NCBI RefSeq assembly: GCF_020164595.1
Contig: NZ_JAIQZE010000009.1
Coordinates: 1 to 64,000, forward strand
Length of the DNA: 64,000 nt
From: Psychroflexus longus
GTDB lineage: Bacteria > Bacteroidota > Bacteroidia > Flavobacteriales > Flavobacteriaceae
Reading direction: 5' to 3'
The notes under the pieces were generated by a model. It saw only the letters and a program-made list of their open reading frames with translations, was not told the DNA's origin and did not search any database. The position numbers and the translations under genes are program-made. Shown here one piece after another: positions 1 to 64,000 of the stretch (positions are counted from its first letter, which is position 1; every line of letters starts with the position of its first letter).

Positions 1-86
1 ATTTCTTCGACTACCTGAAGCTTAAAAGAAAGCGAATAATCTTTTTGGGTTCGCTTTACATACCCTTTATTTGTTGGTGATTCCAT
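1..86 (-). CDS. IS3-family transposase OrfA, N-terminal fragment (runs off the window)
   Basis: Reading the minus strand from the ATG at 86 gives 28 codons before the window edge. The visible peptide begins MESPTNKGYV and contains DYSLSFKLQVVEE. This resembles the first helix of the helix-turn-helix domain of IS3-type OrfA proteins, which bind the element's inverted repeats and are joined to the DDE catalytic OrfB by frameshifting. Only the N-terminus is visible, so family assignment rests on this short motif and on the terminal sequence just upstream. No judgement can be made about whether the transposase is intact. Confidence 0.6.
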   Translation of the reverse strand, partial: MESPTNKGYVKRTQKDYSLSFKLQVVEE

Positions 87-87
87 A

Positions 88-106
88 TACACTTGATTTT
101 AGTGTA
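88..106 (-). promoter_or_regulatory. Hairpin directly before the transposase start codon
   Basis: On the minus strand the sequence TACACT, seven bases, AGTGTA forms a 6-bp stem that ends one base before the transposase ATG at 86. Some insertion sequences carry such a structure so that transcripts entering from outside the element cannot be translated. That role is inferred here; only the inverted repeat is seen. Confidence 0.35.
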
Positions 107-137
107 TCGCTATATTAGGACGGGACAGTATAATCAT

Positions 138-169
138 AAAAAAAGCCTTCTCAATGGAAGGCTTTTTTT
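138..169 (-). terminator. Rho-independent terminator of rpmE2
   Basis: An A-rich arm with GCCTTC at 145-150 pairs with GAAGGC at 157-162 around a six-base loop, flanked by A and T runs on both sides. It lies 17 bases after the rpmE2 stop and could act in both directions, shielding rpmE2 and the insertion sequence from each other. Confidence 0.85.
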
Positions 170-185
170 ATAAATATAATTTAGC

Positions 186-446
186 TTATTTTTCTTCTTT
201 TTTAAATTTCTTGTATTTGTTCTTGAACTTATCAATACGTCCTGCACTATCAACGAGTTTAGTTTTACCAGTATAAAAAGGATGAGATGTTCTTGAAATC
301 TCAAGTTTTATTAAAGGATATTCAGTTCCATCAACTTCGATGGTTTCTTTGGTTTGTGCTGTAGATTTAGTTAAAAATACATCATCGTTAGACATATCTT
401 TGAATGCTATTAATCTATAATTCTCTGGATGTATTCCTTTTTTCAT
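186..446 (-). CDS. rpmE2: 50S ribosomal protein L31, type B
   Basis: This 86-residue protein is the type B form of large-subunit ribosomal protein L31. It starts MKKGIHPENYRLIAF and contains the family signature SRTSHPFYTGK near residues 51-61, followed by a lysine-rich tail. The zinc-binding CxxC pairs of type A L31 are absent, as expected for the zinc-independent B type. Flavobacteria commonly use type B as their main L31. The gene is monocistronic, with a Bacteroidetes promoter upstream (478-508) and a terminator downstream (138-169). Confidence 0.95.
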   Translation of the reverse strand: MKKGIHPENYRLIAFKDMSNDDVFLTKSTAQTKETIEVDGTEYPLIKLEISRTSHPFYTGKTKLVDSAGRIDKFKNKYKKFKKEEK

Positions 447-477
447 CGTAACGTCTTTACTAATTTATTTCAGGTTG

Positions 478-508
478 CAAATTTAATCAAAAGATTATAT
501 TACACAAA
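478..508 (-). promoter_or_regulatory. Bacteroidetes-type promoter of rpmE2
   Basis: On the minus strand TTTG (508-505), 19 bases, then TAAATTTG (485-478) matches the Bacteroidetes housekeeping promoter form TTTG/TAnnTTTG exactly. Transcription would start near 472, about 25 bases before the rpmE2 ATG at 446. Confidence 0.65.
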
Positions 509-544
509 CAAAAAAATGAATTAATAATATAATATTTAAAAGTT

Positions 545-1543
545 TCAAGATATATGAACTTTAATAAAATCTTCCAAAAATTGGGGTTGATTCAATATTT
601 GAGTTTCTATTGGCAAATAATATAAATTTTTTAATTCAAGCTTTGATTTCAATCGCATGAAGTCTTTTTGTGAAGTCAGGATTTTAGATTGTATTTTAAG
701 ATGCTCTAGATCGCTTTCTGAAAATTCATAATGATCGGGAAATTGAATATGTTCAAAAGTTTTACCAATTGACTTTAGATGGTTCACTAGCGGTTTAGGG
801 TTTGCTATGCCAGTGACTAAAGTAAAATCATCGAAGTTTGCAATCTCTATACGTTCAGTCTTACTTGTCACAAGTTCAGAATAAACAATCGTAGAGAAAA
901 ACAGTTTTTGATAAGATTTTAGTTTTAAGTGTCTAAATACTTTTTTCTGTTCATCAATTGAAAGTGTGTTTGGGCATTTGGTCACGATGATGAGTTCTGC
1001 TCTTTTAGCTCCAGTTTGAAATTCCCTTAGATTTCCAGTAGGAAGAATGAAATCCTGAGTATAAAGGTCTCCGTAGGTTGTAAGAAGTATGGATAGGCTT
1101 AGTTTAACTTTTCTATGCTGAAATGCATCATCAAGCAAGATGACATCCAAATTTGAATGTGTGCTGAGTAGCTTTGATATTCCTCGCTGTCGATTCTCAT
1201 CTACAGCTACGAATACTTCTGGAAAATTAGTTTTGAACTGAAGTGGCTCATCCCCTACCTCTGAAGTAGTGTGTGATAGTTCTACTTCTAAAAATCCACT
1301 GGTCACGCGCTTATAACCCCTACTTAAAGTGGCTAGGTTGTAATTTTCTTTAAGTACTTTAATTAGCAATTCTATCATTGGTGATTTTCCAGTACCACCA
1401 GTATTGAGGTTTCCCACACAGATAATGGGAGTTGAGTAAGATTTCGATTTTAAGATATCTACATTGTAGAGAAAATTCCGAACAGCCATGACACAGCCGT
1501 AAAGAACTGAAAAAGGAAAGAGTAAATATCTTAGGTATTTCAT
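545..1543 (-). CDS. lpxK: Tetraacyldisaccharide 4'-kinase
   Basis: LpxK phosphorylates the 4' position of the tetraacyldisaccharide lipid A precursor at the inner face of the cytoplasmic membrane. The 332-residue protein begins MKYLRYLLFPFSVLYG, a membrane-associating N-terminal helix. The family P-loop GNLNTGGTGKS lies at residues 44-54, and LDDAFQHR follows mid-protein. A longer in-frame start at 1585 exists, but it would nearly reach the divergent gene at 1590 and would sit upstream of a good -7 element at 1549-1556, so the ATG at 1543 was chosen. The gene is divergent from the Nif3-like gene, an arrangement I recall from other Flavobacteriaceae. Confidence 0.93.
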   Translation of the reverse strand: MKYLRYLLFPFSVLYGCVMAVRNFLYNVDILKSKSYSTPIICVGNLNTGGTGKSPMIELLIKVLKENYNLATLSRGYKRVTSGFLEVELSHTTSEVGDEPLQFKTNFPEVFVAVDENRQRGISKLLSTHSNLDVILLDDAFQHRKVKLSLSILLTTYGDLYTQDFILPTGNLREFQTGAKRAELIIVTKCPNTLSIDEQKKVFRHLKLKSYQKLFFSTIVYSELVTSKTERIEIANFDDFTLVTGIANPKPLVNHLKSIGKTFEHIQFPDHYEFSESDLEHLKIQSKILTSQKDFMRLKSKLELKNLYYLPIETQILNQPQFLEDFIKVHIS

Positions 1544-1548
1544 GACTG

Positions 1549-1556
1549 CAAAATTA
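1549..1556 (-). promoter_or_regulatory. Likely -7 element of the lpxK promoter
   Basis: TAATTTTG on the minus strand fits TAnnTTTG. No clear TTTG is found 17-20 bases upstream. It ends only five bases before the lpxK ATG, so the transcript would have almost no leader. Confidence 0.35.
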
Positions 1557-1589
1557 TAATTTTTAAATTTAGACTTTAAAACCATACAG

Positions 1590-2684
1590 ATGATTGTAAA
1601 AGATATTATTGATATAATTGAAGAACTTGCTCCTTCTTATTATGCTGAAGATTTTGATAATACAGGATTACTTATTGGGGAACAAGATATGGAAGTGACT
1701 GGAGCACTGATAACACTTGATACATTAGAATCAGTAGTTGATGAAGCAATAAATAATAATTGCAATTTGATCATAAGCTTTCATCCCATCATTTTTTCAG
1801 GATTAAAAAAGCTGAATAATAAAACTTACGTTGAACGTGTCGTGCACAAGGCCATCAAACACGATATCGCCATCTATGCCATGCATACTGCTCTGGATAA
1901 TGTGTCTACAGGCGTAAACGGAATGATTTGTGAAAAACTAGGATTGAAAAACACCTCGGTGCTTATTCCTAAACCAAAAACCATAAAGAAACTAACCACC
2001 TATGTACCAAAAGCTAATGCTGAAGCCGTGAGAAATTCACTTTTTGATGCTGGTGGCGGAAGCATTGGAAATTATGACTTTTGCAGTTTCAATATTGAAG
2101 GCACTGGTACCTTCAACGGAAATCAAAATTCCAATCCAACTATTGGAGAGCCTGGAAAGACTCAGTTTGAGGAAGAAATTCAAATCAATATGACCTTCTC
2201 CGCACATCTGCAGTCAAAAATACTAAAAGCTCTTTTCGAAAGCCATCCCTATGAAGAAGTTGCTTATGAAATTGAAACACTGGAAAATAATGATCAGGAT
2301 CGCGGAATAGGAATGGTCGGAGAATTTGATAAAGCTCTTGACCATTCTGAAGCTTTATCACATATAAAAGCTGTTTTTAAAACAGGAGCTATAAGGCATT
2401 CTCAACTTAACGAAAAACCTATTAAAAGAGTTGCGGTATTGGGAGGTAGCGGCGCATTTGCCATAGAACGCGCTAAAGCTGCAAAAGCTGATATTTATAT
2501 AACAGCAGATTTAAAATATCATGACTTCTATAAGGCTGAAAATGAGATTCTTTTGGTCGATATAGGACATTATGAAAGTGAGCAGTATACAAAAGAATTA
2601 ATACATGCTTATCTTACGAAAAAAATCCCTAATTTTGCACTCGTTTTATCTAACATTAATACCAATCCAATTCAATACTATTGA
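1590..2684 (+). CDS. Nif3-like dinuclear metal centre hexameric protein
   Basis: This 364-residue protein belongs to the NIF3/YbgI/YqfO family (DUF34), widespread toroidal hexamers with a two-metal site. Some members have been linked to GTP cyclohydrolase-like or metal-handling roles, but the function is unsettled. Probable metal ligands are His65 in SFHPIIFSG, His99 and Asp103 in AMHTALDN, and the His and Glu of DIGHYESE near the C-terminus. The length shows the longer form with a PII/CutA-like insert between the two halves (about residues 130-250). Its stop lies two bases before the ATG of the next gene, so the two genes are co-transcribed. Confidence 0.9.
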   Translation: MIVKDIIDIIEELAPSYYAEDFDNTGLLIGEQDMEVTGALITLDTLESVVDEAINNNCNLIISFHPIIFSGLKKLNNKTYVERVVHKAIKHDIAIYAMHTALDNVSTGVNGMICEKLGLKNTSVLIPKPKTIKKLTTYVPKANAEAVRNSLFDAGGGSIGNYDFCSFNIEGTGTFNGNQNSNPTIGEPGKTQFEEEIQINMTFSAHLQSKILKALFESHPYEEVAYEIETLENNDQDRGIGMVGEFDKALDHSEALSHIKAVFKTGAIRHSQLNEKPIKRVAVLGGSGAFAIERAKAAKADIYITADLKYHDFYKAENEILLVDIGHYESEQYTKELIHAYLTKKIPNFALVLSNINTNPIQYY

Positions 2685-2686
2685 TT

Positions 2687-3469
2687 ATGGCAAAGAAAAA
2701 AGAGGTTACAGTAGAGCAGAAATTAAGAGCTCTATACGATTTACAACTAATAGACTCACGTATTGACGAAATAAGAAATATGCGAGGTGAGCTACCTCTT
2801 GAAGTTGAAGATTTGGAAGATGAAGTTGCAGGTCTTACCAAAAGAATTGAAAAGCTTGATGCTGATCTGAAGGTAACAGAAGAGAAGATAAAGGAGAAAA
2901 AACAGTTCATAGTGGATGCAGAAGCTATGATCAAGAAGTATAAAGGTCAGCAAGACAATGTTAGAAATAACAGAGAGTTTGATGCGTTGACTAAAGAGAT
3001 CGAATTCCAGGAATTGGAAATTGAATTGGCTCAAAAGCACATCAGAGAATATAGTGCGCAAATTGAGCACAAAACTGCTGTTATAGAAGAAACCAAAGAG
3101 AAACTAGCCGAAAGACAAAATCACCTTGATCACAAAAAGTCTGAACTTGACAATATCTTAAACGAAACTCAAAAAGAGGAAACTGCTCTTACTGAAAAGT
3201 CCGACAAATTCAAAAAAGATATTGAGGAGCGTTTGGTTAAGGCTTATACTAGAATTCGTAAAAATGTAAAAAATGGAATGGCCGTTGTAACTATTGAGCG
3301 TGGTGCTTCAGGTGGTTCATTTTTTACGATACCTCCACAAGTTCAAGTAGAAATCGCTGCCAGACGTAAAGTCATTATCGATGAACATAGTGGTAGAATC
3401 CTAGTAGACCAGGAACTAGCTCGAGAAGAAGAAGAAAAAATGGAGAAAATGTTTACAAAACTTTCTTAA
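2687..3469 (+). CDS. Coiled-coil 'C4 zinc-ribbon' family protein lacking all cysteines (CdsZ-like)
   Basis: The 260-residue product has a long charged coiled-coil hairpin (about residues 30-190) and a C-terminal segment aligned with the C4-type zinc-ribbon of this family. In typical members that segment reads CGGC near IPPQ and then CxxCGRIL. Here it reads GASGGSFFTIPPQ (206-218) and DEHSGRILVD (232-241). All four cysteine positions are replaced (Ser208, Ser211, Asp232, Ser235) and the whole protein contains no cysteine. The fold signature is kept, so a zinc-free ribbon is likely. A TTG six bases upstream was rejected in favour of the ATG at 2687. It is in an operon with the Nif3-like gene and ends at a strong terminator. 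Confidence 0.85.
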   Translation: MAKKKEVTVEQKLRALYDLQLIDSRIDEIRNMRGELPLEVEDLEDEVAGLTKRIEKLDADLKVTEEKIKEKKQFIVDAEAMIKKYKGQQDNVRNNREFDALTKEIEFQELEIELAQKHIREYSAQIEHKTAVIEETKEKLAERQNHLDHKKSELDNILNETQKEETALTEKSDKFKKDIEERLVKAYTRIRKNVKNGMAVVTIERGASGGSFFTIPPQVQVEIAARRKVIIDEHSGRILVDQELAREEEEKMEKMFTKLS

Positions 3470-3493
3470 CTTCTTTTATCAACTAATATTTAC

Positions 3494-3526
3494 TAAAAGC
3501 TCGAAGGAAACTTCGAGCTTTTTTTG
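3494..3526 (+). terminator. Terminator after the Nif3-zinc-ribbon operon
   Basis: AAAAGCTCGAAG, a GAAA loop, and CTTCGAGCTTTT form a 12-bp stem followed by a T run, 25 bases after the stop codon. Confidence 0.88.
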
Positions 3527-3622
3527 TATTTAAAACATTAATATCGTAACTCAAGATGAATAAATTTAACGTCACCTTAATTGATGTCCCCCAATTTAAC
3601 TCCTAATTTTACAGCAAAAAAC

Positions 3623-4273
3623 ATGAAATCATTTTTTAGTTTAATTCTACTTTTCATTTTCTTTGTAAGTTGTACTAAAGCTCAAAACTCCGCGAGTCCG
3701 AGTGAGAAGGCTTCATCAAGTTTTGATGATAAGGTTTATGAAAGAGCTTATTTTGCCAGCGGTTGTTTTTGGTGTGTAGAAACCATCTACGAAAGCGTAA
3801 AAGGTGTAGAAGAAGTCTTTTCTGGCTATTCTGGCGGTCATACAAAAAACCCAACCTACGAGTCAAGCAATACTGGTAGAACTGGTCACGCTGAAGCTGT
3901 TGAGGTTATTTATGACCCAGAGGTAGTAACTTTTGAAACTCTTGTGGATGTTTATTTCGGTTCACAAAATGTCACTCAGCAAAATGGACAAGGTCCAGAT
4001 ATAGGTTCTCAGTACCGTTCTATCATTTTTTATCAGAATGACGATGAGAAGAAAGTGATTGATAATAAGATAAAAGAATTATCAAAAGAATATGATAAGT
4101 CAATAGCAGCAGAAATTCAAGAATTTGATAAATTCTGGATGGCAGAAGAGTACCATCAGGACTATAAGGTCAATAATCCAAATAATCCTTATATTAGAAA
4201 TGTATCGATTCCTAGATTTACCAGATTCAAAGTAAGATTCTCAGAATTATTGAAATCAAAGTCTGACAAGTAA
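3623..4273 (+). CDS. msrA: Peptide methionine-(S)-S-oxide reductase MsrA, lipoprotein form
   Basis: MsrA reduces the S epimer of methionine sulfoxide in proteins. The catalytic motif GCFWC is at residues 47-51 with Cys48 as the nucleophile, and the downstream signatures GYSGG, GHAEAVEV and EEYHQDY are present. The protein (216 residues) starts with a lipoprotein signal, MKSFFSLILLFIFFVSC, with Cys17 as the lipidated residue. It therefore acts outside the cytoplasm, on a membrane. The ATG at 3623 was preferred over in-frame ATGs at 3581 and 3584 because only it puts the signal peptide at the N-terminus. No msrB or thioredoxin-like gene is adjacent. A TTG with TAATTTTA about 20 bases later, upstream of the ATG, may be its promoter. 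Confidence 0.93.
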   Translation: MKSFFSLILLFIFFVSCTKAQNSASPSEKASSSFDDKVYERAYFASGCFWCVETIYESVKGVEEVFSGYSGGHTKNPTYESSNTGRTGHAEAVEVIYDPEVVTFETLVDVYFGSQNVTQQNGQGPDIGSQYRSIIFYQNDDEKKVIDNKIKELSKEYDKSIAAEIQEFDKFWMAEEYHQDYKVNNPNNPYIRNVSIPRFTRFKVRFSELLKSKSDK

Positions 4274-4285
4274 ACTGATAAGTAA

Positions 4286-4321
4286 AATTAAAAAAGCCAC
4301 TTAAGAGTGGCTTTTTTAATT
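4286..4321. terminator. Bidirectional terminator between msrA and the hydrolase gene
   Basis: AATTAAAAAAGCCAC pairs with GTGGCTTTTTTAATT around a TTAAGA loop. The A and T runs on both sides allow it to serve the two convergent genes. Confidence 0.85.
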
Positions 4322-4343
4322 TTGTATAATATGGTCAAAAAAT

Positions 4344-5177
4344 CTATTTCAAAAAGTCAAGTAATATAGAATTAAACTCCTCGTGATGAGTAGTCACTAA
4401 ACCGTGCGGTGCATCCTTAATAACCTCTAATTTAGAATTTGATATTAATTCATTTGCCCTTTTTGCTGAAACTTCCAAAGGAACAATTTGATCTCCATTT
4501 CCATGTACAATAAGTGTTGGGATATCAATTTTTTTACAATCCTTTCTAAAATCAGTTTTTCCAAAACTGTCCACACAGTCTAAAGTTGCTTTTCTAGAAC
4601 CTTGCATAGCGAGATTCCAGGTAAATTCTAGAAATGAATCTGATATTCGGTCATTTTTAAAGGTATCGTAATTATAAAAGTTTTTACCAAACTCTTTAAA
4701 AAACTGAGGCCTATCCTTTGATATGCCTTCTTTCATGCCTTCAAATACAGATGCATCTACGGCATCATTGTCTTCTGTCTTTAGCATAAATGGTGTTACA
4801 GCGGAAACGAGAACAGCTTTATCAATTAACGAAGTTCCATAGTTTCCAATAAATCTGGCTACTTCTCCTCCACCCATAGAGAATCCAATAAGAATAATAT
4901 TTTCAAGTTTCAATGTCTCAATAAGATCTTTAAGATCACTTGCTAAGGTATCATAATCAAATCCATTCCAGGGCTTCGAACTTTCACCAAATCCTCTGCG
5001 ATCGTAAGAAATGACTCTATAGCCATTGGCTACCAAACTATCAATTTGATATTCCCACATAGCACGATTTAAAGGCCATCCATGAATTAATATAACAGGC
5101 TGACCACTTCCATAATCATTGTAAGCTAGTTTTATGGCTTTTGATTTTTCCAGTGAAGATGTATTTAATTCGCTCAT
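4344..5177 (-). CDS. Alpha/beta hydrolase, non-haem haloperoxidase/esterase-like
   Basis: The 277-residue protein has the alpha/beta hydrolase order. An oxyanion motif HGWPL is at residues 32-36, the nucleophile elbow GFSMGGG has Ser100, the acid lies in HGNGDQIVPLE, and the catalytic His is in DAPHGLVTTH near the C-terminus. This combination fits the group often called arylesterases or cofactor-free chloroperoxidases; the natural substrate is unknown. There is no signal peptide, so it is cytoplasmic. The ATG at 5177 was chosen over a TTG at 5204. It is a single gene between two terminators. Confidence 0.82.
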   Translation of the reverse strand: MSELNTSSLEKSKAIKLAYNDYGSGQPVILIHGWPLNRAMWEYQIDSLVANGYRVISYDRRGFGESSKPWNGFDYDTLASDLKDLIETLKLENIILIGFSMGGGEVARFIGNYGTSLIDKAVLVSAVTPFMLKTEDNDAVDASVFEGMKEGISKDRPQFFKEFGKNFYNYDTFKNDRISDSFLEFTWNLAMQGSRKATLDCVDSFGKTDFRKDCKKIDIPTLIVHGNGDQIVPLEVSAKRANELISNSKLEVIKDAPHGLVTTHHEEFNSILLDFLK

Positions 5178-5257
5178 AAATGTTTTCTTTCTAAGGTAAA
5201 ACAAATCATAAATGTTGAAATTGAATTAAAAAAAAATTAACCTTAAACTATATTCAT

Positions 5258-5289
5258 AAAAAAACCCTGCTTTTTAAAGCAGGGTTTTC
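5258..5289 (-). terminator. Terminator of rpsA
   Basis: AAAACCCTGC, loop, GCAGGGTTTT form a 10-bp stem. On the minus strand it is followed by a run of T. It lies 21 bases after the rpsA stop. Confidence 0.85.
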
Positions 5290-5310
5290 AAAATCTATAA
5301 TAAATTAAAA

Positions 5311-7140
5311 TTATTTATTTTCCATTTTATCCTTAAGTGCCTGCAGTTCTGCATTGGCATCTCCGAAAGTAGTTTTCTTAGATTCGTCTTCAGACTTCTT
5401 AGCAGCCTTCTTCACGATCTGAGCTTCCTCTTCTCTATGGATAGATGTATGTGAAGCAACAACACGTTTGAATTCTTTATTGAATTCAATAATGATAAAT
5501 TCTGCTGCTTCGCCTTTAGTAAGTTTTGTACCATCTTCTTTTTCAAGGTAACGTTGAGGTACAAAAGCTGTAACATCTTCATTGAACTCAACAGTTGCGC
5601 CTTTATCAACTATCTCAGTGATAGATGCGGCATGTTTAGTACCCACTGCAAATTCATCAGAATATTTATCCCATGGATTTGTTTCAGTTTGCTTATGTCC
5701 TAGGCTCAATTTACGTCCTTCAACATCAAGTTCTAATACGACTACGTCAAGTTTATCTCCAACTTTACAGAATTCTGATGGATGCTTTATTTTCTTAGTC
5801 CAGGACAAATCAGAAATATAAATTAGACCATCGATTCCTTCTTCAAGTTCTACAAACACTCCAAAGTTTGTAAAGTTTCTTACTTCACCAACATGCTTAG
5901 ATCCAACAGGATATTTGTTTGTAATATCAGTCCAAGGATCTGGAGTTAATTGCTTGATACCAAGAGACATTTTTCTATCTTCTCTATCAAGAGTAAGAAT
6001 TTTTGCTTCTATCTTATCACCAACGTTCACAAAGTCTTGTGCAGATCTCAAGTGAGTACTCCAAGACATTTCAGAAACATGAATCAATCCTTCAACACCT
6101 TCTTCTACTTCGATGAATGCACCGTAATCTGCTATAACTGTCACTGTTCCGTTAACAACATCACCAACTTTTAGACCTTCATCTAAAGCATCCCAAGGAT
6201 GTTTGTGTAATTGTTTTAAACCAAGTTGTATTCTTGTCTTGTCTTCATCGAAATCAAGAATAACAACATTCAATTTTTGGTCTAATTCTACCACTTCATT
6301 TGGATGGTTAATTCTTGACCAAGAAAGGTCAGTAATGTGAACCAATCCATCTACACCACCTAGGTCTACAAAGACTCCGTAAGAAGTAATGTTTTTCACA
6401 ACACCTTCTAGCACTTGTCCTTTTTCTAGCTGACCAATGATTTCTTTTTTCTGTTCTTCGATATCCGCTTCGATAAGCGCTTTGTGAGAAACAACAACAT
6501 TTTTGAATTCGTGGTTGATTTTAACAACTTTAAATTCCATGTTTTTTCCTACGTAAGCGTCATAATCACGAATAGGCTTCACATCGATTTGAGAACCTGG
6601 CAAGAAAGCTTCGATGCCAAAAACATCTACAATCATTCCACCTTTTGTTCTACATTTTACAGAACCGTTTACGATTGTTCCGTCCTCTTGCGCCTTATTA
6701 ACACGCTCCCAAGCACGAATAACTCTCGCTTTTCTATGTGAAAGAATAAGTTGACCTTCAGCATCTTCTTTAATGTCGATAAGAACATCTACCTTATCTC
6801 CTATTTTTAGATCTGGATTGTAACGAAATTCATTTAATGAGATTACACCTTCACTTTTCGCATTAATGTCGATAATCGCATCTTGATCTGTAAGGTGAAC
6901 TACTGTTCCGTCTACAACTTCATTATGAAGAGTATCTACGAAATTTTCCTCAACTAATTTTTCGAATTGCTCTAACTGTGCATCATCAACTTCATCAATA
7001 CCTTCTTCGTACTTGTGCCAGTTGAAATCTTCTAGAAATTGTTTTGGATTTTCTTGTTGTTCAGAAGGGGCAACTTTGGGAGTTGATTCTTCAGAACTTG
7101 CAACTGATTGTTGCTCTTTAGTTGTTTTGTCTTCAGCCAT
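5311..7140 (-). CDS. rpsA: 30S ribosomal protein S1
   Basis: S1 helps the small subunit bind and unfold mRNA. The 609-residue protein has an acidic, glutamine-rich N-terminal extension (about residues 1-75) and then six S1/OB repeats of about 70-85 residues. The third to fifth are the most canonical, with motifs such as YGVFVDLGGVDGLVHITDLSW. The lysine-rich tail is followed by a terminator. In Bacteroidota, mRNAs rarely carry Shine-Dalgarno sequences, so S1 is expected to matter strongly for initiation. A good promoter lies at 7260-7290, leaving a leader of about 115 bases that could carry autoregulatory structure. Confidence 0.96.
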   Translation of the reverse strand: MAEDKTTKEQQSVASSEESTPKVAPSEQQENPKQFLEDFNWHKYEEGIDEVDDAQLEQFEKLVEENFVDTLHNEVVDGTVVHLTDQDAIIDINAKSEGVISLNEFRYNPDLKIGDKVDVLIDIKEDAEGQLILSHRKARVIRAWERVNKAQEDGTIVNGSVKCRTKGGMIVDVFGIEAFLPGSQIDVKPIRDYDAYVGKNMEFKVVKINHEFKNVVVSHKALIEADIEEQKKEIIGQLEKGQVLEGVVKNITSYGVFVDLGGVDGLVHITDLSWSRINHPNEVVELDQKLNVVILDFDEDKTRIQLGLKQLHKHPWDALDEGLKVGDVVNGTVTVIADYGAFIEVEEGVEGLIHVSEMSWSTHLRSAQDFVNVGDKIEAKILTLDREDRKMSLGIKQLTPDPWTDITNKYPVGSKHVGEVRNFTNFGVFVELEEGIDGLIYISDLSWTKKIKHPSEFCKVGDKLDVVVLELDVEGRKLSLGHKQTETNPWDKYSDEFAVGTKHAASITEIVDKGATVEFNEDVTAFVPQRYLEKEDGTKLTKGEAAEFIIIEFNKEFKRVVASHTSIHREEEAQIVKKAAKKSEDESKKTTFGDANAELQALKDKMENK

Positions 7141-7259
7141 ATGCTGATTTAAAATTTGTATTCTGTTCGTCCAAGAAACTTAAGCAAAACTCGCAGAAGA
7201 GATTAAATTATTTAAAATCAACCTTTTAAACGTTTCTTGTGTTGCATTCAAAAGGATTG

Positions 7260-7290
7260 CAAAAATACAACTATTTATTGAAAATCAAAA
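7260..7290 (-). promoter_or_regulatory. Bacteroidetes-type promoter of rpsA
   Basis: On the minus strand TTTTG (7290-7286), 18 bases, then TATTTTTG (7267-7260) fits TTTG/TAnnTTTG. It gives rpsA its own transcript, separate from the upstream YihY group, with a leader of roughly 110-115 bases. Confidence 0.6.
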
Positions 7291-7312
7291 CCTAAGTTAA
7301 AAATTTTAGAGA

Positions 7313-8242
7313 CTATTCCTCAACCTCTACTTCTTCTACTCTCACAGCTTCTTTTTTAGGCTTTACCCCACCACCAATATTTCGGGCTATATAGTAGGTC
7401 ACCTGTGCACCAAATAAGAAGATAACCACAGAATAGTAGATCCAAATTAACAGTATAACAAGAGAACCTGCAGCTCCATAAGTAGAACTCAAATCGTTAG
7501 TCCCCATATATAGACCAATAAGGAATTTACCGACAATAAAAAGCAAAGCTGTAACCATTGCTCCAGCCCAGGTGTCTTTCCATCGCACTTTTGCATCTGG
7601 TAGGATTTTGTACATCAAAGCAAAAATTACAATGAGGATTAATTGTGAGATTATGATTTGAGCTATAGATATCAATTCTAAATTGATATCAGGCAGCAAA
7701 TTGTCCAATTTACCAAAAGAATAGGATACAATAGCATCCAGGATTAAAGAAACGATAAGAATAAAACCAATAACCAACACAATGGAAAAACTTAAGAGCC
7801 TGTCAAAAGCTAGTTTAACGTAACCTCTGTTGGGGATAGGTTTGATGTGCCAAATATGATTAATACCTCTTTGCAAGCTCACAAAAACGGTAGTTGCAGA
7901 AAAAATAAGAATTGAAATACCAATGGTAGCAGAGATAGCGCTGTCAGCATTGAAGGCAAAGTTTTCCAGAATACTTTCTAAAGTTTGTCGCGATTCATCT
8001 CCGGCTAGACTCGTAATTTGACTAAAAAGCTCTTCTCTTATTTCAGATCTTTCATAGAGACTAGCTCCTAGATTCAAAATTATAATCAATAAAGCAGGAA
8101 GACTGAAAATGGTATAAAATGCGGTTCCAGCAGCAAAACTCATGGAATCGTTGGAAGTGAAATCTTTGATGGAATCTACCAATATTTTCACATACTTTAA
8201 TTCTAAAACTTTTTTTATCCTTCTTTTTATTTCTGAAAACAT
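7313..8242 (-). CDS. YihY/virulence factor BrkB family inner-membrane protein
   Basis: This is a polytopic inner-membrane protein of the YihY (UPF0761) family, formerly misnamed RNase BN. The family signature SFAAGTAFYTIFSLPALLII lies near residues 35-54. Further membrane segments follow, ending with LVILLIWIYYSVVIFLFGAQ, and a charged tail closes the protein. The molecular function of the family is not settled; transport or efflux has been proposed. An ATG at 8242 was preferred because it gives a compact basic N-terminus. In-frame starts up to 8284 would add a short hydrophobic lead. It is last in a minus-strand group after the GlmU-like and acyl-CoA dehydrogenase-like genes. Confidence 0.87.
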   Translation of the reverse strand: MFSEIKRRIKKVLELKYVKILVDSIKDFTSNDSMSFAAGTAFYTIFSLPALLIIILNLGASLYERSEIREELFSQITSLAGDESRQTLESILENFAFNADSAISATIGISILIFSATTVFVSLQRGINHIWHIKPIPNRGYVKLAFDRLLSFSIVLVIGFILIVSLILDAIVSYSFGKLDNLLPDINLELISIAQIIISQLILIVIFALMYKILPDAKVRWKDTWAGAMVTALLFIVGKFLIGLYMGTNDLSSTYGAAGSLVILLIWIYYSVVIFLFGAQVTYYIARNIGGGVKPKKEAVRVEEVEVEE

Positions 8243-8308
8243 GCTTGCAAAAGTAAAGATGAACATTGCAACTTCAGCTAACATTTATAAAATTTATTAA
8301 TAATAAGA

Positions 8309-9295
8309 TTATCCAGGTTTTATGAAGTAATGCTGAAATGCTGTCAACACATCGCGATAAGCCCAATGTGAAAGTTTATTTTCTTCTATCAACGTTACTC
8401 CTCCATTTTTAAATAAGACTTGAATTTCATCAAAGATCAACAGATGTGCTTTGCTAAGCTTATTTTTTAGATCAGTTTTAATATTATTAGTGAGCTTGCC
8501 CTCGTTTGAATGTTCTTCAATCTTTTCAGCGAAGTGATCTCGAAGCAGAATGGCTCTCGCTATTTTTTTCTGAAGTAAATCCGTAGCTGTATCAAAATTT
8601 TTATCAAAAATCTGATCTGACTTTAACGAATTCAAAAAACTTAGTGCAATGCCAATAAAACAGGAGGACATACAAACGCGTGCAAATTCTTCAAACGGGA
8701 TGTGGAGCACTTTATAGTCTGAATTATTTTTTATTGTATTCATTTGAAATCCAAAATCTTTCGGAATCTCAACATCTGTCAAGTGGATTGTTAAAGATGA
8801 AGAGCTTTTTAATCCTAATATTTCCCACTTTTCTTCAGCAAATTTTACTGAATCTCCAGGAACAACGAAAGACATTACTTCCCCAGTATCCTCATTTTTT
8901 GCATTCAGACTAAAGTAATTCGCATGCGCTGCTCCTGAGCATTTACTCCATTTACCATTTAATATCACCTTAGTATCTTTAGTTCTGAAAGTTCCACTAA
9001 CTGCACCGCTTCCAGCAATAACTGTTTCTGAAGGATAAAATATTTTTTTAGCTATTTCAGGTTCAAAAAACCCTGAAAACCAGTTGGCTCCCCCTCCAAG
9101 ATTCAACACCCATCCCAATCCACCAAAATGGGTTGCAGCTTCAGTGATGTGATGACTCGCTGTTTTTAATTCAAGCTCTAAGCCGCCAAATTCTTTGGGC
9201 ACAAATGATTTGAACCAATTTCGTTTGAAAAGCTCCTCCAATAAATCATTTGAAATTTGGGGCTTCTTATAATCTTCAATGCGAATTTCCCTCAT
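8309..9295 (-). CDS. Acyl-CoA dehydrogenase-like flavoprotein, short form
   Basis: The 328-residue protein looks like the acyl-CoA dehydrogenase/flavin hydroxylase superfamily. The N-terminal helical part (FVPKEFGGLELELKTASHH) is followed by a beta domain with GKWSKCSGAAHANYF and WEILGLKSSSSLTIHLTDVE, and then a helical C-terminal part. It is about 50 residues shorter than usual acyl-CoA dehydrogenases, and I do not see the usual catalytic Glu context. It may be closer to FMN/FAD-dependent hydroxylases of the HsaA/DszC type. It lies 20 bases after the GlmU-like gene and 66 bases before YihY, so it is probably co-transcribed. The substrate is unknown. Confidence 0.72.
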   Translation of the reverse strand: MREIRIEDYKKPQISNDLLEELFKRNWFKSFVPKEFGGLELELKTASHHITEAATHFGGLGWVLNLGGGANWFSGFFEPEIAKKIFYPSETVIAGSGAVSGTFRTKDTKVILNGKWSKCSGAAHANYFSLNAKNEDTGEVMSFVVPGDSVKFAEEKWEILGLKSSSSLTIHLTDVEIPKDFGFQMNTIKNNSDYKVLHIPFEEFARVCMSSCFIGIALSFLNSLKSDQIFDKNFDTATDLLQKKIARAILLRDHFAEKIEEHSNEGKLTNNIKTDLKNKLSKAHLLIFDEIQVLFKNGGVTLIEENKLSHWAYRDVLTAFQHYFIKPG

Positions 9296-9315
9296 AAAAT
9301 CAATCTCAATAATCT

Positions 9316-10488
9316 TTAATCTCGGCGATAACTTGACGTCTTTTCAAATATCTCTTCCAAAATAGATTTATCTTCTTGAGTCAAACTCAGGCCTCGGCGT
9401 TTTATCACGAGCTCTGCGACCTCAAACACTTTATTCAATTTGTAAGTGATCACACCTTGACTTCCTCCCCAACTAAAACTCGGTACAAAATTACGCGGAA
9501 ATCCAGACCCAAAAATATTGGCGCTCACTCCAACGATAGTGCCTGTGTTAAACATCATGTTAATACTGCATTTGGAATGATCTCCCATAATTAAACCACA
9601 AAACTGAAGCCCTGTGTCTTTAAACCTTCCAGAATCATAATCCCAAAGTTTCACATTCGCATAGTTATTTTTGAGATTGGAGGTGTTCGTATCTGCTCCA
9701 ATATTACACCACTCTCCGATTACAGAATTCCCTAAAAAGCCGTCATGTCCTTTGTTGGAATAACCTAAAATCATAGAGTTACTTAGTTCTCCACCAACTT
9801 TGGAATGTGGACCAATTGTCGTTCCTGTATAAATTTTAGCACCCATCTTTACTGTTGAATACTCGCAAAGCGCAAAAGGTCCTCTTATGGCTGAATTTTC
9901 CATCACCTCGGCTTCTTTACCTATATAAATAGGACCATCAGTAGCATTGAGTGTTCCATTATACAGTTTGGCTCCTTCTTCTATAAAGATTAAATCGGGG
10001 TTGAAACAAGTTACCGTTTCAGGAACAGGCTGAGAAGTTCTTCCACTAGTAAGTAACTTAAAGTCATCCTCAATCGCCTTATGATTTTTTGAAAATAAAT
10101 CGGCCACATGTTCTATGCAATCCAGTTCTATATTTAGTTCAGAGTCTATGAGTGTTTGTAAATCAAGACTTTCGTTTTTAGATAATCGATAAGCCAAAAC
10201 AATTTCGCCATGCATCAGAACTTCATCATTAGTTAAATTTTTCACCTGTTCAAAAAATTCTTCAGAAGCTAAATATCTGGCATTGATGTAAAGATTGTCT
10301 CCTTCAACCTGTTCAGGATATTTTTTTGTGAGATAAGATTCAGTTTTGTAAGAAACAGCAGCTTTGGAAATATGCTCCCATTTTTCTTTTAGTGTTAAAA
10401 TCCCTAATCGTAGCTCTGCAATAGGTCTAGTAAAGGTTAAGGGAAGAAACTGTGAGCGTAAATGGTCGTCAAATAGAATAATATTCAT
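9316..10488 (-). CDS. Bacteroidetes-type GlmU-like sugar-1-phosphate nucleotidyltransferase/acetyltransferase
   Basis: This 390-residue protein matches the alternative GlmU family found in Bacteroidota, proposed to make UDP-GlcNAc for peptidoglycan and lipid A. The N-terminal half starts MNIILFDDHLRSQFLPLTFT and has ARPIAELR-like positions (RPIAELRLGIL) in place of the classic GxGTRM nucleotidyltransferase loop. From about residue 170 it shows hexapeptide-repeat character (EEGAKLYNGTLNA, GKEAEVMENSAIRGP, VGGELSNSMILG, VIGEWCNIGADTNTSN), meaning a left-handed beta-helix. The absence of a classical glmU in this window does not prove that this is the only one. It is first of a three-gene minus-strand group and divergent from panB. 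Confidence 0.83.
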   Translation of the reverse strand: MNIILFDDHLRSQFLPLTFTRPIAELRLGILTLKEKWEHISKAAVSYKTESYLTKKYPEQVEGDNLYINARYLASEEFFEQVKNLTNDEVLMHGEIVLAYRLSKNESLDLQTLIDSELNIELDCIEHVADLFSKNHKAIEDDFKLLTSGRTSQPVPETVTCFNPDLIFIEEGAKLYNGTLNATDGPIYIGKEAEVMENSAIRGPFALCEYSTVKMGAKIYTGTTIGPHSKVGGELSNSMILGYSNKGHDGFLGNSVIGEWCNIGADTNTSNLKNNYANVKLWDYDSGRFKDTGLQFCGLIMGDHSKCSINMMFNTGTIVGVSANIFGSGFPRNFVPSFSWGGSQGVITYKLNKVFEVAELVIKRRGLSLTQEDKSILEEIFEKTSSYRRD

Positions 10489-10523
10489 GGCAAAGCTGGT
10501 TTTAGTTTCGGGTTATGAAATCG

Positions 10524-10555
10524 TTTGAGCGTGAACTTAAAATTAAGTAATTTAG
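10524..10555 (+). promoter_or_regulatory. Possible panB promoter
   Basis: TTTG at 10524-10527, 20 bases, then TAATTTAG at 10548-10555, which differs from TAnnTTTG at one base. The start codon of panB follows at 10578. Confidence 0.35.
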
Positions 10556-10577
10556 CAATTCAAATAAAACTAAAATT

Positions 10578-11396
10578 ATGTCTGTAGCCAAGAAGCAATA
10601 CAAAAGAATTACGGTTAAGTCTCTTATCGAGATGAAAGCAAATTCTGAAAAAATATCTATGCTGACTTCCTACGATTTTACCATGGCTCAAATTGTTGAC
10701 CATGCTGGAATAGATGTGATTTTGGTTGGGGATTCTGCATCCAACGTCATGGCTGGTCATGAAACTACACTTCCCATTACTCTTGATCAAATGATTTATC
10801 ATGCTTCCGGGGTGATACGTGCAGTCAAAAGAGCTTTGGTTGTGGTTGACTTACCTTTTGGAAGTTACCAAAGCGATCCAAAAGAAGCTTTACGGTCTTC
10901 GATCCGCATCATGAAAGAAAGTGGAGCTCATGCCGTAAAGCTTGAGGGAGGAAGCGAAATAAAAGATTCTATCAAACGTATTTTAAAGGCTGGAGTCCCT
11001 GTAATGGGTCATCTTGGATTAACGCCACAATCCATCTACAAGTTTGGAACTTATACGGTGAGAGCTAAAGAAGAATATGAAGCAAAAAAACTTAAAGAAG
11101 ATGCACTCATGTTAGAACGTATTGGGTGTTTTGCGATTGTTCTTGAAAAAGTTCCAGCTAAACTTGCAGAGGAAGTGGCAAAAAGCGTTCAGGTTCCTGT
11201 AATTGGTATTGGTGCCGGTGCCGGAGTTGATGGCCAAGTGCTTGTGCTTCACGATATGTTGGGAATGAACAAAGAATTTAGCCCTAAATTCTTAAGACGT
11301 TATGCTGATTTAGAATCGGTTATGACAAAGGCGATCCAACATTATAACGAAGATGTAAAAGCTCAAAAATTCCCCAACGAAGAGGAGCAGTATTAG
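10578..11396 (+). CDS. panB: 3-methyl-2-oxobutanoate hydroxymethyltransferase
   Basis: PanB transfers a hydroxymethyl group from methylene-tetrahydrofolate to 2-oxoisovalerate, the first step of pantothenate synthesis. The 272-residue protein has the family motifs [30 protein letters not shown] and [10 protein letters not shown]. It also has the C-terminal [20 protein letters not shown], covering the magnesium and substrate sites of the (beta/alpha)8 barrel. The length is close to the E. coli enzyme. It stands alone here, without panC or panD, although coaD, a later CoA-pathway gene, lies 15 kb away. Confidence 0.96.
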
Positions 11397-11495
11397 ACTC
11401 GACTTCTTAAATTATTCGCAGATTCAAACCTAACTAATGTCTTAATACGTTAGGTCCACCTTAATAAATTAATCGAGTAAATTCAGAATTAAATT

Positions 11496-13769
11496 TTAAA
11501 AAGGATAACCGATAGCAAAATTGAGTACTGGGTTTGCAGAATCAAAATTCCATGAAGTTGTTGGTTCTTTGATAGGCGTAGCTAAATCTAGCCTAATGAC
11601 AAATCCTTGAATATCTAGACGCAAACCAAAACCTACTCCAGCCCCAAGTTCATTTAAGAAATTTGAAGAAAATTTACCACCTGGTGTCGCTTCGTTTTCA
11701 TTGACAAGCCAGACATTTCCTGCGTCTGCAAAAAATGCTCCATTCAAATATTCTGAAATAGGAAATCTGTATTCTAAATTCGCTTCCAGTTTGATATCTC
11801 CGGATTGATCAAAAAACGAATTGCTATTATCTTCTGGAGAAAAAGTTCCTGGACCTAATGAACGTATTCTAAAGGCACGTACACTATAGGGCCCACCTGA
11901 GAAAAATTGCTTTATGAAAGGCAAAGATTCGGTCGTTCCCATTGGCTGACCCATGCCTGCAAAAATTCTTCCTATGAGCTTTTGTCTTTTTTCATCTAAT
12001 TTTAGGTGATAGCGTAAATCCAAATCAGCCTTAAAATAATGAGCATATTCAAGTCCTATGAATTCATTTTGTCCAGCATCGTTCTGTGAACCCAATAAAT
12101 TCAAACCATTACCAGCCATATCGTAATTAAGCCCAAAATAAAAACCCTGGCTTGTCGACTGGTCTTTAATTTCGTTGTATGTAAAATTATAAGTGAGACC
12201 AGCTATAAATTGCTGCTCAAAGCTTCGTCTTAAAAAAGGATTGTTATCTAGAATTTGATCAAAATCTTCTGAAGTATTACCCAAATTAACATATTCTAAG
12301 TTGATTGGTTTCAATTGATGAGTGACATAGCTGTTACCTTCCCACAGGTAACCAAAGGATGATGAAATAGAATTTAAAGTGTAAAGTTGGGTTCTGCTTA
12401 AATAGTCAAGACCAAGGCTTACTTTAGTTTTGGGAATCGCATACGCAAAGTTTTCATTAAGATCTATAGGAAAAATCAATCTTGGTAACAAAATCGAAGC
12501 ATTCAATCCTACCTGGATACTACTCAGTCCCTGGTCTCCAGTTTTTCCAAAAAATTGTTGCTCATAACCTCCACTAAGAGAAAGTCTAAACAATTCTCCT
12601 CCTTTAAATAAATTCCTGTTGGAATAAACAACACTCAAATTTGGACCAGCAAAATTATTAGATTTAGTTACGCCTTGAAGCTCCAGCCTTAAGGAACGTT
12701 TGTTCATAGGAGACAAGAAAATATCTGCCTTGAGATGTCTTTTACCACCGGTATTAGTAAGCGTGTCGACTTCCTGATAATCGATATTTACAAACTTATA
12801 GGTGTTTAGGGATGATAAACGTCTACTTGTATATCTGGATAGTTTAGGATTATAAGTTTCTCCTGGTTCGATAAGAACATAAGGCTTTAAGTATTTTGGC
12901 TTAATAAATTCTGCATTTTGTACAAAGTTAAAACCCTGGTAATTGATTGTATCTTTAGTCTCCTGTTTATTGGCTAAAGTTCTGTTAGGATGAATATTAA
13001 CCTCATCAATAACGTAAGGAACCAGAGACTTTTCTGGCACCTGAGTTTTCAATCTCAAATATAAATTGAATCGCCTGTCATCATAAGCATTTGTATCTGC
13101 TTCAAAAATTAAAAAATCTGAATTGAAGTTGTAGTAACCTCGATCCTTCAGATAATTATCGATTCGCTCACGTTCAGAAATGAGTTCATCAAAATTGAAA
13201 AGACTTTTTTCTTTAATTTCAGTAAATTCTAAAGAAGACTGAATATCCTTAAAAATCTGGAGAGGGTCTTCAAAAGTTTTATTGAGCTTGTAAGATTCAA
13301 GGCTATAAGGTTCTGGTAAATTAATTGAGTATTTCACGGATGTTGAGACATCAGCCGAGTCAATTTCTACTATGGAAGATATACTACCACCAAAGTAACC
13401 GTTATTCTGTAGTCTGTTTTTTAGAATTTTTTCCGCCTCTGAGACGCTGATGTCTTGAAAATAATAGGGATCTTCTCCAATTTGCTTATTCAAGAATTTA
13501 TTGATGAAACCTGGCTTTTCTCTACTTGCTTTGTAATTGAAGAATAAACCTGGTCGCATTCCAAGAAACTTGGTATTCGTGTTTCTTGAAATTGCAGAAT
13601 TAAGTTTGGACTTCAATTTATCATTATTTTTCCCCTTTTTGTTTTCAAATTTAATTACTGACCCGTTGTACAAGGTTTTACCTTCTGGAATGTACTCTTG
13701 AATACTACAAGAAGACAACACAAAAAATGCAATACTTGCAAACAAAAAGTATTTAAAAAAGCTACTCAT
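11496..13769 (-). CDS. tamL: Outer-membrane barrel lipoprotein TamL (BamA/TamA superfamily)
   Basis: This is an Omp85-family outer-membrane protein that, with TamB, is expected to help insert outer-membrane proteins. The 757-residue chain starts MSSFFKYFLFASIAFFVLSSC, a lipoprotein signal with a lipobox LSSC. That is the hallmark of the Bacteroidetes TamL variant, which replaces TamA. POTRA-like regions occupy about residues 30-390, and the C-terminal barrel ends in NFAIGYPF with a terminal aromatic residue. The barrel carries GGPYSVRAFRIRSLGPGTF, an Omp85 loop-6 type VRGF/VRAF motif. The ATG at 13769 overlaps the end of tamB by eight bases (ATGAGTAG), indicating translational coupling. A longer start at 13826 would bury the signal peptide and was rejected. 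Confidence 0.88.
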   Translation of the reverse strand: MSSFFKYFLFASIAFFVLSSCSIQEYIPEGKTLYNGSVIKFENKKGKNNDKLKSKLNSAISRNTNTKFLGMRPGLFFNYKASREKPGFINKFLNKQIGEDPYYFQDISVSEAEKILKNRLQNNGYFGGSISSIVEIDSADVSTSVKYSINLPEPYSLESYKLNKTFEDPLQIFKDIQSSLEFTEIKEKSLFNFDELISERERIDNYLKDRGYYNFNSDFLIFEADTNAYDDRRFNLYLRLKTQVPEKSLVPYVIDEVNIHPNRTLANKQETKDTINYQGFNFVQNAEFIKPKYLKPYVLIEPGETYNPKLSRYTSRRLSSLNTYKFVNIDYQEVDTLTNTGGKRHLKADIFLSPMNKRSLRLELQGVTKSNNFAGPNLSVVYSNRNLFKGGELFRLSLSGGYEQQFFGKTGDQGLSSIQVGLNASILLPRLIFPIDLNENFAYAIPKTKVSLGLDYLSRTQLYTLNSISSSFGYLWEGNSYVTHQLKPINLEYVNLGNTSEDFDQILDNNPFLRRSFEQQFIAGLTYNFTYNEIKDQSTSQGFYFGLNYDMAGNGLNLLGSQNDAGQNEFIGLEYAHYFKADLDLRYHLKLDEKRQKLIGRIFAGMGQPMGTTESLPFIKQFFSGGPYSVRAFRIRSLGPGTFSPEDNSNSFFDQSGDIKLEANLEYRFPISEYLNGAFFADAGNVWLVNENEATPGGKFSSNFLNELGAGVGFGLRLDIQGFVIRLDLATPIKEPTTSWNFDSANPVLNFAIGYPF

Positions 13770-16700
13770 CCTTATTGGTTTCAGTTTCCTGTTCTTTGTT
13801 TTGTTCTGATTTTGATTTGGTATCAATTTCTTCTTCTTTTAAAGATTCTCTGTAAGCTTTATCCCAAAGTACTTTGAATTTATTGAATTCCCGGGTAAAA
13901 ATAAGTGCAATACCGCTAACGAAAACCTGCCCATCGATGACATTCTCATATTCACTTTTTCTAAAACCTCGCAATTTCCATCTTCCATCTTCTGTAAGTA
14001 AGTATTCTACACTTACATTCCCTACAAGTGCCTGGCTTTCTCCTGCTCGCTGCTCACCCTGCACATTCATTGAGCTTCCTGCTTCAACAACAAGTCTATC
14101 GTCCATCAATTTCTTTTGTGCTGTTACATCTACATCAGTTCTATTTTGAGAAGTATCTCCTTGATAGTCTGTATAACTATTTACATCAAAATTGAGTGAG
14201 ATACCCGTATTCCCAGTCAGTTTATCTGAAAATGTATTCAATTGATCCGATAAGGCCTGGTTGATGTTGTCTCTTGCCATTGTCGCTGGTCCACCCTGGC
14301 TTCCGTCGCTTCCAGATTCAGGATAAAAGCGGTTCAATACCAGCAATGAAAACACTTGTTTGTTTAACTGATCATCTTGCTGATTAACCTGAGAAATTTT
14401 TGAATTAACGGACCCATTTATAGCGCCTTGTCTATCTTCTGGCATATCTAGCTGAAAATTGAGTTCTGGTGACATCAACTGTCCTTCAACCCCTAGATAA
14501 ACTAAAAATGGTAACTGTTGTTTATATCTATTTTGTGTAATGGAATTTTCTCCAGCTGTTTGAGAAGCCATTAAAGAACTTGCAGATGTTTCTACTTTAT
14601 AGATAGCTCTCAAATCCAATTCTGCGTTATATGGATCTCCACTCCATGTCACCGAACTTGTTGGAGCAATATCAAACTTGCGCTTTACAATATTGTAAAG
14701 ATTCAATTCAACGCTACCATTTGAAACTTCATACTTACCAGCAAGATTCATTTTACCAGTTCTTGAAATCGAAAACTTAAAGTCTCCGCCTCCTTGTATG
14801 CTTACATTATCGTTGGTCCTTTTGTTCAAGATAACTTTTACTCTAGATTTATCTTGAATGGTAATATTACTATTTAAGTCGATTCCTGTCAAGATTGCTT
14901 CAAAGTCTTCTTCGTCTTTTTGAGTGAGAATGTCGTCTGGGTTTTGCTTATTTACAAACACTACGACCCCGTCTCTTTCTTTAATGCTAGCTTGAGATTC
15001 TGGAATTATGTAAGTAAGGTTTGTTGCATTTTTTATGGATAGGTCAAGATTTACCTTCGGAAAATCTAGGTCTCCTTTTAATTTTGCTGAAGCATCAAAA
15101 ACCAACTTGCCAAAATATAAATCGTTATTTTCTGCTGTTGTATTTAATAATTGAAAATCTTTTGCATCAAAAGCCAAATTAAATTTAGGATTAGTTAGTT
15201 CTTGAGTAGAGATGGACCCATTAACAGATAGCTGATTTCCATCATCATCTACAACTGAAAATTCATTTAAACTGATTTTATCCTTAGAAAATTCGATTCG
15301 TTCATCTTTCAGATTGTAAAGCGTGTTCAGTAATTTTAAATTGAATTGAACATCGTTAAAGGTCAAATCACCTTTGTAACCTAAATCATCCAAAGGTCCA
15401 TTGATTTCAAAATTACCTTTTAAATATCCATTAGTTTTTTTGATGAAATCTTGAGCAAAACTTTCTATGGTTTCCATTTCAAGTTTATTCAACCCTATGG
15501 TGAAATCGATGCTGGTTTCTGTTGAGCTTGCATGATAATTACCCCTTACATCAAGGTCAATCCCCGCATCTTTCAAGCTAAATTTTAAGTCATAATCCTC
15601 ATCGGATTTTGCTTCTGCTATTAATGATAAGTTTCCTAAAGGAACCTCTGTGACTCGTAAATCTTCAATATTGAGATTGGAAACCAATCCATTAGAAACA
15701 AATGGTTCTATCAAAACTAAATTACCACTCAATTTCCCTCCAGCCAGTTTTTCATCTGGATTAAAATAACTCGTGAAATTAGAAAGTTTGAAATTATCGA
15801 TAACTATTCCCAGGTGTCTTTTTTCAAAATCTAACTTGTCTGTTAACTCAATGGTTTGAGAGTTTCTATTCAATTTAAAATTAGTAACATCAATTCTCTC
15901 GTTTTGGTATACGATCTCATTATTATCTGGTATTGACCACTCAGAAGCGTTCAATATCAATTGATCCGGAGAAACAGAGACTCTGTAGAGGCCATTTTCC
16001 TCAAATTTTACTGTAATCAAAGAGCTAAAAAAGCCCTTTTCATCCTTGGAAGCATCCAAATTCAAACTCAATAAATCATTTTCAAACTTACCTTGCAACA
16101 GGGTTTCAGCTACATCCAAAGGGCCAGCAGAAATATTCTCGAACCCAAAGCTAAAATTCGCAGAATTTCCGTTGGACTCCAGATCGAGTGCTAAACCCAA
16201 AATCTCATTGTCCTGATAGTTTAGATAAGGAAGCTTAAGGCTTGAGGCAAGTTTATTTTTTTCTCCTTCAAACTGGACAAAAGCTTTAAGTGTATCCATT
16301 TGTCGGATCCCATCTACAAATACGTCAGACAAAATTGGAGAATTAACAAAATCTAGTTTTAAATCCAGGTTAACCTTAGAGTTCGAAATTTTACTCTGAA
16401 TTATGTCTTTAGAATAAGTTTTAAAATGATTTTGTATAGCATTGGAAATCCCTTGAATATTTGAATTTGATGCCAAATTAGCATTCAAAAACTTACTTGA
16501 AATTTCTGCAATGGTTTGAGTCGAATCTACCTTAGAAAAGAAATCAAAACCACCTAAATAATAAGGACGATCATCATAAACCACCAAGCCGTCATTTAAC
16601 TGAGCATCGAGTTTAAATTTCTCGAGATTTCCTTCAAATTGAATTTTAGCAAACACTTTTGCTCTCAAGTCTTTGGAGGAAAGTCCAAGTGCCTGTGTGT

Positions 16701-18822
16701 TTACACCTTCTAAATTAAAGTTCAGATCAACTTTATTTGAAATAGAATCCAATTCTAAAGCTGATGCAAAATCAAATTGAAGATTATCGTCACTATAATC
16801 AAATTCTACATCTCCTTTACCATCTTCTAAATCACCTTGTATTTTAAGGCCAGAAAACACATAGTCGTCCAATCTTATACTATCAATTTTGGAAGATAGC
16901 TGAGCAGTAAGATCATAAATAGACTTACCATTTCCTTTAGAAGAAAGTTGCATACTCAGTTCTCCAAGATTTTCATTTTTGAAGATCTCCCTAAGTTTTA
17001 TGGATTTTAAATCCGCATTTAAGTCATAATTAAAAGTAGTGGTTGAATTGAGATATCCCTCTAATTCAATAGCCCCAAATGAACTTTCAAGCTTGCTTTT
17101 CGTTGAAAAGTCGTTCCCTTCTTTTTTAAAATTACCGGAAAGGACCACTTTTTCCGGAAATGAAACTCCTAGACCTTCAGCAGAAACAAATCTAGATAGA
17201 TCTTTACGGTTCGATTTTGCTTTAAAACTTTTCAAATCAAAACCTAAAGCCTGAACTTCATTAAGGTTACTAAGGCTTCCTTTGAATTCAATTTTAGTAT
17301 TCTTTCCCCAACCAAGGCTGAATTCTGGAACATTGAGTTTTTCAAGGTCACCTTCAGCCTTAAATTTTCCTTTAAAGGAATATAGTGCAAGGTTTTGAAT
17401 TTGTTTATTTTTCTTTAACTCAGGAGAAAAAACATAAGCATCTTTTACATCAACTTTTATGCTGCTAACATCCAAAGTTATAAGTGACTTTTCAGTTGAG
17501 TTAATCAAATAATCAAGATCGGTATAGTTCAATTTCAGGTTAGCATTGAGCGAACTATTATTCAATTTGAATCTCAGATTTTGTAAAATAGTTTCTTCTG
17601 AATTTAATCGCGCATCCACTTTAAACTCCTGCAAGTAAAGTCCACTCTTTTCCTCAAATCGTAGGTCGTTGAGATCAAATCTCAAGCTTTCGTCTTTGGA
17701 AACTTCTAAATTATTCAGCTTAAAGTAGAATGAATTGAATGCAAGCGCCTCTGAAGAAAACGTATTTTTTTCTGGTCTTTTCCCATTTTGGGAGAATTCA
17801 ATGTTTTGGTTTTTAACATCAAGTTTGTTTACATAAACAGTCCACTCCGGCCAGGAAAACGACTGTGGTTCTGTAGATTCTTTAGGGTCTTCACTTGTAT
17901 TCTGAGTAGAATCCATCTCTAACTTCATACGGCTATCTTTCCAGACCAACTGATCTAAATTCAAAACTTGACTATCCAGATTCAAGTCCAGTTCAGACAG
18001 AGTGAAATCGTTGAAATATGTTTCAGATGTTATACTTTGAGGTTGAGAATTATAATTTATTTCAACCTCACTTATGCTCAAATTATCCACTAGAATCCAC
18101 GGTAACTTCGATGTTTCTTGATCCTCTGAAGGTGGTACTTCTTTATTTTGGTTAAACACCAAAGAAGTGTTTTTCAAATTAACTTCAGATAAATGAAATT
18201 TCATATTTTGAAAATTAATCTCTTCACTCTTTACTTCTAAATTGCCTAAAACAAGTTGAGTATCAATTCCTGTCACCTCGTCTTTGTAGGACAAATCAAA
18301 TTCTAAAAATGAAATACGACCGATTGATATTTGAGGTGAATCCGTTTGCTTTTCTTCTGCATTGGCTCCCTCTGTATTTTCTTCAGGCGTAGCGAATGCG
18401 TCAATTATATATTGATAATTGAAACCCTCGACGGTATCTTTTCGTTGGACGTTAGCTTTTAATCCACGCCAGTCTACCAAGTCTATTTTAATTTTATTAC
18501 CAAAAAGAAGAGGTCGAAAAGGCACATTCGCTTCTAAATATTTTGAATACACCAAAGTATCTTGTGAAGTGTCTTCCAGATAAAGATCTTCTAAGGTCAA
18601 ATTACCTGAAAAAGTTAGATAAAGCTTTCCAATAGTAAATTCAGTGTCGATCTTTTCACTCACATAATCAGTTACTTTTCCTATAATGATATTTTGTCCC
18701 CAAGGGCTTCTTACAAATAAGATAAGTAGAATAAAAAGGATAAAAACTATAAGAAGGAATCTAAGAGTAAATCGAAGAATTTTCCTGAAAGTAGATCGAG
18801 ATGTGGGTTGCTTGTTTGTCAC
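13762..18822 (-). CDS. tamB: Translocation and assembly module protein TamB (DUF490 family)
   Basis: TamB is a very long periplasm-spanning protein that partners an Omp85 protein and may also move lipids between membranes. The 1686-residue protein has an N-terminal membrane anchor (about residues 12-34, LRFLLIVFILFILLILF), an AsmA-like repeat-rich beta-groove region through most of its length, and a C-terminal DUF490 region (about residues 1300-1640). It ends in a highly charged tail (KEEEIDTKSKSEQNKEQ). The first possible start after an in-frame stop is the GTG at 18822, and no ATG precedes the anchor, so GTG is used. It is followed directly by overlapping tamL. Confidence 0.9.
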   Translation of the reverse strand: MTNKQPTSRSTFRKILRFTLRFLLIVFILFILLILFVRSPWGQNIIIGKVTDYVSEKIDTEFTIGKLYLTFSGNLTLEDLYLEDTSQDTLVYSKYLEANVPFRPLLFGNKIKIDLVDWRGLKANVQRKDTVEGFNYQYIIDAFATPEENTEGANAEEKQTDSPQISIGRISFLEFDLSYKDEVTGIDTQLVLGNLEVKSEEINFQNMKFHLSEVNLKNTSLVFNQNKEVPPSEDQETSKLPWILVDNLSISEVEINYNSQPQSITSETYFNDFTLSELDLNLDSQVLNLDQLVWKDSRMKLEMDSTQNTSEDPKESTEPQSFSWPEWTVYVNKLDVKNQNIEFSQNGKRPEKNTFSSEALAFNSFYFKLNNLEVSKDESLRFDLNDLRFEEKSGLYLQEFKVDARLNSEETILQNLRFKLNNSSLNANLKLNYTDLDYLINSTEKSLITLDVSSIKVDVKDAYVFSPELKKNKQIQNLALYSFKGKFKAEGDLEKLNVPEFSLGWGKNTKIEFKGSLSNLNEVQALGFDLKSFKAKSNRKDLSRFVSAEGLGVSFPEKVVLSGNFKKEGNDFSTKSKLESSFGAIELEGYLNSTTTFNYDLNADLKSIKLREIFKNENLGELSMQLSSKGNGKSIYDLTAQLSSKIDSIRLDDYVFSGLKIQGDLEDGKGDVEFDYSDDNLQFDFASALELDSISNKVDLNFNLEGVNTQALGLSSKDLRAKVFAKIQFEGNLEKFKLDAQLNDGLVVYDDRPYYLGGFDFFSKVDSTQTIAEISSKFLNANLASNSNIQGISNAIQNHFKTYSKDIIQSKISNSKVNLDLKLDFVNSPILSDVFVDGIRQMDTLKAFVQFEGEKNKLASSLKLPYLNYQDNEILGLALDLESNGNSANFSFGFENISAGPLDVAETLLQGKFENDLLSLNLDASKDEKGFFSSLITVKFEENGLYRVSVSPDQLILNASEWSIPDNNEIVYQNERIDVTNFKLNRNSQTIELTDKLDFEKRHLGIVIDNFKLSNFTSYFNPDEKLAGGKLSGNLVLIEPFVSNGLVSNLNIEDLRVTEVPLGNLSLIAEAKSDEDYDLKFSLKDAGIDLDVRGNYHASSTETSIDFTIGLNKLEMETIESFAQDFIKKTNGYLKGNFEINGPLDDLGYKGDLTFNDVQFNLKLLNTLYNLKDERIEFSKDKISLNEFSVVDDDGNQLSVNGSISTQELTNPKFNLAFDAKDFQLLNTTAENNDLYFGKLVFDASAKLKGDLDFPKVNLDLSIKNATNLTYIIPESQASIKERDGVVVFVNKQNPDDILTQKDEEDFEAILTGIDLNSNITIQDKSRVKVILNKRTNDNVSIQGGGDFKFSISRTGKMNLAGKYEVSNGSVELNLYNIVKRKFDIAPTSSVTWSGDPYNAELDLRAIYKVETSASSLMASQTAGENSITQNRYKQQLPFLVYLGVEGQLMSPELNFQLDMPEDRQGAINGSVNSKISQVNQQDDQLNKQVFSLLVLNRFYPESGSDGSQGGPATMARDNINQALSDQLNTFSDKLTGNTGISLNFDVNSYTDYQGDTSQNRTDVDVTAQKKLMDDRLVVEAGSSMNVQGEQRAGESQALVGNVSVEYLLTEDGRWKLRGFRKSEYENVIDGQVFVSGIALIFTREFNKFKVLWDKAYRESLKEEEIDTKSKSEQNKEQETETNKDE

Positions 18823-18838
18823 TAAATTAAATAAAGGC

Positions 18839-18846
18839 CAAATTTA
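18839..18846 (-). promoter_or_regulatory. Likely -7 element of the tamB promoter
   Basis: TAAATTTG on the minus strand fits TAnnTTTG and ends 16 bases before the tamB GTG. No clear -33 TTTG is visible, so support is moderate. The rest of the 197-base gap up to 19020 shows no other clear feature. Confidence 0.35.
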
Positions 18847-19019
18847 TAACAACAAAGCTAGTCCTGAAGATTTAAGGTGTTTAATTTTAAGAAAATAGGT
18901 TTTAGTTTAGGTGAATAACAGCAAATTCAGAATAAAAATAAAGCAAGAGTTAGCGAAAACGATTAAGGATTATTGGATTGGTTTTGTATTTTAGCGACTC
19001 AATTTTTAGAACTTATTTC

Positions 19020-20648
19020 ATGGACATAAAATTCAATAAAAACGAGGATCACAATAAACTTTTGGTTTCAGACTTGAGAAGCAGATTTGCTAAAGTAAGT
19101 CTTGGTGGTGGCGAGAAAAAAATCGAAAAGCATCATGGTAAAGGAAAAATGACAGCCCGTGAACGAATAAATTTTCTACTTGATGATGCCAATGATGCTA
19201 TTGAGATTGGAGCTTTTGCAGGTGAGGGGATGTATGAAGAGCATGGTGGTTGCCCTGGAGGTGGTGTTGTGGTGAAGATTGGAAAGGTCTCTGGAAAGAA
19301 AGTTATAGTTGTCGCCAATGACGCTACAGTAAAAGCTGGCGCCTGGTTTCCTATTACAGGAAAAAAGAATTTGAGAGCTCAGGAAATTTCAATTGAAAAT
19401 AGATTACCAATTATTTACTTAGTGGATAGTGCCGGAGTTTATCTTCCTATGCAAGATGAAATTTTTCCAGATAAAGAACATTTCGGGAGAATATTCAGAA
19501 ACAATGCAGTAATGAGTAGTATGGGCATTACGCAAATTTCTGCGGTTATGGGTAGCTGTGTTGCTGGTGGCGCCTACCTTCCAATCATGAGCGACGAAGC
19601 CATGATTGTGGATAAAACGGGAAGTATTTTCCTTGCTGGAAGTTATCTAGTAAAGGCAGCCATCGGCGAAAGTGTGGATAATGAAACGCTTGGTGGCGCA
19701 ACAACGCATTGCGAAATCAGTGGTGTTACAGATTATAAAGCAACTGATGATAAAGATGCGCTAACTAAAATCAAAAACATTGTAGACAAAATTGGAGATT
19801 TTGACAAAGCAGGCTTTAATCGCAAAAAGCCAAAAAAACCAAAACTCGATCCTAAAGAAATTTATGGATTACTTCCAGCTAAACGAAGTGATCAATACGA
19901 TATGATGCCCATTATTGAGCGTCTTGTGGATGACTCTGAATTTGATGAATACAAAAAAGGATTTGGCCAAACCATTATCACTGGTTACGCTCGAATTGAC
20001 GGATGGGCTGTCGGTATTGTAGCCAACCAGAGAAAGATTGTAAAAACCAAAAAAGGTGAAATGCAGTTTGGTGGTGTTATTTACAGTGACTCTGCCGACA
20101 AAGCTACTCGATTTATCGCCAACTGTAATCAGAAAAAAATTCCGCTGGTTTTTGTTCAGGATGTGACTGGATTTATGGTAGGCAGTAAGAGTGAACACGG
20201 AGGCATCATAAAAGACGGAGCTAAAATGGTAAATGCTGTGAGTAACTCTGTAGTCCCTAAATTCACGGTGATAATTGGTAATTCCTACGGCGCTGGAAAT
20301 TATGCCATGTGTGGAAAGGCTTATGATCCACGATTAATTTTTGCCTGGCCGAGTGCTGAACTTGCTGTAATGAGCGGAAACTCTGCAGCCAAAGTCTTGC
20401 TTTCTATTGAAACTTCAAGACTAAAAGCGAAAGGTGAAAAAATCACTGAAGAGAAAGAAAAAGAACTTTACGACAAAATAAAAAACAATTACGACGAGCA
20501 AACCAGCCCCTACTATGCAGCAGCCAGATTATGGACAGATGCCGTCATAGAACCACTAGACACCAGAAAATGGATTTCTAACGGGATAGAAGTTGCTAAC
20601 CACGCTCCTATCACCAAAGACTTCAATCTAGGTGTGATTCAAACCTAA
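19020..20648 (+). CDS. Acyl-CoA carboxylase beta (carboxyltransferase) subunit, methylcrotonoyl-CoA type
   Basis: The 542-residue protein is a biotin-dependent carboxyltransferase subunit. The motif set GKGKMTARERI, VANDATVKAGAWFPIT, LVDSAGVYLPMQDE, DKEHFGRIF and AVMGSCVAGGAYLPIMS resembles methylcrotonoyl-CoA carboxylase beta (leucine breakdown) more than propionyl-CoA carboxylase beta. It would need a biotin carboxylase/biotin carrier subunit, which is not in the window, so the exact substrate is inferred. The ATG at 19020 was chosen; a longer start at 18978 adds 14 unsupported residues. A terminator follows at 20672-20707. Confidence 0.87.
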   Translation: MDIKFNKNEDHNKLLVSDLRSRFAKVSLGGGEKKIEKHHGKGKMTARERINFLLDDANDAIEIGAFAGEGMYEEHGGCPGGGVVVKIGKVSGKKVIVVANDATVKAGAWFPITGKKNLRAQEISIENRLPIIYLVDSAGVYLPMQDEIFPDKEHFGRIFRNNAVMSSMGITQISAVMGSCVAGGAYLPIMSDEAMIVDKTGSIFLAGSYLVKAAIGESVDNETLGGATTHCEISGVTDYKATDDKDALTKIKNIVDKIGDFDKAGFNRKKPKKPKLDPKEIYGLLPAKRSDQYDMMPIIERLVDDSEFDEYKKGFGQTIITGYARIDGWAVGIVANQRKIVKTKKGEMQFGGVIYSDSADKATRFIANCNQKKIPLVFVQDVTGFMVGSKSEHGGIIKDGAKMVNAVSNSVVPKFTVIIGNSYGAGNYAMCGKAYDPRLIFAWPSAELAVMSGNSAAKVLLSIETSRLKAKGEKITEEKEKELYDKIKNNYDEQTSPYYAAARLWTDAVIEPLDTRKWISNGIEVANHAPITKDFNLGVIQT

Positions 20649-20671
20649 AATGCTTTAATTTATAAAATTAG

Positions 20672-20707
20672 AAAGCCTGCTAATATTGAATTTGCAGGCT
20701 TTTTTAT
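20672..20707 (+). terminator. Terminator after the carboxylase gene
   Basis: AAGCCTGC (20673-20680) pairs with GCAGGCTT (20694-20701) and is followed by TTTTT. It separates the carboxylase gene from the sdh operon. Confidence 0.85.
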
Positions 20708-20837
20708 TGAATACTACTCAAAATTCTTAATTATCAGAAAACTGATTATACTCAGTAAACCAATCAATTAATATCTAAAGCTCTTATTTCTTGTTAGGAA
20801 TATTGTAAATTAGATACTTAAATAAAACTGGAAAATA

Positions 20838-21503
20838 GTGTGGTTCATTAAAAACGCAATAACCCGAAAAAATTTGATGGCTATAACAGGCCTTTTTCTA
20901 TGTTTTTTCTTGATTATTCATCTGCTTGGAAATCTGCAACTTTTAATGCCACCAGATGAAGGACGATTACAGTATAATTTATACAGCGATTTCCTGTCAA
21001 ATAATATTCTGGTAAAACTAATTTCCTATGTGTTATACGCCAGTATACTGGCTCATACCATAGACTCCATTTATCTAAGTATCAAAGCGAAAAAAGCCTC
21101 TGGCTCTTCTTATGTTTTAGATAAACGAAATCGAGCCAGCAAATGGTATTCAAGGCAAATGATGCTACTCGGGACTATTGTATTTGCCTTTTTGGTCATT
21201 CATTTCAAAGATTTTTGGTTCATCTACAAATTTGGGGCGCTTCCAATGGATTCTGCTGGAAATAAGGATCTTTACGGGTTGGTAGTGGCTGCCTTTCAGG
21301 ATTTGTGGTATGTTATTTTGTACGCTATCGCCATTTTAGCTTTGGGTTTTCATTTATTACATGGTTTTTTTAGTGCATTTAGGACCATTGGTTTGTATAA
21401 TCCTAAATATAATCGTCTCGTCAAATCGGTAGGTGTGATTTTCGCAGTCGCGATGACCATAGGTTACTTCATCATTCCTTTCTATATTTATTTAAACCTT
21501 TAA
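20838..21503 (+). CDS. sdhC: Succinate dehydrogenase cytochrome b558 subunit
   Basis: SdhC anchors succinate dehydrogenase in the inner membrane and passes electrons through haem to menaquinone. The 221-residue protein has five membrane segments (about 13-33, 58-80, 106-124, 150-173 and 196-218). Its four histidines His28, His73, His122 and His172 match the spacing of the four haem ligands of di-haem type B SdhC. The only start before the first membrane helix is GTG at 20838, because an in-frame stop lies a few codons upstream. It is three bases from sdhA and forms the sdhCAB operon. Confidence 0.92.
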   Translation: MWFIKNAITRKNLMAITGLFLCFFLIIHLLGNLQLLMPPDEGRLQYNLYSDFLSNNILVKLISYVLYASILAHTIDSIYLSIKAKKASGSSYVLDKRNRASKWYSRQMMLLGTIVFAFLVIHFKDFWFIYKFGALPMDSAGNKDLYGLVVAAFQDLWYVILYAIAILALGFHLLHGFFSAFRTIGLYNPKYNRLVKSVGVIFAVAMTIGYFIIPFYIYLNL

Positions 21504-21506
21504 GTT

Positions 21507-23429
21507 ATGGCTAAAGAAATTCACGCTAATATTCCAGAGGGAGATTTAAAAGATAAATGGAGCAATTATAAGGCACATGCTAAACTCGTAAGTCCAAACA
21601 ATCGAAAAAAACTCAATATCATAGTTGTTGGAACAGGATTGGCAGGCGCTTCGACTGCAGCATCTTTAGCTGAAATGGGCTACAAAATCAAAAGTTTTTG
21701 TTTTCAGGATTCACCACGGCGTGCACATTCTGTTGCTGCCCAGGGTGGCGTCAATGCTATGAAAAACTATCAAAACGATGGTGATAGTGTATACCGTATG
21801 TTTTACGATACACTTAAAGGAGGGGATTTCAGATCGCGAGAAGCGAATACGTACAGGCTTGCAGAATGTTCAGCTAGCTTAATCGATCAAGCAGTCGCGC
21901 AAGGCGTTCCCTTCGGTAGAGAATACAGCGGTTATCTACGTAACAGATCCTTTGGTGGTGTACAGGTTTCAAGAACTTTCTATTCTCGTGGACAAACCGG
22001 ACAACAGTTGCTTCTAGGTTCTTACCAGGCCTTGATGAGACAAAAAGAACAGGGAAATGTTCAACTTTTTACTCGCCATGAGATGTTGGATCTTGTCCTT
22101 ATAGATGGAAAGGCAAAAGGAATTATTGCCAGAAATTTGGATACTGGAGAAATTGAACGCCACGGCGCACATGCGGTTATTTTGGCTACAGGTGGATTTG
22201 GTAAAATTTACTATCTCTCAACTTTAGCGATGGGATGTAATGCATCGGCCATTTGGCGAGCGCATAAAAAAGGAGCGTTGATGGCGAATCCTAGCTGGAC
22301 TCAAGTTCACCCTACTAGTTTACCACAAAGTGGACCTTACCAATCCAAGCTAACCCTAATGTCGGAATCTTTACGTAATGACGGTAGAATTTGGGTTCCA
22401 CAATCAAACAACGAGCAAAGATCAGCAGTTGAGATTCCAGAAGAGGAGCGCGATTATTACCTTGAACGAAAATATCCATCCTTCGGAAATTTAGCTCCAC
22501 GAGATATTGCTTCACGAGCTGCAAAAGAACAAATTGATGCAGGCAAAGGAGTGGGAGCTTTAAAAAATGCTGTTTATCTCGACTTTTCTCATGCCATCAA
22601 AGAATACGGACAGGAATTGATTGCTGAGCGTTATGGAAATTTATTCAATATGTATCAGAAAATCACAGGAATTGACGCTTACAAAGAACCGATGAAAATT
22701 TCCCCTTCAGCTCACTTTTCAATGGGTGGGCTTTGGGTTGATTACGATTTGATGACTACTATTCCCGGGCTTTTTGCCATTGGTGAAGCAAATTTCTCTG
22801 ATCATGGAGCAAACAGACTTGGAGCCAATTCCTTACTTCAGGCCTGTGTGGATGGTTATTATATAACTCCTTACACCATACAAAATTATTTAGCCGATCA
22901 TATTCAGGTTGAAAAAACAGATACAAATCATCCAGCTTTTGCTGAAGCAGAAAAGCAAGTTCAAGAGCAATTGAACCGGTTTATAAATCAAAAGGGTACT
23001 AAAACAGCAGAAGAGTTTCATCGTGAATTAGGTGAAATCTTATACGATAAATGTGGCTTATCTCGGTCTGAAGAAGGTCTGAAGAGTGCGATTTCTCAAA
23101 TTCAGAACCTCAGAGAGGAATACAAGAAAAATCTACTCGTACCTGGTGATGCAGAAGATATTAATAGCGAACTGGAAAAAGCTGGAAGAGTAAACGACTA
23201 TATGGAGCTTTCTGAACTCATGTGTATCGATGCCCTCAATCGTAATGAATCCTGCGGAGCTCACTTTAGAGAAGAATATCAAACAGAAGATGGTGAAGCT
23301 AAACGAAATGATAAGGAGTTTGCTTACAGTGCTGCCTGGGAATGGAATGGAGAAGCATCCTCTCCTGTTTTGAATAAAGAGCCCCTTGAGTTTGAATATG
23401 TTCAGCCTACTCAACGGAGTTACAAATAA
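21507..23429 (+). CDS. sdhA: Succinate dehydrogenase flavoprotein subunit
   Basis: SdhA holds covalent FAD and oxidises succinate to fumarate. The 640-residue protein has the dinucleotide fold [14 protein letters not shown] near residues 38-51 and the flavin attachment region [14 protein letters not shown] (residues 72-85). The active-site segments [11 protein letters not shown] and [14 protein letters not shown] and the C-terminal [13 protein letters not shown] are present. Length and motifs fit the type B enzymes of Bacteroidota. It is three bases downstream of sdhC and ten bases upstream of sdhB. Confidence 0.96.
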
Positions 23430-23439
23430 TAAAATTGCA

Positions 23440-24183
23440 ATGAAAATAGATCTAAAAGTCTGGCGTCAGAAAAATCAAAATACTAAAGGTCATTTAGAAT
23501 CTTATATTCTGGATGAAGTTGATGCAGAAATGTCTTTCCTTGAGATGTTGGATATGCTTAACTTAAAACTGGCTAAACGTGGGGAACGTCCAGTTGAATT
23601 TGATCATGATTGTCGCGAAGGTATTTGCGGACAATGCGGAGTAATGATAAATGGAATTGCGCATGGGCCCCTTAAAAATACAACCACCTGTCAACTGCAC
23701 ATGCGTTCTTTTAAAGATGGCGATACTATTTATGTTGAACCCTTTAAAGCAAAAGCTTTTCCTGTTATTCGTGATTTAAAGGTTGATCGCTCTGCATTTG
23801 ACGATATCATCGCAGCGGGTGGCTATATATCGGTAAACACTGGACAGGCTCCGGAAGCTAATAGTATCTTGATTTCTCACGATGAGGCAGAATCAGCATT
23901 TGACTCTGCGGCCTGCATTGGTTGTGGAGCTTGCGTGGCTACCTGCAAGAATGCAAGTGCAGCTCTTTTTACCTCATCAAAAATCAGTCAATTGGCAAAA
24001 TTACCTCAAGGAAAAAAAGAGAGTAGTAAACGAACGGTTAATATGGTTAACCGCATGGAAGATTTAGGTTTTGGTCATTGCACCAATACCGAAGCTTGTC
24101 AAGTCGAATGCCCACAGGATATTTCAGTATTGAATATTGCTCAAATGAATTATGAGTACAATAAAGCAAAGCTAAAAAAGTAA
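23440..24183 (+). CDS. sdhB: Succinate dehydrogenase iron-sulfur subunit
   Basis: SdhB carries electrons from SdhA to SdhC through three iron-sulfur centres. The 247-residue protein shows the [2Fe-2S] motif CREGICGQCG with a later Cys, the [4Fe-4S] motif CIGCGACVATC, and the further cluster cysteines around HCTNTEACQVECP. The ATG at 23440 is ten bases after the sdhA stop. A longer frame from 23386 overlaps sdhA and is not needed. The 292-base gap that follows has no recognised terminator. Confidence 0.96.
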   Translation: MKIDLKVWRQKNQNTKGHLESYILDEVDAEMSFLEMLDMLNLKLAKRGERPVEFDHDCREGICGQCGVMINGIAHGPLKNTTTCQLHMRSFKDGDTIYVEPFKAKAFPVIRDLKVDRSAFDDIIAAGGYISVNTGQAPEANSILISHDEAESAFDSAACIGCGACVATCKNASAALFTSSKISQLAKLPQGKKESSKRTVNMVNRMEDLGFGHCTNTEACQVECPQDISVLNIAQMNYEYNKAKLKK

Positions 24184-24264
24184 GATTCTTACAAATTACA
24201 AAATAGTTTTATCCTACTAGTCAGCACTCATATTTCTTATTATCAAAACTTTATATGTTCTTCA

Positions 24265-24297
24265 CGCAAAAACCGCTTAGTCTTTCGCAAAAACCGC
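24265..24297 (+). repeat. Two spaced copies of CGCAAAAACCGC in the sdhB-pseudouridine synthase gap
   Basis: The 12-mer CGCAAAAACCGC occurs at 24265-24276 and again at 24286-24297, giving a 21-base period (two helical turns). It is the only evident structure in the gap 24184-24475, which is otherwise AT-rich and holds no open frame I can support. A binding site for a regulator is possible but not shown. Confidence 0.5.
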
Positions 24298-24475
24298 AAA
24301 TTTATAAACAATGAATAATTGTAACTTTACGATATATTGCACCTTTTCTTTGTGATGTTCACTTAAAATAAGGCGTGATTATTAATGCTTAATATATAGA
24401 TTGTTTAGCTAGGATTGTTTTTTTGTTTCAAAATGCTAAAAGAAATATTCTAAAATATACAGAATGCGATAACTC

Positions 24476-25165
24476 ATGAATTCTACTCCTGAAAACCTTC
24501 AGATTATTTTTGAAGACAATCATCTTATAGTCATCAACAAACGACCTGGAGATATCGTCCAAGGCGACAAAACTGGTGATCTTCCTCTAAGTGAAATCGT
24601 CAAGCTTTACCTCAAAGAAAAATACAACAAACCGGGCGAAGCGTATTTAGGAGTCGTACATCGATTGGACAGACCCACTAGTGGTGTGATTGTCTTCTCT
24701 AAAACATCCAAAGCTCTGTCTAGATTAAATAAAGCATTTGCTGATAGAGATACCCAAAAAACATATTGGGCAGTCGTTAAAAATAAGCCCAAACAAGATT
24801 CGGCAAGGCTTGTGCATTACCTTAAACGAAATCCCAAGCAAAACAAATCTTACGCTCACATCAAGCCCGTTCCAGAATCTAAAGAAGCTATACTTTCTTA
24901 TAAACTTATCAAATCTTTGGATAATTACCATCTTTTGGAGGTTGCTTTGGAAACCGGAAGGCATCATCAGATTCGAAGCCAATTCTCTGCAATCGGTTCG
25001 CCGATAAAAGGAGATCTCAAATATGGATTTGACAGAAGTAATAAAGACGGGAGCATTCATCTTCACGCAAGAAATCTTACTATAATTCATCCTGTCCGGA
25101 AAGAAAGAATCACTTTTGAAGCCGCTCCACCGGAAGATGCAATATGGAACACATGTTTGTCTTGA
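24476..25165 (+). CDS. RluA-family 23S rRNA/tRNA pseudouridine synthase
   Basis: The 229-residue protein converts uridine to pseudouridine in structured RNA. The catalytic motif HRLDRPTSG (residues 62-70) has Asp65 as the nucleophile, and LETGRHHQIRSQF is the second family signature. It lacks the N-terminal S4 domain of RluC/RluD, so it is closer to the RluA/TruC size class. The target position in RNA cannot be told. It begins at an ATG after the 292-base gap and is followed by ddl after 38 bases. Confidence 0.88.
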   Translation: MNSTPENLQIIFEDNHLIVINKRPGDIVQGDKTGDLPLSEIVKLYLKEKYNKPGEAYLGVVHRLDRPTSGVIVFSKTSKALSRLNKAFADRDTQKTYWAVVKNKPKQDSARLVHYLKRNPKQNKSYAHIKPVPESKEAILSYKLIKSLDNYHLLEVALETGRHHQIRSQFSAIGSPIKGDLKYGFDRSNKDGSIHLHARNLTIIHPVRKERITFEAAPPEDAIWNTCLS

Positions 25166-25189
25166 TTAGTATTTGAAAAGTTATATTTG
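25162..25189 (+). promoter_or_regulatory. Promoter of ddl
   Basis: TTG at 25162-25164, 17 bases, and TATATTTG at 25182-25189 fit the Bacteroidetes form. It begins inside the last codons of the preceding gene, and the ddl ATG is 14 bases downstream. ddl-coaD and the following genes may therefore be transcribed independently of the pseudouridine synthase gene. Confidence 0.5.
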
Positions 25190-25203
25190 AAAAAAAATAA
25201 AAA

Positions 25204-26193
25204 ATGATCAAAACTATAGCCGTAGCCATGGGCGGTTATTCTAGCGAAGCTGATATTTCCCTTAAAAGCGGAGAAGTTGTCTGCAAACACTTGTCAACGA
25301 ATCCAAAATTTAGAGTTTATAAAGCTCATATTTTAAAAAAGAATTGGTTTGTCAAATTAGATTCTGGAGAAGAATTTCCAATTGATAAATCCAATTTTTC
25401 TGTAACGATTGATGGTGAAACCATTTATTTTGATTGTGTTTTCAATACAATCCATGGAACACCTGGAGAAGATGGACTGTTTCAAGGCTATTTGCAAACC
25501 TTGAAAATTCCACAAACCGCCTGCGATTATTACCAGGCAGCACTTACATTCAACAAAAGAGATTGTATTTCTGTCCTCAGGGCTCATGGCATACAAACCG
25601 CCAAAAATGTTTACGTCAATAAAGGTGACGATATCGACACACAAGCCATTATTGATCACGTTGGCTTACCTTGTTTTGTAAAAGCCAACAGAGCTGGAAG
25701 CAGTTATGGGATTTCAAAAGTGAAAAAGAAAGATGATATTTTAACAGCTTTGGAACATTCTTTTAAAGAAGATGATGAAGTTATTATTGAATCCTTTTTG
25801 GATGGCAGAGAAGTGAGTGTAGGGGTGATCAATATTAATGGAAAGATTCAAGCATTGCCTATTACTGAAATTATTTCTGAAAATGAATTCTTCGACTTTG
25901 AAGCCAAATACCTGGGGAAATCCAAAGAAATAACTCCAGCCGATCTTGATGAGCGGCAAACACAAGAAGTCAAAGATTTAGCGGTAAAAATTTTTAAATC
26001 ACTAAAGCTAAAAGGCCTAACAAGATCAGAATTTATTTTTCATAATAATCAACCACATTTTTTAGAGTGTAATGCTTGCCCAGGCTTAACCGAGGCTAGT
26101 ATTTTACCTCAACAAGCCAAAGCTGCGGGAATTTCACTTCGGGATTTATTTACCAATGCTGTGGAGGTTGCTCTTCAAAATTTTGAAGGCTAA
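25204..26193 (+). CDS. ddl: D-alanine--D-alanine ligase
   Basis: Ddl joins two D-alanines using ATP for the peptidoglycan stem peptide. The 329-residue protein is an ATP-grasp enzyme. It has an N-terminal HGTPGEDG motif (about residues 86-93), the lysine and small loop KANRAGSSYGISKVKKKDD, and the magnesium-binding C-terminal segment FLECNACPGLTEASILPQQA. It is 34 bases upstream of coaD and probably co-transcribed with it. Confidence 0.95.
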   Translation: MIKTIAVAMGGYSSEADISLKSGEVVCKHLSTNPKFRVYKAHILKKNWFVKLDSGEEFPIDKSNFSVTIDGETIYFDCVFNTIHGTPGEDGLFQGYLQTLKIPQTACDYYQAALTFNKRDCISVLRAHGIQTAKNVYVNKGDDIDTQAIIDHVGLPCFVKANRAGSSYGISKVKKKDDILTALEHSFKEDDEVIIESFLDGREVSVGVININGKIQALPITEIISENEFFDFEAKYLGKSKEITPADLDERQTQEVKDLAVKIFKSLKLKGLTRSEFIFHNNQPHFLECNACPGLTEASILPQQAKAAGISLRDLFTNAVEVALQNFEG

Positions 26194-26227
26194 GGGACTT
26201 TTAAGTATATTAGAAAAAATTTAGTTT

Positions 26228-26686
26228 ATGAAAAGAGCTGTTTTTCCTGGATCCTTCGATCCTATTACAATTGGACATTATGATATTATCATGAGAGGCC
26301 TCACTCTTTTTGATGAAATCATTTTAGCCATTGGAGTAAATTCAGAAAAAAAATACATGTTCACTTTAGAAGAAAGAAGGTTTTTCATGGAGGAAACATT
26401 TAAAGATGAGCCAAAAATAAAAGTAGATACCTATCAGGGCTTAACCGTTAACTATTGCAAAGAAAATGAGGTGGACTTTATTCTCAGAGGCCTTAGAAAT
26501 CCAGCAGATTTTGAATTTGAAAAAGCAATCGCTCATACCAATAGAAAGTTAGAAAAAATAGAAACTGTCTTTTTACTCACCTCCAGCGGTAAAAGCTATA
26601 TCTCCTCCTCTATTGTGAGGGATGTTATTCGACATAATGGGGATTATTCCTCTTTAGTGCCAGATGCTGTTGTTGTAAAATCCTAA
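26228..26686 (+). CDS. coaD: Phosphopantetheine adenylyltransferase
   Basis: CoaD transfers AMP from ATP to 4'-phosphopantetheine, the penultimate step of CoA synthesis. The 152-residue protein has the nucleotidyltransferase motif PGSFDPITIGH (His17) and the later signatures RGLRNPADFEFE and SYISSSIVRD. Length and motifs are typical. It lies between ddl and the exported DsrE-like gene, which begins four bases after the coaD stop. Confidence 0.96.
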   Translation: MKRAVFPGSFDPITIGHYDIIMRGLTLFDEIILAIGVNSEKKYMFTLEERRFFMEETFKDEPKIKVDTYQGLTVNYCKENEVDFILRGLRNPADFEFEKAIAHTNRKLEKIETVFLLTSSGKSYISSSIVRDVIRHNGDYSSLVPDAVVVKS

Positions 26687-26690
26687 ATTC

Positions 26691-27227
26691 ATGAAGAACA
26701 TATTAGCTTATTTTATCATTTTAGTAGTTCCCTTTTTGGGGTTTGCTCAAACATCTAAAACTTTAGAGGACTTTGGTCCTGTTTACGAAATTGAAGAAGC
26801 CGATTTTAAAGTGAATTTAAATCAGGAATTTAAAGCAGTTTTTGACATTGCTAAAATTTCTGACTCCAAAAATCAACCAAATCGAATGTTTCAGACTTTA
26901 GCAAGATATATAAGATTACACTCCGCACCAGAACTAAAAAATAATTCTGTAAAAGCCGTTATGGTTTTACATGGTTCAGCTATTTATGATCTGTTAATCC
27001 ATGAAGAATATGCAAAATATCATAATCAAGAAGGGTTGAAAAATCCTAATTTAGAACTCTTAAGCCTTTTGACTGAAAATAATATAGAAATGGTTTTGTG
27101 TGGACAGACTTCAAAACATAGAAGCATTTCAAAACCTATGATGCATCCCGATGTCAAAATCGCTTTATCAGCAATGACAGCCTTAATCGAGCTACAAAAC
27201 AAGGGCTACAAACTTATTAACTTTTAA
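26691..27227 (+). CDS. Exported DsrE-like protein
   Basis: The 178-residue product begins with a signal peptide MKNILAYFIILVVPFLGFAQ, so it acts in the periplasm or outside. The rest resembles the DsrE/DsrF fold, with VMVLHGSAIYDLL, LLTENNIEMVLCGQTSKHRS and a C-terminal helix MTALIELQNKGYKLINF. The Cys in LCGQ is at the position of the reactive cysteine of DsrE-type sulfur-relay proteins, but cytoplasmic sulfur relay is unlikely for an exported form. The gene is four bases downstream of coaD and ten bases upstream of the amidohydrolase. Its function is unknown. Confidence 0.8.
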   Translation: MKNILAYFIILVVPFLGFAQTSKTLEDFGPVYEIEEADFKVNLNQEFKAVFDIAKISDSKNQPNRMFQTLARYIRLHSAPELKNNSVKAVMVLHGSAIYDLLIHEEYAKYHNQEGLKNPNLELLSLLTENNIEMVLCGQTSKHRSISKPMMHPDVKIALSAMTALIELQNKGYKLINF

Positions 27228-27236
27228 ATATATCTC

Positions 27237-28514
27237 ATGAAAACAATGATGACCTGCTTAAGCCTATTGTTTTGTTTAGGCCTATTTGCTCAAATGGATT
27301 CTCAATTACTCAAGGATATTGAAGACATTGAGAAACAAGTAATTGAATGGAGACATGACTTCCATCAACACCCCGAACTTTCCAACAGAGAATTCGAAAC
27401 TGCAGAAAAAATAGCTAAACATTTAGAAAGCTTAGGTTTTGAAGTGAAAACTGGAATAGCACATACCGGAGTCGTTGCAACACTAAAAGGAGATCGACCG
27501 GGAAAAACTGTTGCTCTGAGAGCAGACATTGATGCGCTTCCAGTGACAGAACGCAACGATTTACCTTTCAAAAGTGAGGTAGTCACCACCTTTTTAGGAA
27601 CTGAGACTGGGGTGATGCATGCCTGCGGACACGATACACATACTGCTATTTTAATGGGAGTTGCTGAAGTATTGACCAAAAATAAGCACTTATTAAATGG
27701 AAATGTCAAGTTCATATTCCAGCCTGCAGAGGAAGGGCCTCCTCCAGGAGAAAGAGGTGGAGCAAGCTTGATGATAGAGGAAGGCGTTTTAGAAAATCCA
27801 GATGTGGATGCTATTTTTGGCTTACATATCAATTCCTCAACTCCTGTAGGAACAATTCGATACAAACCAGGAGGAACTATGGCAGCTGTTGAGCGTTTTG
27901 TCATTACCGTAAAAGGAAAAGGTTCACACGGTTCTGCACCCTGGACAGGCGTAGATCCAATTTTGATTTCAGCAAAAATAATTGATGGTTTACAGACCAT
28001 TATAAGTCGGGAAGCGAAGTTAGTCGATGAACCCGCTGTCATTACCGTTGGAAAAATAACTTCAGGTACGCGATTCAATGTGATTCCTGAGTCTGCGGAG
28101 ATGATTGGAACAGTGAGGACTCTGGATCCTGATATGCGTGAAATGATCATCAGACGAATGAAGGAAATGGCTCCTGCTCTCGCAAAAGCTTATGGTGGTG
28201 ATGCCGAAGTAGAATTTCAGAACAATACTGCTATTACCTACAATGACTTAGAGTTGACTGCAGATATGCTTCCTACGCTAAAAAGTTTAGCTGGTGAAGA
28301 AAAAGTTGAGTTAGTAAAAGCTACGACGGGTGGAGAAGATTTTTCATTTTTTCAAGAAAAAGTCCCAGGATTTTACTTTTTTCTTGGCGGAATGACTCCA
28401 GGAAATACAACACCTTATCCTCACCATACACCAGATTTTATGATCGATGATGACGGGATGCTTTTAGGTGTAAAGTCCTTATCCAAATTGGCTATTGATT
28501 ATCTTAATAAGTAG
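27237..28514 (+). CDS. Exported M20 family amidohydrolase/metallopeptidase
   Basis: The 425-residue protein has a signal peptide (MKTMMTCLSLLFCLGLFAQ) and the M20D amidohydrolase fold. The metal ligands lie in HACGHDTHTAILMG and EEGPPPGERGG, and the insert domain contains VTVKGKGSHGSAPWTGVDP. The C-terminal TTGGEDFSFFQEKVPGFYFF is the last ligand region. Relatives remove acyl or amino-acid groups from amides (hippurate hydrolase, IAA-amino acid hydrolase, N-acetyl-diaminopimelate deacetylase). The export signal suggests that it processes peptides or conjugates in the periplasm. It ends the rightward run that starts at ddl. Confidence 0.88.
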   Translation: MKTMMTCLSLLFCLGLFAQMDSQLLKDIEDIEKQVIEWRHDFHQHPELSNREFETAEKIAKHLESLGFEVKTGIAHTGVVATLKGDRPGKTVALRADIDALPVTERNDLPFKSEVVTTFLGTETGVMHACGHDTHTAILMGVAEVLTKNKHLLNGNVKFIFQPAEEGPPPGERGGASLMIEEGVLENPDVDAIFGLHINSSTPVGTIRYKPGGTMAAVERFVITVKGKGSHGSAPWTGVDPILISAKIIDGLQTIISREAKLVDEPAVITVGKITSGTRFNVIPESAEMIGTVRTLDPDMREMIIRRMKEMAPALAKAYGGDAEVEFQNNTAITYNDLELTADMLPTLKSLAGEEKVELVKATTGGEDFSFFQEKVPGFYFFLGGMTPGNTTPYPHHTPDFMIDDDGMLLGVKSLSKLAIDYLNK

Positions 28515-28544
28515 GGAGATACATTTTCAATTATATTTTAATAA

Positions 28545-28580
28545 TATTTAGAAAGACCTCACGTGAGGTCTTTCTAAATA
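28545..28580. terminator. Perfect 36-base palindrome between convergent genes, probable bidirectional terminator
   Basis: The two 18-base halves are exact inverse complements with no loop base (core GACCTCACGTGAGGTC). The core is framed by AAAG/CTTT and AT-rich arms. It lies 30 bases after the amidohydrolase and 42 bases from the TonB-dependent receptor stop on the other strand, which suggests termination in both directions. Confidence 0.75.
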
Positions 28581-28622
28581 AATGGGGAAGACTTGAAATT
28601 TCCTAACCGGAGACTACTGATT

Positions 28623-30707
28623 TTAAAATGTATAATTCAAAGCAAAGCTTCCGAAGTAGTTTCTAGGTTCGCCAGGGTAAAAGTACCTCGGTTCACTACC
28701 TCCAAATCCTACAGCATTGGTAACGATACTCGAGGCATATTTTTCATTGAAGGCGTTATTAACTCCAACATTAACTCTAGCTGTAATGGATTTGTACAAA
28801 GGAAATCTATACTCGGTCTTCAGGTTTGAAAACGCATAAGAATCAGCAAATACTGTGTTTGCATCATTTACTGGAATTTCTGAAACGGCGTTAGTTTGAA
28901 AATAAAAATAAAACCTATCTCCGATCTGTGCATCAAGACCAAAACTGAATTGCTGTGAAGGAACTCCAGTCAAGTCATTACCTGAAAACGATTCTCCCTG
29001 GTCAACGAATTCATCAAATTCATAGAAATTTAAACTTCCGTTGATATAAGGTTGCATTTTGAGCCATGAGTTGTAGTTCAAATTGGATTTGAAAGAAAAT
29101 TCAATTCCAGGATGAGAGGTTGAACCGGCATTAATACCTACAAAACGGTCCTCGGCTACTCGTCTGGCAACTAGTAAATTTTCTACATCCATATAGTAGG
29201 CACTTACTTCTGTAAGTAATTTATCGCCAAACCATTTGGCTTTATAGCCAATCTCATAATTCCAGCCTTTTTCTGGTTCTAGTTCAGTGTTAAAAACACC
29301 TTCTTCGGTAAGGCTTTGTTCCACTGTAGGGACTGAAAAGCCTTTGCTTATAGAAGCTGAAACTTTTTGATTTTCATCCAAAGAATAAGTTCCAACTACA
29401 TTCGGCAGCCATACCTGGTCATAATCATATTCTCCAGTTTGAGAATTTTCTGGATTAGAAAACTCATCCTCAATTTCATAAGAGGTTTTATTCGTCGCCA
29501 ACCCAAGTTTTAAATCAAATTTTCTTGAAAATAAAACATTCAATGTAGCGAAACCTTCAATATATTGCCGGGTTTGAGTCAAATCTGAAAGTAAATCACC
29601 TTCCAAAGCTCCTTGTCCGTTGTTATCGCGGTATCGATTTTCTATTGTAGAAACCTCAAAATCATCTCTTAAAAATTCACCTCCAACATTCAATTTTGAA
29701 TTAAATTTAAATAATTGCAAATCAATTTCCGTGGTATGTCTCAATCCAATTCCTATATTTTTTTCGTCTAAAATATCAAATGGTCTTGGTTCATAAGCAT
29801 CTCTAATATTTGTAAAAACAGCTGTGTTTTGCTGAATATTAGAGGTTAACTGTTTGGAATAATTAATTCCAAAAACCCCTCTTGTGTAAGATTCATAACC
29901 CCTGGCTTGGCCCCAAGTGAAGGCAGCACTTGTTGGATTTTCCTCCAGATCTGTTCTACTCAGCGAACTTGGTATAAATCCTTTTAACTGAATAACTTGC
30001 CCGACCAACTGTAGCTTCGATGATTCTGATAAATCCCACTCTGAATTTAAAAAATAAGATTCGCGCTGATAGTTAGAGTTATCTCTAAAACCTCCAGTAC
30101 TTAGGTTATTGTATGTTAGGTTCACTTTTTTGTTACCCTCCGAAACGTTCAAGGAATAATTTTGCTTCAAAAGGTCAAAGCTACCAAACAGCAACTCAGA
30201 TTCTACATAATTTTGTTCTCTCAGTACAGATTTCAATTGAATAACTCCGCCAAGACCAGCACCAAACTGAGTAGCTTGTGGTCCTTTAATTACCTTTACT
30301 TCAGAAATAGTAGTAAGGTCTATATCATGTAAAATAGAAGTTCCATTGGCTGTACTTAGGGGAATATTATTGTAGTAAAGTTTTAACCGATTGGTCTCAA
30401 ACTGAGCCCTGGCCCCTATCCCTCTTATGTTGATTTTAGTGGTGTTGACACCTCCCTGTTGCATATAAACTCCAGGAATTTTGTTCAGAATCGGCGCAAT
30501 AGTAGTTTGATTTGATTGCAGTAATTCCTCCTGTTTTAAAAAAGAAATATTAGATTCCGTTTGGAATGCCTTTTCAATTTTTAGCGAGGTTTTAAGGTTG
30601 ACTTCTTTTAATGTAGTGGTGTCTTTTTGGGTTTGAGAAAAAACTATTCCTGAAATCAAAAAGAAAATGAGGCTAAACTGTTTCAAGTGCTTATTTTTAG
30701 AGTTCAA
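28623..30707 (-). CDS. TonB-dependent outer-membrane receptor
   Basis: The protein of about 694 residues has a signal peptide ending near GIVFSQ. A plug domain (IAPILNKIPGVYMQQGGVN, RGIGARAQFETN, EVKVIKGPQATQFGAGLGG) lies at about residues 45-160. A 22-strand barrel type C-terminal part ends RNYFGSFALNYTF with terminal Phe. Plug and barrel resemble ferric-siderophore or vitamin receptors such as FecA or BtuB, but the ligand is unknown. No ATG exists before the signal peptide. The candidates are TTG codons at 30725, 30707 and 30686; the last gives the most typical signal (MKQFSLIFFLISG). 30707 is given as a compromise. It is divergent from the M14 peptidase gene at 30749. Confidence 0.88.
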   Translation of the reverse strand: MNSKNKHLKQFSLIFFLISGIVFSQTQKDTTTLKEVNLKTSLKIEKAFQTESNISFLKQEELLQSNQTTIAPILNKIPGVYMQQGGVNTTKINIRGIGARAQFETNRLKLYYNNIPLSTANGTSILHDIDLTTISEVKVIKGPQATQFGAGLGGVIQLKSVLREQNYVESELLFGSFDLLKQNYSLNVSEGNKKVNLTYNNLSTGGFRDNSNYQRESYFLNSEWDLSESSKLQLVGQVIQLKGFIPSSLSRTDLEENPTSAAFTWGQARGYESYTRGVFGINYSKQLTSNIQQNTAVFTNIRDAYEPRPFDILDEKNIGIGLRHTTEIDLQLFKFNSKLNVGGEFLRDDFEVSTIENRYRDNNGQGALEGDLLSDLTQTRQYIEGFATLNVLFSRKFDLKLGLATNKTSYEIEDEFSNPENSQTGEYDYDQVWLPNVVGTYSLDENQKVSASISKGFSVPTVEQSLTEEGVFNTELEPEKGWNYEIGYKAKWFGDKLLTEVSAYYMDVENLLVARRVAEDRFVGINAGSTSHPGIEFSFKSNLNYNSWLKMQPYINGSLNFYEFDEFVDQGESFSGNDLTGVPSQQFSFGLDAQIGDRFYFYFQTNAVSEIPVNDANTVFADSYAFSNLKTEYRFPLYKSITARVNVGVNNAFNEKYASSIVTNAVGFGGSEPRYFYPGEPRNYFGSFALNYTF

Positions 30708-30748
30708 AAGTAACCGAATAATCAAAGGATTATTTTAAAAAAATACTA

Positions 30749-32491
30749 ATGTTAAAATACTGGTTCATACTTCCTGTTTCAATTCTCATCATTGCGTGCG
30801 AATCGTCTTCAAAACAAGATTCTTCTGAAGAAGCTTCAGAAGAATTCAAAATTGCATACGAACGCTCCAATGGAGACTCCACCTCGACTTATCAAGAAGT
30901 CATCAAATTTTATGAGTTTTTAGCAGATACAGATGACAGAATCACGCTTGAAGAAGTCTATGAAACTGATAGTGGGATGCCTCTTCACTTGGTAAAATTT
31001 ACCCCTTCTGAACTTGAAGAAAAGCCTTTAAGGGTTTTAATCAATAATGGTATTCATCCAGGAGAATCCGATGGTGTTGATGCGACCATGCTTCTCTTTA
31101 AAGACTTGTCAAATGACGTTTGGTCTTTGCCAACGGATATTGAATTGTATGCCGTACCTATTTATAATGTTGGTGGCGCTTTGAATAGAAACTCAACTTC
31201 GAGGACTAATCAAAATGGTCCTGATGCTTACGGTTTCCGTGGAAATGCACGAAATTTTGATTTGAACAGGGATTTTATAAAATCCGATACCAAGAACAGT
31301 AAAGCATTTTATAGCATCTATCACCAGGTAAATCCAGATGTATTTGTAGATACTCATGTGAGTAATGGTGCAGATTATCAATACACCCTCACACATCTGT
31401 TTACTCAGCATAATAAACTTGGCGGAGAAATGGGTAAGCATTTGGAGAACGTATTTATTCCTGAGGTTGAAGATCAATTGAGTGTGAAAGACTGGGAAAT
31501 CACCCCTTACGTAAATGTCAACAACGAGAGCCCCAAAAATGGATTTACTCAATTCAACGACTCTCCCAGATATTCTTCGGGATATACCACATTATGGAAT
31601 TCTCTTGGTTTGATGATAGAAACCCATATGCTAAAACCTTATTCACAACGTGTGGAAGGTACTTTTGAAATGCTGAAAACGCTGATGAAGGTTTCGCATG
31701 AACAGAAAATAGAAATCCAAAAAGCCAGAGAGCAAAACTTTCAGATGTTTTCCAATAATGAATTTTATCCTCTCAACTTTCAGGTAGATAAAACAGACTA
31801 CAGACGATTCAATTTTCTTGGTTACGAGCTTGAAAATTTAACCAGCGAAATCACTAATCTACCGAGAATCAAATTCAGAAGAGATCACCCTTTTGAGGAG
31901 GAAGTAAAATATTACAATCAGTTTAAACCTACAGATTCGGTAAGTATACCTAGGGCGTATATCATACCAAAACAGTGGTCCAGAGTTGTGGATCTGATGA
32001 AATGGAATAACATTACTTATACTCGATTCGGAAATGATACGGTGATTGAAGTTGAAGAATATAAAATCAAGGATTTCAAAACTAGAACATCTGCCTACGA
32101 GGGTCATTATTTGCATTATGACACTGAAGTTACCTCTAGAAAAGTAAAACAAACGTATTCTCAGGGAGATGTTTTGGTGGAAGTCGACCAGCCTGGAATG
32201 CGCTATCTTTTGGAAACCTTGGAGCCTATTGCCGTAGATTCATTTTTTAATTGGAATTTTTTCGATAGCATTTTACAACAAAAGGAAAACTTTTCGCCTT
32301 ATGTGTTTGAAGATTTGGCTTTGGAGATTTTTGAAAATAATCCCGACTTAAAGACTGAATTTGAAGAGAAACGAGAAAGTGATCCTGAATTCAGGAAAAG
32401 CTGGTATGCCCAGTTGGACTGGATCCACAAGAACTCAAAATACTATGAAGATGCGCATCTAACTTACCCTATCGTTCGGGTGCTGAACTAG
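30749..32491 (+). CDS. M14 family zinc carboxypeptidase-like lipoprotein
   Basis: The 580-residue protein starts MLKYWFILPVSILIIAC, a lipoprotein signal with Cys17. The M14 zinc ligands are visible as HPGES (HxxE) in NNGIHPGESDGVD and a later His in DTHVSNGADYQYT. The substrate arginine region NFDLNRDF and the likely catalytic Glu in LMIETHMLKPYS are also present. The C-terminal third (about residues 340-560) is beta-rich and of unknown role. Being membrane-anchored outside the cytoplasm, it probably trims peptides for uptake. The neighbouring TonB-dependent receptor could import the products, but that link is inferred. The 3' end overlaps the NUDIX gene by 33 bases. Confidence 0.86.
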   Translation: MLKYWFILPVSILIIACESSSKQDSSEEASEEFKIAYERSNGDSTSTYQEVIKFYEFLADTDDRITLEEVYETDSGMPLHLVKFTPSELEEKPLRVLINNGIHPGESDGVDATMLLFKDLSNDVWSLPTDIELYAVPIYNVGGALNRNSTSRTNQNGPDAYGFRGNARNFDLNRDFIKSDTKNSKAFYSIYHQVNPDVFVDTHVSNGADYQYTLTHLFTQHNKLGGEMGKHLENVFIPEVEDQLSVKDWEITPYVNVNNESPKNGFTQFNDSPRYSSGYTTLWNSLGLMIETHMLKPYSQRVEGTFEMLKTLMKVSHEQKIEIQKAREQNFQMFSNNEFYPLNFQVDKTDYRRFNFLGYELENLTSEITNLPRIKFRRDHPFEEEVKYYNQFKPTDSVSIPRAYIIPKQWSRVVDLMKWNNITYTRFGNDTVIEVEEYKIKDFKTRTSAYEGHYLHYDTEVTSRKVKQTYSQGDVLVEVDQPGMRYLLETLEPIAVDSFFNWNFFDSILQQKENFSPYVFEDLALEIFENNPDLKTEFEEKRESDPEFRKSWYAQLDWIHKNSKYYEDAHLTYPIVRVLN

Positions 32492-33082
32492 GTATTCCTT
32501 AGGAAATAAAAGCTTGATGTTGGCGTAAGATTTTTTAAGGGCTTTTTGGGTCTGCTCAAAGTTTTTCCATTTTGCCTTTTTTATCCCTTCAGAAAGTTCT
32601 GGAACTAGCTCGCCAGTGTAATCTGTTGTCATTTGAAACCAGTGAGTAACTTTGAGCTTGTATTTATTATTTCTGTTGATAATATGATAAGTGGTCTGTA
32701 GAAACGATTCTATGGCCAGACCTTCCACGTGAGTTTCTTCCTCAACTTCCCGAAGAGCTGTTTGTTCAATGTCTTCCCCTTTTTCAGTTTTACCTTTTGG
32801 AAGATCCCATTTTTTATTGCGATAAATAAATAGTATTTCCTTGTTTGAATTGTAGACTAAACCACCTCCAGCAACAATGACCTTAAGTTTCCTTTTTAAA
32901 TGCTTTAAAAGTTTGTGTTCTTTTTTGTGATATAGGTTAAGATAAAGAAGTTCTCCAGATTCTATTTTGCGAATAAGTTGTTTTATTTTTGCCTTTTTAA
33001 TTGGGATATTAGTGTAATTTGAGCCTATATTTTCTTGTGTTGACAATATTATTGGCACATCATTCACGAAAACTTTATACAT
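32459..33082 (-). CDS. NUDIX hydrolase
   Basis: The 207-residue protein has a Nudix box at about residues 96-118, reading GKTEKGEDIEQTALREVEEE. This covers the GX5EX7REXXEE core that binds magnesium and hydrolyses nucleoside diphosphates linked to another group. The usual Gly after the EE pair is replaced in the sequence ETHVEG. An N-terminal extension of about 70 residues precedes the domain. The substrate cannot be predicted. It is divergent from pyrE (8 bases between start codons), and its 3' end runs into the M14 gene tail. Confidence 0.87.
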   Translation of the reverse strand: MYKVFVNDVPIILSTQENIGSNYTNIPIKKAKIKQLIRKIESGELLYLNLYHKKEHKLLKHLKRKLKVIVAGGGLVYNSNKEILFIYRNKKWDLPKGKTEKGEDIEQTALREVEEETHVEGLAIESFLQTTYHIINRNNKYKLKVTHWFQMTTDYTGELVPELSEGIKKAKWKNFEQTQKALKKSYANIKLLFPKEYLVQHPNDRVS

Positions 33083-33085
33083 TTG
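33052..33085 (+). promoter_or_regulatory. pyrE promoter, likely giving a leaderless transcript
   Basis: TTGG at 33052-33055, 22 bases, then TACATTTG at 33078-33085 fit the Bacteroidetes form, although the spacing is long. The pyrE ATG is at 33091, only five bases after the -7 element. It lies over the 5' end of the divergent NUDIX gene. Confidence 0.45.
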
Positions 33086-33090
33086 TAACT

Positions 33091-33735
33091 ATGATTTTAG
33101 ATGAAAATACTGCCCACAAAACCGCAGAGCTATTGCTGCAAATTAACGCAATAAAATTAAATCCACAAGAGCCTTTTACTTGGGCAAGTGGTATAAAATC
33201 TCCGATTTATTGTGACAATAGAATAATTTTATCCTACCCTAGCATCAGGAACTATATCGTTTCTGAAATGGCAAAACCTATCGAAACTCTTTTTGGAAAA
33301 CCAGATGCAATTGCTGGGGTTGCTACAGGAGCGATTGGCATAGGTGCTATTATATCAGACTACTTGGGTTTGCCTTTTGTGTATGTTAGACCTGAGCCTA
33401 AAAAACACGGACGTCAAAATCAAATTGAGGGAAAGTTAAATCCTCATGCCAATGTGGTAGTGATAGAGGATCTTATAAGCACTGGAAAAAGCAGTATGAA
33501 TGCTATAAAAGCTTTGAAAACCGAAGGAAAAGCTAATATAAAGGGCATGATGGCCATTTTCACTTATGGCTTTGAAGAATCTGAAGCTTTGTTTAAAAAC
33601 GAATATCTGGATGTCTATACCCTGGGTAATTATGAAATTCTTTTAGAGAAAGCTTATAAAACCAATTACCTCAATAAAACAGAACTTGAATTATTAAAAA
33701 CTTGGCGTAAAGATCCTGCCAACTGGAACTATTAA
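33091..33735 (+). CDS. pyrE: Orotate phosphoribosyltransferase
   Basis: PyrE joins orotate to PRPP to make OMP in pyrimidine synthesis. The 214-residue protein shows FTWASGIKSPIYCDNR, the loop region VRPEPKKHGRQNQIEG and the PRPP-binding signature NVVVIEDLISTGKSS. The ATG at 33091 matches family length; an upstream in-frame start at 33019 would read through the divergent NUDIX start and adds no known sequence. It is followed two bases later by an SRPBCC gene. Confidence 0.95.
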   Translation: MILDENTAHKTAELLLQINAIKLNPQEPFTWASGIKSPIYCDNRIILSYPSIRNYIVSEMAKPIETLFGKPDAIAGVATGAIGIGAIISDYLGLPFVYVRPEPKKHGRQNQIEGKLNPHANVVVIEDLISTGKSSMNAIKALKTEGKANIKGMMAIFTYGFEESEALFKNEYLDVYTLGNYEILLEKAYKTNYLNKTELELLKTWRKDPANWNY

Positions 33736-33737
33736 TT

Positions 33738-34130
33738 ATGTATATAGAAAGCGAGAAAAAAAACGTTGCTAAGAGCCAAAAAGAAACTTTTGAGTTTTTA
33801 AAAAGAGTTGAAAATTTCGAAAAATTAATGCCGGAAAGCATTGAAAAATTCGAGTTACTTTCAGAAGAAAGTTTCCTTTTTCAACTCAAAGGAATGCCCG
33901 CAATAAAATTGAAACTAGATAAAACTGAGGCTAACCATCTTGTAGTTTTAGCTGCGGCAAGTGATAAACTTCCTTTTACACTTAGAGGTGAGATTGAAGA
34001 AAAAGGAGAAAACGAATCTGAAGTACAACTTATTTTTGAAGGGGAATTCAACAGTATGATGGCAATGATGATAAAGAATCCTATCAAAAAATTTATCACT
34101 ACACTCAGTGAAAATCTTGAAACCATTTAG
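33738..34130 (+). CDS. SRPBCC-fold small protein
   Basis: The 130-residue protein has the pattern of a START/SRPBCC (Bet v1-like) domain: an N-terminal strand (MYIESEKKNVAKSQ), helices with FEFLKRVENFEKLMPESIEKFELL, a beta sheet and a long C-terminal helix IKNPIKKFITTLSENLETI. Members bind lipids or other hydrophobic ligands. It is two bases downstream of pyrE, so it is co-transcribed with a pyrimidine gene, but no metabolic link can be stated. Confidence 0.7.
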   Translation: MYIESEKKNVAKSQKETFEFLKRVENFEKLMPESIEKFELLSEESFLFQLKGMPAIKLKLDKTEANHLVVLAAASDKLPFTLRGEIEEKGENESEVQLIFEGEFNSMMAMMIKNPIKKFITTLSENLETI

Positions 34131-34252
34131 AAGGACTTCCAACAAAGCTAGATACATTAAAAGGTGATTAATTAATATTAATTGCCTTTATTACATATAT
34201 ATAACTGTTTGTTCTAATAAATATCTTAAATTTAAGATTCTATACTATTTTC

Positions 34253-37200
34253 ATGGATAAGAAAAAGCTGGATGCAGTAGATCGATATAGAATTTTAGAT
34301 TCTGGTCAAGACAGGGGTTTTGATAGATTGGTCGAAATGGCTGCTAAAACTTGTGATTGCTCCCATGCCACATTGAGCATAATTAACGAAAAGGGATTCT
34401 GGATAAAGTCAAGTTATAATTTTGATTTAGATGATATATCTGAAAAAGATTCTATGTGTCAAATCACTATTGAAAATCCACATGAACTTCAAGTAATAAA
34501 TAATGTATCAAAACTAGATGCAAAGGATAAAAAAGTTGAGTATCTACAAACTAATAATATTGATTTTTATGCGGGTAAATCTATTGTAGATCCTGAAGGC
34601 ATTGTCATTGGTACTTTGTGTGTATTAGATCCTGAGCCAAAAAAACTTACCCAAACTCAAAAAAATATTCTTAAAGATCTTTCTGATGAAGCGATGGATA
34701 AAATCATTTCTCATAAAGAAAAACTAGAGCTTGAAGAACTCAACAGAAGCATCTCGGACGGTAAGAGCAGATTCCAAACCTTATTGAATAATACTGGAGA
34801 TTTAGTTTTTCTTCTTGATTCAGATCTTAATTTCATCGAATTTTATGGAGACGAAGAAAATTTACTGATTGAAAAGGAAGATCTTATTGGAAAGCATATT
34901 GATGAAATAACATCTATTAGTAAAATAGCATCCAAAATTAAATTGGCCGTTAAAGTTAGCACACTCTACAACTCCAGCATACCAATAGAATACGACCTTT
35001 TTTCTGATGGCGTTCAGAGATGGTTTAACATGAATGTAAATGTAATAAAAAGAGAAAATCACAATAATGAAATTTTATGTGATATCCGGGAAGTGAGTGA
35101 TCGAAAGAAAACTGAAAAAAAACTAAAGCTGATAAACAACTTATTTAAAGAAGCTGAAAGTTTAGCGAGAGTCGGTGGATGGAGGTATGATGTAAAAAAA
35201 GGAGAATTGTTCTGGACTCCTATCCTGAGAAAAATTGCTGAAATAGACAGTAACGTTCAGCCGAGCCTTGAGGAAGCTAAAGTTTTTTTTAAAGATGGTA
35301 AAAGTATAGAGCTGATTACCGAAAAGGTATTGGAAAGTATTCACTTCAATACTTCCTACACTGGTGAATTTGAAATCCTAACAGCCAAAAAAAAACCACT
35401 TTGGGCTCTCATCAACATAAAGCCTGAAATTGTGGATGGGGAGTGCGTAAGTGTTTATGGTTCTTTTCAAGACATCACAGAATCAAAAAAAAATAAAGAG
35501 AAACTCAAACAAGAAAGGGAAAGGCTCAATAACATAATCAATGCCACCAACCTCGGAACATGGGAGTGGAATGTACAAACAGGAGAAGCTAAATTCAATA
35601 ACCGGTTTGTAGAAATGCTGGGATATTCTACACACGATATACCATTAAATAACTCTATATCGGCATGGAACGATAGAACTCACCCCGAAGATCTCAAGAA
35701 TAGCAATTTAGCTTTGGAGGACCATTTCCAAGGAAATACAGATTTTTACAAGTTTGAATTAAGACTAAAACATAAAGAAGGGCATTGGGTTTGGATACTC
35801 GACAAAGGAAAAGTCATCTCCTGGACAGCAGATGGTCAACCAGAATGGATGTTTGGGACTCATCAGGACATTTCAGATAAAAAAATGTTAGAAAAAGATC
35901 TCAAACAAAATGTTCTGCAATTCAAAAATATCTTTGAACTCTCTCCTGTCGGTATTGTTATTACTGAATTTACTTCAGGTAAATTCCTTGATATTAACAA
36001 AGCTATGCAGGATATGGTTGGATATACTGAAGACGAAATTCTTGGCATGAGTATTTGGATGATAACTCCAGAGAAGAAAATCACATCCAAGGACAGCAAG
36101 GCCATTCAAAATCTAAAGAATTTAAATAGAATAGGACCTATTGAGAAAGTCCTAAAGACCAAGTCTGGTGACTTGATCACTGTCGTCATTAACGGCCTAA
36201 TTCACTTTGATAAAAAGGGAAAAAGAATCGTCATCTCTACATTGCAAGATTTTACAGAACAGAAAATGATAGAGAAGAGGTTGAAAAATTCTGAAACTGA
36301 AGCCATCAAAGCAAGTCAGGCTAAATCAGAATTTGTAGCAAATATGAGTCATGAGATAAGGACACCACTCAACGGTGTTATTGGATTCTCTGATTTACTG
36401 ATGAAAACTCCACTCAATGATGTACAACATCAATACATGAAAACAGTTTTCCAATCTGCCAATATTCTTTTGGACTTGATTAATGATGTTTTGGATTTTT
36501 CTAAAATTGAATCTGGAAAGTTACAACTCGATACCGATAGAACAAATTTATTAAAGATTGCAGAAGAGGTTGTAGATCTCATAAAGTATGAAGCACACAA
36601 AAAAGGCCTGGAATTGATTCTCGTAGTCGATGAAAAAGTACCTGATTATGTATGGATTGATGGAGTGAGATTTAAACAAATTCTAATCAATTTATTGAAC
36701 AATGCCATAAAGTTTACAAACAAAGGTTCTGTAAAATTCAAGATATCTTGTAAAAACAATAAAAATGATCTTGCAAACCTTGTATTTTCTGTAGAAGATA
36801 GTGGAGTCGGAATAGCCAAAAAAAATCAGAAGAAAATTTTTAATGCATTTATACAAGAAGACACTTCAATAACCAAAAAATATGGTGGCACTGGATTAGG
36901 TTTAGCTATTTCAGATAAGATCTTAAACTTGATGGAAAGCAAGCTAAGATTGAGAAGTAAAATTGGGCAAGGAAGTAATTTCTATTTTGAAATTACCCTG
37001 CGTTCTGAAAATAATCCAAAAACACAAAGTCAATCTATTGAAGACGTAAAAGATATTTTAGTAGTTTCTTCGTTTTCAGAACATTTTGAAACCATTAGAG
37101 GCCATTTGGGAGGCTACAACCTGAAGCTTCATTATGCGAATGATCTAGAAACTGCATCAAAAAGACTTATAGAACTATCTCCTCAAGTCATTTTCGTAAA

Positions 37201-38221
37201 TCAAGAAGATTCTCTTGAACTCTCTTGTAATTTAGCTTCAAGATTAAAAACAAACACCAAGTCCAAGGATGTATGCTTTATACTACTCAAAAGATCAAAT
37301 GAGAATGATAAAACTGAGGAGATAAAATTGGAAAAATGCTTTGAACAGTCAATAGTAAAGCCGATTAAGAAAAATGATCTATTAAGGGTTATGACCAATG
37401 GCGATAAACCGAAAAGCAATTTATACTTAGATAATAAAAAAATAACAGCTATTGAAGAAACTGAAGGACTGAAATTTCTTATCGCTGAAGACAACCTTAT
37501 CAATATGGAGTTGATTAAGTCCTACTTAAAAAATATTTATTCCAAGGTAAATATATATGAAGCGGAAGATGGCCTTAAAGCCTTAAAGTTATTCAAGAAA
37601 CACACACCAGACATTGTATTTTCTGATATTCAAATGCCTAACATGAATGGTTATGAATTAGCAGAAGCTATCAGAAAAGAGAAAAAGGGAAGAACAACTC
37701 CTATAATTGCAATTACAGCTGGAACCGTAGTAGGAACAAAGGAAAAATGTATTGAATCTGGAATGAACGATTATATTTCAAAACCCATCCTGCAGGAGTC
37801 TTTAAGAAATATAATCTTAAAATATAACCCTGAAAAAAATCAACTTGTTGAAAGTCCCAACTTTGACGATAAAACAAGTATAGATGAAAATAAGGATGAA
37901 ATTTTTAATAAGAATCAAGTTATGGCAATGATAGGCCACAATGAAAAGTTTTTTGATGAACTGATAAATCTCGCTAATGATACTCTAGTTGAAGCTTTAG
38001 AAAATTTAAGAGAAATTGAAAACGAAGATCAGCTTAAAAAACTTGCCCATAAAGTAAAAGGAACTGCACTCAATCTTGGAGCCAATTCGTTATCTGATTC
38101 AGCATTACGTATAGAAAAGTCCAAAATCAAAATAAAAAAAGATCTAGTGAGTTATAATAAGGAACTAGACCTTGAGATTAACAAATTAATTGATGCCCTT
38201 CCTGTGCTCCGCACCAAATAA
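34253..38221 (+). CDS. Hybrid sensor histidine kinase with GAF, PAS, receiver and Hpt domains
   Basis: This 1322-residue cytoplasmic phosphorelay protein has no membrane segment. Its order is a GAF-type domain (about 20-155), four PAS/PAC units (about 170-680) with PAC motifs such as WMFGTHQDIS and VISTLQDFTEQK, HisKA with His700 in NMSHEIRTPLNGVIG, and HATPase_c with NLLNNAIKFTN, DSGVGI and GTGLGLAI. A degenerate receiver (about 940-1060) lacks the acidic pocket and the Asp acceptor (VIFVNQED). It is followed by an intact receiver with Asp1125 in VFSDIQMPNMNG and an Hpt domain with His1266 in LAHKVKGTALNLG. No output regulator is nearby, so its partner and signal are unknown. It appears monocistronic. 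Confidence 0.9.
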   Translation: MDKKKLDAVDRYRILDSGQDRGFDRLVEMAAKTCDCSHATLSIINEKGFWIKSSYNFDLDDISEKDSMCQITIENPHELQVINNVSKLDAKDKKVEYLQTNNIDFYAGKSIVDPEGIVIGTLCVLDPEPKKLTQTQKNILKDLSDEAMDKIISHKEKLELEELNRSISDGKSRFQTLLNNTGDLVFLLDSDLNFIEFYGDEENLLIEKEDLIGKHIDEITSISKIASKIKLAVKVSTLYNSSIPIEYDLFSDGVQRWFNMNVNVIKRENHNNEILCDIREVSDRKKTEKKLKLINNLFKEAESLARVGGWRYDVKKGELFWTPILRKIAEIDSNVQPSLEEAKVFFKDGKSIELITEKVLESIHFNTSYTGEFEILTAKKKPLWALINIKPEIVDGECVSVYGSFQDITESKKNKEKLKQERERLNNIINATNLGTWEWNVQTGEAKFNNRFVEMLGYSTHDIPLNNSISAWNDRTHPEDLKNSNLALEDHFQGNTDFYKFELRLKHKEGHWVWILDKGKVISWTADGQPEWMFGTHQDISDKKMLEKDLKQNVLQFKNIFELSPVGIVITEFTSGKFLDINKAMQDMVGYTEDEILGMSIWMITPEKKITSKDSKAIQNLKNLNRIGPIEKVLKTKSGDLITVVINGLIHFDKKGKRIVISTLQDFTEQKMIEKRLKNSETEAIKASQAKSEFVANMSHEIRTPLNGVIGFSDLLMKTPLNDVQHQYMKTVFQSANILLDLINDVLDFSKIESGKLQLDTDRTNLLKIAEEVVDLIKYEAHKKGLELILVVDEKVPDYVWIDGVRFKQILINLLNNAIKFTNKGSVKFKISCKNNKNDLANLVFSVEDSGVGIAKKNQKKIFNAFIQEDTSITKKYGGTGLGLAISDKILNLMESKLRLRSKIGQGSNFYFEITLRSENNPKTQSQSIEDVKDILVVSSFSEHFETIRGHLGGYNLKLHYANDLETASKRLIELSPQVIFVNQEDSLELSCNLASRLKTNTKSKDVCFILLKRSNENDKTEEIKLEKCFEQSIVKPIKKNDLLRVMTNGDKPKSNLYLDNKKITAIEETEGLKFLIAEDNLINMELIKSYLKNIYSKVNIYEAEDGLKALKLFKKHTPDIVFSDIQMPNMNGYELAEAIRKEKKGRTTPIIAITAGTVVGTKEKCIESGMNDYISKPILQESLRNIILKYNPEKNQLVESPNFDDKTSIDENKDEIFNKNQVMAMIGHNEKFFDELINLANDTLVEALENLREIENEDQLKKLAHKVKGTALNLGANSLSDSALRIEKSKIKIKKDLVSYNKELDLEINKLIDALPVLRTK

Positions 38222-38296
38222 TCAAAAGCTAAATTTTTTCAAAACTAAACATTTGTAAATATTGAGCCAATGCTGGTAAAATAGATATAAAAATTA

Positions 38297-38325
38297 TTGA
38301 TAATGCCTTTCATTAATTATGTTTG
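38297..38325 (+). promoter_or_regulatory. Promoter of the fatty-acid hydroxylase family gene
   Basis: TTG at 38297-38299, 18 bases, then TATGTTTG at 38318-38325 fit the Bacteroidetes form. The ATG is at 38341, so the leader would be about ten bases. Confidence 0.5.
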
Positions 38326-38340
38326 TAAAAAAAATAATAC

Positions 38341-39246
38341 ATGGAGAAGGTAAAATTGAGTTTAGAAGATGTTGCAAATTTAGATTTTACAACCATTATT
38401 TGGATTGCTGCGCCTGTCATGTTTTCGTTGGTTGCGCTAGAATCCTATTTTAGTTACAAACAGAATAAGAAACTATACGAAGGAAAAGATTTTTTAGCCT
38501 CAACTTTTATTGGAGTAGTCAATATCCTGCTAAATGGTGTGATGAAACTTGGAGTTTTTGCTTTCTTTTTATTCTTCTATAACATTACTCCTTTTTTCAT
38601 TCCTATGACCTGGTGGTCATTTATACTCTGTTTTATTGCATTAGATTTTGTAAGGTACTGGTCACACAGGATAGCTCACGAGCAACGTTTTTGGTGGTCA
38701 ACGCATGTTGTCCATCACAATTCAGAATATTACAACCTCTCAACTTCTTTTAGATTATCATGGACGCAGAATTTGAAAATCATATTCTTTCTTCCAGTGA
38801 TTTTAATGGGATTCCATCCTTTTGTATTTTTGGTCATTCATCAATTAGAAGTGCTTTATCAATTTTGGATCCATACAGAATACATTAAAAAGTTACCTAA
38901 ACCTATTGAGTATATTTTTACTACTCCTTCTCACCATAGGGTCCATCATTCCAAGAATGAAAAGTACCTCGATAAAAATTACGGGTCTACTCTTATTATT
39001 TGGGACAGAATTTTTGGAACCTTTGAGGAGGAAATAGAAAAACCAGTATATGGAATTACTAAACCAATAGATACCTACAATCCTTTTATGTTGGTATTTC
39101 ATGAATGGATTGCGCTTTTTAAAGACATGACCAAGGCGAAATCTGCAAAACATGCATTTCAGATGGCTTTTGGAAGTCCTGTAGATTATCACAAGGATGA
39201 AATGAAAAAAATGAAAATAAAACAAGCCGGATTGAAAAATAAGTGA
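38341..39246 (+). CDS. Sterol desaturase/fatty acid hydroxylase family membrane protein
   Basis: The 301-residue membrane protein has the histidine clusters of the di-iron fatty-acid hydroxylase superfamily: HRIAHEQRFWW with HVVHHNSEYYN, and HHRVHHSKN later. Hydrophobic segments occur near residues 18-36, 58-82, 90-106 and 140-165. Members oxidise lipids at the membrane (C4-sterol oxidase, carotenoid hydroxylase, alkylglycerol monooxygenase). The spacing does not let me choose a substrate. It has its own promoter and a 20-base palindrome just after its stop. Confidence 0.86.
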   Translation: MEKVKLSLEDVANLDFTTIIWIAAPVMFSLVALESYFSYKQNKKLYEGKDFLASTFIGVVNILLNGVMKLGVFAFFLFFYNITPFFIPMTWWSFILCFIALDFVRYWSHRIAHEQRFWWSTHVVHHNSEYYNLSTSFRLSWTQNLKIIFFLPVILMGFHPFVFLVIHQLEVLYQFWIHTEYIKKLPKPIEYIFTTPSHHRVHHSKNEKYLDKNYGSTLIIWDRIFGTFEEEIEKPVYGITKPIDTYNPFMLVFHEWIALFKDMTKAKSAKHAFQMAFGSPVDYHKDEMKKMKIKQAGLKNK

Positions 39247-39264
39247 TTCAATTATAATTGAATC
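39245..39264. repeat. Perfect 20-base palindrome GATTCAATTATAATTGAATC
   Basis: The sequence equals its own inverse complement. It overlaps the stop codon of the fatty-acid hydroxylase family gene and lies 51 bases upstream of the M14 peptidase. It could be an operator or a weak AT-rich terminator stem; there is no T run. Confidence 0.6.
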
Positions 39265-39283
39265 TATAGAGTTGTATAGAGTT
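39265..39283 (+). repeat. Direct repeat TATAGAGTT x2
   Basis: TATAGAGTT occurs at 39265-39273 and 39275-39283, a ten-base period directly after the palindrome, in the promoter region of the second M14 gene. This would place two copies on the same face of the helix. The role is unknown. Confidence 0.5.
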
Positions 39284-39314
39284 TTCTGTTAAATTTACAG
39301 CAAACTCTATTCAT

Positions 39315-41789
39315 ATGAAATTCAATATTACTTTTCTACTAGTTTTTTGCTTTTTTGGAATTAATCAGGCTCAAAACACAATTTTATCACCAGATGAATT
39401 TTTGGGATACGAAATTGGCACAGAATTCACTCGTCATCATCAGATTCTTGACTATTTCAATTACTTATCAGAAAATAGCCCAAATCTAAGTTTTTCACCT
39501 TATGGTAAAACCAACGAACGTAGAACATTAAGCTATGCAGTTGTCTCTTCAGAAGAAAATCTGAGAAATCTAGAGAATTTAAGAATCAATCACCTTAAAC
39601 AAACCGGAATAATTGATGGCGATTCCACTTCAGAGATCGCTGTGGTTTGGTTAAGTTACAACGTTCACGGTAATGAAGCTTCCAGTACCGAAGCGGCGAT
39701 GGTTACTGCTTATGAGCTTATCACTAAACGTAAAGGTATCCTAAAGAATACCGTGGTCATTATAGATCCCAGCATAAACCCGGATGGACGTGATCGCTAC
39801 GTCAACTGGTACAATCAAGTTAAGGCGACACCTTATTCGCCTTTTCAAGATGCTGTAGAACACAACGAGCCTTGGCCAGGCGGAAGACCAAATCATTACC
39901 TTTTTGACCTTAACCGTGACTGGATGTGGGCAACACAAGTGGAGACTCAACAGCGCCTAAAACTTTACAATCAATGGATGCCTCACGTGCATGTAGATTT
40001 TCATGAGCAGGGCATCAACTCCCCTTACTACTTTGCACCTGCGGCAGAGCCGTTTCATGAAGTCATCACTGATTTTCAAAAAGCATTTCAAACCAAAATC
40101 GGAAAAAACAATGCCGAGGCTTTCGATGAAAATGCCTGGTCTTACTTTACCCGGGAGCGATTCGACCTTTTCTACCCCAGTTATGGCGACACCTATCCCA
40201 CCTACAACGGTGCAATAGGAATGACTTACGAGCAGGCTGGAAATGGTAGAGCTGGCCTCGGCATCAACACCGATGAAGATTATGAGCTAACCCTCGTAGA
40301 TCGGGTAAAACACCATGTAATAAGCGGATTATCTACAATTGAAATTTCTTCGGAAAATGCTACAGAATTAAATTCGGAGTTCAAGAAATACTTTAAACAT
40401 TCTCCTGACTTTGATAATTACGTCCTGGCTGGGAATGAACAAAAGCTAAAGGTTTTAGCTGAACTTTTTGATCGTCATGAGTATAGGTACAGTTTTGCGA
40501 CAGATAAGTCCTTAAAAGGCAAAAATACCTATAGCAATACCAAGACTTCTTTTGAATCTGAAAATGCGTTAGTATTACCTGCCAATCAACCCAAGGCGAA
40601 AATGCTAAAGGTGTTATTTGAAGCAGACCCAAAACTCAATACACCACTCACTTACGATATTACCTCATGGAATCTGGGCTTAGCTCATGGAGTTGATGTG
40701 TTTAGGGTAAATGGAAAAGTAAATACAAAGTCAGAGAAAAATTCTTCCCAAAACATTGAGGTTGAAAAAGAAACCGTAGGCTATATTTCTCCCTGGAAAA
40801 GCACGACAGATGCTAAATTTCTAGCCAGGTTACTTCAGCATGAGCTCGATGTGAGAGCAACGACCAAGCCTTTTAAAATTGAAGGCAAGTCCTACGACAG
40901 AGGAAGCCTGATCATCACAAAAACCAATAACAAGCAAGCTGATTTTGATTCTTTAGTAGTCGCAACGGCCAACGAATTTGAGATTGATTTGAAAGCTACT
41001 AAAACAAGCTTTTCAGATTCTGGGACGGATTTTGGATCTCCCGACGTCAAGAAAATTCACCCTCAACGGATTGCCGTGTTAAGAGGAAAAGGAACCTCTT
41101 CATTGAGCTACGGATCCCTCTGGTATTTCTTTGAACAAGAATTAAATTATCCTATCATATCGATTTCTACAGACGATTTTAATAAAATCGATTTAAAAAA
41201 TTACGATGTCTTGGTGCTTCCCAATGGAAGGTATTCTTCAATATTTGATAAAAAAGGTTTAGAAGCTTTAAGCAACTGGATAAAAAGTGGTGGGAAAGTT
41301 ATTGCCATAGCCAATGCGCTTTCTACTTTTAAAGGTAAAAAGGGCTTTGGCCTCGAAAAAGTCAAGACTGAAAAAGACAGTATCCAAGTGAATTTGACAC
41401 CTTACGCAGAGCTTGAAAAAGAGCGAACCCAAGATAACATCACAGGCGCTATTTTTGATGTAAAAGTAGATAACACCCATCCTTTGGCTTTTGGATATGG
41501 GACATCTTACGCTACTTTAAAAACGAGTTCAGCTGCTTATCAATACCTAAAAAAAGGGTACAATGTGGCTTACCTGGATGATTCTTCTCAGCGCTTAAGC
41601 GGTTTTGTAGGAGAAAAAGCATCGGAAAAAATTTCAACATCTTTGGTGTTTGGGGAACAGCGTTTAGGCCGTGGCAGCCTTATCTATTTGGTAGATGATG
41701 TGATGTTTCGTTCCTTTTGGGAGAATGGAAAGCTGTTCTTTGTCAATGCTTTGTTTATGGTGAATAACCAAAGTCAGAAGTTTAGGTAG
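39315..41789 (+). CDS. Secreted M14 family metallocarboxypeptidase with C-terminal GATase1-like domain
   Basis: The 824-residue protein has a signal peptide (MKFNITFLLVFCFFGINQAQ). The M14 catalytic zinc site shows HGNEAS (HxxE) in YNVHGNEASSTEA, NPDGRDRYVNWYN, the arginine region FDLNRDWMW, and HVHVDFHEQG. A class I glutamine amidotransferase/DJ-1-like domain, visible as RIAVLRGKGTSSLSYGSLW and KIDLKNYDVLVLPNGRY, occupies about residues 575-690. It lacks an obvious nucleophile Cys, so it may be a binding domain. It differs clearly from the M14 lipoprotein at 30749. The substrate is unknown; it is probably periplasmic or secreted. Confidence 0.86.
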   Translation: MKFNITFLLVFCFFGINQAQNTILSPDEFLGYEIGTEFTRHHQILDYFNYLSENSPNLSFSPYGKTNERRTLSYAVVSSEENLRNLENLRINHLKQTGIIDGDSTSEIAVVWLSYNVHGNEASSTEAAMVTAYELITKRKGILKNTVVIIDPSINPDGRDRYVNWYNQVKATPYSPFQDAVEHNEPWPGGRPNHYLFDLNRDWMWATQVETQQRLKLYNQWMPHVHVDFHEQGINSPYYFAPAAEPFHEVITDFQKAFQTKIGKNNAEAFDENAWSYFTRERFDLFYPSYGDTYPTYNGAIGMTYEQAGNGRAGLGINTDEDYELTLVDRVKHHVISGLSTIEISSENATELNSEFKKYFKHSPDFDNYVLAGNEQKLKVLAELFDRHEYRYSFATDKSLKGKNTYSNTKTSFESENALVLPANQPKAKMLKVLFEADPKLNTPLTYDITSWNLGLAHGVDVFRVNGKVNTKSEKNSSQNIEVEKETVGYISPWKSTTDAKFLARLLQHELDVRATTKPFKIEGKSYDRGSLIITKTNNKQADFDSLVVATANEFEIDLKATKTSFSDSGTDFGSPDVKKIHPQRIAVLRGKGTSSLSYGSLWYFFEQELNYPIISISTDDFNKIDLKNYDVLVLPNGRYSSIFDKKGLEALSNWIKSGGKVIAIANALSTFKGKKGFGLEKVKTEKDSIQVNLTPYAELEKERTQDNITGAIFDVKVDNTHPLAFGYGTSYATLKTSSAAYQYLKKGYNVAYLDDSSQRLSGFVGEKASEKISTSLVFGEQRLGRGSLIYLVDDVMFRSFWENGKLFFVNALFMVNNQSQKFR

Positions 41790-41921
41790 ATTTGATATTA
41801 AAATAAAAAAACTTAATATCATGTTTTAATCCATAGGGATGAAATCTTCTAGCGTTACAAACTTTATCATTTATTTTAAAGTCTTGCTTGTTTTAGTAAT
41901 GTAATTTATTTCAAAAAAAGC

Positions 41922-42635
41922 ATGGAAACAGTTTTACATACTGCAGATAGCAGAGGTCACGCCAATCATGGCTGGTTAGACTCCCATCACAGTTTTAGTT
42001 TTGCAGGCTATTTCAATCCAGATCGAATGAATTTTGGAGTCTTGCGGGTTTTGAATGATGATATTGTATCGCCAAGCATGGGCTTTGGGACGCATGGACA
42101 TCAAAATATGGAAATCGTTTCTATTCCGTTGGAAGGAGATTTGAAACATAAGGATGATACTGGAAGAGAAGCCATTATAAAAGAAGGTGACATCCAGGTG
42201 ATGAGCGCTGGAACAGGAATTCAGCATAGTGAATTTAATTACAGTAATGAAAACCCAGTTAATTTTCTTCAAATCTGGATCATTCCCAATCAGCAAAATG
42301 TTACACCGAGATACGATCAAATCTCGATTGACCCTTCAAGCACAAAAAATAAATTTCAACAGATTTTATCCCCTAATAAAGAAGACGATGGCGTCTGGAT
42401 CTATCAAGAGGCCTGGTTTCATTTGGGTGAATTTGATGCCGATACTACTGTAGCTTATACATTGAGAAACAAAAACAATGGAGTTTATCTTTTTTTACTG
42501 GAAGGTCAAGTCAACATTGGAGATTTGAGTTTATCAAGACGGGATGCAGTTGGAATTACTAAAACACATGAAGTACAAATACGCGTGAAAGAAAGTTCGA
42601 AGCTCCTTATTATGGAAATTCCTGTCAATGTTTAA
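41922..42635 (+). CDS. Pirin family protein
   Basis: The 237-residue bicupin protein has the exact pirin metal-binding set: His58 and His60 in GTHGHQNMEI, then His102 and Glu104 in GTGIQHSEFN. Pirins bind iron and some, such as YhhW, show quercetinase activity; their cellular role in bacteria varies. The protein is cytoplasmic. A 132-base gap precedes it and 103 bases follow before the SDR gene, so it is probably transcribed alone. Confidence 0.92.
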   Translation: METVLHTADSRGHANHGWLDSHHSFSFAGYFNPDRMNFGVLRVLNDDIVSPSMGFGTHGHQNMEIVSIPLEGDLKHKDDTGREAIIKEGDIQVMSAGTGIQHSEFNYSNENPVNFLQIWIIPNQQNVTPRYDQISIDPSSTKNKFQQILSPNKEDDGVWIYQEAWFHLGEFDADTTVAYTLRNKNNGVYLFLLEGQVNIGDLSLSRRDAVGITKTHEVQIRVKESSKLLIMEIPVNV

Positions 42636-42708
42636 ATGACTTAATAGTATTTAACTTAATTACTAAATGATTTATAGGCTTTTTAATTAAAAAAAGGGAT
42701 CAAAGCTT

Positions 42709-42716
42709 TATTTTTG
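42709..42716 (+). promoter_or_regulatory. Likely -7 element of the SDR gene promoter
   Basis: TATTTTTG fits TAnnTTTG and would start transcription near 42723, about 16 bases before the ATG at 42739. The -33 region is T-rich but without a clear TTTG. The element argues against the GTG at 42718 as the start. Confidence 0.4.
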
Positions 42717-42738
42717 AGTGAATTTTAAAATTAAAAAA

Positions 42739-43380
42739 ATGCAAAATATATTAGTGATAGGTGCAAATGGTTCTACAGGAAGAATTATATCAAAGATTTT
42801 AAGAGATTCAACCGACTTCAAACCTTATGCGATGATCAGAAAAGAGATTCAAAAGCCTTTTTTTGAAAACCAAGGTATTGAAACAAGAATTGGGGATCTA
42901 GAAGAAGATTTTTCTGGTGCCTTCATGGGAATCGATAAAGTCATTTTTGCTGCTGGTGCTGGAGGAGGAGCTAAAGAAGAAAAAACAATTGCTGTGGACC
43001 AGAAGGGAGCCATTAGAGCTATTGAGTTAGCAAAGGCCCATAAATTACAGAAATTTGTTATGCTTAGCTCTATGGGAACCGATGCACCAAGTAAAGTTGA
43101 AGGTCTAGAGACTTATTTAAAATCTAAGAAAGCAGCAGATGATTTCTTAAGAGAATCAGATATGGTCTATACAATCGTACAGCCAGGTGGTCTTACAAAT
43201 GAGAAAGGCACAGAAAAGGTGGAAGTTGCTAAGAAACTGAAGAAAATGGGACAAATTCCTAGAGAAGATGTTGCCCAAGCTTTAGTGTATGCTTTAGAAC
43301 TTGAGCGCACAAAAAACACTTCATTTGAAATGATTTCTGGTGAAAATAATCTTCAAACAGAGATGAAAAATTATAAATAA
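42739..43380 (+). CDS. NAD(P)-binding oxidoreductase, atypical SDR
   Basis: The 213-residue protein has the nucleotide-binding motif IGANGSTGRIISK near the N-terminus, followed by MIRKEIQKPFF, KVIFAAGAGGG, FVMLSSMGTD and YTIVQPGGLTNE. These mark the atypical short-chain dehydrogenase group close to YwnB and biliverdin-reductase-like enzymes, which use NAD(P)H. Substrate unknown. The ATG at 42739 puts the Rossmann strand at the N-terminus; a GTG at 42718 was rejected. A terminator follows at 43403-43438. Confidence 0.85.
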   Translation: MQNILVIGANGSTGRIISKILRDSTDFKPYAMIRKEIQKPFFENQGIETRIGDLEEDFSGAFMGIDKVIFAAGAGGGAKEEKTIAVDQKGAIRAIELAKAHKLQKFVMLSSMGTDAPSKVEGLETYLKSKKAADDFLRESDMVYTIVQPGGLTNEKGTEKVEVAKKLKKMGQIPREDVAQALVYALELERTKNTSFEMISGENNLQTEMKNYK

Positions 43381-43402
43381 AAGTTTTATTCAATTTAATA
43401 TT

Positions 43403-43438
43403 TAAACCCTGATCAAATTCAGGGTTTTATTTTTTTTA
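43403..43438 (+). terminator. Terminator after the SDR gene
   Basis: AAACCCTGA (43404-43412), a six-base loop TCAAAT, then TCAGGGTTT and a long T run. The methyltransferase gene starts 13 bases later, so any promoter for it must overlap the terminator or readthrough must occur. Confidence 0.88.
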
Positions 43439-43450
43439 AAATTTAACCTT

Positions 43451-44053
43451 ATGAAAGAGTTTTGGAATGAAAGATTTGGAATGGATGAATTTGTGTATGG
43501 CATTGAGCCTAATTCGTACTTAAAGTCCGAACTGGGCAAAATAAACGAAAAGGGAAATGCTCTTTTACCGTTGGAAGGTGAAGGAAGAAACGCTTGTTAT
43601 TTAGCTGAAAAAGGCTGGCAAGTTGATGCTTTTGACTTTTCTGAAGCAGGAAAAGAAAAGGCACTGAAATTATGTAATTTAAAGCAAGTTTCAATTACTT
43701 ATGATTTGAGTAAAGTAGAAGATTATAATTTTGAAACTGGAAAATATGATCTTATCGTATTAATTTACGCACATGTGAAACCGGAAGTAAGAATAAAACT
43801 TCACAAAAATGCCATCAAATCTTTAAAGGCCGGAGGCAAAATTATTTTAGAAGCTTTTCATCCCCAACAGTTGGAGAAACAATACAAGTCTGGAGGTCCA
43901 AAAAATAAAGAATTACTGTACGACTTAGCATCCATTAAAAATGATTTTAAAGAGTTGTCTGAAAGCCATGGAGAAGATCTGGAAATAGACTTAACTGAAG
44001 GTAATTTTCACAAGGGAAAAGCATATATTACAAGATTCACAGGCGTTAAATAA
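43451..44053 (+). CDS. Class I SAM-dependent methyltransferase (TehB-like)
   Basis: The 200-residue protein starts MKEFWNERFGMDEFVYG. Its SAM-binding motif is ALLPLEGEGRNACYLAEKGW (about residues 37-56), followed by VDAFDFSEAG and the later strands KYDLIVLIYAHV and GGKIILEAFHPQQ. This is the layout of TehB/thiopurine-methyltransferase-like proteins of about 200 residues that are common in environmental bacteria. The substrate is unknown, and a tellurite link should not be assumed. Confidence 0.84.
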   Translation: MKEFWNERFGMDEFVYGIEPNSYLKSELGKINEKGNALLPLEGEGRNACYLAEKGWQVDAFDFSEAGKEKALKLCNLKQVSITYDLSKVEDYNFETGKYDLIVLIYAHVKPEVRIKLHKNAIKSLKAGGKIILEAFHPQQLEKQYKSGGPKNKELLYDLASIKNDFKELSESHGEDLEIDLTEGNFHKGKAYITRFTGVK

Positions 44054-44125
44054 TTATCTAATAATTAATATCTGCAACACTTACAACATATATGTTTAAA
44101 TTTACAATCTTAACAATTAGAATTT

Positions 44126-44641
44126 ATGGCAAAAGTTTACTTACTAGTAGTGGTAGTTTTTATTTCGTTCAATTCATCTAGCCAAACCAAAGATTTGCCA
44201 AAGTTCGATTTTGATAATTACAACTTCCCCAAAGCTGTTGTGGTTGATGTTGCAGATAAAGATAAAGTTCAGCTTGAAGATGATTTAAGAAGCTGGATAA
44301 ACAGTTATTTTAATGAATCTACACTTCTAAATTCAAAGCTTTCTGAAGATTCATTTCTAATTTCAGGGAAATCGATAAGATTTTTGAAAATAAAAAATCT
44401 ACCTACGGACCTGAAATATGATATCAAAATTTCTCTTAGAGATCAAAAATACAGATTTGAAGTAAGAGCATTATATTATAAATATTACACTGAATATAGG
44501 GTGATAAGTAATGTAGATCTAATCAAAGATGATGTTATCAAAAGAGATTTACTAGAAAGTCGATCTATAATTACTGCATTTATAAACAATTTGAATTCAA
44601 ACCTCTACCGTTACATCACCAAAGAAAACAATGAGTGGTAA
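44126..44641 (+). CDS. Exported DUF4468-like protein
   Basis: The 171-residue protein begins with a signal peptide (MAKVYLLVVVVFISFNSSSQ). The rest resembles the DUF4468/TBP-like fold that is common in secreted Bacteroidota proteins: KDKVQLEDDLRSWINSYFNE, then SEDSFLISGKSIRFLKI and IKISLRDQKYRFEVRALYY. No function is known. It lies just upstream of the AT-rich gap before the giant surface protein. Confidence 0.65.
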   Translation: MAKVYLLVVVVFISFNSSSQTKDLPKFDFDNYNFPKAVVVDVADKDKVQLEDDLRSWINSYFNESTLLNSKLSEDSFLISGKSIRFLKIKNLPTDLKYDIKISLRDQKYRFEVRALYYKYYTEYRVISNVDLIKDDVIKRDLLESRSIITAFINNLNSNLYRYITKENNEW

Positions 44642-44939
44642 TTAACTTTTCATTGTAATATCCCTACAAGTTCCTTAATATTTTTATTTTTATATATTAT
44701 TATTGCGTTATTTATTTTTAATTTGCTTTTTTAACATTTAATTCAATCAATTGAAAATCAATTGATTAAATTAAATTGAAAGCCATTTTTATAATTAGCA
44801 CTTTTTAATTTCATTAATATTGCTTTAATATCTTAATTATTGTTTCTATTATTGTAGTTTAAGTTCTACACGTTATTTGCGGGTTTTAAGTGAACCTTAA
44901 GAAATCATCCCCGTAAATAATTTGTGAAAACTACAGCTA
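44642..44939 (+). other. AT-rich 298-base gap before the giant surface-protein gene
   Basis: The region is very AT-rich and has no open frame worth calling. It holds an inverted repeat AATCAATTG, five bases, CAATTGATT at 44745-44767. No exact TAnnTTTG was found. It probably contains the promoter and leader of the surface-protein operon, but I cannot place a start site. Confidence 0.4.
44745..44767. repeat. Inverted repeat AATCAATTG-N5-CAATTGATT
   Basis: Two nine-base arms are perfect inverse complements around AAAAT. It lies 173 bases upstream of the giant gene. There is no T run typical of a terminator, so an operator or transcript hairpin is possible. Confidence 0.45.
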
Positions 44940-47900
44940 ATGAAAACAAAACTACTCTCTACATTTTTAATTGGATGTTCACTTTTAGTTGGGATAGCTG
45001 TATACAACTTTTCCGATAGCAATTCCATTTCTGATACCGAAATGGCCTCAGCAAATACAGAGTTGCGAAAAGGTAAATCAGAAAAAAGAGAAGATGTTCC
45101 CAAATCTTTTTTTGAAATTTTTACCGACCAGCCAAAGTCTGCATTTGCACCACCAGAATTAGATATTACAAATACTTTAGGAGGATTTTCAGGCTATGGA
45201 GTTGATTTCCAAAATGGTACAAAAACATTTTTAAGATGTACAAACGTTGGTTCAGGTAATTTTAAATTTGAAGACCCCAATGAAGGTTCTTATCCTGCTG
45301 GCACAACTTTCCTACTTGAATGGGGAGATGGAACTAGCAGTTCACAAGTTGAAGATCATTCCTATACAAATGGATTATACTCAATAAAATATACCGTAAC
45401 TCTTCCAGGTAGTAACCCAGAAACATCAATATTTAGAGTTTTTGTTGGGGACACTCCACCATCTGTAAGTGTTAAATTGTCAGGAAATAATCATTGCTTA
45501 CCAAATAAATATGATTACAGTATTGAAATCACAGATAATCAACCTGGAAATAGGTATACAATTAATATAAATGATGGTTCTGCTCCTATAGTTATAGATT
45601 CAGATACTTTAGCTATTGGTGCCGATATTACTTTACCCTATACACATACTTTTTCAAGCACATCATGTGGAGTTAGCTCTACGGTAAACAATAGTCCAAC
45701 CCCCAATTCTTTTTCAATAACTGTAAGAGCCACTAATCCATGTGATACTTCTGGAAATTTCAACTCTGTAGGACCTATAAGAGTTTCTGAACCCACTAAA
45801 GCTGATTTTATTGTCCCCGCTCCTATAGCCTGTGTGAACTCTCTAGTTAATTTTACTGATGATTCGTTTGGTGGTGAAAACACCTCAGAAAGTGAATGTA
45901 ATTCTAAATATGGTAAATACTGGGAAATAAGTCCTGTAGGAGGAACAACGATAGCTAATGGAAATATTGGTGATGATAATGGAAATCCTATTGACTGGAC
46001 AGATTGGAATCAAGGTTCTGATGTACTCGGAGTTATTTTTGATACACCAGGAGTTTATGAAGTCACCTTAGTTACTCGTAACGTTTGTGGTGAGAGTAGA
46101 ATCACCAAAGATATATGCATTATACCAGAAGTGATATCAGAATTTACAGTAAGTGAGGATGAAGCTTGTTTTGAAGACAACCAAATTGTATCTACCACAA
46201 ACACCTCTCAGGCCGATGGATGCGGTATTACACCAAAATACGAATGGAAAGTAGAACGGGAAAATTCTGACTGTCCCCCATCTGGTTCTCCTATAACTCC
46301 AACATGGGAATTTGCAAATGGAACTGGTCCTGAAGATTTTGAACCAGAATTTCAATTTAATGCACCAGGGATTTACACCATCCGGTTAGAGGTTTTTGTA
46401 GAAAGTATTTTACCTGGAGAGAACTGTAGAGATGATGTTTTTGAGAGAGTCATCACCATAAAAGACAAGCCTAAAGCTGAACTAGCTGATCTCGTGGTTT
46501 GTCAGGACGAACCTTTTACTATAGACCCAATAGTTTATGATTGTTATACCTCTGTAGGAACTACTTATTCTTGGGATTTTGGGGCTTCTCCTCCAGCATC
46601 CATCGCAAACTCAACTGATCCTAACCCCTCTATTTCTTATAATACTCCAGGTAATTATACTTATGATTTAACAGTGACCAACGAATGCGGGTCCAATACT
46701 TATACAGGAAACATAGAAGTATTACCTCCTGTAGATGTTCAGGCAGATGGCCCAGCAGAAGTTTGTGTTGATGAGGAAATTGTATTGGATGGAACCATAT
46801 CAGGCGGAACAGGGCTTGGTGATTGGACAGCAAGTGTTACAGGTGGAACTTTTGCCACAGATGCTAGTGGACTTAATCCTACATATACTCCACCAGCTGG
46901 CTATGTTGGAACTATTACTTTCACGCTTACCTCAGACAATTCTGGAACGCTATGCTCTGAAGCTAGTGACACTCATACAGTGACTGTAAACAGTGGACCA
47001 GAAGTAGACGCTGGAAATTATGACCCTATATGCGTAGATAGTACTATCAGTCTCAATGGTAGTTTTGGAGGTGCTGCATCCAGCATCACCTGGACTTCTT
47101 CGGATGGAGGCACATTTGATGATCCAACAGATCCATCTACAGATTTCACCCCTCCTGCTGGATTTACTGGTATTATTACCTTAACTATCACTTCAGACGA
47201 TCCTGCTGGTTCTTGTCCAGCTACAACAGACACAGTGGAAATAGAAGTACTTCCTCTTGGTGAAGTAGAACCAATCCCAGATTTAGAAGTATGTAATACC
47301 GAAGAGATTTCTGAAATTGGTTTTAGTTCGCCAAATACAGCAAACACCACTGATTTTGAATGGGAAATAGACACTAATATTGGGTTGACACCACTTTCAG
47401 GAACAGGAAGCCTTCCAAGTTTTACAGCAGAGAATTTAACTGAAGACCCAATAATCGCTACAGTTACTGTCACTCCATTCGTCAAATCTGGCAGCACCAG
47501 TTGTGAAGGAGTCTCAGAGACATTCACCATCACAGTTAATCCTGCTCCTATTATTCTTGACACGTCGATAGATTTGTGTAATGGAGATGTATTTGATTAC
47601 ACGCCAACCTCTGGTGGTGGAAACTTTGTACCAACTGGAACGACCTACACTTGGGAAGTTTCATCTATAACTCCTGCCGGATCAATAACAGGAAGTTCTG
47701 ACGAAATAAATGAACAAACCAGTATTTCTCAGCCAATTGAAAACTCTACAACTAATGCAGCTTCCATTGAATATACAGTAACTCCTATTTTAGGAGGATG
47801 TGAAGGGAATCCATTTAAAGTAACTGTCAATTTTGATGATATGCCTGTCGTTCAAGACATCAATCTTGAGGTTTGTAGTGATGAAAGTTTATCAATTGTT

Positions 47901-50900
47901 CCTGATGAAAGTTTTTCTGGAAATCAAATTCCGCCAGGAACTACTTATAAATGGGACCTCCCAGTTGTGAATCCTGCAGGTTCAATTACAGGATCCACTG
48001 CAGAATCTCTACCCACCACTTCTATTGATCAGCAATTAACAAACATAACCAGTGAAACTGCGACCGTTACCTATACAGTAACTCCGGATTTAAATGGTTG
48101 TGAAGGTGAACCTTTCTTAGTAAATGTCGAAGTGAAACCAGAACCTTTCATTGAAAATATAAACCTTAATATCTGTAGCGACGAAGATTTCATTGTCGAT
48201 CCTGAAGATATTTTACCGAACCGAGTGCCTGCGGGAACTCAATACACATGGGGAACCCCTACGGTATCCATACCAGGAACAATTACTGGCATAACAGAAG
48301 GAACAACACCACAATCTGAAATTTCTCAAACGCTCGTAAGCAACAGCAGTGAAGAAGTAGTCGTTACTTATGAGGTTACGCCAGAAAATGACGGATGTTT
48401 TGGAGAGCCGTTTTTTATTGAAGTTATCGTAGAGCCTAAACCTTTTATTGAACCAATTACCGAGAGCATTTGTACAGGTGGAACCTTCTCTATTATCCCT
48501 TCAGACACAGGAAACAATATAGTACCTGTAAATACTACCTATACCTGGACAGAACCTGTAAGCGTTCCTGCAGGTGCAATTACCGGTGGTGCTGCAGAGA
48601 CTTCGGCTCAAACTGAAATCAGTCAAAATGTTACAAATACATCAGAAAATATTGCAACCCTAACTTATACAGTGACTCCCCGATCTGGAAGTTGTGTTGG
48701 AGATCCTTTTACTGTGGAAGTTATTGTTGAAAGCTCTGGTCTTATTCAAGAAGAACCACAATCTTTTCAAACGATTTGTGAAGGTGGACAGATATCCCCT
48801 TTAGGCGTAAGTTTAGAAAGTGGAGAATCCACCTCAACTACTTACCAGTGGTTTAGAAATACAACACCAACAAATGCCGGAGGAACAGAAATTCCTGGAG
48901 CTACAGATGCGACCTACCTCCCACCCGCTTTTGATATTCCAGGTACTTATTTCTTTTATGTAGTCGTAAGTCCAGAAGGAGATCAATGTGGAGATGTGAT
49001 TAGTCAGGTTTCTGAAGTTGAGGTACTAGAAGATCCTGTAATCGATGTTCAACCATTGGATAACCAAGAATTGTGTCTCAATGCACCTGCAAGCGAATTA
49101 AACGTTGAAGTTTCTGGTGGGGTTGGACCATTCAATTATCAATGGTATGTAAATACTACAGCAGACACGACAACTGGTACTGAGATTACTGATGAAACTA
49201 ATTCTAGCTTCACCCCTCCAACAGATCAGGAAGGAATATTATTTTATTATGTTGTTATTTCTCAAGAGGCAGCAGGATGTGAAACTATAAGTATTCCAGC
49301 AAGAATAAGAGTTGAACCACAACCGGTAATCAATCAGCAACCACAGTCGGAAGAACTATGTCTGAATGCAATACCGAATTTATTATCGGTTAATTTAAAC
49401 TTTAGCCTTGGAACACCGACTTATCAATGGTTTGAAAATGATGAAAGTAGTAACATTGGGGGTACAGCTATTGCTGGCGCCAACCAACCTACATTTCTAC
49501 CTCCAACTGATGTAGCTGGTGAGCAATTCTATTATGCAGTGGTAAGTTTTGATAATTCAAGTTGTGGACCAGTGGTTTCTGACCCTGCAACTTTGATAGT
49601 AGTTCCTTTTGCTGAAATAAATCCTATTGAAGATATTGAGGTGTGTAGAGGAGATGAGATTGGTGGAATTAACTTTTCAACAACTGCTCCAACAATGATT
49701 ACGTCTTATGAATGGACAAATTCAAATCCAGAAATAGGTCTTGCAGCTAATGGAACTGGAAATATACCGGTCTTCACTGCAACGAATACAACTGGTGTAA
49801 CACAAACAGCTGTCATTACTGTAACATCAGAAAGTAGTTTTAGTGGCGATCCTTGTGGACAAAGCACCACCCAGTTCACAATTAGTGTCCCTTCTGAGGT
49901 GATTGACAATGCGGTCATTTCAAATTTCAATGGAAATCAAACGAGCTGTTTTGATGCAAACGATGGTAGTATACAAATAAGTCCAAGTGGTGGTACGCCA
50001 ATATCTGCTAATCAATCTTACCGATATAATTGGACTGGTCCTAACGGGTTTAGTTCCAATCAAGAAGATATTTTCAATTTAAGACAAGGAACTTACGATC
50101 TTGAAATTACAGATGGGTTTGGTTGTGTTTATAATTTCAGCTATGAAATTGAGGCTCCAGAAGAACTTATTGTCACGGAAGATGCCGTACTAAACATCCA
50201 ATGCCATGGGGAATTTACCGGTAAAATTCTTATTTCTTTAACTGGGGGCACTGGGAACTACTCCTATTCTTGGCTAAAAGACGGAATGCTGGTTGCTACA
50301 ACACAAGATTTAGAAAATATCGGCGCAGGTTACTATACAGTCATTGCTACAGACCAAAATAACTGCACCGTTGTTAAAGATTTTGAAGTCACAGAACCTG
50401 CTCCAATAGAAATCGAAGTTCATGAAAAATCAGCCATAGTTTGCACGGATGAAATTAGCATTCCAAAAAACGAAACTTCTAAAACTGTAGGAGATGAATT
50501 TAATGGATTCATCAATATTTCTGTAGAAGGAGGAACACCTTTGCAAACAGGACCAAACGAATTTACTTATCAATATGAATGGAAGAACGCTGTAAATCAA
50601 GTCATTTCAACAGAAAAAAATCTTACTGGTGTTGGTCCTGGTTCTTATAGTGTGGATGTATATGATAATCTTACCTGCATTGCTTCAAAAGATGTAGAGT
50701 TGATCATGCCAGATCCTATCAAAATTGAGGTTAGCTCCCGAGATGAGACCTGCGCCTTCAGCGAAGATGGTCAAATTTCACTAGATATTGAAGGAGGAAC
50801 TGCTCCTTACAATGTAGAGTGGAACAATGGAGCATCCGGCAAAGAATTGAGTCAGTTGCAACCTGGGTCTTATACTGCAAATATTACTGATAAATATAAT

Positions 50901-51980
50901 TGTGAAATATCCATTGATGTTGAAATAGAAGGTGTTGATGCTTTAGTAGGAGACTATACTTCTGATAACATAAGCTGTTTCAATGCATCAGATGGTTTTA
51001 TAAGCGTAGATGTTGAGGGCGGAAGAAAATTTGCAAATGGCTCTTATAATTATCAATGGTCAGGTCCAGATGGATTTACTAGTTCTGAACCCGTCCTAAA
51101 TAATCTCGATAAAGGAGTTTATTCCTTGAATGTCACAGATGCGAGCGGTTGTTCAATCAATTTAGTTCAGGAAATTACTGAACCGGAAGTGTTGGATGTA
51201 AATTATAATACCACCCTAGCTAACTGTTTTGGAATTGATGATGGAACCATAACCTTATTTGTTGAAGGCGGTACGCCTCCTTACTCTTCCAATTTTGGAT
51301 CTGTTGGTTCTGATGATTCAACTTTTCTTTTTGATGGTCTTTCTCCTGGCAGCTATGATATTGAAGTTATGGACGACAATGGGTGCATGCAGGTTTTAAA
51401 AATTGAAATAGAACAAGACTTTATAAATAATATTGCTCCACCAACAGGTGATGCTTACCAAGAATTTTGCATTGAAGACCAGCCCACCGTCAGTGATCTC
51501 AGTGTTTCTGGTATGGATATTAAGTGGTATTTATCGCCAAGCGATACTGCAGCTCTACCAGAAGATTATCTAATAACGGCGAGTACAACCTTATACGCTA
51601 GAAATTTTGATGCTAGCCTGAGTTGTCTGAGCAGTGATTTCTTAAGGGTTGATGTCAATATCATTGAAGGCATTATAGATGTAAATAATTTCATCACCGT
51701 AAATGGGAATAGTTTTAATGAAAAACTAAATGTTGTCAACATCGATTTATTTCCAAATAATGAAATGAAAATTTATAATCGCTATGGTAAGTTAGTTTGG
51801 GAAACAACAGGATATAATAATACAGATAATTCGTTTAAAGGAGCCTCAAATGTAGAAGGGACAATCAGTCAAGGAAATTTTTTACCGACAGGAACTTATT
51901 TCTACATATTGAATTATGAATCGCCGTGTAGAAATGACACCAAGAAAGGTTTTGTACAAATTGATAATAATAACAGATGA
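44940..51980 (+). CDS. Giant T9SS type B surface protein with PKD-like, Ig-like and SprB repeats
   Basis: The 2346-residue protein begins with a signal peptide (MKTKLLSTFLIGCSLLVGIA) and ends with a gliding-motility/CHU_C type sorting domain (about residues 2241-2346, with EMKIYNRYGKLVWETTGY and LPTGTYFYILNY). This is the type B signal for the type IX secretion system. Between them are PKD-like domains (about 90-600, for example EWGDGTSSSQVEDHSY), other beta-sandwich modules to about 865, four closely related modules of about 100 residues (867-1265), three Ig-like modules (1268-1555) and six SprB-type repeats (about 1660-2160; motif SCFDANDGSI...GGTP). It is likely cell-surface displayed and adhesive or motility-related, as for SprB. 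The next gene, of PorP/SprF type, overlaps its stop. Confidence 0.9.
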   Translation: MKTKLLSTFLIGCSLLVGIAVYNFSDSNSISDTEMASANTELRKGKSEKREDVPKSFFEIFTDQPKSAFAPPELDITNTLGGFSGYGVDFQNGTKTFLRCTNVGSGNFKFEDPNEGSYPAGTTFLLEWGDGTSSSQVEDHSYTNGLYSIKYTVTLPGSNPETSIFRVFVGDTPPSVSVKLSGNNHCLPNKYDYSIEITDNQPGNRYTININDGSAPIVIDSDTLAIGADITLPYTHTFSSTSCGVSSTVNNSPTPNSFSITVRATNPCDTSGNFNSVGPIRVSEPTKADFIVPAPIACVNSLVNFTDDSFGGENTSESECNSKYGKYWEISPVGGTTIANGNIGDDNGNPIDWTDWNQGSDVLGVIFDTPGVYEVTLVTRNVCGESRITKDICIIPEVISEFTVSEDEACFEDNQIVSTTNTSQADGCGITPKYEWKVERENSDCPPSGSPITPTWEFANGTGPEDFEPEFQFNAPGIYTIRLEVFVESILPGENCRDDVFERVITIKDKPKAELADLVVCQDEPFTIDPIVYDCYTSVGTTYSWDFGASPPASIANSTDPNPSISYNTPGNYTYDLTVTNECGSNTYTGNIEVLPPVDVQADGPAEVCVDEEIVLDGTISGGTGLGDWTASVTGGTFATDASGLNPTYTPPAGYVGTITFTLTSDNSGTLCSEASDTHTVTVNSGPEVDAGNYDPICVDSTISLNGSFGGAASSITWTSSDGGTFDDPTDPSTDFTPPAGFTGIITLTITSDDPAGSCPATTDTVEIEVLPLGEVEPIPDLEVCNTEEISEIGFSSPNTANTTDFEWEIDTNIGLTPLSGTGSLPSFTAENLTEDPIIATVTVTPFVKSGSTSCEGVSETFTITVNPAPIILDTSIDLCNGDVFDYTPTSGGGNFVPTGTTYTWEVSSITPAGSITGSSDEINEQTSISQPIENSTTNAASIEYTVTPILGGCEGNPFKVTVNFDDMPVVQDINLEVCSDESLSIVPDESFSGNQIPPGTTYKWDLPVVNPAGSITGSTAESLPTTSIDQQLTNITSETATVTYTVTPDLNGCEGEPFLVNVEVKPEPFIENINLNICSDEDFIVDPEDILPNRVPAGTQYTWGTPTVSIPGTITGITEGTTPQSEISQTLVSNSSEEVVVTYEVTPENDGCFGEPFFIEVIVEPKPFIEPITESICTGGTFSIIPSDTGNNIVPVNTTYTWTEPVSVPAGAITGGAAETSAQTEISQNVTNTSENIATLTYTVTPRSGSCVGDPFTVEVIVESSGLIQEEPQSFQTICEGGQISPLGVSLESGESTSTTYQWFRNTTPTNAGGTEIPGATDATYLPPAFDIPGTYFFYVVVSPEGDQCGDVISQVSEVEVLEDPVIDVQPLDNQELCLNAPASELNVEVSGGVGPFNYQWYVNTTADTTTGTEITDETNSSFTPPTDQEGILFYYVVISQEAAGCETISIPARIRVEPQPVINQQPQSEELCLNAIPNLLSVNLNFSLGTPTYQWFENDESSNIGGTAIAGANQPTFLPPTDVAGEQFYYAVVSFDNSSCGPVVSDPATLIVVPFAEINPIEDIEVCRGDEIGGINFSTTAPTMITSYEWTNSNPEIGLAANGTGNIPVFTATNTTGVTQTAVITVTSESSFSGDPCGQSTTQFTISVPSEVIDNAVISNFNGNQTSCFDANDGSIQISPSGGTPISANQSYRYNWTGPNGFSSNQEDIFNLRQGTYDLEITDGFGCVYNFSYEIEAPEELIVTEDAVLNIQCHGEFTGKILISLTGGTGNYSYSWLKDGMLVATTQDLENIGAGYYTVIATDQNNCTVVKDFEVTEPAPIEIEVHEKSAIVCTDEISIPKNETSKTVGDEFNGFINISVEGGTPLQTGPNEFTYQYEWKNAVNQVISTEKNLTGVGPGSYSVDVYDNLTCIASKDVELIMPDPIKIEVSSRDETCAFSEDGQISLDIEGGTAPYNVEWNNGASGKELSQLQPGSYTANITDKYNCEISIDVEIEGVDALVGDYTSDNISCFNASDGFISVDVEGGRKFANGSYNYQWSGPDGFTSSEPVLNNLDKGVYSLNVTDASGCSINLVQEITEPEVLDVNYNTTLANCFGIDDGTITLFVEGGTPPYSSNFGSVGSDDSTFLFDGLSPGSYDIEVMDDNGCMQVLKIEIEQDFINNIAPPTGDAYQEFCIEDQPTVSDLSVSGMDIKWYLSPSDTAALPEDYLITASTTLYARNFDASLSCLSSDFLRVDVNIIEGIIDVNNFITVNGNSFNEKLNVVNIDLFPNNEMKIYNRYGKLVWETTGYNNTDNSFKGASNVEGTISQGNFLPTGTYFYILNYESPCRNDTKKGFVQIDNNNR
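47541..48735 (+). repeat. Four tandem coding repeats of about 300 bases
   Basis: Units start near 47541, 47841, 48141 and 48438, each encoding about 100 residues with a Cys near the start, GTTYTW, a middle PAGSITG and TYTVTP..GC.G.PF. They share obvious sequence at protein level and probably arose by duplication within the gene. Confidence 0.75.
48744..49605 (+). repeat. Three tandem Ig-like coding repeats of about 276-297 bases
   Basis: Units start near 48744, 49041 and 49329. Each encodes a module with QPQ/QPL, LCLNA or ICEGG, YQWF/YQWY, then FYYVVIS or FYAVVS. They are Ig-like adhesin modules. Confidence 0.7.
49917..51420 (+). repeat. SprB-type repeat region (about six units)
   Basis: Units with C-x-DG-I-x-GG patterns start near 49930, 50197, 50440, 50749, 50971 and 51222 (for example SCFDANDGSIQI, SCFNASDGFISVDVEGG, NCFGIDDGTITLFVEGG). 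They resemble the repeats of SprB, the mobile gliding adhesin of Flavobacterium johnsoniae. Confidence 0.7.
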
Positions 51981-52903
51981 TGAACTTTCTAAAAAACATA
52001 ACACTCCTGCTTTGTATGAGTCTTGGTTTTTTTGCCAAAGCTCAAACGGATGTGAAGTTATCAAATTTTGTATTTGCGCCCCTAATTTATAATCCTGCCT
52101 ATGCAGGAAGTTCTGATGGGTATAGTGCTACAGGATTTTATACCTCCCAGTGGGTTGGTTTTGATGGGGCTCCAGAAACACTAATTTTGACAGGCCACGA
52201 TAGAATAGGACTCACAAACCTTGGAGCTGGATTTGATATTATGAGTGACAAAATTGGAGCGAGTACAGAAAATAGAGTGGTTGGAAATATAGCTTATCAC
52301 TTAAGGCTCTCTCAAAACTGGCTTTTATCTACAGGAATAAAACTTGGAGTAAATAACTATGCTATAGATTACTCATTACTATCTATAGAAGATCCAAATG
52401 AGTTTGGTAATCCATTTGGTGATTTGTCAAGAACTAGTTTAATTTTTGGAACAGGGATTTTTTTACACAGAGAAAACTTTTTTGTAGGCGTTTCCATTCC
52501 AAATTTTTTAACAACCAGCTATATAGATGAATTTAGAAACACATTAGCGAACACGACACCAAATTATTATTTAACTACTGGTTACAGATTTGAACTAGAA
52601 CGAGAAGTCTATCTGCAACCAACTGTCCTTGCTAGAGTTGCTAACGGTGCTCCCTACAGCGCCCTGGTTTCTTTTAACCTAGACTGGAAAGATAAAATTT
52701 ACGCAAGTGCCAACTATGAGCATAACGTGACTGCTGGAGCGTTTATTGGTCTAAGGATAACTGACCAGATCATGGCAGGATACTCATATGATACATCCAT
52801 TACTACTTTTGCTCAATACAATGGTGGAATTCATTCGTTCATGATCAATTTCAGGGCAAAGGAGCGTTTCAGAAGGGACCGTTGTGGTTGTTTCACTTAC
52901 TAG
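51977..52903 (+). CDS. PorP/SprF family type IX secretion membrane protein
   Basis: The 308-residue protein has a signal peptide ending AKAQ, then PorP/SprF features: NPAYAGSSDGYSATGFYTSQWVGFDGAPET (positions 39-68), repeated amphipathic beta strands and a barrel-like C-terminus. Members such as SprF are needed for export or attachment of partner type B T9SS proteins like SprB. The start ATG overlaps the TGA of the giant gene (ATGA), so the two are translationally coupled and the partner is almost certainly the giant protein. A second ATG directly follows the first. Confidence 0.92.
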   Translation: MMNFLKNITLLLCMSLGFFAKAQTDVKLSNFVFAPLIYNPAYAGSSDGYSATGFYTSQWVGFDGAPETLILTGHDRIGLTNLGAGFDIMSDKIGASTENRVVGNIAYHLRLSQNWLLSTGIKLGVNNYAIDYSLLSIEDPNEFGNPFGDLSRTSLIFGTGIFLHRENFFVGVSIPNFLTTSYIDEFRNTLANTTPNYYLTTGYRFELEREVYLQPTVLARVANGAPYSALVSFNLDWKDKIYASANYEHNVTAGAFIGLRITDQIMAGYSYDTSITTFAQYNGGIHSFMINFRAKERFRRDRCGCFTY

Positions 52904-52985
52904 ACTCACTTAAAGCTTTATTAGTTGATTTCTTTAATCTCATTATGATCTTCTATTGAAGTTTTAATGAAATCACTTATTGAGT

Positions 52986-52993
52986 TAGCTTTG
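52986..52993 (+). promoter_or_regulatory. Likely -7 element of the PAQR gene promoter
   Basis: TAGCTTTG fits TAnnTTTG and lies 25 bases before the ATG at 53019. Upstream at the -33 distance is GTTTTA, a weak match. This separates the gene from the surface-protein operon. Confidence 0.4.
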
Positions 52994-53018
52994 CAAATTC
53001 AAAGACTCATACCCTACA

Positions 53019-53654
53019 ATGGAAGTTTTACAAACCCAAAAAGAAGAATTCTGGAATACACTTACGCATGGAGTTGGATTATTATTGGCTTGTATTGGTG
53101 TTGGTATATTATTTTTTACGATTGAATTTAGTGAAAACTATCTTACACTAGGTATAATTCTTTATGCGTTGTCTTTGGTCTTACTTTATGCAGCATCTAC
53201 GAGTTATCATTACGTTTCGGATGGCAGATTAAAACGAAGATTGAGAGTTCTGGATCACATTAGTATTTACTTCCTTATTGCTGGAACCTATAGTCCCGTT
53301 GTGCTTACGCTTTTGAAAAATAGCCATGGAGAATTACTATTTTATGCCGTATGGGGTATTGCCGTTTTAGGTACAATTCTAAAACTTTTTTTTACTGGGA
53401 AATTTGAGAAAATATCGCTCCTGCTCTACCTTCTTATGGGCTGGCTTATCATTTTTGATGGTTTTGCAGTTGTTGAAAACTTTTCATTAGTTGAGCTTTC
53501 AATGCTTTTACTTGGAGGCTTTTTTTATACCGTTGGAATTTTTTTTTATGTCAAAACATCTATCCCTTTTAATCATGTGATATGGCATGTATTTGTGATG
53601 CTCGGAAGTTTCAGTCATTTTCTTATGATATATTTTTCAGTAGCTGGAGCTTAA
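53019..53654 (+). CDS. Hemolysin III/PAQR family membrane protein
   Basis: The 211-residue protein has seven membrane segments and the PAQR motif set. STSYH follows a first helical pair, DHISIYFLIAGTYSP lies in the middle, and HVIWHVFVMLGSFSHF is near the C-terminus; the conserved His, Asp and Ser residues form a metal site. Bacterial members (YqfA, hemolysin III) affect membrane-lipid homeostasis; cytolysis should not be assumed. It appears monocistronic, and the 199 bases between it and lipA hold the lipA promoter. Confidence 0.9.
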   Translation: MEVLQTQKEEFWNTLTHGVGLLLACIGVGILFFTIEFSENYLTLGIILYALSLVLLYAASTSYHYVSDGRLKRRLRVLDHISIYFLIAGTYSPVVLTLLKNSHGELLFYAVWGIAVLGTILKLFFTGKFEKISLLLYLLMGWLIIFDGFAVVENFSLVELSMLLLGGFFYTVGIFFYVKTSIPFNHVIWHVFVMLGSFSHFLMIYFSVAGA

Positions 53655-53829
53655 AAGTTACTTATGAGTTTAGGCCAAACTGTTCTACTTCTTTCATCTA
53701 TCTATGGCAAATTCAGAAGAAAAAATCAGGGATATTAGGAAAAAATCAACCTAGGTTAAATTTGTCTTAGATTTCCCGTTTTTGGATGTCTGTGAGGTGC
53801 AATCTGAAGCTAAACTATTCTTTATTTCT

Positions 53830-53837
53830 TACATTTG
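53830..53837 (+). promoter_or_regulatory. Likely -7 element of the lipA-gap promoter
   Basis: TACATTTG fits TAnnTTTG and lies 16 bases before the lipA ATG at 53854. No good TTTG is found at the -33 distance. Confidence 0.4.
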
Positions 53838-53853
53838 TACAAAATTGCAAATT

Positions 53854-54753
53854 ATGGAGACTGCAGTATTAGAGAAAAATAAAACGACTACCGAGAATAA
53901 AACCACAACCAGAACGGGTAAACCTAAATGGTTGCGTGTAAAATTACCTACTGGTAAGAAATATAGAAACTTAAGGAATCTTGTAGATAAATATGACCTG
54001 CATACAATATGTACCTCTGGAAGCTGTCCAAATATGGGGGAATGTTGGGGAGAAGGTACTGCTACATTTATGATACTTGGAAATATATGTACACGTTCCT
54101 GTGGATTTTGCGGTGTAAAAACTGGCAGACCAGAAGATGTGGAGTGGGATGAGCCAGAAAAAGTAGCAAGATCCATCAAGATAATGGGAGTAAAACATGC
54201 AGTTGTGACTTCTGTAGATAGGGATGACCTTAAGGATATGGGTTCTATTATCTGGGCTGAAACAGTAAATGCCATTAGAAGAATGAATCCTAACACTACT
54301 TTAGAGACACTAATTCCTGATTTTCAAGGAAATACCAGGAACATAGATCGAATTATTGAAGTAGCTCCTGAAGTGGTTTCTCATAACATAGAAACGGTAA
54401 GACGTTTAACCAGAGAAGTAAGAATTCAAGCTAAATACGATAAAAGTTTGGAGGTTTTGAGATATCTTAAGGCTCAGGGCATCAAAAGAACTAAATCTGG
54501 AATCATGCTCGGACTTGGTGAAAAAGAGGAAGAAGTGATTCAAACTCTAAAAGATTTGAGGAGCGTAGACGTAGATGTTGTAACTATAGGTCAATATTTA
54601 CAACCAAGTAAACAACATCTGCCAGTACAAGAATTTATTACTCCAGAACAATTTAAAAAATATGAAACCATCGGAAAAGAATTAGGTTTCCGTCATGTTG
54701 AAAGTTCTGCTTTGGTAAGATCTTCTTACAAAGCCCACAAACATCTTGAATAA
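53854..54753 (+). CDS. lipA: Lipoyl synthase
   Basis: LipA inserts two sulfurs into protein-bound octanoyl chains using radical SAM chemistry. The 299-residue protein has the auxiliary-cluster cysteines Cys53, Cys58 and Cys64 (CTSGSCPNMGEC) and the radical SAM cysteines Cys79, Cys83 and Cys86 (CTRSCGFC). The C-terminal RSSY serine that ligates the auxiliary cluster is also present. The ATG at 53854 was chosen; a start at 53782 adds 24 residues unlike the family and lies upstream of the probable promoter. It is two bases upstream of gap. Confidence 0.96.
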   Translation: METAVLEKNKTTTENKTTTRTGKPKWLRVKLPTGKKYRNLRNLVDKYDLHTICTSGSCPNMGECWGEGTATFMILGNICTRSCGFCGVKTGRPEDVEWDEPEKVARSIKIMGVKHAVVTSVDRDDLKDMGSIIWAETVNAIRRMNPNTTLETLIPDFQGNTRNIDRIIEVAPEVVSHNIETVRRLTREVRIQAKYDKSLEVLRYLKAQGIKRTKSGIMLGLGEKEEEVIQTLKDLRSVDVDVVTIGQYLQPSKQHLPVQEFITPEQFKKYETIGKELGFRHVESSALVRSSYKAHKHLE

Positions 54754-54755
54754 GA

Positions 54756-55757
54756 ATGAGTAAAAAAATAAGAGTAGGAATTAATGGCTTTGGTCGTATC
54801 GGTCGAAGCCTTTTTCGTTTGTTATATCAGCACCCACAAATTGAAATCGTTGCCATCAACGATCTTGCTGATGCGAGAACATTATCACATTTGTTGAAAT
54901 ACGATAGCGTTCACGGTCAATTTCCTTTTAAAGTCAGTTACAACGACGAAGGTGTTCTGGTGGAAGGAAAGCTGTTTCCGCTTGTCAATATTCCAAAACT
55001 TGAAGACTTAAATTGGGGCAAATTCGATGTGGAGACCCTTATAGAATGTACAGGTCAATTTAAAACCAAGACTCAACTACAACATCATCTTGAAGCAGGA
55101 GCCAAAAAAGTGATTTTGAGTGTTCCTCCTAGCGATGATTCTGTAAAAATGGTGGTTTTGGGAGTAAACGACTGGGTTCTGGAAGAAGATGATGTCATGA
55201 TTTCAAATGCCTCTTGTACCACCAACAATGCAGCTCCTATGCTAAAAGTGATTCACGATGCTTTTGAAGTGGAACAGGCATACATTTCTACAGTTCACTC
55301 CTACACTTCTGATCAGAGTTTGCATGATAAACCTCATCGGGATTTGAGACGCGCAAGAGCAGCTTCGCAATCTATTATACCGACAACAACCGGTGCTGCA
55401 AAAGCTCTGACGAAAATTTTTCCAGACTTAAGCGAGGTTATCGGAGGTTGTGGAATACGCGTTCCTGTTCCTAATGGTTCATTGACGGATATGACTTTAA
55501 ATGTGAAAACTTCAACTACTATTGAAGAGGTAAATGCTCTTTTTAAGAAGGCTTCAGAAACTCATTTGAAAGGAATTTTAGAATACTCTGAGTTGCCTTT
55601 GGTCAGTATTGATATAGTAGGAAATCCTTATTCCTGTGTGTTTGATGCTGAAATGACTTCTGTTATTGGTGGAAATTTAATCAAGTTAATTGGCTGGTAT
55701 GATAACGAAAGAGGTTACAGCAATCGCCTTATTGACTTAATTTTAAAAATGAATTAA
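54756..55757 (+). CDS. gap: Type I glyceraldehyde-3-phosphate dehydrogenase
   Basis: The 333-residue enzyme oxidises glyceraldehyde-3-phosphate in glycolysis or acts in reverse in gluconeogenesis. It shows the NAD fold INGFGRIGRSLFR with VAINDLAD (an Asp favouring NAD), the catalytic Cys154 in SNASCTTNNAAP, and the C-terminal GWYDNERGYSNRL. It is co-transcribed with lipA. The stop overlaps the convergent cmk stop by three to four bases. Flavobacteria often have a second gap gene, so its glycolytic share here is unknown. Confidence 0.95.
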   Translation: MSKKIRVGINGFGRIGRSLFRLLYQHPQIEIVAINDLADARTLSHLLKYDSVHGQFPFKVSYNDEGVLVEGKLFPLVNIPKLEDLNWGKFDVETLIECTGQFKTKTQLQHHLEAGAKKVILSVPPSDDSVKMVVLGVNDWVLEEDDVMISNASCTTNNAAPMLKVIHDAFEVEQAYISTVHSYTSDQSLHDKPHRDLRRARAASQSIIPTTTGAAKALTKIFPDLSEVIGGCGIRVPVPNGSLTDMTLNVKTSTTIEEVNALFKKASETHLKGILEYSELPLVSIDIVGNPYSCVFDAEMTSVIGGNLIKLIGWYDNERGYSNRLIDLILKMN

Positions 55758-56446
55758 GCTGATATCATTTTTTCCTTCGCCAAATTCAAAATTTTTGCAA
55801 ATTGCTCTTCTTGAGATAGATTGCTGTTATCAATTTTGATTGCGTCTTCCGACTGTATGAGCGGCGAGTTTTTTCTATTGGAATCGATATCGTCACGGTG
55901 CTGGACGTTTTTTAGAACTTCTTCAAAGTTAATGTCTTCTCCTTTTTCTTTCAGTTCATTATAACGACGCTGAGCTCTAATATTTGCACTAGCAGTCATG
56001 AAAATTTTAAGCTCTGCCTCAGGAAATACTACACTACCGATGTCTCTGCCATCCATCACAATCCCTTTTTCTTCTCCAAGTTCCTTTTGAATTTGAACTA
56101 GTTTTTCTCTCACCTCATCAATTTTAGCAACAGAACTGACATTTCCTGAAACTTCCATGGTCCTGATTTCTTTTTCAACATTTTCGCCATTCAGTAAAAC
56201 ATCATTGCTGCCAGCTTTAGGATTGTATTCAAAATTAATTTTGATTTCAGGAAGGTGATCAATGAGTTTTGAATCATCGACTTCCCCATCCACAATCCAA
56301 TTGTTTCTCATCGCAAAAAGCGTCACTGCCCTGTACATAGCTCCAGTATCCACATATTTGTACCCCAGTTCACTGGCAAGCTTTTTAGCTACGGTACTTT
56401 TTCCTGTTGAAGAATGGCCGTCTATGGCGATAACGATGGATTTCAT
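55754..56446 (-). CDS. cmk: Cytidylate kinase
   Basis: Cmk phosphorylates CMP and dCMP. The 230-residue protein has the P-loop GHSSTGKS (residues 10-17), YVDTGAMYRAVT and VMDGRDIGSVVFPEAELKIF. The ATG at 56446 lies one base after the stop of the PgpH-like gene, showing co-transcription. A longer start at 56464 was rejected because it precedes the P-loop strand with unsupported residues. Confidence 0.95.
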   Translation of the reverse strand: MKSIVIAIDGHSSTGKSTVAKKLASELGYKYVDTGAMYRAVTLFAMRNNWIVDGEVDDSKLIDHLPEIKINFEYNPKAGSNDVLLNGENVEKEIRTMEVSGNVSSVAKIDEVREKLVQIQKELGEEKGIVMDGRDIGSVVFPEAELKIFMTASANIRAQRRYNELKEKGEDINFEEVLKNVQHRDDIDSNRKNSPLIQSEDAIKIDNSNLSQEEQFAKILNLAKEKMISA

Positions 56447-56447
56447 A

Positions 56448-58496
56448 TTAATCTGGATATTCAATTCTAAGGTGATAAATATTATTCAATTTAGCCTTCA
56501 AAATCTTTTTAATAGATTGAATTTCTTTGAAGGTAATATTAGCATTTATAAATTGATCTTCTTGAATTTGCTTATTGATGATTTTTTCTACAAAATCATC
56601 AATAAGCTGCGTATTTGGTTCTTTAAGCGATTTACTTGCTGCCTCTACAGAGTCGCACATCATCAAAATCGCCGTTTCTTTACTGAAAGGAATAGGACCA
56701 GGATATCTAAAGTCTTTTTTATCAGTAATCTCCTCTCCTTCGTCGTCTTCTTTTTGCTTGGCATAGAAATAATAAACTGTAGTCGTCCCGTGGTGAGTCC
56801 TTATGAAATCGATGATTCTATCTGGAAGATTCCTACGTTTTGCAATTTCGATCCCTTCCAATCTGTGATTGATAATCACTTCTGCACTTTCCCGAGGTGA
56901 AAGTTCATCATGAGGGGAAACGGAAGTCGTTTGATTTTCAGTAAAATAGATAGGGTTTTTCATTTTACCAATATCATGGTATAAAGCTCCAACGCGAATG
57001 AGTAACGAATTAGCTCCTATTTCATTAGCGGCCGCTTCTGCAAGGTTGGCCACGTTCAAAGAATGGTGAAAAGTTCCCGGAGCAACATTGGCAAGTTCTT
57101 TTAGTAATTTGGAATTGGTATCCGAAAGTTCTAAAAGCGAAAGATCTGATATTAGACCGAAAATCTTTTCATAAGCATAAATCAAAGGCTGAACGAAAAG
57201 TAAGCCTACTCCACTAAGGAGGAAATAAATAAAATTATTGTAATTAATTTCAGCAATACTTCCTTCTTTAATCATGTTAAAAGCGAAGTAAGCGAAAATA
57301 TAAACCAACGTAATTTGAACAACAGATATAAATAAATTAGCTCTTTTATATAATTCTGAAACTGTCAAAATGGTAACTATACCAGCTATAATTTGTAAGA
57401 ACATGTACTCAAAACTATCGGGTACGATAAGACCCAGAATCAAAACAGTAATCATGTGAGTAAAAAGACCGAGTCGCGCATCGAAAAACGCCTTCAAAGT
57501 CAACGGCAGAATACACAACGGAACTACGTAAACATAATCTGTATCCAGTCTTAGCACCAATAAGGTAAGGAAAACAAGAAACAGAATATTAAAAAATATG
57601 AAGGTAATTTTATTGTTATTGTCATAAATGTCTGGTCTGTATTGTCTTATAAACAACAGCAACATTAATAAAGAAAGTCCAACAAGACAAGTATAGCCAG
57701 TGATCACTACTACAAACGCAGAAGACTCCAAGCTTTGTGACTCATACTCGTATTTTAGGGAATTCAACATTCTGAGCTTCTCTCCCTCTATAATCTCACC
57801 TTTGGCAATTATTTTACTGCCCTTGGTCACCCGTCCTCTGGTGTAGGAGATTTGTTCAAATTTTGATTGAATCTGCTTTTGATTAAGCTCTTCATCATAC
57901 TCGACATTAACTTCTAAAACTTCAAAAAATATTTCTAAAAGCTCATTTTTTAAATTTGATAAATTGTTCCCTTCAATTTTAGAAATCAGAAAAGGCTTTA
58001 AGTCTTGTTGAGTAAGAAGATCCTTATATAACAATTCTTCAACTTGCTTATTCTTGATGAGGAATATTATGGAATAGTTATTATCATCTCCATCTTGAAT
58101 TCGTATCCCATTCTGATAAATCTCATCTAGAGTTTTCGAAATGAATTCAGTAGCTTTTTGATCGGATTTTACAAGTGAATCCTGAGAAATATCAAGTTTT
58201 TCCTGCCAATTATTTTTTACACTTTCAGCAGTAGAAACGTCATATTGGAAATAAGGAATATGGGTTTTTCTTATTCTAGACTTCTCTGCAGCGATCTCTT
58301 CATCAGATTTTAGAATTGCAAAATCAAAAGGAGCATAAAGATTTTCATACTGCCATGGCTTTCCTTTGATAATCTCATATTTGAACTGGCCACCTGTTGG
58401 GAAAAAATAAACAATAAGAAATACACTAATAGCTAAAAGAAAAAACTTAAAGATGATAGATTGATTTCTGTAAAGTTTGTCTAGGAGGTTTTTCAT
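56448..58496 (-). CDS. PgpH-like membrane HD phosphohydrolase (probable c-di-AMP phosphodiesterase)
   Basis: The 682-residue protein has an N-terminal membrane helix (about 13-32), a 7TMR-HDED extracytoplasmic region (about 33-250), seven membrane helices (about 255-450) and a cytoplasmic HD domain. His507 and Asp508 lie in LYHDIGKMKNPIYF, and HHGTTTVYYFY gives further ligands. Known PgpH proteins hydrolyse c-di-AMP to pApA. A cyclic-di-AMP role here is inferred from the family. It is in an operon with cmk, one base apart. Confidence 0.88.
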   Translation of the reverse strand: MKNLLDKLYRNQSIIFKFFLLAISVFLIVYFFPTGGQFKYEIIKGKPWQYENLYAPFDFAILKSDEEIAAEKSRIRKTHIPYFQYDVSTAESVKNNWQEKLDISQDSLVKSDQKATEFISKTLDEIYQNGIRIQDGDDNNYSIIFLIKNKQVEELLYKDLLTQQDLKPFLISKIEGNNLSNLKNELLEIFFEVLEVNVEYDEELNQKQIQSKFEQISYTRGRVTKGSKIIAKGEIIEGEKLRMLNSLKYEYESQSLESSAFVVVITGYTCLVGLSLLMLLLFIRQYRPDIYDNNNKITFIFFNILFLVFLTLLVLRLDTDYVYVVPLCILPLTLKAFFDARLGLFTHMITVLILGLIVPDSFEYMFLQIIAGIVTILTVSELYKRANLFISVVQITLVYIFAYFAFNMIKEGSIAEINYNNFIYFLLSGVGLLFVQPLIYAYEKIFGLISDLSLLELSDTNSKLLKELANVAPGTFHHSLNVANLAEAAANEIGANSLLIRVGALYHDIGKMKNPIYFTENQTTSVSPHDELSPRESAEVIINHRLEGIEIAKRRNLPDRIIDFIRTHHGTTTVYYFYAKQKEDDEGEEITDKKDFRYPGPIPFSKETAILMMCDSVEAASKSLKEPNTQLIDDFVEKIINKQIQEDQFINANITFKEIQSIKKILKAKLNNIYHLRIEYPD

Positions 58497-58510
58497 AACT
58501 AAATGTTGTT

Positions 58511-58518
58511 CAAAAATA
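58511..58518 (-). promoter_or_regulatory. Likely -7 element of the pgpH-cmk promoter
   Basis: TATTTTTG on the minus strand fits TAnnTTTG and lies 14 bases before the ATG at 58496. The -33 match is weak. The rest of the gap to 58684 shows no other clear site. Confidence 0.4.
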
Positions 58519-58683
58519 TAAAATTAAATGGTTCGAGTCTCTATCTGGATTCAATAGTTTTGGTGATAATAAATTCAAGAGGCATCAAGAAGTGTGTCTT
58601 CACAAAAAATATTTAACGTGTAGTTTAAACTCATACGATTGAGTTAAAATTCTTAAATTCGCTCAAACAAAAATTTCAAATTT

Positions 58684-59859
58684 ATGTCTAAAGATATCGT
58701 TATAGTAAGTGCTGCAAGAACACCAATCGGGAGTTTTCTTGGGAGCTTGGCTTCAATTCCTGCAACAAAGTTAGGTGAGATCGCTATAAAAGGTGCACTT
58801 TCAAAAATCAATCTAAAACCAGAGCTTGTTGATGAAGTTCTTATGGGAAATGTGGTACAAGCCAACAATGGTCAGGCTCCTGCAAGACAGGCAGCCATAG
58901 GTGCTGGAATTCCAGATACTGTGCCATGTACAACGATCAACAAAGTTTGCGCTAGTGGAATGAAAGCTGTATCACAAGCTGCACAGGCAATAGCTGCAGG
59001 TGATGCAGAAATTGTTATTGCTGGTGGTATGGAAAACATGAGTATGATTCCCCATTACCTTCACTTAAGAAACGGTCAAAAATTCGGACCAGCTCAAATG
59101 GTGGACGGATTGCAACGCGATGGCCTTGTAGATGCCTATGATAATAATGCCATGGGAACTTGTGCAGATCTTTGTGCTACAGAGCATGATATTTCGAGAG
59201 AAGAGCAGGATGAATTTGCAAAGGAATCATACCGAAGAAGTGCCGAAGCATGGAAGCAAGGTAAATTTGATGATGAAGTAGTACCTGTTGAAATTCATCA
59301 ACGTCGTGGTGAACCTGTAATCATGAAGGAAGATGAGGAGTTTAAAAATATTAAACTTGATAAAATAAGTAAACTAAGACCTGCCTTTAGTAAAGATGGT
59401 ACGGCTACTGCAGCCAATTCTTCTACAATAAATGATGGTGCTGGAGCTGTTGTGTTGATGACAAGAGAAAAAGCTGAAGAGCTAGGACTTGAAATTTTAG
59501 CAACCATAAAAAGTTACGCAGATGCAGCTCAAGAACCTGAACGTTTTACAACTGCGCCGGCTAAAGCTTTACCAATTGCCCTTAAAAAAGCTAATCTGAA
59601 GAAAGAGGATATCGAGTATTTTGAATTCAATGAAGCTTTTTCCGTCGTCGGAATTGCCAATACAAAACTTCTAGAACTTGATCCTAAAAAAGTTAATATA
59701 CACGGAGGCGCTGTTTCCTTAGGTCATCCCTTAGGTTGTTCTGGTGTTAGAATTCTAATTACACTCATAAATATAATGAAGCAAAATAATGCTAAACTTG
59801 GTGCTGCAGCAATATGCAACGGAGGCGGTGGTGCTTCTGCTATGATTTTAGAACGCTAA
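58684..59859 (+). CDS. Acetyl-CoA C-acyltransferase (thiolase)
   Basis: The 391-residue enzyme has Cys89 in NKVCASGMKA as the acyl acceptor, NEAFSVV, the catalytic His in GHPLGCSG and the second Cys in CNGGGGASAMIL. Thiolases make acetoacetyl-CoA or cleave 3-ketoacyl-CoA. The family resembles acetoacetyl-CoA thiolases. No other beta-oxidation genes are adjacent. It is followed 17 bases later by the NlpC/P60 gene. Confidence 0.93.
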   Translation: MSKDIVIVSAARTPIGSFLGSLASIPATKLGEIAIKGALSKINLKPELVDEVLMGNVVQANNGQAPARQAAIGAGIPDTVPCTTINKVCASGMKAVSQAAQAIAAGDAEIVIAGGMENMSMIPHYLHLRNGQKFGPAQMVDGLQRDGLVDAYDNNAMGTCADLCATEHDISREEQDEFAKESYRRSAEAWKQGKFDDEVVPVEIHQRRGEPVIMKEDEEFKNIKLDKISKLRPAFSKDGTATAANSSTINDGAGAVVLMTREKAEELGLEILATIKSYADAAQEPERFTTAPAKALPIALKKANLKKEDIEYFEFNEAFSVVGIANTKLLELDPKKVNIHGGAVSLGHPLGCSGVRILITLINIMKQNNAKLGAAAICNGGGGASAMILER

Positions 59860-59876
59860 TTTTTCAATCTGTCCAA

Positions 59877-60620
59877 ATGCTATACGGAATTTGTCCCCTA
59901 AGTGTTGTTCCTGTGAGAGCAGAAGCAAGCGACTCTTCAGAAATGGTTACTCAGCTACTTTATGGAGATCATTTTGAAGTAATCGAAACACAACCTAAAT
60001 GGCTTAAAATTCGTATAGCTTTTGACAATTATGAGGGCTGGTTGGATAAAAAACAGGCTTTTGAAATTGATGAAGAAAATTTCAAAAACCTCCATAAAAA
60101 GAATGAATATTCTACAGATTTATTGAGTTTAATGACTACCGCAAATGGACAATTAATGCCCGTTTGTATTGGGTCTTCGATTCACTCCTCAACACTTCTT
60201 AGACATCAGTTTGATGGAGCCATTAATAAAAATTACACAAAAAACCATTTAGTAGATACTGCCATGCTTTATCTGAATTCTCCCTATTTATGGGGTGGGA
60301 AATCTCCATTTGGAATAGATTGCAGTGGATTTGTACAAATGGTTTACAAAATAAGTGGTATCCAATTATACCGAGATGCTTATGAACAAGCCAAGCAAGG
60401 TCAGGCGCTTTCATTTATCGAAGAAAGTGAGCCAGGTGACCTTGCTTTTTTTGATAATGAAGAAGGGAAAATAATTCACGTTGGGATTATGATGAAAGAT
60501 AATTATATCATTCACGCCCATGGACAAGTCCGAATAGATAGGATAGATCACTCTGGTATCTTCAATGTTGAAAGCGGTCGCTATTCACACAACTTGAGAG
60601 TGATCAAGAAAATAGTTTAG
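59877..60620 (+). CDS. NlpC/P60 (C40) peptidase with SH3-like region
   Basis: The 247-residue protein lacks a signal peptide. An SH3b-like region (about residues 1-120; VVPVRAEASDSSEMVTQLLYGD) precedes the catalytic NlpC/P60 domain. Cys149 lies in GIDCSGFVQMVY, His201 in IIHVGIMM, and the third polar residue is His213 in IIHAHGQVRI. It is likely a gamma-D-glutamyl-diamino acid endopeptidase that recycles peptidoglycan peptides, similar to YkfC. Because no signal was found, a cytoplasmic role is likely. An earlier in-frame start at 59814 overlaps the thiolase gene and was rejected. Its stop overlaps the next convergent gene by three to four bases. Confidence 0.88.
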   Translation: MLYGICPLSVVPVRAEASDSSEMVTQLLYGDHFEVIETQPKWLKIRIAFDNYEGWLDKKQAFEIDEENFKNLHKKNEYSTDLLSLMTTANGQLMPVCIGSSIHSSTLLRHQFDGAINKNYTKNHLVDTAMLYLNSPYLWGGKSPFGIDCSGFVQMVYKISGIQLYRDAYEQAKQGQALSFIEESEPGDLAFFDNEEGKIIHVGIMMKDNYIIHAHGQVRIDRIDHSGIFNVESGRYSHNLRVIKKIV

Positions 60621-63600
60621 AACTTTGCTCCAAAGCCGAAAGAAAACCAAAATCCGTCGTCGCTATGGAAGAAATTGAAAGTGCCCGAAAACAAATCAGC
60701 GCCATTCACCCAAAAACCTAAACCATAATCGTTTTGCCACTGATTGGACTCTGGAACGTCGGACCATACTCTACCAACATCAAAACCTCCAAAGATTCCA
60801 AACTGAAGCGGAATGAAACTCGTCTTAATTGGATTGAAACTGTGTCTTAGATCTATATTACCGACCAGACTTTCTCTTCCTATAAATCGATCTCTTCTAA
60901 AACCTCTTAGCCCATTTCTGGCTCCTAGAATTGCTCCCTGATAAAATTCATAATCATCATTAAAGATCAATTGAGAAGTAGCTTTGGTTCTTAATACCCA
61001 TTTCTGGTCATTTGAAATAGCATTATAAAACTCCAAATGCGGATTCAGAAAAACAAAATGCTTATCTACGTCTTTAGTATTCATTGTAGCTCCAAGTTCA
61101 ACTTTGAAATCCATACCCCGTTTTGGATTAAGTTCATCATCAAAACTGTGATACTGATAAGACGATTGGTAAGAAACAAAGTTTTTTGAATCAAAGAAGA
61201 TTGGATTATTGCTGAGCAACTCATCACCTACTAAGTCTATAAACCTGCCTTGAGTTCTTTCTACATCATAATTTTGAAAAGAAACTTTATTTTCAAAAAT
61301 GCTACCATATTTCGATGCTCTTCGAAGACCCAATTCAAATTCAAATTTTCTAATTTTTACACGATTAAAATTTCTTACAACATCATTATCAAAATATTCA
61401 GAATCATTTCCGAAGCCAAAAAAGTTCCTGGCGAAATTTGGACTTGTATACTCCAAAGAAGTGAAAAGATTGTGCTTACCTATAAGGTTAGCAAACTCAC
61501 CTTCGTAACCTACATCAAAGCCTCCGGTTGCGGTATAAATACCAGCTTTAATTTTGTGTTTGTAAGTGAAAGGATTTAATTGAAAGCCATTATAACCGAG
61601 TGACGCTTGAGCTCCAAATAACAATCCATCATCTGGATTAAAGCCTAAACGCGGTAAAAACGAACTTGTCCAGTTGATACTCCTATCTTTATCAAAAGTA
61701 TTGACCACATAATTATCGGTTCTAATCACTCGACCTCCTTTCTTTTCTACTATTGAATTTTCTAAAGTTTTGTGATCGTAAACTCTGACTTTTTTTCCAG
61801 CTTTAAGAGCGTAAAAATCACTATCATGACCACCTATGAGTCTAACCTTAATTTTTGCTGGATAATCTCCAGAAACAGTAAACGTATCTTCATCATCTAA
61901 ACCATAAATCCATATTTCTTTGGTGTATCTATCATCAAAGACTTTGTCAACAATTGTGTTTTTGCGGTCACCTTTTATATCCCGCATAATTTTCACTCTT
62001 GTTTGTCCATTTTCCTGACGATAGACATCTATAAAGTCATCTTTATCTGTAGCCGTTAAAACCGAAACTTCACTTATAATGTCATAATACTGATCAGCAT
62101 AATTTACCAAATGACCTAATCTAGATTCGAAAATTGAAATGAGGGTTTTTGTTTTTTCCTTGTTGATTTCTTCCGGTAGTTTAGAAAAAGCCTTTTGAAT
62201 CACTTCATCTGTTAAATGCTCTTGAATGTATTTAGCTTCTTTAACCCAATCTTCCTTGGTAGCATTTCTGATAATCATTCTGTCTAAACTCAAGCCAGAA
62301 GTATTTAAACCTTTTAGATTCTCAATGTCTCCAGTGTAAGGTTGAAATTTTTTGGGAGCAGAACTTATTGTTCTCAGCACATTAAAAAATCCACCATCAA
62401 AATTGGCAAAAACCTGATCTCTATCTCGAGGAATAGGTTTAAAAATTCTATCACCATTTTCAAGTTCGAATTCGGACCAGCGCCATTGGTCCTCATGCCT
62501 GTCCCAATCGCCTAAAAGCATATCAAATAATCGAGCCCTTAGATAATTGGATTCATCGAGCTTATATTTTTCATCCCTTCTCAAGCGCTCTATCATGTCA
62601 GCAGTGCTTACAATATCATGATTGGGATTCCCAAAAACATCAGTACCCATCCAATGCTCCTCTGGACGTTCTTCAATCATATATAATTGATTACCGTGTA
62701 CTTGGTTAAATTTTCCCAATGCCTTTTGTTTGGGAATATATACCAATTGAGGATTGGTGTGGTATACCCCGATAGCATCGGATAAATCCGGTATTGCCAT
62801 GAACCCAAAAGGATGGGCGGCGGTCAGAAAATCAAGAAGTGCTTCTTGTACAACTGTATCATCAAATTCATTATACAGGTTTTTATCAGGATAAACAAAC
62901 TGCTGAAGCAATCTTACAGCATCTTTTCTGATTTGTCTTATATTATATTCTCTGCCGTTTTTATCATTGAGTCGAAGAGAATTGGTTTGCATCCCACCTC
63001 CCATTCGCATCGACTCCAAACCCCCGTAAGCAGTATCTATCTTCAACACGGGAACTGTGATCTGGCGAGTGTACAGGTCTCTGTAATGCTGACCCCAAAC
63101 GCTTTCATAAAAACCTGTTCTATCGGTTTTTACATCTTCATATACTGAAGTAGTAACTGTTTCTGGGAAATTTTCAGGAAGACTTTCCAGGTCATAATTC
63201 TTTTCCCCTTCATAAATTTCTGTTTGAAAAATAAGTTCAGGTTCTTTATTATCTGCAGAATAAAATTGGACCCATGAAGAGCCATCATCAAAAACATCAA
63301 ACACTGCAAAACCATAACCCGGATAAGCAAACACTCCGTCAAGCCCTAATTTAGCATAAGACTTTTTGGAGCCAGATCCGGAAACAATCTGCTTGATCTT
63401 ATCATGCTCTATGTATTGCAAACTATGTTCATGTCCCGATGCAAAAACCACTCTATTCCAGCGACTGGCTATTGCTGAAATTCGTTTGACCATAGATTGG
63501 TATTGATTGTTCTGCGTATCTTGAACTGAAACTCCACCGGAAACCCTTATTAGAGTAGCCAAAGAAGCTAAGCCAGGCAAAGGGAATTTTCGTTGTGATG

Positions 63601-64000
63601 GAAACAAGTGCTTTGAGAATTCATAAGTCCCTCCATGAACTCCGTTGGTATAAAGCGGGTGATGTAAAGCAACAAGTGTAGTTTTATTTTGATTTTTTTT
63701 CAGTTCCGTTTCAAATTCCTCGTAGAATTGATCCAGAGTTTTGATTTCATCACAATTTCTATTGATCAGAGGATTTTGATCCCAGTTAGCAAGAATCCAT
63801 TGTGAATCCAAAATAATAAGATGAACATCATCTGAAATATCCACAGATGATAGTCCGCATCCGGGATTTGGCAACCAGGGTTCATCCTGGTCTGTCAAAA
63901 CTTTCTTGATTTGTTTTTCTTGATTCTCTAAAGACTGTATCCCCTCAGAATACCAATCGTGATTTCCTGGAATAAAATGAACATCACCTTCAAAAAAGGT
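60617..64000 (-). CDS. Calcineurin-like phosphoesterase with middle kinase-like region and C-terminal outer-membrane barrel (5' end missing)
   Basis: The visible 1128 codons run through the window edge without a stop, so the N-terminus is missing. The first residues contain GNHDW (residues 12-16), a metallophosphatase signature, followed by HHPLYTNGVHGG and ASGHEHSLQYIE in order. A long middle region (about 335-610) holds a segment LFDMLLGDWDRHEDQW followed by PIPRDRDQVF, which resembles the catalytic and magnesium loops of Fam20C/HipA-like kinases. From about residue 770 to the end (ending FWFSFGFGAKF) the chain resembles an outer-membrane beta barrel. The phosphatase part belongs to a known Bacteroidota group with large C-terminal extensions; the kinase reading is inference. 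Confidence 0.78.
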   Translation of the reverse strand, partial: TFFEGDVHFIPGNHDWYSEGIQSLENQEKQIKKVLTDQDEPWLPNPGCGLSSVDISDDVHLIILDSQWILANWDQNPLINRNCDEIKTLDQFYEEFETELKKNQNKTTLVALHHPLYTNGVHGGTYEFSKHLFPSQRKFPLPGLASLATLIRVSGGVSVQDTQNNQYQSMVKRISAIASRWNRVVFASGHEHSLQYIEHDKIKQIVSGSGSKKSYAKLGLDGVFAYPGYGFAVFDVFDDGSSWVQFYSADNKEPELIFQTEIYEGEKNYDLESLPENFPETVTTSVYEDVKTDRTGFYESVWGQHYRDLYTRQITVPVLKIDTAYGGLESMRMGGGMQTNSLRLNDKNGREYNIRQIRKDAVRLLQQFVYPDKNLYNEFDDTVVQEALLDFLTAAHPFGFMAIPDLSDAIGVYHTNPQLVYIPKQKALGKFNQVHGNQLYMIEERPEEHWMGTDVFGNPNHDIVSTADMIERLRRDEKYKLDESNYLRARLFDMLLGDWDRHEDQWRWSEFELENGDRIFKPIPRDRDQVFANFDGGFFNVLRTISSAPKKFQPYTGDIENLKGLNTSGLSLDRMIIRNATKEDWVKEAKYIQEHLTDEVIQKAFSKLPEEINKEKTKTLISIFESRLGHLVNYADQYYDIISEVSVLTATDKDDFIDVYRQENGQTRVKIMRDIKGDRKNTIVDKVFDDRYTKEIWIYGLDDEDTFTVSGDYPAKIKVRLIGGHDSDFYALKAGKKVRVYDHKTLENSIVEKKGGRVIRTDNYVVNTFDKDRSINWTSSFLPRLGFNPDDGLLFGAQASLGYNGFQLNPFTYKHKIKAGIYTATGGFDVGYEGEFANLIGKHNLFTSLEYTSPNFARNFFGFGNDSEYFDNDVVRNFNRVKIRKFEFELGLRRASKYGSIFENKVSFQNYDVERTQGRFIDLVGDELLSNNPIFFDSKNFVSYQSSYQYHSFDDELNPKRGMDFKVELGATMNTKDVDKHFVFLNPHLEFYNAISNDQKWVLRTKATSQLIFNDDYEFYQGAILGARNGLRGFRRDRFIGRESLVGNIDLRHSFNPIKTSFIPLQFGIFGGFDVGRVWSDVPESNQWQNDYGLGFWVNGADLFSGTFNFFHSDDGFWFSFGFGAKF

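Follow-up and report, generated by a model that had tools for sequence, protein, structure and literature searches.

The kinase-fold domain described here is closest, by both profile and fold, to CtkA of Helicobacter pylori (PDB 3akj, 3akk and 3akl), and the DRH catalytic loops of the two align. The CtkA chain is 325 aa long, has neither a phosphoesterase nor a barrel, and shares 10-11% aa identity with our domain in the Foldseek alignment; the aligned CtkA loop has Asn where our domain has Gln619, and in our domain a DRD loop follows. HipA (PF07804) likewise has its catalytic loop in register with the domain; HipA is a cytoplasmic toxin-antitoxin kinase, whereas the domain studied here is exported. 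In CotH (PF08757), hhalign aligns an IPYDYDNT stretch with PIPRDRDQ of our domain, and both CotH and Fam20C kinases have domain partners different from those found here. A CotH study (PMC7821199) reports the forms D228Q and D251A as catalytically inactive; we infer that D228 and D251 correspond to Asp614 and Asp640.

Heinz and Lithgow 2014 (PMC4104836) named an Omp85 "Metallo" group with PF00149, a domain to which they refer as a metalloprotease, and the word "kinase" has 0 occurrences in their main text; the combination of a phosphoesterase with an Omp85 barrel is already described there, and the kinase-fold domain is unmentioned in that text. The "Metallo" subfamily shares PF00149 and an Omp85 barrel with our protein, and it probably comprises the same proteins as the family studied here. 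In the open-licence literature, our searches turned up no report of Omp85 proteins with a kinase, and term counts in Bacteroidota BAM and TamL papers found kinase and phosphoesterase unmentioned.

The window (the whole 64,000-nucleotide stretch of Psychroflexus longus DNA analyzed here, on contig C43) ends within a minus-strand gene whose whole product is 1241 aa long (contig C43 complement 60617-64342). From the N terminus to the C terminus, this product consists of a lipoprotein-type signal, a calcineurin-like phosphoesterase, a kinase-fold region, a linker built from short strands, and finally a barrel, with the following features:

60617..64000, minus strand: phosphoesterase-kinase-link-barrel gene (residues 1-114 lie outside the window, at contig C43 64001-64342)
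63203..64000, minus strand: in-window part of the calcineurin-like phosphoesterase domain, residues 115-380 (PF00149, E 1.5e-6, above cutoff)
62108..63100, minus strand: predicted kinase-fold domain, about residues 415-745 (AlphaFold2, Foldseek, CtkA profile match, standalone copies)
62993..63001, minus strand: Gly-rich loop GGG, residues 448-450, where the first N-lobe strand ends (same in 79/79)
62924..62938, minus strand: Arg469 to Lys473, at and just past the third strand (both invariant, 79/79)
62483..62512, minus strand: catalytic-loop stretch GDWDRHEDQW, residues 611-620 (aligns with CtkA, HipA and CotH)
62408..62437, minus strand: metal-loop stretch PIPRDRDQVF, residues 636-645, with Asp640 and Asp642 (aligns with the CotH IPYDYDNT stretch)
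61688..62050, minus strand: linker domain composed of short strands, approximately residues 765-885 (also found after the kinase domain in barrel-less lipoproteins)
60626..61675, minus strand: sixteen-strand Omp85-type barrel, residues 890-1239, with LRG[YF] at 1145-1148 (model, Foldseek)

Because the window edge cuts off the first 114 residues, residue numbers in the sequence-only reading of this DNA need +114; Lys359, Asp500, Asp526 and Asp528 thereby become Lys473, Asp614, Asp640 and Asp642. All five motifs quoted in that reading lie in this minus-strand ORF (NIRQIRKDA at 62944-62918, VVQEALLDFL at 62854-62825, QLVYIPKQKALG at 62749-62714, GDWDRHEDQW at 62512-62483 and PIPRDRDQVF at 62437-62408). 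The interval it assigned to the kinase-like region, 62170..62998, lies inside the kinase-fold region and is too narrow, as the domain extends over about residues 415-745 (63100-62108). Its placement of the domain between a calcineurin-type phosphoesterase and a C-terminal barrel agrees with the PF00149 match and the 16-strand Omp85-type barrel. Its assignment of QLVYIPKQKALG as the hinge does not hold in the AlphaFold2 model, in which this segment forms the strand before QLYMIEE (residues 552-558) and the start of a helix; the hinge is expected after QLYMIEE.

The sequence-only reading had proposed a kinase-like fold and had set structure prediction followed by a structural search beforehand as the check. 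AlphaFold2 modeled residues 395-775 from an alignment of the window protein and 74 relatives (4/78 usable loci were left out) with a mean pLDDT of 89.6 and a pTM of 0.89. The domain is predicted to have a two-lobed protein-kinase-like fold, with a five-strand N-lobe and a helical C-lobe; the predicted order is the Gly-loop strand, two strands, helices, two strands, and a helical lobe that carries the DRH and DRD loops. A Foldseek search of the PDB returned 476 matches, 12 of them at E ≤0.001. The best 50 of the 476 are kinase folds, judged from their descriptions or, for MSMEG_1954, Rv3197, YihE, mdt and a pre-40S chain, from their names. The top match was CtkA (E 6.9e-5, probability 1.00), HipA was seventh, and Rio2 and ADCK3 were among the best 50. 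The CtkA superposition is modest (TM-score 0.39 by query and 0.51 by target, rmsd 8.8).

A profile search with the region alone, also suggested by that reading, agrees with the model. A profile built from 23 relatives reached CtkA in the PDB (E 2e-4) with the DRH catalytic loops aligned, and further matches were at 0.49 or worse; this match is independent of the structure model. Using hhalign, we aligned the catalytic loop with that of HipA (P 7e-4), a resemblance that the sequence-only reading had also proposed, and the catalytic and DxD loops with those of CotH (P 8e-4); the HHalign probabilities are low (25-27%), and eight controls (three with domains that are unrelated, five with the profile reversed, one for each target) were at P 0.017 or worse. 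The profile for this comparison held 155 relatives, 100 of which were left after hhalign's own filter, and the HipA rows were from 26/30 loci selected by an H.KN pattern; a first, smaller HipA comparison, with 23 sequences on one side and 18 on the other, reached P 0.012 at a probability of 3.6%, and global mode gave no useful alignment. Plain sequence searches of Pfam, NCBIfam and the PDB with the protein returned nothing usable for the kinase-fold region. Across the 23 members, the best Pfam match of any was Fam20C (PF06702; E 7.4e-4), in 1/23; HipA_C (PF07804) had no clear Pfam match (best E 0.23, in 2/23), and CotH (PF08757) was absent from the 23 families listed in a Pfam scan at E up to 1. 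We regard the kinase fold alone, as modeled, as nearly certain. PADLOC gave a weak match to PDC-M03A (E 0.005, residues 592-620). A Pfam match to CaM_binding (E 0.019) was below cutoff and was taken as chance.

The residues expected of a kinase site do not vary freely among relatives. Of the two outcomes that the sequence-only reading had named as refuting it, a model lacking a two-lobed kinase fold and free variation of the Lys and Asp residues, neither was obtained. We fetched at least 79 loci by a contig scan with DRH- and DRD-loop patterns and kept frames with GD[WF]DRH; in the resulting set (the window protein and 78 relatives), Gly448-450, Arg469, Lys473, Asp607, Gln619, Trp620, Asp640, Arg641 and Asp642 are the same in 79/79, and Gln452 and Ser455 are kept in 76/79. 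Asp612, Asp614, Arg615 and His616 are 79/79 by construction, because frames were selected by GD[WF]DRH, and the DRD loop was favored by the scan patterns; Lys473, Arg469 and the Gly loop were in neither filter. The filter removed one of the 79 loci (L104), in which Asp replaces His616 and the rest is intact. In 86 rows found without motif patterns, which include fragments and come in many cases from related genomes, Lys473 is present in 81 of the 82 rows with a letter at that position, Asp614 in 79/84, Asp640 in 81/84 and Asp642 in 80/84; the Gly loop is nearly invariant there as well. The motif is lost in four divergent members of this set (L177, L178, L188 and L189), two lipoproteins (L170 and L171) have DSRR, and single changes occur elsewhere, for example in L176 (Gln619 to Asn) and L186 (Gly450 to Lys). 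A Gly-rich loop, a catalytic Asp and a metal-binding Asp are all present; Gln619 stands at the place of the usual metal-binding Asn, and the role of the usual strand-3 Lys could fall to either of two invariant residues, Arg469 and Lys473. The kinase domain is also the most conserved of the four, with a mean pairwise identity of 0.537 compared with 0.497, 0.480 and 0.459 for the others in 75 selected rows, and 0.476 compared with 0.441, 0.401 and 0.386 in a set of 58 proteins not picked by motif.

Two loci carry clusters of kinase-link genes, three in L170:2129-7148 and two in L171:2436-5775. In each cluster, one member carries DSRR in place of DDRH and its Gly loop is changed as well, a pattern like that of a kinase-pseudokinase set.

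The phosphoesterase domain has Asn127, His128, His228, His304 and His306 within the window and Asp50, Asp85 and Tyr88 beyond its edge, which gives DDYNHHHH at the eight ligand positions. We take DxG, GDxxY, GNHD, HH and GHxH, a set present in the window protein, to be purple-acid-phosphatase-like ligand motifs; a PDB search gave weak matches to purple acid phosphatases (E 0.6-1). Among the 75 gap-free rows of the 79, seven have altered phosphoesterase ligands with an intact kinase site, and two (L101 and L125) of the four gapped rows set aside were likewise altered on realignment. Of the 58 full-length proteins collected without regard to the motif, 53 have both sites intact, 4 have an altered phosphoesterase, and 1 differs at Gly450 only.

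Tandem copies occurred in eight fetched loci and were complementary in six (Marixanthomonas, three Aequorivita, Altibacter and the MAG UBA3356). In each complementary pair, one copy has lost phosphoesterase ligands and has an intact kinase site, and the other has the ligands (8/8 on complete copies) and changes at the Gly loop, His616, Gln619 and Asp640. The remaining two tandem loci (L088 and L090) are not complementary, as each combines a copy in which both sites are present with one that has lost phosphoesterase residues only.

We then surveyed copies in 29 genomes, of which 11 were picked for tandem or phosphoesterase-lost copies, 10 were both-site controls, 7 were others and one was that of the window; three matched places (G437:C148, G445:C1 and G445:C9) were left out. 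Of the 59 copies that combine both enzyme domains with a barrel, 23 retain the two sites, 26 retain the kinase site alone, 6 retain the phosphoesterase site alone and 3 retain neither in full (two of these differ by one kinase residue); 1 was unassigned. On a quick tree from the link and barrel columns, the phosphoesterase state requires at least 7 changes and the kinase state at least 3. All six copies without the kinase site fall into one clade and so represent one event, kept in six genomes. All 6 adjoin a copy of the reverse pattern, and they were seen because they are adjacent to a kinase-intact copy; the pattern scan would miss a kinase-lost copy with no kinase-intact copy nearby. The fair test is provided by nine genomes picked for a phosphoesterase-lost copy, and 9/9 have another copy with all eight ligands. 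Three more such genomes include two (G002 and G096) with a full-ligand copy and one (G016) without, whose assembly has about 300 contigs and a further fragment. Together, the complementary tandem copies and the full-ligand partner copies suggest that both sites are in use and that they belong to one pathway, and the complementary losses lend indirect support to the opposing kinase and phosphatase-like activities that the sequence-only reading had suggested. At L280 and L290 (G002:C24 65618-68943), a copy that had already lost its phosphoesterase residues is interrupted inside the kinase domain.

AlphaFold2 modeled residues 116-1241 from 46 sequences (32/77 loci were left out) with a pLDDT of 86.4, a pTM of 0.83 and 16 barrel strands. 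The best 50 of 686 Foldseek matches are BamA or TamA structures, and NCBIfam NF047779 (Omp85_fam) matched with E 2.8e-18 and 66.6 bits against a curated cutoff of 200. Each place of LRG[YF], at 1145-1148, is conserved in 74-78 of the 79 proteins, and the sequence fits [VL]RG[YF], the Omp85 loop-6 motif. A Pfam scan of residues 116-1241 identified no POTRA family, and a diverged POTRA could escape such a scan. Under a strict filter, 67/164 phosphoesterase-to-barrel forms have a lipoprotein signal, and the four residues after the lipoprotein Cys include no acidic residue in 47/67 and one in 20. Omp85 barrels start on the periplasmic side. The lack of an acidic export motif after the Cys and the start side of the barrel make a periplasmic position more likely than the surface position that had been assumed for this protein, and the kinase and phosphoesterase domains are probably on the periplasmic side.

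Based on these results, we propose that the kinase-fold domain represents an undescribed family, with CtkA, HipA and CotH as the nearest known kinases, that it is probably active and would modify a target in the envelope, at the periplasmic face of the outer membrane, and that the purple-acid-phosphatase-like domain would act in the same pathway, most simply by removing what the kinase adds, with the Omp85-type barrel anchoring the pair. Taken as one claim, the fold plus catalysis plus pairing seems to us somewhat more likely than not; here, catalysis, the periplasmic side and the shared pathway are what we infer. Somewhat short of an even chance, we tentatively suggest that an undescribed exported kinase family in Bacteroidota forms a phosphorylation/dephosphorylation switch in one outer-membrane Omp85-type protein, and that a duplicated lineage kept one copy per activity, with the pair acting on a common envelope target. 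An outer-membrane kinase, if true, would need a phosphate donor there. The complementary tandem copies of Aequorivita and relatives, with each active-site set on its own protein, would be a natural experiment.

To our knowledge, the periplasm would not be expected to contain free ATP and bacterial kinases outside the cytosol are few, and periplasmic ATP being unlikely would suit a pseudokinase, that is, a kinase-fold scaffold or nucleotide sensor without phosphotransfer; so would the loss of the motif in some relatives and the DSRR copies beside intact ones in the lipoprotein clusters L170 and L171. We nevertheless consider it unlikely, as the Gly loop, the Lys and the DRD Asp residues are invariant together in 79/79, and copies that have lost the phosphoesterase mostly keep the kinase site (26/59), which argues that this site is not there only to regulate the phosphoesterase in cis. 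In addition, the kinase-lost clade alters the Gly loop, His616, Gln619 and Asp640 together, as a catalytic set would. A different nucleotide reaction (e.g., AMPylation), or phosphorylation of a lipid, glycan or small molecule instead of a protein, overlaps with our preferred explanation and is an appreciable possibility, if well under an even chance. Some relatives with a kinase fold, such as SelO and Fam20B, carry out reactions of this kind, a lipid or glycan as target would fit the outer-membrane setting, and Gln619 and Trp620 depart from the usual kinase catalytic loop; however, CtkA and HipA, the nearest relatives by profile and fold, are protein kinases, which leaves the substrate undecided.

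An alternative that concerns location is a type Vd-like autotransporter, in which the barrel would carry both enzyme domains to the cell surface. The enzyme domains do lie ahead of an Omp85-type barrel, as in PlpD, and this option is named for the Metallo group by Heinz and Lithgow (PMC4104836). Such export appears unlikely given the lipoprotein signals with at most one acidic residue after the Cys, the Pfam scan that identified no POTRA family, and the existence of membrane-anchored and lipoprotein forms without a barrel.

In the stretches chosen for this survey, the domain occurs in four main arrangements: a phosphoesterase-kinase-link-barrel form of about 1240-1390 aa; a form of about 870-1030 aa in which the kinase is fused directly to the link and barrel; a kinase-link form of about 500-590 aa, sometimes with a lipoprotein signal; and a membrane-anchored kinase-only form of about 430 aa. 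With a crude filter, a lipobox or hydrophobic N-terminal segment was identified in 155/164 full forms, 9/9 kinase-only forms and 7/7 kinase-link forms. In a phylum search, the kinase-fold domain was present in 114/296 Bacteroidota genomes; the family is common, and we found no Pfam or NCBIfam family for it. Five plasmid records (Hymenobacter, Persicobacter and Parabacteroides) also carry the domain.

In 46/80 loci, including that of the window, the barrel gene has a divergent HD-PycTM gene ≤400 bases upstream; at the window locus, the HD-PycTM gene encodes a fusion of an HD domain and a Pycsar-effector membrane domain (PycTM, E 4e-37) just outside the window (L002:4383-5561, equivalent to contig C43 64382-65560); two "HD down" rows in this neighbor count look like overlapping frames. 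A small lipoprotein-like gene (L086:8826-9629), whose product has weak phytase-like and NHL matches, is convergent with the barrel gene at ≤400 bases in 28/80 loci. Across the 80 loci, neither the HD-PycTM nor the small lipoprotein neighbor points to a substrate. A third gene (L002:6684-9053) encodes a 789-aa protein with no Pfam match over cutoff, and its relatives are found upstream, on the same strand, in 45/80 loci.
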